From positions 1 to 37,420 of the forward strand of contig DATIKP010000032.1 in NCBI GenBank assembly GCA_035477455.1: 37,420 bases of DNA, in the 5' to 3' direction. Below are positions 1-37,420 of the stretch, in pieces. Position 1 is the stretch's first letter, and the number at the start of each line of letters is the position of its first letter. Source of the stretch: Atribacteraceae bacterium. Its GTDB lineage: Bacteria > Atribacterota > Atribacteria > Atribacterales > Atribacteraceae. Both the position numbers and the translations under genes were made by a program. A model generated the notes under the pieces. That model did no database searches. It had not been told where the DNA came from and was given only the letters and a program-made list of their open reading frames with translations.

Positions 1-128
1 TATTCGTTGAGGGAGTTCGCCGGAAAAAAGACGCCGCCTGATGGGTCATACCCAACATTTGACATTAGCTCGCAATAATAATAACCACGATGGAGATGTT
101 TACAGGCTAATCCACCAAATACAACCCA

Positions 129-145
129 TTTTGTTGACAACAAAA
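129..145. promoter_or_regulatory. Palindrome upstream of nfeD (candidate operator)
   Basis: A perfect 17-nt palindrome (arms TTTTGTTG and CAACAAAA around one A) overlaps a TTGACA hexamer at 134-139. The decamer AACCCATTTT flanks it as a direct repeat at 123 and 144. It lies 50 bp before the nfeD start, where a repressor or activator site would be expected. No regulator family could be assigned. Confidence 0.35.
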
Positions 146-159
146 CCCATTTTTTTGTC

Positions 160-188
160 TTGACAATGGGGAGGGGTATTGCTAATAA
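160..188 (+). promoter_or_regulatory. Candidate sigma-70-type promoter of nfeD-floA
   Basis: TTGACA at 160-165 and TAATAA at 183-188 are separated by exactly 17 bp, a near-consensus arrangement. Transcription would start at about 195-196, right at the ATG chosen for nfeD, so the mRNA would be leaderless. Two other TTGACA hexamers lie upstream (59-64 and 134-139) without an equally good -10. Confidence 0.45.
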
Positions 189-195
189 TAGGAAC

Positions 196-1581
196 ATGAA
201 AAGCTTTACTTGTGGTTTTGGATTTGTTCTACGAGCTATCACCAAAGCACTTCCGGTTGTTTTGCTTATCGTGATGTTCCTGTTGTTTGTTCCAGTATCC
301 CTATTAGCCCAATCGCCCGTTTATTGGGTTCCCCTTAAGGATGTTCCCGATTTCGGTGCAGTGGAATGGGGCTTGGCCAGCTTTGCCCGCCGTGCCCTAC
401 AGGAAGCCGAGCAAGCGGGGGCGGAAATGGTGATTTTCGAAATCGACACCTTCGGGGGACGGGTGGATGCTATGCTCTTCATCAAGGATGCCATTCTCCG
501 CTCACCTCTGAAAACGGTTGCCTTTATCAACTCCAAGGCCTGGTCTGCCGGAGTGTTCATTGCTTTGGCTGCGGAGATCATCATTATGTCTCCCGATGCC
601 AGCATTGGAGCGGCGGAACCGCGGGGGGGGTTGGAGGAAGCGGAAGGGCCGGATCCCAAGATGGTTTCCGCTATACGTGCCCAGATCGAAGCCCTGGCCG
701 AAACCCGGGGACGGGACCCGGAAATTTTCGCAGCCATGGTGGATCGAGGGGTGGAGATCCCTGGCCTGGTCAAGGCCGGTGAACTTCTCACCTTGACTGC
801 AACCCAGGCTGTGGAACATGGGGCGGCGGACGGCGTTGCCCGCAACCGCCAGGAGGTCCTGGACTTTCTCCGAGTTTCCGCTCCAGTGGTTACGGTCGAG
901 CCATCCTGGTCGGAAACTCTGGCCCGTATATTGACTCATCCAACGATTATTCCCATCCTCCTTATGATTGCCTTTGGGGGCATTTTCATGGAAATGATGG
1001 CCCCAGGATTTGGTTTTCCAGGTGCGGTGGGAGTTACCGCTCTGATCCTCTTTTTTGGAGGCCGATTTTTGGCTGGACTGGCCGGCTGGGAACCGTTGCT
1101 CCTTTTTCTGCTGGGCATCATCCTTCTGGCAATCGAACTTCTGGTCCTTCCCGGGTTTGGTGTGGCCGGTATATCCGGCATCGCCTCATTGACCGTTTCG
1201 CTGTACCTGGTTCTCAGAACCACCACGATTCTGCTTCCGGAAGTTGTCTTTGGACAGCTCTTTTTCTACATCGCCTTGCTTGCGGGAGTGTTTTTGGTGT
1301 TTTTAACTCTCTTGCCCGATAATCCAATCTGGAAAAGGATTGGTCTTTACAAAAAATTAAAGGATAGGGTGGTTCCCGAAGAAGAAAAATTGAATTACCG
1401 GACCCTGGTTGGAAAGCCCGGACGGGCAGTGACGGTGCTTCGTCCCTCCGGGATTATGGAAATCGATGGTAAACGGTACGATGTCGTCAGTCAGGGCGAT
1501 TTCGTTTCCACCGGTGAAACCGTGGTGGTCGTTGAGGTACATGGAAATCGGATTGTTGTTCGTCCAGAGAGAGGAGAGTAA
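196..1581 (+). CDS. nfeD: NfeD-family membrane serine protease (ClpP-class)
   Basis: Long-form NfeD protein of 461 aa. An N-terminal signal or anchor segment is followed by a ClpP/SppA-like domain, with the nucleophile region AWSAGVFIA near residues 115-123 and the family motif SPDASIGAA after it. Several hydrophobic membrane segments lie at roughly 245-380, and a C-terminal NfeD OB-fold ends the protein ([10 protein letters not shown] ... GETVVVVEV). Family knowledge: these membrane proteases are encoded next to flotillin-like proteins and are thought to act on membrane-associated substrates. floA begins 5 bp downstream, which supports the call. The start is uncertain: frames open at TTG 160 or ATG 166, but ATG 196 gives the most typical signal peptide. 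The purine run at 168-175 is too far upstream to be a good ribosome site for it. Confidence 0.9.
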
Positions 1582-1586
1582 ACACT

Positions 1587-2564
1587 ATGTATGATCTCGG
1601 TTCTATCTTGATAACGGTGATCATCCTGATTGCCGTGATTGCCTTTTTTTACCTGGTTCCCATCGGGCTGTGGATTTCCGCCCTGGCCGCCGGAGTGAAG
1701 GTACGGATCTTTACCCTGATCGGTATGCGCCTTCGCCGGGTTCCCCCGGCTAGCATCATCATACCCTTCATAAAGATCAGGAAGGCGGATATTGACCTGG
1801 ACATCGGTCCTTTGGAAGCTCATTACCTGGCTGGAGGAAATGTCGACCGGGTAGTCATTTCGTTGATTGCCGCCGAACGAGCCGGCATTCCCCTTTCCTT
1901 TCAGCGAGCGTGCGCTATCGACTTGGCTGGACGCAATGTTCTGGAAGCGGTCCAGATGAGCGTACTTCCCGAAATCATCGAGACGCCCTCGGTGTCGGCG
2001 GTGGCCAAAGATGGGATCGAACTGAAGGTGAAAGCCCGGGTGACCGTGCGAACCAATATCGATCGGTTAATTGGTGGCGCGGGCGCGGCAACCGTCATTG
2101 CCCGGGTTGGGGAAGGGATCGTTACGACTATCGGTTCTTCCCTCTCTCATAAGAGTGTTCTGGAAAACCCTGATATTATTTCAAAAACGGTGTTGGCTAA
2201 AGGCCTCGATTCCGGAACCGCCTTTGAAATCCTTTCGATCGACATAGCGGATATCGATGTCGGACAGAATATCGGTGCCCGGCTCCAGACCGACCAAGCC
2301 GAGGCGGACAAGAGGGTTGCGCAGGCCAAGGCTGAAGAACGAAGGGCCATGGCCATTGCCCAGGAACAGGAAATGAAGGCCTTCACCCAGGAAAAGCAGG
2401 CTCAGGTGGTAAATGCGGAAGCCGAGGTGCCCCTTGCTCTTGCTCAGGCCCTTCGGGAAGGAAAAATGGGATTCATGGATTACTTTTCCCTGCAAAACCT
2501 GAAAGCCGATACGACAATGCGGGAATCATTTGGAAAACAGGAGGAAAAAGGCCACCATGAATAA
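1587..2564 (+). CDS. floA: Flotillin-like protein FloA
   Basis: A 325-aa protein with an N-terminal membrane hairpin (about residues 5-40, with the [14 protein letters not shown] segment typical of the FloA/YqfA family). It is followed by an SPFH-like region and an Ala/Glu-rich coiled coil (about 235-285: [20 protein letters not shown]). Length matches the usual 320-335 aa. FloA scaffolds assemble functional membrane microdomains and affect membrane fluidity and protease or secretion complexes. It starts 5 bp after nfeD behind a GAGAGGAG ribosome site, so the two are almost certainly co-transcribed. Its end overlaps the next small gene by 8 bp. Confidence 0.93.
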
Positions 2565-2769
2565 AGAACTACAAGAACTCATGAGGAAGAGGAAGATTCT
2601 CCCGATGCTACCGGAGGAGGATATTAAGCCTTCCTCAATCGCTCGGATGTTCAGGAGTCAGACCGTTCAGCAGTATCGCTTCCATGAGTTGATGTCGGCG
2701 CCGGCGGCTCGCAAACGGCATCCTTATTTTCGGCTTGATCCTTGGCAACCTGTGGATTTTCGCCGTTAA
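2557..2769 (+). CDS. Small hypothetical protein coupled to floA
   Basis: A 70-aa basic protein starting [16 protein letters not shown] and ending [13 protein letters not shown] 2557 is preceded by a strong AGGAGGAAAAAG site inside floA, and its first codons overlap the floA stop by 8 bp, implying translational coupling. No signal peptide, membrane segment or known motif is visible. The first 20 residues look helical, and the centre carries [17 protein letters not shown] do not recognise the family. Context suggests a cytosolic partner of the FloA/NfeD membrane complex, but this is only an inference from position. Confidence 0.6.
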
Positions 2770-2777
2770 ATAATAAG

Positions 2778-3011
2778 CTTGATTCTACTGCAATAAGTAA
2801 TTTTGCTGCAAAATAACGAAGGAAGCCTGGGCCTGAGTTGCCTAAATCAGCCGCCGAAATCACCGCATTTTCGCAGTAAAAAGGCCAAGGACGGCCTTTT
2901 CAGCATCACTGCAACCAGACCTGGTCATTGATGCGTGTGAGAAAATGCCAGATGAGGTGCTGTTGATGGCAACGCGGCCTCGCTGAAATGAGTTTTTGCA
3001 GCAAAATCAAG
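2778..3011. repeat. 234-bp element with imperfect 26-bp terminal inverted repeats (MITE-like)
   Basis: Bases 2778-2803 match the reverse complement of 2986-3011 at 21 of 26 positions, both reading CTTGATT..CTGCAA..ATTT. The left end holds two tandem copies of an ATTYTRCTGCAA motif (2782 and 2800). A 23-nt piece of the left end (2780-2802) recurs exactly at 4519-4541. The interior has no convincing ORF. This is the pattern of a non-autonomous mobile element or IS remnant. No clear target duplication was found. Confidence 0.5.
2879..2900 (+). terminator. Hairpin downstream of nfeD-floA operon
   Basis: AAAAGGCC (2879-2886) and GGCCTTTT (2893-2900) form a perfect 8-bp stem with a six-base loop. 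The terminal Ts belong to the stem and no further U tract follows, so termination may be weak. It lies about 110 bp after the 70-aa gene, inside the inverted-repeat element, and could act on either strand. Confidence 0.45.
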
Positions 3012-3043
3012 GTTAGAAGATAGGATGGAGGGAGGTTGTTGCC

Positions 3044-3244
3044 ATGAAAGGAAGAGCCTATCGGGAAGCTGGAATGTTCATGGTCCGGCACATGCCGTTG
3101 GAAGAGAGGACATCCCGATGGCCTTGGCTTCTGGACCAGCGAATCCGAGTTAAATATTTCACTCAGAAGGAAGGCGAAAAGCTGCTGCGGGATTCCCTGT
3201 CCCTTTATGAAAAGAAGGTATCCGGACGCTTAAGCGCTACTTGA
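3044..3244 (+). CDS. Small hypothetical protein (66 aa)
   Basis: A 66-aa protein starting MKGRAYREAGMFMV, behind an excellent GGAGGGAGG ribosome site about 10 bp upstream. It is rich in Arg, Lys and Trp (SRWPWLLDQRIRVKYF), and its C-terminal half looks helical (EGEKLLRDSLSLYEKK). There is no membrane segment and no motif I recognise. It sits alone between the inverted-repeat element and a strong intrinsic terminator, so it is probably a single-gene transcript. The good ribosome site and immediate terminator argue that it is real. Function unknown. Confidence 0.55.
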   Translation: MKGRAYREAGMFMVRHMPLEERTSRWPWLLDQRIRVKYFTQKEGEKLLRDSLSLYEKKVSGRLSAT

Positions 3245-3258
3245 AAGTAATATTCTTC

Positions 3259-3299
3259 CCCTTACGGGGGAGGATTTCCCTCCCCCGTAAGGGTTTTTT
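3259..3299 (+). terminator. Strong intrinsic terminator overlapping the larC stop codon
   Basis: A perfect 15-bp GC-rich stem (3259-3273 with 3279-3293), a 5-nt loop and six Ts (3294-3299) form a textbook rho-independent terminator for the plus-strand 66-aa gene. The minus-strand larC gene ends inside it: its stop complements 3262-3264, and its last residues (GEGNPPP) are encoded by the stem. Read on the minus strand there is no U tract. Confidence 0.9.
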
Positions 3300-4473
3300 C
3301 TGTTATCCCCTCCACCTGGTGCATGATCTCCAGAATCGGTATTCCAGATTCCCGGGCGATGCTTTTGCAGTCATCATACTCGGGGGTCACGTGTCTTCTT
3401 CCCTCACGTTCTGATACTTTGACCCGGACCGGCCCCCAGGGTGTTTCCACCGTAGATACCCGGCGGGGTAGAGAGATTTTTTGAACGCGGTAAGACCGTA
3501 ATCCAAGAGTGCTTGTTTCCCGGAAAATGAGGGCTTGCAGGGCATCAGCGCATATCGGGGTTGCCAGAACCGAAAGCCGAAATCCGGTCCGGAATTTCTT
3601 CATGGAAACTGAGGTCAAAAATACATCGAGGGCGCCCGCCTCGAAAAGCAATTCGCTGAGATAATCGATAATCTGAGGGTTCATGTCGTCGAGGTTGGTC
3701 TCAATCATGATATTCTCACAAGTATCGATTGCCTGGTAATAATGACCGAGGACAGCACGCAGAACATTGGGCTGGGGAAAATTTTTCTGTCCGGCTCCGT
3801 ATCCGATCTGTTCGATACGCAGAGGAGGTAAAAAATCGAAGCGACAAGGTATGGTGGTCAGAAGGGCGGCCCCGGTTGGGGTGGTGAGCTCGCCTTCCAC
3901 TGCACCGGGATATACGGGTATTCCTTTTAGTAATTCAAGAGTCGCCGGAGCGGGAACCGGGAGCAGCCCATGCGCCGTCTCGATCCATCCCCGGCCGGTA
4001 GGGATGGGTGACGCGAAGACTTCGGTCACACCAAGCATAGCTAGCCCCAGGAATCCACCGCACAGATCGATCAGGGTATCTAAGCCGCTTAACTCATGGA
4101 GGTGGACCTCTGTCGGGTTAATCCCGTGTATTTTTCCTTCCGCTCGGGCGATCGCCCACAAAGCGTTCACAGCTTGATTCCGAATAGGCAGGGGTATGGC
4201 GCTTTTATTGACGATATCGATCAAGTCCACTGCCCGACGGTGGGGCGGATAGTGGCTAGGTTGGGAAGGAACGCTATGGGCGTCCCGTTCAGAAACCTCG
4301 ACCAGCGTGGACTGAATAAAACCTTTTTTGACTTTTTTCACCGAAATATCGAAGGGAATACCCAGTTCGGCCATGCGTTCACAGAACGGCTCTTTTTGAA
4401 GACCCAGATCGAACAGGGCTCCCAGGAACATATCCCCGCTGATTCCGGAAAAGCAGTCGAGATATAGGATCAT
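3262..4473 (-). CDS. larC: Nickel-pincer cofactor biosynthesis protein LarC
   Basis: A 403-aa LarC-family protein, recognised from its N-terminal MILYLDCFSGISGDM and internal segments such as TEVHLHELSG, PTGRGWIETAHG, TPTGAALL and ETNLDDMNPQ. LarC is the CTP-dependent nickel insertase that completes the pincer cofactor (nickel-pyridinium-3,5-bisthiocarboxylate mononucleotide) of lactate racemase and related enzymes. The whole protein is in one frame, unlike Lactiplantibacillus plantarum, where larC1 and larC2 are joined by programmed frameshifting. No larA, larB or larE is visible nearby. ATG 4473 has only a weak ribosome site. The last seven codons lie within the convergent terminator stem. 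Confidence 0.92.
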   Translation of the reverse strand: MILYLDCFSGISGDMFLGALFDLGLQKEPFCERMAELGIPFDISVKKVKKGFIQSTLVEVSERDAHSVPSQPSHYPPHRRAVDLIDIVNKSAIPLPIRNQAVNALWAIARAEGKIHGINPTEVHLHELSGLDTLIDLCGGFLGLAMLGVTEVFASPIPTGRGWIETAHGLLPVPAPATLELLKGIPVYPGAVEGELTTPTGAALLTTIPCRFDFLPPLRIEQIGYGAGQKNFPQPNVLRAVLGHYYQAIDTCENIMIETNLDDMNPQIIDYLSELLFEAGALDVFLTSVSMKKFRTGFRLSVLATPICADALQALIFRETSTLGLRSYRVQKISLPRRVSTVETPWGPVRVKVSEREGRRHVTPEYDDCKSIARESGIPILEIMHQVEGITEKTLTGEGNPPP

Positions 4474-4518
4474 CGCCGGCTCACTGTTACCCTTCGGATT
4501 GTAAATTGATCATAAAAC

Positions 4519-4541
4519 TGATTCTACTGCAATAAGTAATT
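4519..4541. repeat. Second copy of the 23-nt CTGCAA-type repeat
   Basis: This 23-nt stretch is identical to 2780-2802, the left end of the inverted-repeat element 1.7 kb away. No inverted partner was found near this copy, so it may be a solo end or a truncated element. It lies 46 bp upstream of the larC start on the minus strand, where it could hold promoter or operator signals. Confidence 0.5.
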
Positions 4542-4900
4542 CTTGGCCAAGTGCTTTCTGATGTCCTCATAGACGGACTTCCCGGTTCAAATCGCGAGGA
4601 AGACCACGAGTTCTGAAGCCTGGCGAAAGGCGATTTCTCGTATTAGGAATATCGTTTTTTCGAGACAGAAAATGACTTCGGGAAATCTTTTTCGTAAGCG
4701 GCGGCAAGTGATTAATGCAACCGAAAGCAATATTTTCGTTGGGAAGGCTATCCAAGTTATACCCGGTTTCTTTGAGAGCAAAAATTATATTGTGGAAAGG
4801 CGTGAGGATTCGGGCCAGTTCAGGCAACGGATAACTCTTTCTGGTAAGTTGGTTGATGCCCGAGGAAATCCTCGGGACCGCCGGTCGATATCGGTTTGTT
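4542..4900. other. Unresolved region downstream of the thioredoxin-like gene
   Basis: About 360 bp between larC and the thioredoxin-like gene. Open frames exist on both strands (minus 4567-4992, plus 4672-4983), but neither has a good ribosome site or a recognisable motif and they cover the same DNA. A short perfect hairpin (arms 4859-4866 and 4869-4876) follows the thioredoxin-like stop but lacks a U tract. It may be a decayed gene. No confident call. Confidence 0.3.
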
Positions 4901-5470
4901 TCAATAACAGGCGATCTCCGGACAAGGCGAGGTGGGCGAACGATTATCCCGCTTGTTTCCTCTCCCGGTGGGAGAAACGTTGATCTGTGCAATTTGTCTT
5001 TCGAGGCGACTCAGATCGAAGGCGTCTTCCCACTTGTCAACAATCCGCAGGTTTTGGTCAAGCAGGAACAACGTTGGATACGTCCATACCCCCCATTCCG
5101 GGCGTAAATCTGTTTTGCCCATAAAAATTTCCAGATCAAGGCTGAATGAATCGTTCAATCGCTGCACTTCTCGCCAATTGCAACCGGCGCAAACCGGAAT
5201 AATATCCACGTGGTTCATATCACGCATCATCTTCAACTTAGCCAGATACGGAAGGCAAGAGAGGCACTGTGGTGATAGAAAAAATACGATAACGGGTCTA
5301 TCTGTCGTTATCAATTCGAAAGTATTACCGTCCAAGCTGAATAGATGGACATTGGGTGCTCGACGAAATGACCCGAAGGCCACAGTTGGAAGGGACAGCA
5401 GCAATATACAGGTAATTATCAGAACAAAACCCTTTCTGTGCGCCGATACACTATTTCTCATAATCCTCAT
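4901..5470 (-). CDS. Exported thioredoxin-like (TlpA/redoxin-type) protein
   Basis: A 189-aa protein starting MRIMRNSVSAHRKG, with a signal peptide ending near VAFGS. A thioredoxin-fold domain follows, with FFLSPQCLSCLPYL (redox CxxC as CLSC) and a cis-proline loop (WTYPTLFLLD). TlpA-like proteins reduce or handle disulfides or haem ligands outside the membrane. ATG 5470 follows a GAAAGGA site with 9-nt spacing. It lies 48 bp after the beta-propeller gene on the same strand and is probably co-transcribed. The last 25 or so residues (NVSPTGRGNKRDN... onward) are low-complexity and basic, unlike the fold's normal C-terminus, so an old frameshift or read-out extension is possible. Confidence 0.75.
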   Translation of the reverse strand: MRIMRNSVSAHRKGFVLIITCILLLSLPTVAFGSFRRAPNVHLFSLDGNTFELITTDRPVIVFFLSPQCLSCLPYLAKLKMMRDMNHVDIIPVCAGCNWREVQRLNDSFSLDLEIFMGKTDLRPEWGVWTYPTLFLLDQNLRIVDKWEDAFDLSRLERQIAQINVSPTGRGNKRDNRSPTSPCPEIACY

Positions 5471-5518
5471 TGTACACGTTCCTTTCGTCAAAGAAAAGGA
5501 AAGAATGAATCTTGGTTC

Positions 5519-6745
5519 TCAATACACCGGAAACGGTGTGAAGCTGGGAAAACGGTCATCGGCCCTGCATGAGGTCACGCGCCGGACGATGTGGTTATCC
5601 GGCGAAACAAGGAAAATATCCCAACCGACCTCCTTCCTCCCCGCATAGGTGACCCACTGTCCATCCGGCGAGAATGAGGGATACTCCTTGGGGAAAGAGT
5701 CGAAGGTCAAGCGCTGTATGTTATCGTGAAACAGGTCGAAAACGAATAAATCATAATTTCCTGAGGCTTCGCCGACAAAAATAAGCTGCTTACCGTTCGG
5801 GGAAAAACGGGGATGGGAAACGTTTCCGTCGAAAGGAACCATCCGGCTTCCCATCTCCAGGGTATCGTAAACCTGGAGATTCCACTGTCCATTGCGGAAT
5901 ACGCAATAAGCGATGAGTCTCCCATCGGAGGAGGCGGCCGGTTCGCGCAGCGGGTAGGTGGAACTATAAAGTAGTCGCTGAACCGAGCCGTCGTCATTCA
6001 TCTGGTAAAGATCGTTCCTGCCATTTCGGTTGGACCAAAAAATGATTTCCCGCTGGTCGGTCAAAGAAGAAGGGTAACGGTTACTCTTGTATCCGCCGGC
6101 CAATTCCCGCAAGTCCGTTGTTTCAAGGTTGAAACGGTATATTTCATAGATATAATGCAGGTCGGTCGTAAAAACTACCGAGCGGGTATCCGGACTCATC
6201 CACAGGTCGCTGATGTTCCCATCTTCCAGACTGAAGAGGACGGCTTGTTCTTTCCCGTCAAGTGTGGACAGAATAATGCGGCTTATATCCTGTTCCCGGC
6301 GTGAAAAAAGCAGCTTTGTTTCCCGGTGCAGTCCGAAGAAACGACTCAGATGTGCGATAATCTCATCGATCATCGACGCGTGTTCGTTTCTCTTCCTGAC
6401 CATTCCCAATATTTTTTGGGATCGGAATGAATCATGCCCCTCGAAAAACAGAAGATCATCCCGTTCGTAGCCATAGAATAAAAAATCATAATCAGGATCG
6501 GGATAATTCAGCAAATCGGTTAGGCCTAATTGCTGCCGAAACGGCAGATCTCCGAAGTCGACAAGGTCAAAAGTCGGTACGGTAATGAGAAAATTTTTCA
6601 GGGGTGAAAAAACATTATCTGCTGTTTTATCGATAAATAAAGTTCTTTCCCGAGCCAAGACACCTATGGCCGCAGTAAGAACGATGAAAAAAATCAGAGT
6701 AATAACGGTCCAAGCGGCAACTTTACCGGCTGGGAATATCCTCAT
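5519..6745 (-). CDS. Membrane-anchored TolB-like beta-propeller protein
   Basis: A 408-aa protein with a single N-terminal membrane segment (about residues 8-32, VAAWTVITLIFFIVLTAAIG) followed by a spacer. A C-terminal propeller made of PD40/TolB-type blades follows, for example RFSPNGKQLIFVG, SFSPDGQWVTYAG, PSSLTDQREIIFWSNRNG and AASSDGRLIAYCVF. Such propellers are periplasmic or extracellular interaction platforms; no catalytic motif is visible. The start at ATG 6745 is supported by GGGGGGGA six bases upstream. It is the first gene of a two-gene minus-strand unit with the thioredoxin-like protein, so the pair may work together in envelope redox or protein maturation (inference). Confidence 0.75.
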   Translation of the reverse strand: MRIFPAGKVAAWTVITLIFFIVLTAAIGVLARERTLFIDKTADNVFSPLKNFLITVPTFDLVDFGDLPFRQQLGLTDLLNYPDPDYDFLFYGYERDDLLFFEGHDSFRSQKILGMVRKRNEHASMIDEIIAHLSRFFGLHRETKLLFSRREQDISRIILSTLDGKEQAVLFSLEDGNISDLWMSPDTRSVVFTTDLHYIYEIYRFNLETTDLRELAGGYKSNRYPSSLTDQREIIFWSNRNGRNDLYQMNDDGSVQRLLYSSTYPLREPAASSDGRLIAYCVFRNGQWNLQVYDTLEMGSRMVPFDGNVSHPRFSPNGKQLIFVGEASGNYDLFVFDLFHDNIQRLTFDSFPKEYPSFSPDGQWVTYAGRKEVGWDIFLVSPDNHIVRRVTSCRADDRFPSFTPFPVY

Positions 6746-6904
6746 ACAAGTCCCCCCCCGAACGATTGAAGTGAATGTTCTTTGCGATAACATGTAAATG
6801 ATTGCTAAGGCATAAATAAGATTGCCAACTCGAAGGACTACCGAGAAGCGGTATAAGTCTAATCCTCTTTCCTCATCGCTCTATATTTCCAGGAAAAGCT
6901 CCGA

Positions 6905-6910
6905 TATAAT
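6905..6910 (+). promoter_or_regulatory. Candidate -10 element for the kinase-fusion/hpt/hisC operon
   Basis: A perfect TATAAT lies 18 bp before the TTG start at 6929. The -35 region at the expected spacing (about 6881-6887) is poor. If used, the leader would be only about 12 nt, just including the GGGG ribosome-site-like run at 6921-6924. Confidence 0.35.
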
Positions 6911-6928
6911 AAGAAAAAGTGGGGTGCT

Positions 6929-7855
6929 TTGTCGAAGGTGAAAAAGATAGTCGTGGTAACTATTTCCCGTGAAACAGAGAGCCTGGGAGATGAAATAGCC
7001 GATTACATCGCCCAAAAAATGGACTTTCAACTCATAGGCCGGGAGCGCGTAGACGAGTTGGTCCGGGAAAGAGGAAAAGGCTTCCCCGAAACGATCGACG
7101 ATCAAAACAGTATAACCGAATGGCTTAGGGAAGTACGTGAGCTGATCATTGAATTATCCGCTACTCGTCCGGTACTCTTCCTGGGAAGGGGGGGACAAAA
7201 GATTTTTGACAACATGCCGGACACCTTTCATGCCCTGGTCGTGTCCTCTCCGGAGATCCGGATCCGCCGGATTATGGAAAAGTATAACCAGGATTCAGTC
7301 ACCGCGTCGCGGATCCTGGCGGAACAAGATCAGCAGCGGGAACGCTTTCACTCCCGGTTTCTTGGGGTGGACTGGCGCAATCCCTGCCTTTATCATATCG
7401 TCTTAAACACGGCTTGGTATGACCTCCCGGAAGCCGGAGAATTATTTCTGAAAGCTATTCAGGGCTCCAGAGAAGCGCCGGACACCGGAATGGGGCAGGA
7501 GCTTCGTCCCCGGAGTCAGGACCTGGTCAGGAAAAAGATCCTGTTTTCACATCCCTCCGAAGGCGAATTTGCCCGGATACTGAACTTTTACGGTATTAGG
7601 TGGCTTTATGAGCCCCGGACCTTTCCTTTAGAATGGGACGGAGAGGGAAATGTCGTCGAAGCCTTCTCGCCTGATTTCTATCTTCCCGATTTTGATCTCT
7701 TCATTGAATTGACGACGCAAAGGCAAAAGCTAGTCTGGAAAAAAAACCGAAAAGTCAGGAGACTGAAAGAATTGTACCCCGAGGTCAAGGTGAAAGTGAT
7801 TTATTCCAGAGACTACAGCCATTTACTGAGTAAATTCGGTGTCGAGGAACATTGA
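6929..7855 (+). CDS. Cytidylate-kinase-like domain fused to PD-(D/E)XK-like domain
   Basis: A 308-aa two-part protein. Residues about 6-180 resemble the cytidylate-kinase-like P-loop family: VVVTISRETESLGDEIADYIA at the start, then FLGRGGQKIF near 84-93 and RIRRIMEKYNQ near 111-121. The usual GSGG turn of the nucleotide loop is altered to ESLG. Residues about 208-300 form a separate alpha/beta domain with a restriction-endonuclease-fold layout: helix Glu213, then SPDFYLPDFDLFIEL (P248-D249 ... E260). The usual ExK lysine is Thr262, and KKNRKVRRLKELYP follows. The next gene, hpt, starts immediately after the stop. TTG 6929 is chosen (GGGG at 6921); GTG 6938 is an alternative. Substrate and nuclease activity are unproven. 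Confidence 0.7.
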   Translation: MSKVKKIVVVTISRETESLGDEIADYIAQKMDFQLIGRERVDELVRERGKGFPETIDDQNSITEWLREVRELIIELSATRPVLFLGRGGQKIFDNMPDTFHALVVSSPEIRIRRIMEKYNQDSVTASRILAEQDQQRERFHSRFLGVDWRNPCLYHIVLNTAWYDLPEAGELFLKAIQGSREAPDTGMGQELRPRSQDLVRKKILFSHPSEGEFARILNFYGIRWLYEPRTFPLEWDGEGNVVEAFSPDFYLPDFDLFIELTTQRQKLVWKKNRKVRRLKELYPEVKVKVIYSRDYSHLLSKFGVEEH

Positions 7856-7856
7856 T

Positions 7857-8426
7857 GTGGATACCCGCCTGGGACAGCGTGTCTTCACCCGTGGGGAAAT
7901 TGAAACACGAGTCCGGGAAATTGCCATCGCGATCGCTGAGGATTACCGAGACCGCCGGCCGATCCTGATCGGGATTTTACGCGGCGCAGTGTATTTTACT
8001 GTCGACATTACCCGGCAGCTCGCGATTCCATTCGATCTCGATTTCATGTCTTTATCTAATTTTAAGATGGGACTTCAGAAAGCGGAAATCGAAAAAGATC
8101 TCAATGAGCCGGTATACAATCGGCACGTTATAATCGTCGAAGATATCGTGGATACAGGGTTGACATTGAATTTTTTGATTAAGGTGATTGAAAGCCGCCG
8201 TCCAGCCAGTATCAAGACCTGCGCCTTTCTCGATTGCCGGGAGAGGAGAATCGCTGATGTTCCGATAGATTATGCCTGTTTCCAAATTCCGGATGTTTTC
8301 GTGGTGGGATACGGATTGGATTTTCGCGGAAACTTCCGGAATCTGTACGATGTATTTACTCTCCATGATCCCAGTGGGCGGAACACACAAATTCTTAAAC
8401 AAACAGGAAAAAGGAATCAGCCATGA
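7857..8426 (+). CDS. hpt: Hypoxanthine phosphoribosyltransferase
   Basis: A 189-aa purine-salvage enzyme converting hypoxanthine or guanine plus PRPP to IMP or GMP in the cytosol. The PRPP-binding signature VIIVEDIVDTGLT is at residues 91-103, the pyrophosphate loop GILRGAVYF near residue 40, and VGYGLDFRGNFRN near the C-terminus, all intact. Length is normal (about 180-190 aa). GTG 7857 follows GAGGA with 8-nt spacing; an in-frame GTG at 7839, inside the preceding gene, is also open. It overlaps hisC by 4 bp (ATGA), so the kinase fusion, hpt and hisC form one operon. Confidence 0.93.
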   Translation: MDTRLGQRVFTRGEIETRVREIAIAIAEDYRDRRPILIGILRGAVYFTVDITRQLAIPFDLDFMSLSNFKMGLQKAEIEKDLNEPVYNRHVIIVEDIVDTGLTLNFLIKVIESRRPASIKTCAFLDCRERRIADVPIDYACFQIPDVFVVGYGLDFRGNFRNLYDVFTLHDPSGRNTQILKQTGKRNQP

Positions 8427-9508
8427 GATATGCCAGAGAAGCGATTCAGAAAATGAGTGCCTATGTTCCCGGGGAACAACCCGATACTCGGGAATACCTC
8501 AAGCTGAACACCAACGAAAATCCCTTTCCTCCTTCCTTGCGGGTTTGCGAGGCTCTCCGGGGAAGCCTCCTTTCAGAGGCCATCGTCCGTTATCCACCGC
8601 CTCTGTGCGATGCCCTCAGGAATACGGTGTCTCAGGTTTATAGTGTGCCTCCGGAATGGATTGCCGTAGGAAACGGCTCCGATGAACTACTCAATTTGGT
8701 TTTCCGAGTTATTCTCAACCCGGGTGACAAGGTGGCTTATCCGGTTCCGACCTATTCACTCTACCGGACACTGGCTCAGATTCAGGAGGCTGAGCCGGTT
8801 GAAATTCCTTTTCCGGAAGACTTTACATTGCCGGAACGCTTTCTGAACACTTCCTCATATCTCAAGGTCGTGTGTAATCCGAACTCCCCAACCGGAACAG
8901 TCGTTTCTCAGGACATCCTGGTCCGACTTTTGGAATCCGCCGATTGTCCGGTATTGATTGACGAGGCGTATGCCGATTTCGCTCCGTACAACGCCTTGCC
9001 TCTTCTCTTCCGTTATCCACATCTACTGGTGGCCAGAACATTGTCCAAATCTTTCTCCTTTGCGGGTCTACGGGTTGGTCTCCTATTCGCGCAACCGGAG
9101 TTGCTTTCGGGTATACTGAAAATTAAGGATTCTTACAACGTTAACAATCTGTCGCAAATCGCCGCAATCGCTGCCCTCGGGGATCTGGATGCGATGCAGT
9201 GCAATGTTCAGGCGATCCGGGCGACCCGTGACCGTTTCAGCAGGGCTATGGAAGAACGGGGGTTTTATGTGTACCCCTCCCAGGCCAACTTCGTTTTGGT
9301 GAGAAAAGAAGGGAGGAGCCTGGCCTCACTCTATGAGTCACTGAAAAAGGAAAAAATCATGGTACGCTATTTTCCAAGTCTACCGGATTGCTTACGGATC
9401 AGTATCGGGCTCGATCGGGACATGGACCGGCTGATTGATACAATCGATACCCTCCTTGATCAGGATGGACGAAAAAACGTACAGGCTTTTCATCTGGGAT
9501 CTGGATAA
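8423..9508 (+). CDS. hisC: Histidinol-phosphate aminotransferase
   Basis: A 361-aa fold-type I PLP aminotransferase of the HisC subfamily. Visible motifs are KLNTNENPFPPS at the N-terminus, GNGSDELL, the segment VCNPNSPTG, the IDEAYADF metal/PLP segment, and SKSFSFAGLRVG with the PLP lysine at K209. It catalyses the transamination between imidazole-acetol phosphate and histidinol phosphate in histidine biosynthesis; paralogues can also act on aromatic amino acids. No other his gene is nearby, so substrate range is open. The start overlaps the hpt stop (ATGA), indicating coupled translation. Confidence 0.92.
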   Translation: MRYAREAIQKMSAYVPGEQPDTREYLKLNTNENPFPPSLRVCEALRGSLLSEAIVRYPPPLCDALRNTVSQVYSVPPEWIAVGNGSDELLNLVFRVILNPGDKVAYPVPTYSLYRTLAQIQEAEPVEIPFPEDFTLPERFLNTSSYLKVVCNPNSPTGTVVSQDILVRLLESADCPVLIDEAYADFAPYNALPLLFRYPHLLVARTLSKSFSFAGLRVGLLFAQPELLSGILKIKDSYNVNNLSQIAAIAALGDLDAMQCNVQAIRATRDRFSRAMEERGFYVYPSQANFVLVRKEGRSLASLYESLKKEKIMVRYFPSLPDCLRISIGLDRDMDRLIDTIDTLLDQDGRKNVQAFHLGSG

Positions 9509-9692
9509 TATCCTGGTTGCCAGTTCTGATCTGCTTTGGGGTGCTTTTGGATTCATTGTCAAAAAGCATAGCAGCCAGGCCATGACCCCCGACAAAAACC
9601 GTCGGCCTCTTCGAACCCCGGAAGGAACGGCAATTGAGTGGATCGGCGGATTGCATAACCGGGATGACGCTGCCGGCATTCCAAATGGTTGA
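9465..9692 (+). pseudogene. N-terminal remnant of a HAD-family phosphatase
   Basis: A 75-codon frame starting inside the hisC 3' end encodes MDEKTYRLFIWDLDNILVAS, a recognisable HAD motif I segment (normally DxDGTLxxS) followed by LLWGAFGFIVKKHS and EGTAIEWI, as in phosphoglycolate-phosphatase-like proteins. The frame stops after 75 residues, where a complete enzyme would need over 200. The Gly-Thr after the second Asp is Asn-Ile. No continuation in other frames is convincing. It is most likely a decayed gene, perhaps still translated through coupling to hisC. Confidence 0.6.
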
Positions 9693-9805
9693 TGAATTCA
9701 AGCGGTGGGGGTAGACTCAGTATTGCCTTTTTTTGATCAAAGAATCATTAATAATGTATCGGGGGTCCAAGTCTTAAAGCATCTCTTTTTAAGAGGAGGT
9801 CAATC

Positions 9806-9925
9806 ATGGGAGAATGGCACTGTTCTGAGTGTGGTTTTTCCAAGGAAAGCCGATGCAAGCCCAAAAAATGCCCGTCTTGCGGAGAGAGGGATACCTTCGA
9901 AAAAGAGGGACCGGCAGGGGACTGA
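9806..9925 (+). CDS. RCKP-type rubredoxin-like zinc-ribbon mini-protein
   Basis: A 39-aa protein beginning MGEWHCSECGFSKE, with two CxxC knuckles (CSEC and CPSC) joined by ESRCKPKK, matching the short RCKP-type rubredoxin-like domain found in anaerobes. It should bind one Zn or Fe; a role in electron transfer or as a small metal-binding adaptor is unproven. ATG 9806 has an excellent AAGAGGAGGT ribosome site six bases upstream. It lies alone 113 bp after the HAD remnant and is short enough to be missed by length-filtered gene calling. Confidence 0.8.
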   Translation: MGEWHCSECGFSKESRCKPKKCPSCGERDTFEKEGPAGD

Positions 9926-10184
9926 TAAGTTTTTCCGTTTTCCCGTTGAGGATAGTTCGCAAACAGAACGGGTAACCGGATGTTTTCCCCGGAAAAAATA
10001 ATTCGGGCGACCGTCAAAGCTTGTTGCCGTCTCGGATCGATACCCAAGCTTCGGGTGAAGCGCCGTCTGGACAGGTATCCGAGTTCTCTAAGAAAGGTCA
10101 CTGGAAGCCACCCCGTTAAATTGAAAGTTAATCACTGGTCCATCCTTTCAGCGGAGGGAGGTGGGGTGCGATATCTGCTGATGG
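9926..10184. other. Convergent intergenic region
   Basis: About 260 bp between the mini-protein and the oppositely oriented ABC permease gene. Plus-strand frames here have no ribosome site and run into the permease 3' end, so they look spurious. A small TTTTCC/GGAAAA hairpin near 9983 lacks a U tract. No convincing gene or terminator is visible. Confidence 0.4.
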
Positions 10185-11000
10185 TCAGGACACTTCGTCC
10201 CGCCATTGAAAAATTATCCCTCCGAAGCATAAGCAGGCAGCGATGTACAGAGCTATAATAGTTAGTGATCCGGTAAATCCGGTCCAGTTGATTTGCTCAA
10301 TCATGAAGTTTTGCCAGTATAAGAAGTGGTGGGTGATCAGATACGGGGAAAAGGGTTTGAAGAATTCGAGGTTTTCCAGAACGGTGAACGTGGCGGTCAG
10401 AACTAGAGTGAAAATCGGACTGGCCAGGGAATGGTTGAGGAATGAGGAAAAAAAGAGCGCGATCGAACCATAGGCGATAATATAGATGGATACTGCCGTA
10501 CCAGCCAGGAGGAGCCGGACCAGGGCCTCCCCACTTTCTAGACTATAGAAGCCACTGGAGAGATTCCCTAGATCGGCCGGCATGATGACATCACCGGCAC
10601 CGAACAAGAGGATCCCAAGGATCGCCGTAACCAGGAGCGTGGAAAACACGATGAAGACGGCATAGAGAACGACCAAGGCGATTTTTCCCAAGAAGACGTC
10701 CCGGCGGGATACCGGCCGGGCCAGCGTCATTCGCAGGGTACCTTTGATCCGTTCTCCAGCAATGGTTTCTCCAGCGATAAGGATGGTCACTATCGGACCG
10801 ATCAGAGCCAGTGGAAAAAGAGTCAGGCCAGGGACATAGAGACCGCTTAAACGGAAACCGAGGTACCTTAGAGGAAGGAGTTGGGGATTGTGCCATACAT
10901 TAATCCCAATAAGCACACCCAACCCCCAAAGTATGAGAATCCCCAGATAGGTCCGGGCGTTGGCTTTCACTTTTTTGATCTCAATTATCAGGACGCTCAT
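10185..11000 (-). CDS. ABC-2-type transporter permease
   Basis: A 271-aa integral membrane protein with about six hydrophobic segments. A first segment at about 18-36 is followed by a long extracytoplasmic stretch. The motif GETIAGERIKGTLRMTLARPVSRRD, typical of ABC-2 permeases (coupling region), is followed by further paired segments up to residue 265. It should form the membrane channel for the ATPase encoded just upstream, whose gene overlaps it by 20 bp. The cargo is unknown; exporters of this type move drugs, lipids, peptides or polysaccharides. No accessory genes point to a substrate. Confidence 0.88.
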   Translation of the reverse strand: MSVLIIEIKKVKANARTYLGILILWGLGVLIGINVWHNPQLLPLRYLGFRLSGLYVPGLTLFPLALIGPIVTILIAGETIAGERIKGTLRMTLARPVSRRDVFLGKIALVVLYAVFIVFSTLLVTAILGILLFGAGDVIMPADLGNLSSGFYSLESGEALVRLLLAGTAVSIYIIAYGSIALFFSSFLNHSLASPIFTLVLTATFTVLENLEFFKPFSPYLITHHFLYWQNFMIEQINWTGFTGSLTIIALYIAACLCFGGIIFQWRDEVS

Positions 11001-11943
11001 GTCCCTCTCCTGCGATGGTTTCCAGAAAGACTTCTTCCAGACTCATCCGGTAAGGTGAAATTTCAAAAATACTGATGTCACGGTTGCTCAAGGCTTCGAT
11101 CAAGGGAGGAACCAGATCCTCAGAAGTCTGTATCAGGAAGAAACCGTTCGACTGGCGGAAGATAAGACGGTGTTCACAGAGGAAGGCAGCCACTTTTTCC
11201 TCCGGGAGGGCCTTCATCCGGAACAGCGAGACAGAAAGGAGTTCGTCCACTGCGCTGTGCTTCAAAATTCTGCCTTCATGGATGATGGCCACCTGGTTAC
11301 AGGTGATCTGAACCTCCGAAAGCACATGCGAAGAAAGGAAAACTGTCATATTCATTTCCCGGTTCAGGTGTATGACCAAATCCCGGATATTCTTCACGCC
11401 GATTGGATCCAAGCCGGCGGTTGGTTCGTCGAGGACGATCAGTTGTGGTTGGGGAAGCAGGGCTTGGGCAATGCCGAGCCGCTTTTTCTGGCCGTTGGAA
11501 TAGGTCCGAACCGGCTTGGCGAGCATGTGCGAGACGCCGACCAGTTCGGCGGTTTCTTCGAGCGCCTGGAGGGTTGGCCGGTACCCAGCCAGTGATGAAA
11601 AAATCCTCAGGTTATCCCGCCCACTCAAATTGTCATAAAATGCCGGGTTATCGACCAAGCCACTCATGATTTTTTTGGCTTGGTTGAGTGACCGGGGACA
11701 GATATGCTGAAAGACCTGAAAATAGCCACGGGATGGGCGTATTAAACCGAAAAGAATGCGAATCGTGGTTGTTTTTCCGGATCCGTTATTCCCCAAAAAC
11801 CCGAAAATATCTCCCGGTTGGACTGCCAGGTTCAAGTCCTTCAGGACTGTATTTTCCCCGAATGATTTGGTAATATTGACTAACTTGAGAGCCGGCTTCT
11901 CGATGATTCCAACCTCCCTCTCACGTGACCAAACGTCAGGCAT
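10981..11943 (-). CDS. ABC transporter ATP-binding protein
   Basis: A 320-aa ATPase of the CcmA/DrrA type. Walker A GNNGSGKTT is at residues 51-59, a signature loop TYSNGQKKRLG (YSNGQ in place of LSGGQ), Walker B LIVLDEPTAGLDP and the H-loop SSHVLSE. A C-terminal domain of about 100 aa follows, usual for two-gene ABC-2 exporters. It powers the permease encoded next. ATG 11943 is the only ATG before the core domain. An AGGGAGG run on the minus strand lies 24 bp inside it with no good start codon after it. A TATAAT six bases upstream of ATG 11943 would make the mRNA leaderless. Confidence 0.9.
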   Translation of the reverse strand: MPDVWSREREVGIIEKPALKLVNITKSFGENTVLKDLNLAVQPGDIFGFLGNNGSGKTTTIRILFGLIRPSRGYFQVFQHICPRSLNQAKKIMSGLVDNPAFYDNLSGRDNLRIFSSLAGYRPTLQALEETAELVGVSHMLAKPVRTYSNGQKKRLGIAQALLPQPQLIVLDEPTAGLDPIGVKNIRDLVIHLNREMNMTVFLSSHVLSEVQITCNQVAIIHEGRILKHSAVDELLSVSLFRMKALPEEKVAAFLCEHRLIFRQSNGFFLIQTSEDLVPPLIEALSNRDISIFEISPYRMSLEEVFLETIAGEGHERPDN

Positions 11944-11945
11944 AC

Positions 11946-11958
11946 GCGTATTATACGC
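11946..11958. promoter_or_regulatory. Palindromic -10 region between divergent ABC and HAD genes
   Basis: GCGTATTATACGC is a perfect 13-nt palindrome in the 37-bp gap between two divergent start codons. On the minus strand it contains TATAAT (11955-11950), placed so that transcription would begin at the ABC ATPase ATG. On the plus strand it reads TATTAT, about 26 bp before the HAD start. Neither strand has a good -35. It could be a shared promoter or an operator. Confidence 0.4.
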
Positions 11959-11980
11959 AAAAAGGAGCACAAGGGAAGAG

Positions 11981-12802
11981 ATGTTTTTCCGCGATCGTCA
12001 CTTCCGGAATATCGTGTTGGATATGGACGGAACGATCTACCGCAGTCAAAAACCGATCACCGGAAGCCCGGAATGTATCGATTTTTTTCGTCGGGCAGGG
12101 TGCCGGATTGTATTTATGTCCAACAATTCGGCATTGACCAGAAAACAGTATGTCGCAAAACTTTCCAGGATGGGCATTGAGGCGAAAGAGGAAGAAATTA
12201 TTCATTCTTCTCTGATCACTGCTTATTATCTGAAGAAAGAAAAACCCGGTGCCCGAATTTACGTTATCGGGGAAGATGGGTTAACCGAAGAACTCATTGC
12301 TGCGGGAATGGTGTTGACAGATAATCTGTTGACTGGAAAAGACGTTGATTGTGTGGTAGTGGGGTTAGACCGGGAATTCTCTTATAGAAAAATGAAGACA
12401 GCGATGAGGGCGATTCTCGAAGGTGCTGATTTCTTTGGAACCAATCCGGATCAGACCTATCCGGACGAAGCCGGTTTATCACCTAGTGCCGGAGCGATTC
12501 TCGCGGCCATCGCAGCCTGTTCGGGAGTGAAGCCCCGTATTTTTGGAAAACCGGCTCCCGAAGCTATGGAACTGCTGTTGGAAATCTCCGGTTTTTGCCG
12601 TGGAGCGACCATGCTCATTGGTGACCGGATGGATACCGATATCACTTTAGCCTGGAATGCCGGTATATTTTCCGTCCTGGTTCTCAGCGGCGTGACCGGA
12701 GCCACCCCGGAAGAAACCGGTGGGGTATTGCCCGATCTTGTAGTCCAGGATCTGGCCGAGTTACACCGCCGACTGGAACAGGATATTTCCCCGGTCGAAT
12801 AA
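11981..12802 (+). CDS. NagD-type HAD-IIA phosphatase
   Basis: A 273-aa HAD-superfamily hydrolase. Motif I is VLDMDGTIY, motif [12 protein letters not shown], motif III/cap [10 protein letters not shown] and motif [11 protein letters not shown], all intact. The layout and length match class IIA (NagD, 4-nitrophenylphosphatase, glycerol-3-phosphate or nucleotide phosphatases). It dephosphorylates a small metabolite in the cytosol; the exact substrate is not readable. ATG 11981 follows AAGGGAAGAG. The open frame extends further upstream, but through the antisense of the ABC gene. Citramalate synthase starts 31 bp after its stop, so the two may be co-transcribed. Confidence 0.88.
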
Positions 12803-12833
12803 GCGGGCCTTGCATCGAGAAAGGAGCGGTGGA

Positions 12834-14411
12834 ATGGTTCACAAGGTGATGTTGTACGATACCACCCTGCGCGATGGTTCCCAAATGGAAGGGGTCAATT
12901 TTTCCGTCCAGGACAAGATTCAGATCGCCCAGAAAATGGACGATTTTGGTATTCATTATATTGAAGGAGGTTGGCCGGGTTCCAATCCCAAGGACGAGGC
13001 TTTTTTCGAAGCGGCAGGAAAACTATCGTGGTCAACGGCAAAAATCGCCGCCTTTGGCAGTACCAGGCGAGCGGATAAACGAGTAGAGGATGATCTCAAC
13101 ATCGTTCTGTTGATCCGGGCAGAAACACCGGTGATCACCTTATTCGGAAAAAGTTGGGACCTGCATGTCCGGGAAGCCCTGAGAACATCACTTGAAGAGA
13201 ATTTACGTATGATCTATGATTCGGTTGCCTATCTTAAAAAACAGGGAAAAGAAGTCGTTTATGATGCAGAACACTTTTTTGACGGTTACCGGGCTCACCC
13301 CGAATACGCCATGAAGACCCTCGAAGCAGCCTGGAACGGCGGTGCTGACATCCTGGTTCTTTGTGACACAAATGGCGGTACCTTGCCACATCAACTTTCG
13401 GAAATCTTCACTTTTGTCCGGGAAACCTTTGCTGGTCGGTTACCGCTGGGGATTCATACCCATAACGATTCGGGCGTGGCAGTTGCTAATACCCTTGAGG
13501 CGGTGAGGCTGGGAGCAGCCCAGATACAGGGAACGTTCAACGGCTACGGGGAACGGTGTGGAAATGCCGACCTGTGTACCATTATTCCCAGTCTCCAGAT
13601 AAAAATGGACAGACCGGTGATCAGAGAAGAGAACCTTCGCCGGTTGATCGAGCTCTCTCACTTTATCAGTGAGCTGGCGAACATGCGTCCGGATGACTAC
13701 CATCCCTACGTGGGCAAAAGCGCTTTTGCCCATAAAGGCGGAATTCACGTCAGTGCGATTCTGCGTCATCCGGGGACCTATGAACACATTATCCCGGAAA
13801 AAGTCGGCAACGAAAGGAGGGTTCTGGTATCCGAGCAGTCCGGACGCAGCAATGTGGTCTATCGTGCTCAGGAAGTGGGAATAGCGTTGGATTCCAAAGA
13901 CCCCCGAATACCATCATTGATCAAGAAGATCAAGGAAGCGGAAAATATCGGATACCAATTCGAGGGGGCCGATGCCTCCTTCGAGCTTCTCTTGCGGAAC
14001 GCTTTGGGCGAAAAAAGGAGTTTCTTTACCCTTGAGGGATTCCGGGTCATAGTGGAAAAACACGGTGGTGAGGAGGGCATCACCGAGGCAACCATAAAAA
14101 TTCGAATTGGGGATACGGTGACTCATACGGCCGCGGAAGGAGATGGTCCGGTTAACGCACTGGATAATGCCCTTCGAAAGGCTTTGCTTGGGGCCTATCC
14201 GGAAATCGACGCTATCCGACTGGTCGATTATAAAGTTCGGGTACTCAACGAAAGGGAAGGCACTGCTGCCCGTATCCGGGTTCTCATCCAATCAACCGAT
14301 GGGAAAAAAATATGGGGAACGGTAGGTGTATCGACAAATATTATCGAGGCCAGCTGGGAGGCGCTTGAAGACAGTATCCAGTATGGGTTATGGGACAAAA
14401 AAAATCTCTGA
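12834..14411 (+). CDS. cimA: (R)-citramalate synthase
   Basis: A 525-aa member of the DRE-TIM metallolyase/LeuA family. It starts with the signature [18 protein letters not shown], includes the metal and active-site segment [20 protein letters not shown] and [12 protein letters not shown], and ends in a LeuA-type allosteric dimer domain (about 395-520). DGSQMEG and [15 protein letters not shown] are typical of the citramalate-synthase group rather than isopropylmalate synthase. It condenses pyruvate with acetyl-CoA to give citramalate, the threonine-independent route to 2-oxobutyrate and isoleucine; the C-terminal domain normally takes isoleucine feedback. ATG 12834 follows GAAAGGAG. The last 22 bp overlap the next gene. 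Confidence 0.92.
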
Positions 14412-15598
14412 GTTTGCGGGCCCCTTTCAGGGTGAATTTCTCTGAAACGAAGTTATGCGATTACTTAGCCCCTGAGGTAGATGGTCTTTTCTTGCCACCA
14501 TTCACGGCGGAGACGTTCAATGCCGAAAGGCTCGACATTTTTTACCGGAACACCCTCGCCCGATACGGAAATGTGATCTTTACCGGTGGAGGAGAGTTGA
14601 TTCGTGCCCTGGCAACATTGTTCCGATTATCCGGTGATACGCGATGCAGTCAGCGGATTTATTTGTGCGAAATGGGTGAAACAGAGATTATGTGCCGGTT
14701 ATACGATCGGTTGCCCGCCGACAACACTGTTTTAGTTATTTTATCCAGGAAATTCGATGAGATGGAGCTCTTGGCCCTGAGCTTGGCGTATTCGGCATGG
14801 CCACAGGTTTTTTTGGCCCCGACTCACGGACCACTGGCCGAAGGGGCGCGTTTGCTGCGCATACCCTTTTTCCCCGTAGATTTGGCCTTTAACCGTTTTT
14901 GGTACAATAGCGAACTTTTTCATCTTCCTTTAACTACCCTGGGGCATGAGCCAGAGGCGATTTCTGAGGGTTTTATCCAAGGATACCGGGAGTGTATAGA
15001 CGGGAGCCGGACAGTAGCCGGAATCCTACGGACAATGGAAAAGCAGGGGTGCTGGCGGGTTTTTTTCTTATCACGCAATCCGTTTTTTCGCCTCATCGTC
15101 GAAATATTGACCCCTCTTTTGGAGGAATCCTCGACAGGAGAAAAATGCCGTTTATACTACCGGGTCCTATCCCCGGATACACTTAAGGAGCACTACTTGG
15201 ATGAATTATGCCGAAACCCGGCAGAAACACTGTGCCTTTGGCTGGATGAAGGGCAAAGGCCCGCTGGCCCCCAGATAAGTTTTCCGGAAATACTCCGGGA
15301 GAACAGCTATCTTGACAGCCGGTTTTTCGCATTACAGGGGAAACCCTTTTCCGGCTTGGCCTGTGCCGAGTCTGAATCTCTCCGGGCATTCCTTGTGGAA
15401 AAACGGATGACCGTTGTCGCCTTGTCTGGTTTTAGGGAAGACGATGAATCCCTGGGAGGATTACTGGCTTTTTTTCAGCTCCTGGCCTGTTTCAACGCCT
15501 GGCTCAGGGGAGTTGATCTGTTCAACGACCCTTCCCGGGTAGAAGCCGACGGAAAAGCCTGGGATCATTTTTTTTGGAACATCGGGGTACCCGGGTAA
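14390..15598 (+). CDS. Degenerate phosphoglucose-isomerase-like (SIS-type) protein
   Basis: A 402-aa protein that resembles phosphoglucose isomerase in outline. [14 protein letters not shown] turn stands where PGI has GIGGSx[18 protein letters not shown] where PGI has SKSGxTxET, and near the end [22 protein letters not shown] where PGI has NPFDQPGVExGK. The catalytic motifs are therefore altered, so sugar-phosphate isomerase activity is doubtful; it may bind a phosphosugar or have a new role. Length is slightly below bacterial PGI (about 440). It starts 22 bp inside citramalate synthase, indicating coupling. Confidence 0.6.
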
Positions 15599-15666
15599 AG
15601 ATACCGTGATAGGCCGGGGTTATGAAAAAATTTTTCTATGGCAACCGATAGGAAGGATGCAACGAT

Positions 15667-16398
15667 ATGATACGCATCGCAGGTGACCTTCACGTTCATA
15701 CCGTGGCCAGTGGTCATGCGTACAGCACCGTTTTGGAAATAGTCCACACCGCCCGGCGCAAGGGACTGAGCGTTGTGGGCGTCGCCGACCACGGCCCGAG
15801 TATGCCCGGGGGACCTTCCCTGGTCTATTTCGAGGCTTGTGGTCACTTTCCGCGACAGGTGGCAGGCGTGACGCTTTATTTCGGAGCGGAAGTAGATATT
15901 CTCGATGAAAAAGGGACCCTCGATCTTCCGGATTGGGTCCTGAAAAAGATGGACTATACAATTGTTTCCTTTCATCCTCATGTGCGTCCGCCTGGAGACC
16001 GGGAAACGAATACGCAGTCACTTTTGAAGGTATTGATGAATCCGCTGGTTAATATTATCGCTCATGCCGGAAATCCAAAGTATCCTTTTGACTATGAGCG
16101 GGTAATCGACCGGGCGGTAGAGGCCGGAAAGGTTTTTGAGATCAATAACAGCTCTTTTTCGGTAAGCCGTAAAGGTAGTTGGGAAAATTGCCGACTGATC
16201 GCCCAAGAAGTCATGAAACGGGGCGGTTCGGTTCTGGTTTCCAGTGACGCGCATTTTTGTGAAGAAATTGGAGAATATCACGACGCCTTGGCTCTACTTG
16301 AAGACATCGGCTTTCCGGAAGAACGGATCCTGAATATGCGTGAAGAATCTCTCAAGGTCTTCGTAGAACAACATACCGGTCGGCGCCGACGGGCATAA
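15667..16398 (+). CDS. PHP-domain hydrolase (YcdX-like)
   Basis: A 243-aa PHP-family metal-dependent hydrolase. All metal-ligand motifs are present: GDLHVHTVASGHA, VADHGP, FGAEVDI, IVSFHPH, NIIAHAGNP and VSSDAHF. These proteins form a distorted TIM barrel with three metals and act as phosphatases or phosphoesterases on small substrates. Length matches the YcdX group (about 245). ATG 15667 has an AGGAAGGA ribosome site. It follows the PGI-like gene by 68 bp on the same strand. Substrate unknown. Confidence 0.85.
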   Translation: MIRIAGDLHVHTVASGHAYSTVLEIVHTARRKGLSVVGVADHGPSMPGGPSLVYFEACGHFPRQVAGVTLYFGAEVDILDEKGTLDLPDWVLKKMDYTIVSFHPHVRPPGDRETNTQSLLKVLMNPLVNIIAHAGNPKYPFDYERVIDRAVEAGKVFEINNSSFSVSRKGSWENCRLIAQEVMKRGGSVLVSSDAHFCEEIGEYHDALALLEDIGFPEERILNMREESLKVFVEQHTGRRRRA

Positions 16399-16446
16399 GC
16401 CGGTTCGTTGATTCAAAAAGTATATTATTCATAAAGAGGTGATCTG

Positions 16447-16518
16447 ATGAATGCAGGGGATACGACCAGCTGGCCCGCCAACAGTGCCGCGGAATGGAAG
16501 TGGAGTATAGGGCAATGA
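16447..16518 (+). CDS. Possible 23-aa leader or micro-protein before folD
   Basis: A short frame, MNAGDTTSWPANSAAEWKWS plus three residues, follows AGAGGTGATC, an extended match to the 16S anti-SD sequence. It has three tryptophans in 23 residues. Its stop overlaps the next ATG (ATGA at 16515), which opens a 29-codon frame running across the folD start. It could be a regulatory leader peptide, a remnant or chance; no attenuator hairpin is evident. Confidence 0.3.
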   Translation: MNAGDTTSWPANSAAEWKWSIGQ

Positions 16519-16584
16519 GCAAAAGGTTGTTGCCTTTACGAGTTAACAATCACCGATCATGCTTAAGTATTGAGGAGATCCTTC

Positions 16585-17460
16585 ATGGCCGCGACAATTA
16601 TTGATGGCAAAGCAATATCGGCACAAATCCGCGCAGAACTCCGACCTAAAGTCCATGCCCTGACTGAAGCAGGCTTCCGTCCCGGTTTGGCGGTTATTCT
16701 GGTCGGTGAGAATCCGGCAAGTGAGGTATATGTCCGGAACAAGGAACGGACCTGCGAGAAACTCGGAATTCTATCGGTCAAACACCATCTGTCCGCGAAA
16801 ACATCGCTCTCCGAGCTGCGGACATTGATCGATGACCTGAACAACGACCACCGGATTCATGGAATACTCGTCCAGCTTCCTCTACCCGGGCATCTCGATG
16901 AACGCGATATTCTCTATTCCATCTCTCCCGAAAAAGACGTTGACGGATTCCATCCCTATAACCTGGGTCGCCTGATGATCGGCGATCCGGTTTACTTACC
17001 CTGCACTCCCTGGGGAATCCAGGAGATGCTCGTTCGGTCAGGTGTTGAAGTATCGGGGAAAAACGTCGTTATTTTCGGTCGAAGCAACATCGTGGGAAAA
17101 CCCCTGGCGATGATGCTGGTTCAGAAATCGGCCGGTGCGAACGCAACAGTCACTCTTTGCCATACCCGAACGAAAGATCCCCTGATCTATACGAAAAATG
17201 CCGACATTCTTGTAGCCGCCGTTGGTTCACCCGGCATGGTCACAAAAGAGATGGTCAAAGATGGCGCAGTGGTTGTCGATGTGGGCATCAACTCGGTGGA
17301 CAGGCGCTTGGTTGGAGATGTCGACTATGAGCAGGTTTCCCAGGTCGCCTCGTTGATCACTCCGGTACCGGGTGGTGTCGGTCCGATGACCATTGCCATG
17401 CTTATGGCCAATACGGTTCGTTCAGCGGAAAGAACCCGACAAAAAAATTTGGTCCACTGA
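16585..17460 (+). CDS. folD: Methylenetetrahydrofolate dehydrogenase/cyclohydrolase FolD
   Basis: A 291-aa bifunctional enzyme that oxidises 5,10-methylene-THF to methenyl-THF with NAD(P) and then hydrolyses it to 10-formyl-THF. Motifs: VYVRNKERTCEKLGI with the catalytic lysine at about K53, VDGFHPYNLGRL, PCTPWGIQEML, the nucleotide-binding loop FGRSNIVGKPLAMML and TPVPGGVGPMTIAMLMANT. Length is typical (about 285-300). ATG 16585 follows GAGGAGAT. It supplies formyl groups for purines and formyl-Met, or serves C1 metabolism in anaerobes. Confidence 0.95.
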   Translation: MAATIIDGKAISAQIRAELRPKVHALTEAGFRPGLAVILVGENPASEVYVRNKERTCEKLGILSVKHHLSAKTSLSELRTLIDDLNNDHRIHGILVQLPLPGHLDERDILYSISPEKDVDGFHPYNLGRLMIGDPVYLPCTPWGIQEMLVRSGVEVSGKNVVIFGRSNIVGKPLAMMLVQKSAGANATVTLCHTRTKDPLIYTKNADILVAAVGSPGMVTKEMVKDGAVVVDVGINSVDRRLVGDVDYEQVSQVASLITPVPGGVGPMTIAMLMANTVRSAERTRQKNLVH

Positions 17461-17541
17461 TCGTGATCCGGCAACGGCGCTTGGTGGCGTCGACTTTGAT
17501 TTTTGCATATTCCCGGAAACCGGGGATTGACCAGAAGCAGT

Positions 17542-17569
17542 TTGCCTTGATTTTCAAAGGTGATAAAAT
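17542..17569 (+). promoter_or_regulatory. Weak candidate promoter of the phosphoesterase/glgC unit
   Basis: TTGCCT (17542-17547) and TAAAAT (17564-17569) are separated by 16 bp in the 124-bp gap after folD. The start point would be about 17576, giving a leader of under 10 nt before ATG 17585. The -35 matches only half of the consensus. Confidence 0.3.
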
Positions 17570-17584
17570 AAAGGCGGTCAAGTG

Positions 17585-18082
17585 ATGATCAAAAAAATAG
17601 CCGTTTTGTCCGACACCCATATTCCAGTCCAGGCTGACGATCTCTCTGATCGAGTATGGAGGATGATCGAAGGGGCGGACATGGTTCTCCATGCCGGAGA
17701 CTTGGTGGCTGTTCGCTTGCTGGACCGTCTTGAAACCATTGCTCCGGTGAAAGCGGTACAAGGGAATAAGGATGATGAAGAGGTGAAGAGACGACTTCAA
17801 TCACTGCTTGTTTTTGAACTGGCTGGAATAGCTTGGGGAATGACTCATGGTACAGGTTCTCCCGCAGGGATCATCGAGAGAGTCCAGGGAATGTTCTTGA
17901 AGGGACCTCCCCAGATCGTCGTTTTTGGTCATACCCATCAGCCTCTCATCGAACATCGTGGCCAAACTGTTTATTTCAATCCCGGAAGCCCGACTGATAC
18001 TGCATATGCGCCATATCGGTCAATCGGGTTCATCGAAACCGATCATGGATCGATACGGCGGATGGACATTGTTTGTGTTTGA
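17585..18082 (+). CDS. YfcE/MJ0936-type metallophosphoesterase
   Basis: A 165-aa calcineurin-like phosphoesterase of the small YfcE group. Metal-binding motifs in order are SDTHIP (residues 8-13), HAGD, GNKDD, THGTG and FGHTHQP, followed by NPGSPTD, all intact. Such enzymes hydrolyse phosphodiesters or phosphomonoesters with two divalent metals in the cytosol. The physiological substrate is unknown. ATG 17585 has a modest purine-rich site (AAAGGCGG); GTG 17582 is a neighbouring alternative. It precedes glgC by 90 bp on the same strand. Confidence 0.87.
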   Translation: MIKKIAVLSDTHIPVQADDLSDRVWRMIEGADMVLHAGDLVAVRLLDRLETIAPVKAVQGNKDDEEVKRRLQSLLVFELAGIAWGMTHGTGSPAGIIERVQGMFLKGPPQIVVFGHTHQPLIEHRGQTVYFNPGSPTDTAYAPYRSIGFIETDHGSIRRMDIVCV

Positions 18083-18172
18083 TCGAAAAGAGCCGGTTGG
18101 AGTTTTATTATCGAGTCTACCGTTTTGCGATCCATTCTCAAGGGAAGACCAGATGGAAAGGGGAAGGGACTG

Positions 18173-19444
18173 ATGTATAATCGGGAGACTTTGGCCATGA
18201 TTTTAGCCGGTGGAGAAGGCAGAAGACTGGGTATACTGTCAGAGAAAAGGGCTAAGCCCGCCGTGCCCTTCGGGGGAAAGTATCGCATCATTGACTTTTG
18301 CTTGAGCAATTGCGTCAATTCCGGGATTTACTGCCTGGGGGTCTTAACCCAGTACAATCCCCATTCCCTGCATGATCATATCAAAACCGGCAAAGCTTGG
18401 GATCTCGACCGCGTGGCTGGTGGAGTTTTTCTGTTACAGCCCTATATCGGTGATGAATTGACCAACTGGTATCGGGGTACCGCCGATGCGATCTACCAGA
18501 ACCTCCGGTTTATCAGAAACCATCAGCCTCGCTGGGTTTTGATCCTTTCCGGTGACCATATCTATACTATGGACTACCGGAAGATGATACGTTTTCATAT
18601 CGGACGGGGTGCCGATTTGACCTTGGGAGGCATTGAGGTTCCCTGGAAAGAAATTCAGCGCTTCGGAATCATGACCGTTGACGAAGAGGGTCGGGTCAAG
18701 AGTTTTTTGGAAAAACCGACGCAGGCCGAAAGCAACTTGGCGAGCATGGGAATCTATATCTTTAACCGGGAGATTCTGGAAGAAGAAATGGAGCGCGAGG
18801 CCAGTTGCACAGAAACATCGTTTGATTTCGGAAAAGACCTGCTTCCCCGCCTGATTCAAACCAGAAAGGTTTATGCCTATACCTTCAAAGGATATTGGAA
18901 AGACGTCGGCACACTGGACGCTTATTGGGCCGCCAATATGGAATTACTGGAAAGTGAGATATCTCATGAATTTACCGACCGGACTTGGCCGATTTACACG
19001 CCGGTCGAGGATCGGCCTCCGGTGAAGTTCGGGCCGTCGGCCTCGGTTGCCTCGAGTATTATCGGTGACGGGGCTATCATTAACGGGAAGGTCCGGCATT
19101 CGATTATTTTCGGGGGAGTCTATATCAGCGAAGAGGCGGAAATTACCAATTCGATTATCATGAACGATGCCCGGATGGAAAGAAAAGCATGCATCGACCG
19201 GACCATTATCGACAAGTTAGTAGTGGTTGGTGAGTCTGCTCAAGTCGGTTGGGGTTTGGATATGACCCAGAACCTCAAAGATCCCGATGTCTTATACAGC
19301 GGTCTGAGTGTTATCGGTAAAAATACGCGAATACCGGCCGGTATCCGGATCGGCCGAAATTGCCGCATCGGAGCCGACCTTGTTCCGGAAAGTTTCCCTT
19401 CGCTTATCGTGGAGAGCGGACAGAGCGTGGAACTGGACCGTTAA
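18173..19444 (+). CDS. glgC: Glucose-1-phosphate adenylyltransferase, canonical paralogue
   Basis: A 423-aa GlgC enzyme making ADP-glucose from ATP and glucose-1-phosphate for glycogen synthesis. The catalytic half has LAGGEGRRLGILSEKRAKPAVPFGG, SGDHIYTMDY (catalytic Asp), FLEKPTQ and YWKDVGTLDAYW, all as expected. The C-terminal half is a left-handed beta-helix with isoleucine-rich hexapeptide turns (SSIIGDGAIING, NSIIMNDARM). Length is standard. ATG 18173 follows GGGGAAGGGA. A second GlgC-like gene lies 6.8 kb downstream at 26210, so the two may form a hetero-oligomer or have divided roles. Confidence 0.92.
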   Translation: MYNRETLAMILAGGEGRRLGILSEKRAKPAVPFGGKYRIIDFCLSNCVNSGIYCLGVLTQYNPHSLHDHIKTGKAWDLDRVAGGVFLLQPYIGDELTNWYRGTADAIYQNLRFIRNHQPRWVLILSGDHIYTMDYRKMIRFHIGRGADLTLGGIEVPWKEIQRFGIMTVDEEGRVKSFLEKPTQAESNLASMGIYIFNREILEEEMEREASCTETSFDFGKDLLPRLIQTRKVYAYTFKGYWKDVGTLDAYWAANMELLESEISHEFTDRTWPIYTPVEDRPPVKFGPSASVASSIIGDGAIINGKVRHSIIFGGVYISEEAEITNSIIMNDARMERKACIDRTIIDKLVVVGESAQVGWGLDMTQNLKDPDVLYSGLSVIGKNTRIPAGIRIGRNCRIGADLVPESFPSLIVESGQSVELDR

Positions 19445-19537
19445 ATGCCTTACGGCAGAGTAATGCGAAAGTGGGAATTAGATTTCACGGGAAGGGACAA
19501 CACGAAGCGCTTCGCGCTGAAATGGGGGGGAATAATC

Positions 19538-21079
19538 ATGAAAAAAAGGCTTTGGGTGATAATCTGCCTGGCGCTTTTTATGTTCCTGTGGCCTGTAGCG
19601 CGGCAGAGTACGGCACAGGCTTTCAAGTTCGAATTGGCGGCCGGTGAAGAACGGTCGATTGATTTTCTACCGATTTCCCCCTTCGTTTCCCTATTGCCCG
19701 ATCGGGGAAATTATGCATCGTATACGGTGGGTGACCGAATAACCTTGCAATATGAAAGCATGATAGACGGCTTTGTCAGTATTTTTAATTATACACCGGA
19801 TGGCCTGGTCAGGATTATAGTCAACAACAAGCGGGTGTTGGCCGGAGAAAAAAATCTGTTTCATGGGTTGGCTTCCGAACCGATCGGGACCGAACGCTTT
19901 TTGATTCTGCTCGCGACTTGGGTCATCCCTGACCGGATTCTGACTGAAGCGATGCGTTATCCCTCTCGTATCGGTGAAATCATTGGAGAACGCGTCTATC
20001 TCAATCGGGGGATTATCGAAGTGGTGCCCCGCTGGGAAAAAACACGGCCAATTCTCCGGTTCGATCTAATCCCCTCGGAGATTCCTGCCGGTGGCCAGGT
20101 GAGGATCAGGGCCTTTCTGATGGATAAGGAAGGAAACGTCCTAGTCAATCGGCGAATACAGTGGGAAGCCGATGAAGGCAGCCTGGATCATTATCAAACC
20201 TTTACGACTACTGAAGGTGGCACCGAAACCTGGTTTCGGGCTCCTCGCTTTTTGGAAAGTGTTGATGTGCGGGTGCGAGCTGTATTCGAAGGAGATATGC
20301 TTTACCTGGGGACCGATGCTGTGGTGTCTTTCACCGTCAGTCCCGAGCGACTGCAAACTCAGACGACTTTGACGCCGGAGAGCTTCCATGTAGCTAGTGG
20401 TGAGCAAGTCGACTTCCAGGTCGAAGTTCTGGATCTGCGGGGAATACCGGTGGAAGGAAGAACGATTCGCTGGTTGGCCAGTCGGGGTCATTGGGAAAAT
20501 GAACTGACCCGGACCGATCCTTCCGGTAAAACCGCAAACCGCTGGTATGCTCCCCGGGTTGACACAAGGGAGACTGTGGAACTCAAGGCGCTTTTTGAGG
20601 GAGTCAGGAATTTTCTTCCCTCGGAAGACATTTCCTATGGAACAGTCAGTGGAATAGGGGTTTTTACCGGTTTGTCAACGTATTATCTTGACTTTGGAGG
20701 TGGTAAGCCCACCACCAACTTCGAAAATTTGACTTATCGGGGTGAACTTATACACGGTTTTTCCATCAATCCCATCTATTCCTTGAAAATGCTTCCGGAA
20801 CAATTTACCGAGGTCCATTTTCACCTTTCTTCACCGCTCAAGGCCGGTGCCTTGTACCTCTGGGGTCAGTCCGAGGATAAAAGTATACTGGAGATCTTCC
20901 TGAACGATCAGAAGGTTTTTTCCGGGCCGACGGGAAGGGGAAGGCTCACCCCCCTGGAAAGCAATTCATTCTTTCTGACGGATTTTTTACGGCCAGGGCT
21001 CAATCGCCTGCGCATCGAATTGAAACCTTTTGAAAACCAGGGAAATTTTTTCCTGCAGAGACTGTTGGTCGTTTTTTGA
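19538..21079 (+). CDS. Exported DUF4384/Ig-like (Big-1-type) domain protein
   Basis: A 513-aa secreted protein. A signal peptide (MKKRLWVIICLALFMFLWP, cleavage near STAQA) is followed by a DUF4384-like beta domain (YTVGDRITLQYESMIDGFVSIFNYTPDG, about residues 65-170). Two immunoglobulin-like repeats of Big-1/invasin type follow, at about 180-270 and 285-370 (each with TTTEGGTETWFRAPR or TDPSGKTANRWYAPR). The C-terminus is a carbohydrate-binding-like jelly-roll (LRPGLNRLRIELKPFE). No sorting signal or anchor is visible. ATG 19538 is preceded by GGGGGGAA; the open frame starts earlier, right after glgC. Probably a surface or periplasmic structural or binding protein. Confidence 0.65.
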   Translation: MKKRLWVIICLALFMFLWPVARQSTAQAFKFELAAGEERSIDFLPISPFVSLLPDRGNYASYTVGDRITLQYESMIDGFVSIFNYTPDGLVRIIVNNKRVLAGEKNLFHGLASEPIGTERFLILLATWVIPDRILTEAMRYPSRIGEIIGERVYLNRGIIEVVPRWEKTRPILRFDLIPSEIPAGGQVRIRAFLMDKEGNVLVNRRIQWEADEGSLDHYQTFTTTEGGTETWFRAPRFLESVDVRVRAVFEGDMLYLGTDAVVSFTVSPERLQTQTTLTPESFHVASGEQVDFQVEVLDLRGIPVEGRTIRWLASRGHWENELTRTDPSGKTANRWYAPRVDTRETVELKALFEGVRNFLPSEDISYGTVSGIGVFTGLSTYYLDFGGGKPTTNFENLTYRGELIHGFSINPIYSLKMLPEQFTEVHFHLSSPLKAGALYLWGQSEDKSILEIFLNDQKVFSGPTGRGRLTPLESNSFFLTDFLRPGLNRLRIELKPFENQGNFFLQRLLVVF

Positions 21080-21118
21080 CCCTTGTTTGGGTTTTGTAAG
21101 CCAAAGGAGGCCCATCAG

Positions 21119-21556
21119 ATGGGTGACGAAGGAGCCCGCCTGAATGCAGCGGACCCGTTTCGATCAGATTTTATCCGTTACCAGGAGCACGCCGCGGATA
21201 ATTGGTACAGTGGTCCGGAATTTTATGAACAAACCTGGAAACCATTCTGTGACGTTTTCGAAACCGAAGAGACCTATGTCATCGTAGTTGAAATCGCCGG
21301 CGTATCGAGTCGGGATCTTGATGTGGTCATCCAGGGCCGACGGGTGTTAGTGAGGGGTTGCCGACAGGATTCTTCAACGCTTCCCAAAAAAGACTTTTAC
21401 CAGATGGAGATTTCTTTTGGTCTTTTCTCCAGGGAAGTGGAACTGCCTGATGAAATAGACCAGGCAGCGGTCAAAACGCATTTTCGTGACGGCCTGTTGG
21501 TTGTGGAATGTCCAAAGCGAAGAACCGTGATGGAAAAGAGGGTCAACGTTGAGTGA
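21119..21556 (+). CDS. Small heat-shock protein, Hsp20/alpha-crystallin family
   Basis: A 145-aa holdase chaperone. The alpha-crystallin domain (about residues 40-130) begins PFCDVFETEETYVIVVEIAG and includes DLDVVIQGRRVLVRG, FSREVELPDEID and the signature HFRDGLLVVECPK. A C-terminal V-N-V resembles the I/VxI/V oligomerisation motif. It binds unfolding proteins in the cytosol without ATP. ATG 21119 follows AAAGGAGG with 8-nt spacing. Its stop overlaps the lon start by 8 bp, so holdase and protease are made together. Confidence 0.92.
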   Translation: MGDEGARLNAADPFRSDFIRYQEHAADNWYSGPEFYEQTWKPFCDVFETEETYVIVVEIAGVSSRDLDVVIQGRRVLVRGCRQDSSTLPKKDFYQMEISFGLFSREVELPDEIDQAAVKTHFRDGLLVVECPKRRTVMEKRVNVE

Positions 21557-24032
21557 TTTGGTTCGTGACGCAAAGCCGAAAAAAAACCGGAAAACCCGCA
21601 CCGGTAGATCAGGCGGGAAATCTGATACTGTCAGTACTGTGGAAAAAACGGATACCAGGGAAGAAGCATTGGTAAAGGGAGAACCTTTACCAGTTGGACT
21701 TCCTATTCTGCCGCTGTCCGATACGGTGCTTTTTCCGGAAATGGTGCTCCCTTGGGTAGTGCATGGAGAGCAATGGGTGCGTCTGGTCAATGATGCCATC
21801 TTGTCGGATAAATTGATCGGACTGGTTGCTCGCCGTCCCCGGGAGGAACAAGATGGCGATATCGCCTCCAGTGATGAGTTGTTTGATTTCGGGGTTATGG
21901 GAAAAATCTCACGGATGCTGAAGCTCCCGGAAGGTGCGGTGCAGATCCTCGTCCTGGGGTTATCGAAGATTAAGATCGTCGAGTGGAAACAGGAAGAACC
22001 CTATCCAATTGCCCTTGTCGAACATATCCAGGACCGAGAGACTCAAAATGATGAAGTGGAGGCTATGGTTCGGGCGATAGTCGCCCTGTTCCAGAAGGTG
22101 GTGGAACTCGCTCCGCATCTCCCTCGGGAAATCTTCGTCGCCGCCATGAATATGAAGAATCCAACCCGACTGGCCCATTTTGTCGTTTCGAATCTGAATC
22201 TCGATGTGGCCAGGAAACAGGAGATTTTGATCCTTTCCGATTTGCAGACCCGACTTCACCGGGTGAACTATTATCTTACCAGAGAATTGGAGATTCTTCA
22301 GATCGGGAGCCGGATACAGAATCAAATTCACAGTGAAATGGCCAAGACGCAACGTGAATACTTACTTCGTGAACAGTTGAAGGCGGTTCAACGGGAGCTT
22401 GGAGAACTGGACGACAGGTCCCTGGAAATGAATGAGATACGGGGAAAAATTGAACAAATTCGCCTTCCGGACGAAGTCAGAATTGAAGCGGGACGGGAGC
22501 TCGACCGTCTTTCCCGGATCCCCCCGGCCTCTGCTGAATATCCTGTTTTACGAAACTACCTGGACTGGATAGTGGAACTACCCTGGAGCGTTATGACTGA
22601 GGACGCTTTGGACATGGCCATCGCCGAACGCATTCTCGATGAAGATCACCACGATCTGGAGAAAGTGAAAGAGAGGATTCTCGAATACCTGGCAGTCTGT
22701 ACCCTGAAAAAGAATATAAAGGGCCCTATTTTATGTTTTGTCGGGCCGCCTGGAGTCGGGAAGACATCTTTGGGGAAATCGATAGCTCGGGCCATGGAAA
22801 GGCGTTTCGTTCGCATATCTCTTGGTGGCGTCAGGGATGAAGCGGAGATCCGTGGGCATCGGCGGACCTATGTCGGTGCCTTACCCGGAAGGATCATCCA
22901 GGGGATTCGCAAGGCAGGGACCAGGAACCCGGTCTTTATGCTTGACGAAGTCGACAAACTTGGACTGGATTTCAGAGGGGACCCGGCGGCTTCCCTCCTT
23001 GAGGTTCTAGATCCGGAACAGAATTCCGCGTTTGCCGATCACTATCTGGGGGTTCCTTTCGATCTATCCCGGGTGCTCTTTATCGCCACAGCCAATATGC
23101 TGGATACCATTCCCTCACCGCTTCTCGACCGGATGGAGGTGATCCGTATCCCTGGCTATACGGACAGAGACAAAATGGCTATTGCCCGCCGGTATCTTTT
23201 ACCCCGCCAAATGGATGAAAACGGCATCCCGGAAGGCGCACTGTTGATTTCTGACGAAATACTCATGAAAATTATTCGGGAATATACCCGTGAAGCGGGA
23301 GTCAGAAATCTCGAGCGGGAAATTGCTTCCCTGTATCGAAAAACCGCCCGGCGGATCGCTTCTGGAGAAGGTGGGTCATTTGAAATAAGCGAAGACCGTT
23401 TACGGGATTATTTGGGACCCCGCCGCTTCTCCGATGAAGCGGTATTTGGGAAAGACCGAATTGGTGTCGCGACCGGACTAGCTTGGACAAAGACCGGCGG
23501 AGACGTCCTGTTTGTCGAGGCGGCGGTCCTTCCGGGCAAAGGAAAGCTGATCCTGACCGGCCATTTGGGAGAGATTATGCAGGAATCGGCCCGCATTGCC
23601 TATTCCTGTGTTCGGGAGAGGACCGATTGTTGGCATGTGGAGCGAGGTTATCACGAAAAAAGCGATTTTCATATTCATGTTCCATCCGGTGCAATTCCCA
23701 AAGATGGTCCATCGGCGGGGATCACGATGGTTGTTGCCCTTCTTTCGGCGCTTTCTCGTCTTCCGGTCAGACATAATCTGGCGATGACCGGAGAAATTAC
23801 GCTTACCGGAAGAGTCCTGGCAATTGGCGGAGTCAAGGAAAAGGTCCTGGCGGCCCATCGTACAGGCATTAAAAAAGTGATTTTGCCGGAGGAAAATGTG
23901 AAAGACCTTGAGGAAATTCCATCGGATATCCGAAAAAAAATTACTTTTTTCCCGGTGAAGACGATTGACGAAGTATTGGAAATTTCTTTTCGGAAAAAGA
24001 GAGATTCAAATCGCAACAGAAACTGTTCCTAA
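21549..24032 (+). CDS. lon: ATP-dependent protease Lon (LonA)
   Basis: An 827-aa LonA protease. A charged N-terminal extension of about 48 aa (rich in Lys, Thr and Ser) precedes the substrate-binding LAN domain (about 50-255) and a coiled coil (about 255-305). The AAA+ module has Walker A GPPGVGKTS at 399-407 and Walker B VFMLDEVDKLG. The protease domain has the Ser-Lys dyad S722 (PKDGPSAG) and K765 (GGVKEKV). It degrades misfolded and regulatory proteins in the cytosol. The start is TTG 21549 inside the hsp20 3' end, with AGAGGG upstream; the extension is longer than in E. coli Lon, so an internal start could also be used. Confidence 0.95.
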   Translation: MSDLVRDAKPKKNRKTRTGRSGGKSDTVSTVEKTDTREEALVKGEPLPVGLPILPLSDTVLFPEMVLPWVVHGEQWVRLVNDAILSDKLIGLVARRPREEQDGDIASSDELFDFGVMGKISRMLKLPEGAVQILVLGLSKIKIVEWKQEEPYPIALVEHIQDRETQNDEVEAMVRAIVALFQKVVELAPHLPREIFVAAMNMKNPTRLAHFVVSNLNLDVARKQEILILSDLQTRLHRVNYYLTRELEILQIGSRIQNQIHSEMAKTQREYLLREQLKAVQRELGELDDRSLEMNEIRGKIEQIRLPDEVRIEAGRELDRLSRIPPASAEYPVLRNYLDWIVELPWSVMTEDALDMAIAERILDEDHHDLEKVKERILEYLAVCTLKKNIKGPILCFVGPPGVGKTSLGKSIARAMERRFVRISLGGVRDEAEIRGHRRTYVGALPGRIIQGIRKAGTRNPVFMLDEVDKLGLDFRGDPAASLLEVLDPEQNSAFADHYLGVPFDLSRVLFIATANMLDTIPSPLLDRMEVIRIPGYTDRDKMAIARRYLLPRQMDENGIPEGALLISDEILMKIIREYTREAGVRNLEREIASLYRKTARRIASGEGGSFEISEDRLRDYLGPRRFSDEAVFGKDRIGVATGLAWTKTGGDVLFVEAAVLPGKGKLILTGHLGEIMQESARIAYSCVRERTDCWHVERGYHEKSDFHIHVPSGAIPKDGPSAGITMVVALLSALSRLPVRHNLAMTGEITLTGRVLAIGGVKEKVLAAHRTGIKKVILPEENVKDLEEIPSDIRKKITFFPVKTIDEVLEISFRKKRDSNRNRNCS

Positions 24033-24056
24033 TCCACACCGAGAGGTGAGGTCGCT

Positions 24057-25115
24057 TTGAATACGGAAAGACTCGATTTTCTTCGCGAAATGATCAATAC
24101 TCCCAGTCCGTCCGGTTATGAAGAAAGAATACAAACTGTTTTTCATAAACGGGTCGAGACTTCGGTGAACCGGTTTTTCAAAGATGTACACGGTAACGCC
24201 TGCGGAATACTCAACCCGGAAAGCGCTTTTCGGGTCATGTTGGCCGGTCATTGTGATGAAATTGGTTTGATGGTTAATTATATCACCGAACAAGGTTTCA
24301 TCCATTTTCGGAGTATCGGTGGTATCGACGCCCAACTCACACCCGGGCAGCGAGTGATTATTCATGCTGCCCGGGGACCGGTCTTGGGAGTGATTGGTAA
24401 GCGGCCGATACACCTGATCGAAGAGAAAGAGCGTTTGAAAGTGGTCAAAATCGAAGAACAGTGGATCGATATTGGGGGATGCGACCGACAGGAGGTAATG
24501 AGACTGGTTTCGGTCGGTGACCCGATTACGTTCGCGGCCGGTTTCGAACCGCTGAACGGGACCCGGGTGGTGGGAAGGGGTTTTGATGACCGGGCCGGGA
24601 CCTTCGTGGTTGCGGAGGCTCTTTTATCAATCAATCGCGCTGCCCTGCGGTGTGCCGTATATGGGGTCAGCACCGTTCAGGAGGAGATTGGTTTACGGGG
24701 CGCAAAAACCAGCGCCTTTGCCATAGATCCGCACCTGGGGATCGCCATCGATGTCACTTTTGCTTCCGATTGTCCCGACGTCGATAAACGGAAAGTCGGT
24801 GAGATTGCGCTGGGCAAAGGCCCGGTTCTCGGACGAGGCCCCAACATCAATCGCCGGCTTTTTGAACGGATGATCCAAGTCGCCGAAAAACACGGGATCC
24901 CTTACCAGGTCCAGGCTGAACCTCGGGCGACGGGGACCGACGCTAATGCGATTCAGGTCAATAAAGGCGGTGTGGTAACCGCTCTTGTGGGAATCCCCAA
25001 CCGGTATATGCATACACCGTCTGAGGTGGTGGACCTGGAGGATCTGGATAACACGATTAACCTTCTGGCTCGCATCCTGGAGAGTATCGATGGTCAGGAG
25101 GACTGGACTCCGTGA
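24057..25115 (+). CDS. M42-family metallo-aminopeptidase
   Basis: A 352-aa M42 peptidase of the FrvX/TET/deblocking-aminopeptidase type, often misannotated as cellulase M. Motifs are GHCDEIGLMV (metal His/Asp), GRGFDDRAGTFV (bridging Asp), VQEEIGLRGA (catalytic Glu and ligand), IDVTFASDCP and RYMHTPSEVVD (metal His). Such enzymes form large tetrahedral complexes that trim short peptides, a fitting partner for Lon 24 bp upstream. TTG 24057 follows GAGAGGTGAGG. Substrate specificity cannot be told from sequence. Confidence 0.9.
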   Translation: MNTERLDFLREMINTPSPSGYEERIQTVFHKRVETSVNRFFKDVHGNACGILNPESAFRVMLAGHCDEIGLMVNYITEQGFIHFRSIGGIDAQLTPGQRVIIHAARGPVLGVIGKRPIHLIEEKERLKVVKIEEQWIDIGGCDRQEVMRLVSVGDPITFAAGFEPLNGTRVVGRGFDDRAGTFVVAEALLSINRAALRCAVYGVSTVQEEIGLRGAKTSAFAIDPHLGIAIDVTFASDCPDVDKRKVGEIALGKGPVLGRGPNINRRLFERMIQVAEKHGIPYQVQAEPRATGTDANAIQVNKGGVVTALVGIPNRYMHTPSEVVDLEDLDNTINLLARILESIDGQEDWTP

Positions 25116-25183
25116 GCAATCAGTGCTTCTCGGGAAGGGAGAAAGATTTTACTGGAACAAAACCCAATTCGAGGAGGAATCGA

Positions 25184-26200
25184 ATGTCCCAGCTTAGAAA
25201 AGATCCGGTTGTCGGCCGCTGGGTGATCGTGGCGACCGACAGAAGCCCGAAGCCTTATGACTTCGCAACGTCTGTTGAATTGAGAAAGCCCGGTCCGTGC
25301 GCATTTTGTGAGACTATGGAATCATATACCCCTCGGGAAATCTGGAGCGCTCGGTCACCTCAGACCCTACCCAACAACCCGGGCTGGCAAGTCAGGGTGG
25401 TCCCGAACAAGTTCCCGGCTCTGCGCTTGGAAGAATGGACACCATTTACGGTGGATAACGGCTATGAAAATATGGGCGGCTTTGGCGCTCATGAGGTAAT
25501 CATCGAAACTCCCGCCCATGATCTGGAGTTGGTGGACCTCCCGATCGACCACTTCCAAAAGGTGTTTTTAGCTTATCGGGAACGCATGAGAGACCTGGAA
25601 AATGATCAACGAATCCAGTACTGCCTGATTTTTAAGAATCAAGGCGCCTTGGCCGGCGCCTCGATCCAGCATGCTCATTCCCAGCTCATTGCCGTCCCGG
25701 TGGTTCCCAAAAGAGTGAAAGAGGAATTGTTCGGGTCCCGAGACTATTACGGGAATAAGGGAACCTGTATTTTTTGCGATACGATTAATAGAGAATTAAG
25801 TATCCTGGAAAGAGTAGTGTATCAGAATGAACGGTTTATCGCCACCGTTCCCTACGCTCCCCGCTTTCCTTTCGAGATATGGGTTTTACCGCTTGAACAC
25901 GCCGCTCATTTTTCCCAAACCGATGAACGGGATCTGGCGGCGTTGTCCGAGGTTATGCAAAATACACTCCGGGCCGTGAAAAATACACTGGATGATCCTC
26001 CCTTCAACATGCTCCTGCATGTTGCCCCCTATAGCCGCAACGGGGAGAATCCCGATGAACTGAGTTATCACTGGCATATTGAAATTCTTCCCTCTTTGAC
26101 CAAAGTAGCCGGTTTTGAATGGGGCACCGGGTTTTATATCAATCCAGTCATTCCCGAGGAAGCAGCCCTGTTGTTGAGGGATAGCCTCAAAACGGAATGA
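25184..26200 (+). CDS. GalT-family sugar-1-phosphate nucleotidylyltransferase/phosphorylase
   Basis: A 338-aa HIT-superfamily enzyme related to galactose-1-phosphate uridylyltransferase. Zinc-type CxxC is at C39-C42 (PCAFC), a second at GTCIFC, and the nucleophile motif is HAHSQL with H163/H165 (classical GalT has HPHGQ). WVLPLEHAAHFSQ and YHWHIEILP support the fold. HxHSQ-type members include uridylyltransferases and ADP-glucose phosphorylase, so the substrate is uncertain. It lies directly upstream of a GlgC paralogue (9 bp), which favours an ADP-glucose or glucose-1-phosphate reaction. ATG 25184 follows GAGGAGGAATC. Confidence 0.82.
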   Translation: MSQLRKDPVVGRWVIVATDRSPKPYDFATSVELRKPGPCAFCETMESYTPREIWSARSPQTLPNNPGWQVRVVPNKFPALRLEEWTPFTVDNGYENMGGFGAHEVIIETPAHDLELVDLPIDHFQKVFLAYRERMRDLENDQRIQYCLIFKNQGALAGASIQHAHSQLIAVPVVPKRVKEELFGSRDYYGNKGTCIFCDTINRELSILERVVYQNERFIATVPYAPRFPFEIWVLPLEHAAHFSQTDERDLAALSEVMQNTLRAVKNTLDDPPFNMLLHVAPYSRNGENPDELSYHWHIEILPSLTKVAGFEWGTGFYINPVIPEEAALLLRDSLKTE

Positions 26201-26209
26201 GGTGTTGCT

Positions 26210-27463
26210 GTGGCTGTAAGATATGCTCTGATCCTGGCCGGTGGAAAGGAAGACCGGCTTAGTGTGCTTTCTTTGGAACGAGCCAAGGCAGCGGTACCTT
26301 ACGGGAGTTTTTACCGCTTGATTGACTTTGCCCTAAGTAACTGTGTGAACTCCGGGATTTTCGATATTGGAATTTTGACCCAGTACCAACCCCGTTCGCT
26401 TATCGAGCATATCGGGGTAGGGCGGCCTTGGGATCTTGACCGAAAAAGGGGGGGAGTGGAACTCTTGCAACCGTTCCTGAGCCGGACGGCGAGGGGTTGG
26501 TACCGGGGTACCGGTGACGCGCTTTTTCAAAATTTGAATATCATCGATAGGCGGGATATCGAAAATCTCCTGGTTTTGTCCGGAGATCATGCGTATATGA
26601 TGGACTACAATCCGCTCATGGATTTTCACCGGGATCGGAACGCGGATATCACTTTGGTCGTTACCCGCATCAAGAAAGAAGAAGGGAACCGTTTCGGTAT
26701 TCTGGAGATCGACGCCAATGGATGGGTGACCGGTTTTGAGGAAAAACCGGAAAACCCCCGGACCGATATCGCCTTTATGGGAGTTTACATTTTCCGGTAT
26801 GATTTCCTCCGACGAAAACTCACGGAGAATGCCCGTGAGGACAAGTATGATCTGGTGGATCACGTGATTGTCGAAAGCCTGGGAAAAGCCTCCATCCAAG
26901 CGTATTATTATAACGACTGCTGGTGGGACGCCGGCAGTCTCAAGGCGTACTGGGAAGCGAACATGCACCTTTTGGAGCCGCTTCCCCGTTTTAACTTATA
27001 CAACCCCCATTGGGTGATCTTTACCAATCGGCCTCAGTATCCTCCCGTGTTTTTAGCCGATAGCACGCTAGTTCAATCGAGTATTATCGGTGAAGGAAGC
27101 GTCATTCGTGGTGAAGTAAGAAATTCGCTGATTTTTTCCGGAGTGGTTGTCGAAAAAGGCGCTCGGTTGATCAATTCGATCGTTTTTAACGATTCGATCA
27201 TCAAGTCCGGAGCCTATATCGAAATGAGCATCCTGGACAAAAACGTCGTCGTTGGTGAAGGAACGGTCGTTGGTTATGGGGGTGACTACCGGTGCAATGA
27301 AGTGCGGCCCGACCTCCTCAACTGGGGGGTTAATTTGATAGGCAAAGGGACAGTTTTGCCGGCCGGATTCATGATTGAGCGGAACTGTTTGGTAGGGATC
27401 GGCCTACTGGAGAAACGTTTTACCGGCAGATCGTCATTGAGTAGCGGCTCCTCTTTCATGTAA
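26210..27463 (+). CDS. GlgC-like nucleotidyltransferase, divergent paralogue
   Basis: A 417-aa protein with the same architecture as the GlgC at 18173. The nucleotide loop is altered: LAGGKEDRLSVLSLERAKAAVPYGS replaces GGxGxRL...RAKPAVPFGG. Other key sites remain: SGDHAYMMDY, FEEKPENP, AFMGVYIF and CWWDAGSLKAYW. A C-terminal left-handed beta-helix is present (QSSIIGEGSVIRG, NSIVFNDS). It may be a GlgD-like regulatory or partner subunit, or use a different sugar or nucleotide. GTG 26210 lies behind GAGGTG and 9 bp after the GalT-like gene, so the two are coupled. Confidence 0.85.
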   Translation: MAVRYALILAGGKEDRLSVLSLERAKAAVPYGSFYRLIDFALSNCVNSGIFDIGILTQYQPRSLIEHIGVGRPWDLDRKRGGVELLQPFLSRTARGWYRGTGDALFQNLNIIDRRDIENLLVLSGDHAYMMDYNPLMDFHRDRNADITLVVTRIKKEEGNRFGILEIDANGWVTGFEEKPENPRTDIAFMGVYIFRYDFLRRKLTENAREDKYDLVDHVIVESLGKASIQAYYYNDCWWDAGSLKAYWEANMHLLEPLPRFNLYNPHWVIFTNRPQYPPVFLADSTLVQSSIIGEGSVIRGEVRNSLIFSGVVVEKGARLINSIVFNDSIIKSGAYIEMSILDKNVVVGEGTVVGYGGDYRCNEVRPDLLNWGVNLIGKGTVLPAGFMIERNCLVGIGLLEKRFTGRSSLSSGSSFM

Positions 27464-27811
27464 CTTATTCAATGAGGTGTCCTCTGGTCGGCTTGCCGGC
27501 GGCATCGGAGAATGGAAAAGGGGGAGGACGGAAAACAGAATCAAAAAAGCGAGAAGGAGCAAGGGGCAAAACAAAGAGAAGAAGCTTGGATTGCCTTCCT
27601 TGCAAGGCTTTTACCGTATCTCCACAACAATGCATGCTCGAATATACAATACGTCCAGAGGAGTCAGCCTGTCGATAGGGTCGGCGGCAGCGAATATGAA
27701 AACAGAGGGTGGGATGAAGTGCGGAAGGGTTTTCACCTATAAGGTTTTGCACTCTTTCACTCTTCAACCCTTACGCCATTCTGCTATGTATTTACGGGGG
27801 AGGTATCAAGA
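27464..27811. other. Intergenic region before the foldase/TldDE unit
   Basis: A purine-rich stretch of about 350 bp. Several overlapping plus-strand frames are open but lack ribosome sites or domain-like sequence. The segment 27718-27772 can fold through GTGC/GCAC and GGGTT/AACCC pairings, possibly a leader structure, but it matches no riboswitch I know. No good terminator for the preceding gene is seen. Confidence 0.35.
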
Positions 27812-28087
27812 GTGATTTTTGGGCTGCTTTTGATAATTTTCATTCTTTATGGGTTGCTTCTTTTTTGGGTTTTATACGAGCGATTGAAGAATCTCGCTTT
27901 CACTGCGAGAAAGACCAGCGATTCAGTCAAGAGAATTGAAGAAAAACTTGCTCTGGTTGTTGATTTTCTGGAGGAAAACGAGAAATCACGTGAAGGGGGA
28001 CCCTTGGGAGAACGATTTACGCTTGAGGCCCTAAAAGACGAGAGAGGCATTGCTAAAAATACAATATCAGAAGGAGATGAAAGATGA
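27812..28087 (+). CDS. Small membrane-anchored coiled-coil protein
   Basis: A 91-aa protein. One N-terminal membrane helix (MIFGLLLIIFILYGLLLFWV) is followed by a helical coiled-coil stretch (RKTSDSVKRIEEKLALVVDF, about residues 33-58) and a charged tail. I do not recognise a named family. GTG 27812 follows GGGGGAGGT with 8-nt spacing. It overlaps the foldase gene by 4 bp (ATGA), so it is the first gene of a tight four-gene unit with PpiC, TldD and TldE. It may be a membrane tether or assembly factor for that unit (inference). Confidence 0.65.
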   Translation: MIFGLLLIIFILYGLLLFWVLYERLKNLAFTARKTSDSVKRIEEKLALVVDFLEENEKSREGGPLGERFTLEALKDERGIAKNTISEGDER

Positions 28088-28965
28088 AGAATATACTTTG
28101 TTGGCTATGGGTTTTCGTTTTTTTGTTTTTACTTGTGGTTGGCGGAAGTGTTGTCTTAGCACAGAACGATACGGCAAAGGTTCAAGACAATCCGGTAGTG
28201 GCCAAGGTTAATGGAGAGCCGATTTATCTGGCTGACCTTCAGGAAATCTGGGATGAAATGCCAGAAAATGATCGACGGCAATTTCCCCGGGGATTCCAAG
28301 ATCTTTTGGAACAATGGATACGCCAGCACCTTTTGGCCCAGGCAGCCCGGGAACAGGGAATTGACCAAGAACCGGCAATTCTTAAAAAGATAGAAAATCT
28401 GACCCGCCAGATTCTGGTCCATGAATATATAAATCGGGAGATCGTTGGGCGGGTGGAGGTTTCCGACCAGCAAATCGAAAGCGAATACCAGGCCAATCCG
28501 GCGTTATATACCGCTCCTGAATCCCGAAAAATCAGGCATATCATGCTGAATTCGCAAGAGGATGCCGACCAAGTCCTGCAAGGGCTCCGGGAAGGAAGAG
28601 ATTTTTCAGAAATAGCCCGAGAATGGTCGATCGCTCCCGACGCTCAAAGCGGAGGAGACATGGGCTTTGTTCAGCGAGGGGACCTGGGACCTGATATCGA
28701 GGAAACGGTTTTTAACCTAACAGAAGGCTCTTTTAGTGAAGTGATTAAATCCGATTACGGGTTTCATGTATTTTTCGTTGAGGAAAGTCGTGAAGCGCGG
28801 ATAAAGGAGCTCAGCGAGGTAAGGGAGGAGATTGCCTCCCGACTTTTACCAAGAATGCAGCAAGAAGCATTTGAAACCATGATCGGAGATCTCAAGAATC
28901 GTGCGGAAATTGCCATCATTGAAGAAAATCTGCCACCGGCAGTAGTAACTGAATCCACCGAATAG
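28084..28965 (+). CDS. Exported parvulin-type peptidyl-prolyl isomerase (SurA/PrsA-like)
   Basis: A 293-aa foldase. A signal peptide (LWVFVFLFLLVVGGSVVLAQ) without a lipobox is followed by a SurA-N-like chaperone region (VVAKVNGEPIYLADL ... RQFPRGFQDLLEQWIRQ). A parvulin/PpiC domain at about 145-245 has RKIRHIML, FSEIAREWS, SGGDMGFVQRG and SDYGFHVFFVEE. The C-terminal helix closes the chaperone module. It assists folding outside the cytoplasmic membrane. It overlaps the small membrane protein upstream, and the tldD start follows within 11 bp. Confidence 0.88.
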   Translation: MKNILCWLWVFVFLFLLVVGGSVVLAQNDTAKVQDNPVVAKVNGEPIYLADLQEIWDEMPENDRRQFPRGFQDLLEQWIRQHLLAQAAREQGIDQEPAILKKIENLTRQILVHEYINREIVGRVEVSDQQIESEYQANPALYTAPESRKIRHIMLNSQEDADQVLQGLREGRDFSEIAREWSIAPDAQSGGDMGFVQRGDLGPDIEETVFNLTEGSFSEVIKSDYGFHVFFVEESREARIKELSEVREEIASRLLPRMQQEAFETMIGDLKNRAEIAIIEENLPPAVVTESTE

Positions 28966-28975
28966 GGTGGGAAGC

Positions 28976-30352
28976 GTGCTGGAAATTCTGGACGATCTTT
29001 TTCGGTTGCCCCGGAATGGTGAGCATTTGGAAGTACGCCTGGAAAAGAGTATGCTGACCCGCATTTCTTTTCAAAACGGCAATCTGCTCAGGATAAAGGA
29101 AGAGCGTTCCCAGGGAGGGTCTATTCGAGTTTGCAACCCGCGACACGGTTGGGTTTTTCGTTCTTTTCAGGGATGGGACGAACTGGAACTGAAGGTGAGA
29201 GAGTTGCTGGGATGCGCCGTATCGCTTCCGGAAAATCCAAGTAATCTTGTCCAAACTGCGGCGGTGATCGGACATTTCCCGGTTCTTCTCGTTGATGATT
29301 TTCGGGAAAAACAGTTGACGGACAAATTGACTCCTCTCAAACGGTACGCCTCCATATTGAACAAGGAGTCCCCGGAGATCGTGAATTCCGCGGTTGAATA
29401 CCGGGATGCTTTCCGGCAAGTCTATTTGGCCAACTCAGACGGTACCCGGGTCTCCTCTGAAAATCCGGATATTGCTGTACATTTTACCGCGACAGCCCGG
29501 CGTGGTGATACTATTGAGGTTTATTCCGACGGGATAGCCGGGAAAGCCGGGTTTGAGAAGATCCTCGATTGTGAAACGTTGGGGACGGCTGTTGCCAAAC
29601 GGGCCGTGAGCTTTCTGGACGCACCTTCGGTCAAGGGTGGAGTCTATGATTGTATCCTGGATCCGGTTTTGGCCGGTGTTTTCATTCACGAAGCGTTCGG
29701 ACACTTGAGCGAGGCGGACTTTGTCTATCGTAACGAGAAAATGAAAACGCTCATGACCAGAGGGAAGGCTCTGGCTTCACCAATTTTGAGCGTTTTCGAC
29801 GATGCCGGAGTTGACGGCTTGCGAGGCTCATATCCTTGCGATGATGAAGGGGTGGTTCCCAAAAAAACCTTTCTGATTACCCAAGGTATCCTGACCAGCC
29901 GGCTCCATTCGCGGGAAACGGCTTTCTGCATGAACGAAGAGCCAACGGGAAACGCCAGAACCATTTCCTACCGGCATAGACCGATCGTTCGGATGAGCAA
30001 TACCGGTATTCTTCCCGGGAGTGATTCCCGGGAAACGCTTTTCCGGGGAATCGACCGTGGCATTTATGCGATTGAATGCCTGGGTGGCAATACCGCTCTG
30101 GAGTTGTTTACTTTTTCCGCCGCATACGGATATCTTATTGAAAACGGGGAACCGGTCCGGCTGGTGAAAAACATCATTCTAAGCGGTAACCTTTTCGATA
30201 CTTTAAAAAAAATTGATGGTGTTGGAAATGATTTTCAATGGAATGAACTCGGCGGATGTGGTAAGGGAGCGCAGATGGGGCTCCCAACGCCAACCGGAAG
30301 CCCTCACCTTCGTTTGCGGGAGGTTTTGATCGGAGGCCACGACGATGGATGA
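28976..30352 (+). CDS. tldD: Metalloprotease TldD
   Basis: A 458-aa TldD-family protein, the catalytic half of the TldD/TldE zinc protease. The HExxxH zinc motif is IHEAFGHLSEAD (H238, E239, H242). SSENPDIAVHFTATAR lies in the N-terminal half, and RMSNTGILPG and GGNTALELFTFSAAYGYLI in the C-terminal half, as in the family. TldD/E degrade or trim flexible peptides such as microcin precursors and the CcdA antitoxin in other bacteria. GTG 28976 follows AGGGTGGG and is preferred to GTG 28967. Its end overlaps tldE by 8 bp. Confidence 0.9.
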   Translation: MLEILDDLFRLPRNGEHLEVRLEKSMLTRISFQNGNLLRIKEERSQGGSIRVCNPRHGWVFRSFQGWDELELKVRELLGCAVSLPENPSNLVQTAAVIGHFPVLLVDDFREKQLTDKLTPLKRYASILNKESPEIVNSAVEYRDAFRQVYLANSDGTRVSSENPDIAVHFTATARRGDTIEVYSDGIAGKAGFEKILDCETLGTAVAKRAVSFLDAPSVKGGVYDCILDPVLAGVFIHEAFGHLSEADFVYRNEKMKTLMTRGKALASPILSVFDDAGVDGLRGSYPCDDEGVVPKKTFLITQGILTSRLHSRETAFCMNEEPTGNARTISYRHRPIVRMSNTGILPGSDSRETLFRGIDRGIYAIECLGGNTALELFTFSAAYGYLIENGEPVRLVKNIILSGNLFDTLKKIDGVGNDFQWNELGGCGKGAQMGLPTPTGSPHLRLREVLIGGHDDG

Positions 30353-31661
30353 CATATTTTCGGGATTTCGAAAAACGGGATTGTCCGGGGACTGTTATAT
30401 AGAAACGACGGCAGAAAACCGTATTGAATACGAAGCCGGCGAGTGTCGCGGATATACCGTCCGAGAGGACCGGGGATTCGGTTTACGATTGATCGACAGC
30501 CAGAGGAGAATGGGGTTTTTTTCCTCAAATGATTTTACCGCTGTGCCGGAAGCATTTGAACGTGCCGCAGCAATCAGTCGTCATGGAAATGAAGCCGGTT
30601 TCGATATTCCGTCCTATGCCCAAATCGGGTCCTGGGAAGATCGAATTGACAAACGGGTGGTGGCTTTTCATTCGGGAGAACTCACGGAAATTGGTGACTA
30701 TATCACCCACCGGGTACGTAAAGAATTTCCTGAAGTGTTGATCAATCTGACGCTGTCAGCGGGTAAACAGGAAAAAAAACTTGTCAACCACCGGGAGGAA
30801 AGCATTGGTTATACCCGGACCTTCTTTCATATTGCCATTGAGGTCAATCGAACCCGGGATAATGATATTCTGGAAATATCCACTGACTATGGATGGGGGA
30901 ACCGGGATATCAACATCGAGGATTTTCTGCAGGAACTCTTTTTCAAGTTAGAACGGTCTCAAAAAATCGTGACTGTGGAGAGTGGCGCTTATCCGGTTCT
31001 CTTTACCCCATCAGGGAGCATGGTTTTGTTTTACCCGCTTTTACACGGCTTAAATGGAAAGAATATCGTCTATCGGCGTTCTCCCCTGGAAGGAAAACTT
31101 CATCAGGCACTCTTCTCTCCGTTATTGACCCTGAAGGAAATCAATCACGAAATGTGGTCTTTGGGATCCGCACCTTTTGATGACGAAGGAGTTGAAACCA
31201 TCCCGGAACGAAAGATAATTGAAGAAGGAAAGCTCGAAAGTTATTTCTTGGATTTGTGGGCGGCGGAGAAAGGCGGTTTTCCGGCCTCATCCGGAGGTTA
31301 CCGCCATTCGTATCGGGAACTTCCCGAACCCGGCTTTGGTTCCCTTATGCTTGAGTGCGGTCTTCGCGATCGGGAAACCCTGATCGAAGAGATGGAACGG
31401 GGGTTGATTGTCGACTCAGTTCTCGGTTTGGGTCAAAGCAACGTTGCCGGAGGCCATTTTTCATGTAATGTTCAGCTTGGTTTTCTGGTGGAAGGTGGGA
31501 TTGTACAGGGACGGGTCAAGGACCTCATGATCAGTGGAAACGTTTACCAGGTTTTGCAAGGGGTCCGAGAAATCTCCCGCGACAATCGATGGATTCATGG
31601 CCGGATGCTTTTGCCTTGTATGCTGGTTGAACCGGTTCAGGTCGATTCTTCTTTGAGATGA
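30345..31661 (+). CDS. pmbA: TldE/PmbA, partner of TldD
   Basis: A 438-aa TldE (PmbA) protein. It shares the TldD fold but lacks the HExxxH motif, as expected for the non-catalytic partner. Visible family segments are CYIETTAENRIEYEAGECRG, YPVLFTPSG, PASSGGYRHSYRELPEPGFGS, VDSVLGLGQSNVAGGHFSCN and GRVKDLMISGNVY. It forms the TldD-TldE heterodimer that encloses the proteolytic chamber. ATG 30345 lies within the tldD 3' end. No RiPP precursor or toxin-antitoxin pair is seen nearby that would identify the substrate. Confidence 0.9.
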   Translation: MDDIFSGFRKTGLSGDCYIETTAENRIEYEAGECRGYTVREDRGFGLRLIDSQRRMGFFSSNDFTAVPEAFERAAAISRHGNEAGFDIPSYAQIGSWEDRIDKRVVAFHSGELTEIGDYITHRVRKEFPEVLINLTLSAGKQEKKLVNHREESIGYTRTFFHIAIEVNRTRDNDILEISTDYGWGNRDINIEDFLQELFFKLERSQKIVTVESGAYPVLFTPSGSMVLFYPLLHGLNGKNIVYRRSPLEGKLHQALFSPLLTLKEINHEMWSLGSAPFDDEGVETIPERKIIEEGKLESYFLDLWAAEKGGFPASSGGYRHSYRELPEPGFGSLMLECGLRDRETLIEEMERGLIVDSVLGLGQSNVAGGHFSCNVQLGFLVEGGIVQGRVKDLMISGNVYQVLQGVREISRDNRWIHGRMLLPCMLVEPVQVDSSLR

Positions 31662-31664
31662 ACG

Positions 31665-31881
31665 TGTCAACTCATATAAAAATCTGACCCCAAGGAGAGT
31701 GGTTCACTCATTTCTCGCTTTTTCCGGTACACTGCCAATAGCGTTGTTTCATGGTTCGGATATGCTCTTGGCTACCGGGCAAAGACATGGTCATCACTGG
31801 TCCCCTTGGGTAAGAATATCTGATGAGTGAACCGGGTGGTGTTCGGTAAGATTTTAGATGAGTGACTGCGGGCGGTTGTCA
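31665..31881. mobile_element. 217-bp internally deleted IS remnant (IS21-like ends)
   Basis: The segment runs TGTCAA...TTGTCA (TG...CA ends), three bases after the pmbA stop. The ends carry repeated motifs: ACTCATATAAAAATCTGACC (31670-31689) answers the inverted ACTCATCTAAAATCTTACC (31864-31846). The 11-mer GGTTCACTCAT is repeated exactly in inverted orientation (31701-31711 and 31833-31823). Multiple terminal repeats of this kind are typical of IS21-like elements. Only a 28-codon transposase stub remains inside, so the element is immobile alone. No target duplication was recognised. Confidence 0.6.
31708..31794 (-). pseudogene. Transposase N-terminal stub
   Basis: A 28-codon minus-strand frame inside the IS remnant encodes MTMSLPGSQEHIRTMKQRYW and a short KSEK tail. 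It resembles the beginning of integrase-core transposases that start with a short helical segment (HIRxMKxRYxxxxxKxEKxxLL). An AAGGGG ribosome site precedes it. The frame ends where the two element ends are joined, so nearly all of the gene has been deleted. Confidence 0.4.
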
Positions 31882-31904
31882 AGAAGCGATTTATCGGGTA
31901 TAGT
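31876..31904 (+). promoter_or_regulatory. Hybrid promoter at the IS edge, upstream of ileS
   Basis: TTGTCA (31876-31881) is the last six bases of the IS remnant. TATAGT (31899-31904) lies in the flanking DNA, with an exact 17-bp spacer. Both hexamers differ from consensus by one base. Transcription would begin near 31911 and run toward ileS. This is a classic outward hybrid promoter created by an insertion. Confidence 0.65.
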
Positions 31905-31977
31905 GGTTTCTAGTTTTCTGTTTTCTGGCTCAGAATGAGGGCATGTGCTTAGCAATATAAGGGAAAGGCTTTAGCAC

Positions 31978-32009
31978 GGAGGAGTGCCTCCCGGAAGGCG
32001 CCTTTCCGG
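31978..32009 (+). promoter_or_regulatory. Structured part of the ileS leader
   Basis: Two hairpins stand back to back in the leader of about 218 nt predicted from the hybrid promoter: GGAGG-AGTG-CCTCC (31978-31991) and CCGGAAGG...CCTTTCCGG (31991-32009). A weaker GGCC/GGCC pairing follows near 32039-32054. The leader has no T-box sequence (AGGGTGG-ACCGCG) or terminator, so it is not a recognisable tRNA-sensing element. Confidence 0.35.
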
Positions 32010-32128
32010 CTATGTTCAACGATAGAGACGGTTCCAACGGCCTTCAGAGCGGCCCCCTCAAAGATTTCTCATCAGACCATGAATTGAGCTTCTAATTTAT
32101 TTGAAATGAAACTGGGAAGGTGACTGGT

Positions 32129-35100
32129 ATGTTTCGTCCTCTTGGCGACCTTTCGGAACTCGTTCATCGCGAAGAAGAAATCCTTGAATTTTGGCGAGAA
32201 AGGTCTATTACCCAGAAAAGTTTACGGCAGAGAGAAGAAAATCCTTCCTTTATCTTTTACGAAGGACCTCCAACGACAAACGGATACCCCCACGCTGGCC
32301 ATGCTATCGGCCGGAGCATAAAAGACTTGATTCCCCGTTACAAAACCATGTGTGGATATTTCGTACCCCGGAAGGCCGGGTGGGATGCCCACGGGCTTCC
32401 CGTCGAATTGGAAGTTGAAAAACAGCTTGGTTTTTCAGGCAAGCAGGACATTGAGCGGTACGGAATCGAACAGTTTAATATCCGTTGCCGGGAAAGTGTC
32501 TTTAAGTATATCCAGCAATGGAGAGCGTTCTCCGAACGACTGGGAATCTGGATGGATTATGAACATCCCTACGTCACCTGTGAAAACGAATATATCGAAA
32601 GTACCTGGTGGATTTTAAAATCTCTTTGGGAAAAAGGACTGCTTTACCAGGGTTTCAAGGTTCTGCCCTTTTGCGTTCGTTGCGGCACGTCATTGTCCAG
32701 TCATGAAGTGGCCCTGGGTTACCGGGAAACCGATGACCCTTCAATCTATGTCCTGTTCCCGTTACAAAATCAACCTGACACTTCATTTCTGGTATGGACG
32801 ACAACGCCATGGACATTGGCAGCCAATGTCGCACTGGCCGTCGCTGCGGAGAGCACCTATATCGAGGTTGAAAATAAAAAGTCCGGTCAGCGGCTCATCC
32901 TGAGCCGGGAACGGTTTTCTCATCTGCTGGAAATAGCGGAATGGAATGTGCTCAGAGAATACCGGGGCCGGGAACTGGCTGGATTATATTATGAACCAAT
33001 CATGAGTTTTACTTTGTCGGAGGAGGGGTATAAAGTATTTACCGCAGATTTTGTCTCTCTTGATGAGGGAACCGGTATTGTTCATATCGCGCCGGCTTTC
33101 GGTGAGGATGACATGGACTTGGCTCGGGAAAAGAATCTTCCGGTGATCAAACCGGTCCTTCCCGATGGGACCTATCAGGCCGGCGTAGGAACCTGGGGGG
33201 GGATGTGGGTCAAAGACGCTGATCCGTTGATCATTGAGTATCTTAAAGGGGTAAACAAGTTGTTCCGGCGCGAAACGCATCGCCATACCTACCCTTTTTG
33301 CTGGCGTTGCGATACGGAACTCCTCTACTATGCCAAGGAAAGCTGGTTTGTCAAGTCAACGGCCATCAAAAACTTACTTGTTGAAACCAATCATAAGATC
33401 GACTGGTTTCCCGAGCACATCAAAAACGGCCGATTTGGGAATTTCCTGGAAAACGTCGTCGACTGGGCGCTCAGCCGGGAACGTTACTGGGGAACACCGC
33501 TCAACATTTGGCAATGCAGGCAATGTGGTCATCAAGATGCCATCGGCTCAACCCAGGAACTTCAAGAACGGTCCCAGCAAAAATGGGAATACATCGAACT
33601 GCACCGTCCCTATGTCGACCGGGTAACCCTGACCTGTCCATTATGCTCGGGAACAATGAACCGGGTTCCCGAAGTCATCGACTGCTGGTTCGACTCAGGC
33701 GCCATGTTTGTTTCCCAATTGCACTATCCTTTTAAAAATCAGGATGTCTTTCGACGATTTTTCCCGGCGGACTTCATTTGTGAGGCGATTGACCAAACCC
33801 GGGGATGGTTTTACAGCCTTCACATTCTGGCCGTTGCCCTGTTCGGTGAAAGCAGCTATCGCCAATGTCTGGTCACGGAACTGGGGCTGGACGAACGGGG
33901 TCAGAAAATGAGCAAACATGTTGGAAACGTTATCAATCCTTGGGACCTGATGAATGAATATGGAGCGGACGTCTTGCGCTGGTATGTATTTTCGGTTTCA
34001 CCGCCCTGGGTTGCGAAGCGGTTTGGGAAAAGAGTCCTGGCTGATGTCTATCGGAAGTTTTTCAACACCCTCTGGAATACTTTCGATTTTTTTGTCCTCT
34101 ATGCCTCAATCGACCGCTTCAGCCTGGACACTCCGGTTTTGCCGTTGTCCGAAAGGAGTGATTTGGACCGTTGGCTGATTTCCTGTTTCGAATCACTGGT
34201 CGATGAAGTACGGCGTTTTATCGACAGTTATGAGATTTCCAGGGCCGCAAAAGCGATCGAGGGCTTTGTCATCGAAGATTGCAGCAACTGGTATATCCGG
34301 CGGTCTCGCAAACGCTTCTGGCAATCGGGAATGAATAATGATAAAATTGGTGCGTATTGGACAGTATATGAAATCTTGCGTGGCCTTGTCCCGTTACTGG
34401 CTCCTTTTGTCCCGTTTTTCAGTGAAATCATGTACCGGAATCTGATGGATGGCTCTCCGGAGGCCAAGGAGAGCGTTCATCTGGAAAACTACCCGGAATT
34501 CCATCCCGAACGGGTTGACCGGCAATTGCTTTGCTCTATGGATATCATCCGGAAATTGACCATTCTGGGTCGGGCGGTCCGGAACAAGACGAACCTGAAA
34601 ACACGACAGCCTTTACGCAGGGCGATCCTGGTTGTTCCGGACGATCAGGAACAGATCGTTGCGAAACGTTTTGTTTCTTTGATCCAAGAGGAACTGAACG
34701 TCAAGGAGGTTGAGTGGACCGCGTCTCTGCCAGCCGGTATCCGGGTTGTCCTGAAACCGGTTTTTTCGGTGTTGGGTCCACGTTTCGGTCAAAACGTCAA
34801 GCGGATTGCCAAGCTATTAACCGGTTTTGATCAAGGACTTGCGGTAACGTTTTTAAGAACCGGGACTGTCGAATTGGAACTGGATGGAGAATTGATCCTT
34901 CTGGAGCGTGGTGATATCGATCCTATCCTTACCACTGAGCGTGGTGATCTTTCGGTCGAGAGTGCGGAAGGGTATGCAGTGGTACTCGATACTGAAATGG
35001 ATAATGCGTTGCTTCGTGAGGGAATGGTCCGGGAGCTGATCCATCTTATTCAAACGTTTCGCAAAGAAGCCGGTTTCCAAGTTGAAGATCGGATCTCGAT

Positions 35101-35275
35101 TCATTTTGCACCGGAGAATGATGATGATCTTCGTTGTCTGATGGAGGAATACCGCGATTTTGTTCAGTCTGAAACCATGGCGAGAAAGCTGTCTTTCAAT
35201 CCTGCTCACAACCAGGCTTTTACCCGGGAATGCATTGTTGGAGACAAAAAAATCCGAATTTCCTTAGAGAGGTGA
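32129..35275 (+). CDS. ileS: Isoleucyl-tRNA synthetase, type 2 (IleS2-like)
   Basis: A 1048-aa class I synthetase charging tRNA-Ile in the cytosol. The HIGH motif appears as HAGH (H55-H58) in [20 protein letters not shown], and KMSKS as KMSKH (593-597). The editing domain (about 185-400) includes [15 protein letters not shown] and the [15 protein letters not shown] segment. [29 protein letters not shown] and the long C-terminus place it with the eukaryote-like type-2 enzymes rather than the common bacterial IleS1. Type-2 enzymes are typically insensitive to mupirocin (family knowledge). ATG 32129 follows GGAAGG. It is followed directly by the LysM-peptidase gene. Confidence 0.93.
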   Translation: [1048 protein letters not shown]

Positions 35276-35278
35276 GTG

Positions 35279-36847
35279 ATGGAATGGACATGGTTAACTA
35301 AAAAAGGTTTTTTATCAGTTATCGCCTGGGGTACCCTATTTCTGCTCTCTTCAACGTCTGTTCTTTATGCCGCTGTCACCCATACGGTACAGCCGGGTGA
35401 TACCCTTTGGAAGATTTCCAGACAGTACGACGTCCCCCTGGAAAAAATTTATGAACTCAATGGACTCACTCAAAATTCCCTCCTCCGAGTGGGGATGAAC
35501 ATCGAAATTTCTGGTGTCGGCGCCGGAGCAGCGTCCTCCTTCACCTATACCATCAAGCCCGGTGATAGCCTCTGGGAGATTTCCCGGCACTACAATGTCT
35601 CTCTCCGGGCCCTCTTGGACGCCAATGGTTTCACCGATCAAACCATCCTCCGTGTCGGCCAGGTGATTACTATTCCCGTTACTTCAGCGGCAACCGGAAC
35701 CGGTCAAGCCACCTCACGGAATGCATCGGTGTCGAGTATGGTCACCTATACCATCAAGCCCGGTGATAGCCTCTGGGAGATTTCCCGGCACTACAATGTC
35801 TCTCTCCGGGCCCTCTTGGACGCCAATGGTTTCACCGATCAAACCATCCTCCGTGTCGGCCAGCTCATCAGAGTTCCTTCGTCCTCACCGGCGGCAAGTT
35901 CAACATCAACTCCTGCCTCCCCGACAATTCACAAAGTCAGATCCGGTGAATCGCTCTGGCTTATATCCCGAATATATGGTTTATCCCTACGATCTATCAT
36001 GGAAGCCAACAGCTTGAACGAGTCCAGCGTGCTGCGGGTGGGAATGCCGCTATCCATTCCTGTAGATGCTGAGGAGGGAACCAGCGCTGTGTCGACAAGT
36101 GTTCAGGCAGGCAGAGAAAGCTTTACCTATACTATCGAACCCGGTGATAGCCTCTGGGAGATTTCCCGGAAGTTTGGAGTGAATCTGCAAACGTTGATGA
36201 GCGTTAACAATCTGGGAAATTCCTCTCGCCTGCAGATCAACCAGATCTTGGTCATTCCCGGAGGACAAGCACCGAGGCAGGTTGCGGATCAGACATCCAG
36301 AGAATACGAGATCTATCGGGTCACAGCTGGGGATAGTCTTTGGAGTGTTTCCAGACGCTTCAGAGTATCCCTTAACCAATTGATGAGTGTTAACGGACTT
36401 TCCCAAAACAGCACGATTAGGATCGGACAGACCCTCCGGATCCCGGCTTATATCAGTGGAAACTATGGGTCCAGAACCGAAAGAATGGCTTGGCCGCTCA
36501 ACGGACGGGTGTCTTCACCCTATGGAAGGAGGGGAACCGGGTTTCACACCGGTATCGATATCCCGTCGCCGGCCGGAACGCCGATCAGGGCGGCGATGAG
36601 CGGCGTTGTCAGCTTCAGTGGCTGGATGAGGGGGTACGGACGTACCGTGATCATCGATCACCCGAACGGTATACAGACTCTCTATGCTCATAACCAAGTC
36701 AACTTGGTTTCCCGGGGTCAGCGGGTCAATCAGGGAGATTCGATTGCCCGGGTGGGTATGAGCGGCAATGCAACTGGCTATCATAGCCATTTCGAAATCC
36801 GGAGAAATGGCCGGCACTTAGACCCTATGGAATTTCTCAGCCGTTAA
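35279..36847 (+). CDS. Six-LysM M23-family murein peptidase
   Basis: A 522-aa exported cell-wall enzyme. An N-terminal signal peptide (KKGFLSVIAWGTLFLLSSTS, cleavage near LYAA) is followed by six LysM repeats (about 36-80, 90-132, 157-200, 222-265, 284-328 and 343-388), most with the core PGDSLWEISR. A C-terminal LytM/M23 domain has intact zinc and catalytic motifs: FHTGIDI (H423, D427) and YHSHFEI (H502, H504). It should bind peptidoglycan and cut cross-link peptides, or activate amidases. Repeats 2 and 3 are identical in DNA over 122 bp. ATG 35279 lies just after the ileS stop (TGAGTGATG), so the two are coupled. Confidence 0.9.
   Translation: MEWTWLTKKGFLSVIAWGTLFLLSSTSVLYAAVTHTVQPGDTLWKISRQYDVPLEKIYELNGLTQNSLLRVGMNIEISGVGAGAASSFTYTIKPGDSLWEISRHYNVSLRALLDANGFTDQTILRVGQVITIPVTSAATGTGQATSRNASVSSMVTYTIKPGDSLWEISRHYNVSLRALLDANGFTDQTILRVGQLIRVPSSSPAASSTSTPASPTIHKVRSGESLWLISRIYGLSLRSIMEANSLNESSVLRVGMPLSIPVDAEEGTSAVSTSVQAGRESFTYTIEPGDSLWEISRKFGVNLQTLMSVNNLGNSSRLQINQILVIPGGQAPRQVADQTSREYEIYRVTAGDSLWSVSRRFRVSLNQLMSVNGLSQNSTIRIGQTLRIPAYISGNYGSRTERMAWPLNGRVSSPYGRRGTGFHTGIDIPSPAGTPIRAAMSGVVSFSGWMRGYGRTVIIDHPNGIQTLYAHNQVNLVSRGQRVNQGDSIARVGMSGNATGYHSHFEIRRNGRHLDPMEFLSR
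35541..35662 (+). repeat. 122-bp perfect direct repeat, copy 1
   Basis: Identical in every base to 35742-35863. It encodes the second LysM repeat. The offset is 201 bp, which keeps the frame, so recombination between copies would remove or add exactly one LysM domain with its linker (67 codons). Confidence 0.95.
35742..35863 (+). repeat. 122-bp perfect direct repeat, copy 2
   Basis: Identical to 35541-35662 including synonymous positions, and encodes the third LysM repeat. The flanking linkers differ, so the duplication or gene conversion was limited to the domain. Confidence 0.95.
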
Positions 36848-36909
36848 GTTTTATTGAAACCTCCGTTCTTTGATTCATATCGTATCATGGGATACGGAAA
36901 ATAACTCTG

Positions 36910-36956
36910 GGCGGCTCCGGTTTCAACCGGTGATTAATTGGCAATCCGGAGCCGCC
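36910..36956. terminator. Large GC-rich hairpin after the LysM peptidase
   Basis: GGCGGCTCCGG (36910-36920) pairs perfectly with CCGGAGCCGCC (36946-36956) around a 25-nt loop. A competing CCGGTT/AACCGG hairpin (36917-36930) overlaps the left arm. No U tract follows on the plus strand; a loose T-rich stretch follows on the minus strand. It could terminate or protect the ends of transcripts from either side. Confidence 0.4.
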
Positions 36957-36975
36957 GTGCGTGATATAGAAACTA

Positions 36976-37113
36976 TTACACTGCAAACTGCTTCATAGGC
37001 CTCTTGATGCCATTCTCCTCCCCTGCGAGAAAAACAGTGATGGATATCCATCCTTGCGATCCACCGCCGAGTACCGAGTGGTTGGCCCCTCCTCCTCTGT
37101 AGAAATTTTTCAT
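36976..37113 (-). CDS. Possible 45-aa small protein
   Basis: A 45-codon minus-strand frame beginning MKNFYRGGGANHSVLGGG, with a hydrophobic centre (WISITVFLAG) and ending MKQFAV. The ribosome site is weak (GAGAG upstream). Two TTGACA hexamers precede it on the minus strand, and the GC-rich hairpin follows its stop. Composition is protein-like, but the family is unknown and it may be chance. Confidence 0.3.
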   Translation of the reverse strand: MKNFYRGGGANHSVLGGGSQGWISITVFLAGEENGIKRPMKQFAV

Positions 37114-37144
37114 ATCTGTCAAAACTCTCTGTCAATATTCTCTT

Positions 37145-37188
37145 AAAAGGGGGTGTTTTATTCTCACAAAATGTCCCCCCCTTTTTTT
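37145..37188. terminator. Bidirectional intrinsic terminator
   Basis: AAAAGGGGG (37145-37153) pairs with the C run and following Ts (37175-37185), around an internal partly paired TGTTTT/AAAATG stretch. Seven Ts (37182-37188) end the plus-strand copy. The minus strand ends in TTTTAAGAG. It lies just after the stop of the small minus-strand gene at 37193 and could end transcripts from both sides. Confidence 0.6.
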
Positions 37189-37192
37189 ATCT

Positions 37193-37351
37193 TTATCGAA
37201 ATGGAAGAGCCTTCCCCTCACTGCTACTCATCATCAGGCCAGGGTAACGGTACAGGGCCTCCCGGATTGCCCGATGAGTATAACCTGCATTCCCGCTAAC
37301 ACCTAACGAGTCGGTTGTAGGATAGTCCGAAAGTCGTTGAAGCACCTGCAT
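37193..37351 (-). CDS. Small hypothetical protein
   Basis: A 52-aa protein from ATG 37351 (MQVLQRLSDYPTTDSLGVSG ... PFR), behind GCAGGA with about 10-nt spacing. The frame is open from ATG 37402 (69 aa), so a longer form starting within the inverted repeat is possible. GYTHRAIREALYRYPG looks like a helical segment with basic residues; no named family is recognised. A terminator follows immediately, which supports a real short transcript. Confidence 0.4.
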   Translation of the reverse strand: MQVLQRLSDYPTTDSLGVSGNAGYTHRAIREALYRYPGLMMSSSEGKALPFR

Positions 37352-37377
37352 CTTGAGCATTTCCTGCTTGCATGTTC

Positions 37378-37409
37378 CCTCGTTATGTGATAGACTATAC
37401 ATAACGAGG
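37378..37409. promoter_or_regulatory. Inverted-repeat operator in a divergent promoter region
   Basis: CCTCGTTATG (37378-37387) and CATAACGAGG (37400-37409) are perfect 10-nt arms around 12 bp. The spacer holds a minus-strand TATAGT (37399-37394) and a plus-strand TAGACT (37391-37396), the latter 17 bp after TTGCAT (37368-37373). Each arm ends in a Shine-Dalgarno-like GAGG pointing outward. This fits a regulator binding site controlling two divergent short-leader transcripts. Confidence 0.5.
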
Positions 37410-37417
37410 AGGTGGCT

Positions 37418-37420
37418 GTG
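37418..37420 (+). CDS. Possible start of the next gene, cut by the window end
   Basis: GTG at the last three bases follows GAGGAGGT with a short spacer, just downstream of the inverted-repeat operator. Only the start codon is visible, so neither the frame nor the product can be tested. Confidence 0.3.

Follow-up and report, generated by a model that had tools for sequence, protein, structure and literature searches.

A PD-(D/E)XK nuclease-type domain linked to a divergent HPRT paralogue in three bacterial phyla

What could be the role of a protein that joins a kinase-like domain to a nuclease-like one and whose gene runs into that of a purine-salvage-type enzyme? The question is raised by the window analyzed here, the whole 37,420-nucleotide stretch of contig DATIKP010000032.1 from an Atribacteraceae bacterium. 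An open reading frame at 6929 to 7855 (plus strand, TTG start, TGA stop) encodes a protein of 308 aa, and its 3' end overlaps by 17 nt an hpt-type gene on the same strand (7839 to 8426). A preliminary description, made from the letters alone, had taken the N terminus for a cytidylate-kinase-like domain with an altered nucleotide loop and the C terminus for a restriction-endonuclease fold with E...PD...ExT order, in which Thr replaces the usual lysine, and it had proposed modeling the two parts separately for fold searches. AF2 models of the two parts, built from shallow alignments of 16 to 17 rows, gave an NMP-kinase fold (pLDDT of 86.4) and a PD-(D/E)XK fold (pLDDT of 84.7), confirming both assignments. 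The genome that carries the window is an Atribacterota genome of Caldatribacteriia type, with Candidatus Atribacteria and Caldatribacterium as the sources of the closest named loci. The window gave no match when scanned for Rfam families and tRNAs, and promoter and terminator scans did not rise above shuffled sequences.

The N-terminal domain is a member of the Cytidylate_kin2 family by sequence and by fold. Residues 9 to 161 (6953 to 7411, plus strand) match PF13189 with an E value of 1.8e-25 (90.6 bits against a Pfam cut-off of 28), and a Foldseek search with the model returned 3hdt (E 4.9e-10) and 3fdi (E 8.8e-10), with adenylate and CMP kinases next. At residues 17 to 20 (6977 to 6988, plus strand), where alignments give GSGG in relatives, the window protein has ESLG (RETESLG against REFGSGG in 3fdi and REYGSGG in 3hdt), and the glycine-rich phosphate-binding P-loop expected of an active NMP kinase is absent. 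Copies of this type carry E-S-[LYG]-G together with the fusion to the second domain, and Glu17, which replaces the first P-loop glycine, does not vary among the 17 Atribacterota copies. A canonical CMP kinase with the P-loop DGPAGSGKST is encoded elsewhere in the same genome. Judged by its residues, the kinase-like domain looks disabled, a dead kinase that has lost its P-loop. The two-domain architecture is common to 16 Atribacterota loci, and in searches of three phyla the fusion was seen solely in Caldatribacteriia, in agreement with the earlier suspicion that it may be uncommon.

The C-terminal domain, here referred to as PDX (residues ~204 to 308, ~105 aa; 7538 to 7852, plus strand), has a PD-(D/E)XK core with the order H-E-E-E-E-H-E-H. 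Its best relative in both sequence and fold is T7-type endonuclease I (PF05367; 3cae, 2pfj, and 1m0d), with which it has in common the core strands, the E...PD...E order, and a full-domain match. Against viral models, Foldseek found phage endonuclease I folds (E 3.7e-8, TM of 0.74 over the query), and a sequence profile of PDX reached 3cae with an E value of 1.6e-4. The PF05367 family cut-off was not reached (15.0 bits against 29.1), with weak matches in 13 of 17 members (best E 0.0007). Foldseek matches in the PDB were weak, none below 1e-3, yet several were to proteins of the expected type (the R2 retrotransposon protein, PvuRts1I, I-Bth0305I, and Vsr); Toxoplasma mitoribosome chains also appeared. 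No Pfam or NCBIfam model scored above its cut-off on stand-alone PDX proteins, and the family is therefore uncatalogued in these libraries. PDX domains of other phyla are 44 to 67% identical to the window copy, which argues that the likeness is not due to chance.

We examined the active site across 144 distinct PDX sequences from Atribacterota, Actinomycetota, and Chloroflexota. Invariant in all 144 are the motif I acid E211 (7559 to 7561), the motif II acid D249 of the P248-D249 pair (7673 to 7675), and both E260 and T262 of motif III (E260-L-T262, 7706 to 7714), where the threonine sits at the position of the usual catalytic lysine of the PD-(D/E)XK superfamily. Equally invariant are both lysines of K272-N-R-K275 (7742 to 7753; all on the plus strand). 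They lie in the motif IV helix that follows motif III, which spans positions 69 to 85 of the AF2 model and offers a candidate relocated lysine. T7-type endonuclease I, in contrast, has ExK. DUF1626 and related families are a described case in which threonine replaces the motif III lysine and a lysine has shifted to the motif IV helix (PMC1913061); these migrated-lysine families have a basic patch in that helix, as PDX does, but not its linkage to HPRT. Considering that six residues are 100% conserved and that this precedent exists, we read the PDX site as intact, with a putatively relocated lysine, and as probably catalytic rather than ruined.

Distant PDX relatives within DnaE proteins retain ExK. 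Such related PD-(D/E)XK domains lie at 4001 to 4246 of locus L188, 7001 to 7267 of L127, and 5001 to 5267 of L128; their hosts are a 1655-aa protein annotated as DnaE on a Miltoncostaea oceani plasmid (L188, NZ_CP064357.1) and open reading frames of 2180 aa (L127) and 1705 aa (L128), and the domains are probably inteins with a PD-(D/E)XK homing nuclease. A PDX-related PD-(D/E)XK part is also carried by large Chloroflexota proteins of ~950 aa (L129, L130, and similar ones), which match PDX positions 12 to 64 only and have E-H in place of E-T.

Genome-wide searches of draft genomes from the three phyla found PDX in 24 of 25 Caldatribacteriia genomes, in 129 of 297 sampled Actinomycetota genomes, and in about 93 of 301 Chloroflexota genomes (103 at an E value of 1e-3, minus 10 weak matches to other proteins), while the other 25 Atribacterota genomes had no strong match. 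Nearly every carrier genome has a single copy. The preliminary description had mentioned similar domains beside hpt genes elsewhere, and this proved correct. In loci partly taken from the best-scoring matches, the PDX gene lies immediately 5' of an HPRT gene in all 24 Atribacterota genomes; it is immediately upstream of hpt in 37 of 71 sampled Actinomycetota and no more than 3.5 kb away, in the same orientation, in a further 24 (61 in total), and among 52 sampled Chloroflexota it is fused to HPRT in 18 and immediately upstream in 23 (41 in total). PDX has no HPRT neighbor in 21 of the 144 sampled genomes, in some of them owing to contig ends, and most genomes with PDX away from hpt have a second HPRT elsewhere.

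Outside Caldatribacteriia, PDX occurs as a stand-alone protein, behind a GAF domain, or as a fusion with HPRT, and the Dehalococcoidia architecture is GAF-PDX-HPRT. One PDX-HPRT protein, WP_012643103 of Thermomicrobium roseum, is annotated merely as hpt, and no description of an HPRT-nuclease fusion was found in the open-licence literature. Apart from the GAF and kinase domains, seemingly long sequences N-terminal to PDX in high-GC genomes were discarded as artifacts of stop-to-stop reading; antisense genes produced by greedy gene calling in high-GC loci were likewise left out of the neighborhood counts. Among the neighbors are genes of nucleotide metabolism: a Dehalococcoidia locus (L020) has the order nrdR-nrdJ-GAF-PDX-HPRT, and in an Atribacterota locus (L001) a ribonucleotide reductase gene lies downstream of the kinase-PDX/HPRT pair. 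In L142, PDX and hpt are part of a housekeeping operon (trmD-rplS-lepB-rnhB-PDX-hpt-rimP-nusA), and the Coriobacteriia-type loci L072 and L017 have downstream Pribosyltran-family genes, which we read as apt.

The hpt-type gene of the window (7839 to 8426, plus strand, GTG start) had been described as a purine-salvage enzyme that follows directly. Its product is indeed HPRT-like and overlapping, with 160.8 bits against the TIGR01203 cut-off of 150, but it is a second, divergent phosphoribosyltransferase paralogue, which we call HPRT2; the canonical HPRT of the same genome is encoded elsewhere (G000:C37:3846-4343, 211 bits), and we rejected the window gene as the housekeeping copy on this ground. 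A second HPRT goes with PDX more generally. In Atribacterota, 21 of 24 PDX-positive genomes have two HPRT copies over the cut-off, whereas PDX-negative genomes have at most one. At least two HPRTs were found in 33 of 39 PDX-positive Actinomycetota and 39 of 49 PDX-positive Chloroflexota genomes, against just 4 of 40 PDX-negative genomes of these phyla (72/88 versus 4/40; Fisher p of 5e-15, with kinship ignored). A few PDX-positive genomes appear to lack a second HPRT, and in some the PDX-linked HPRT is the sole one. In a quick tree, a branch with an SH-aLRT of 93 had all 38 unlinked HPRTs on the same side, but trees grouping linked and unlinked HPRTs by phylum had a higher score and were not rejected (AU p of 0.60 and 0.78), so a single ancient clade of PDX-linked HPRTs is not secure. 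The data are compatible with a single old paralogue or with duplications that recurred next to PDX.

Canonical HPRT (TIGR01203) and HPRT2, which scores just above the model cut-off, have the overall fold and the PRPP motif in common; the latter is intact in HPRT2 (EDIVDTG, 8139 to 8159, plus strand) and fits EDxxD[ST]G. They differ in that canonical HPRT has a loop II Ser-Tyr pair and a purine-O6 lysine, both of which the linked Atribacterota copies have lost. Loop II of HPRT2 reads Asn-Phe (8058 to 8063, plus strand), and Cys133 (8235 to 8237, plus strand) stands for the purine-O6-binding lysine, leaving HPRT2 without a residue expected of a functional 6-oxopurine HPRT; in human HGPRT, Lys165 contacts purine O6 and Asp137 is near N7 (PMC2228302). 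All 125 unlinked HPRTs have Ser-Tyr and the catalytic Asp, and 122 have the lysine. Among 20 linked Atribacterota copies, all have the cysteine, the loop II Ser persists in 2 and the Tyr in 5, and the pair is gone in nearly all. The 19 PDX-HPRT fusions have all lost the loop II Ser, and in 9 of them Asn or Ser replaces the catalytic Asp. The Glu and neighboring first Asp of the PRPP motif are retained in 20 of 20 linked Atribacterota HPRTs and 18 of 19 fusions. In all 118 comparisons with the window, PDX was more conserved than its own HPRT. Together with the residue losses, these comparisons indicate that the phosphoribosyltransferase (PRT) erodes and the nuclease-type site does not. Every catalytic residue checked is retained in many linked HPRTs of Actinomycetota and in many unfused ones of Chloroflexota, and this, with the genomes in which the linked copy is the sole HPRT, indicates that it must still act as an enzyme there. 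The claim that the locus is tied to purine salvage holds for the recurring association with hpt but needs qualifying because, in this lineage, the purine-O6 lysine of the partner is lost and a canonical HPRT is encoded elsewhere.

Several individual PRTs depart further from the canonical sequence. L104, L125, and L138, as well as the Thermomicrobium-type fusions L097, L101, L103, L179, and L187, have Asn for the catalytic Asp (EDIVNTG or EDIINTG), and such annotated hpt genes may accordingly not encode salvage enzymes. The PRT domains of L117 and L135 are extremely decayed (VVAAVIDTG and LVADVVSTG), yet they adjoin or are fused to PDX.

We propose that PDX and HPRT form a conserved module in which a PRT-derived sensor of purine or PRPP controls PDX, the nuclease-type effector, a reading to which we give a probability of about 0.38. 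PDX would most likely be a metal-dependent nuclease that acts on DNA or RNA, its catalytic lysine having shifted out of motif III into the next helix, and the partner HPRT of this lineage has most likely lost its salvage function. Through its intact PRPP motif, the partner could bind PRPP, a purine nucleotide, or (p)ppGpp, the last of which HPRT is established to bind through this motif (PMC6783271); the ligand-bound form would then switch PDX on or off. The analysis establishes the domain identities and fold class, the residue conservation and replacements, the linkage, and the paralogy; catalysis by PDX, the ligand of HPRT2, and the direction of control are points that we infer. The PRT would ancestrally have been an enzyme that turned sensor in some lineages, including that of the window, and the dead kinase domain might be a further nucleotide sensor or a docking part, just as the GAF domain of Dehalococcoidia might provide additional input. 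The sensor-like nature of these two N-terminal partners favors a sensor, and the nucleotide-sensing role considered in the preliminary description gains support. The nucleotide genes among the neighbors (nrdR-nrdJ, ribonucleotide reductase) also speak for this reading. It is weakened by the linked HPRTs that retain catalytic residues or are the sole HPRT of their genome, by the genomes in which PDX has no HPRT neighbor, and by the few that seem to lack a second HPRT.

It is possible, though we consider it unlikely, that PDX binds nucleic acid without cutting it, as a RAP domain does, and that PDX and HPRT2 form a PurR- or PyrR-like regulator in which the PRT senses the purine state. PRT-derived regulators are an established theme, and both the nucleotide genes nearby and the missing motif III lysine would suit a regulator of this kind, as would the Toxoplasma mitoribosome matches, which may be RAP-type domains. 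The RAP domain (PF08373) has a restriction-endonuclease-like fold, as PDX has, and binds RNA, but it keeps the acidic residues only in part (PMC8190603), whereas PDX keeps all of them. Loss of some of the three metal-binding acids would be expected of a pure binder, but all three are invariant in the 144 PDX sequences.

A coupling of turnover to salvage also seems improbable: PDX would cut RNA or DNA, and an active linked PRT with altered base specificity would recapture the bases or be channeled by PDX. The catalytically complete linked HPRTs of many Actinomycetota and Chloroflexota, at times the only HPRT of the genome, are consistent with such an arrangement, as are the putative downstream apt genes in L072 and L017. 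It also has a precedent in the Zobellia fusion of HGPRT to adenylate kinase, a nucleotide kinase, in which both activities are present (PMC7326950). There, HPRT is genetically joined to an NMP-kinase fold, as in the window, but both parts are active and there is no nuclease domain, whereas the kinase domain of the window has no P-loop and shares its chain with PDX. However, phosphodiester cleavage yields no free bases, and the losses described above include the purine-O6 lysine in every Atribacterota copy and the catalytic Asp in half of the fusions.

The linkage to a hypoxanthine enzyme, together with the PD-(D/E)XK repair nuclease Vsr among the fold matches, might suggest that PDX is an Endonuclease V-like hypoxanthine or inosine repair enzyme coupled to hypoxanthine salvage. 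We regard this as very unlikely and rejected PDX as a replacement for Endonuclease V (PF04493), which is present in 20 of 25 Caldatribacteriia genomes, that of the window included, and so occurs alongside PDX instead of being replaced by it. A phage-defense or toxin module, the defense-like option of the preliminary description, has in its favor a nuclease fold beside nucleotide-binding domains and very weak PADLOC matches to HEAT_CxxC_PDDEXK (best E value of 2.5e-5 with the stand-alone protein of L017 and of 0.0023 with that of the window) but was rejected as highly improbable, given that PDX is single-copy, near-universal in Caldatribacteriia, highly conserved across phyla, and set in housekeeping operons such as that of L142, with no relative in a scan of viral contigs.

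The preferred reading, a PDX effector governed by a PRT-derived sensor, extends tentatively to a novel class of nucleic-acid switches that respond to purines, in which a relocated-lysine PD-(D/E)XK domain would be set by a phosphoribosyltransferase turned sensor, with lineage-specific extra sensors, across three phyla. If this were true, purine or alarmone status would be tied directly to nucleic-acid cleavage. In nearly all sampled Caldatribacteriia, as in many Actinomycetota and Chloroflexota, an extremely conserved domain absent from the family libraries adjoins a purine enzyme, and caution is warranted for many hpt-annotated genes of these phyla, which may not encode salvage enzymes.

Single loci add some minor observations. 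L113 has two tandem copies at 5938 to 7890 that begin identically at the N terminus, and the first of them matches PDX only in part. A PDX protein of L131 (5896 to 6735) has a C-terminal extension of ~145 aa with no Pfam match, and its genome has a single HPRT. In L140, a 147-aa protein of another Atribacterota family (3574 to 4014) gives a weak PDX-like match (E 3.7e-6) with an ExC motif and has no adjoining HPRT. Finally, the window contains at 9480 to 9671 a remnant of a HAD-type phosphatase gene, the N-terminal 64 residues of a ~215-aa product; in relatives (L013), the full-length gene follows that of an aminotransferase.
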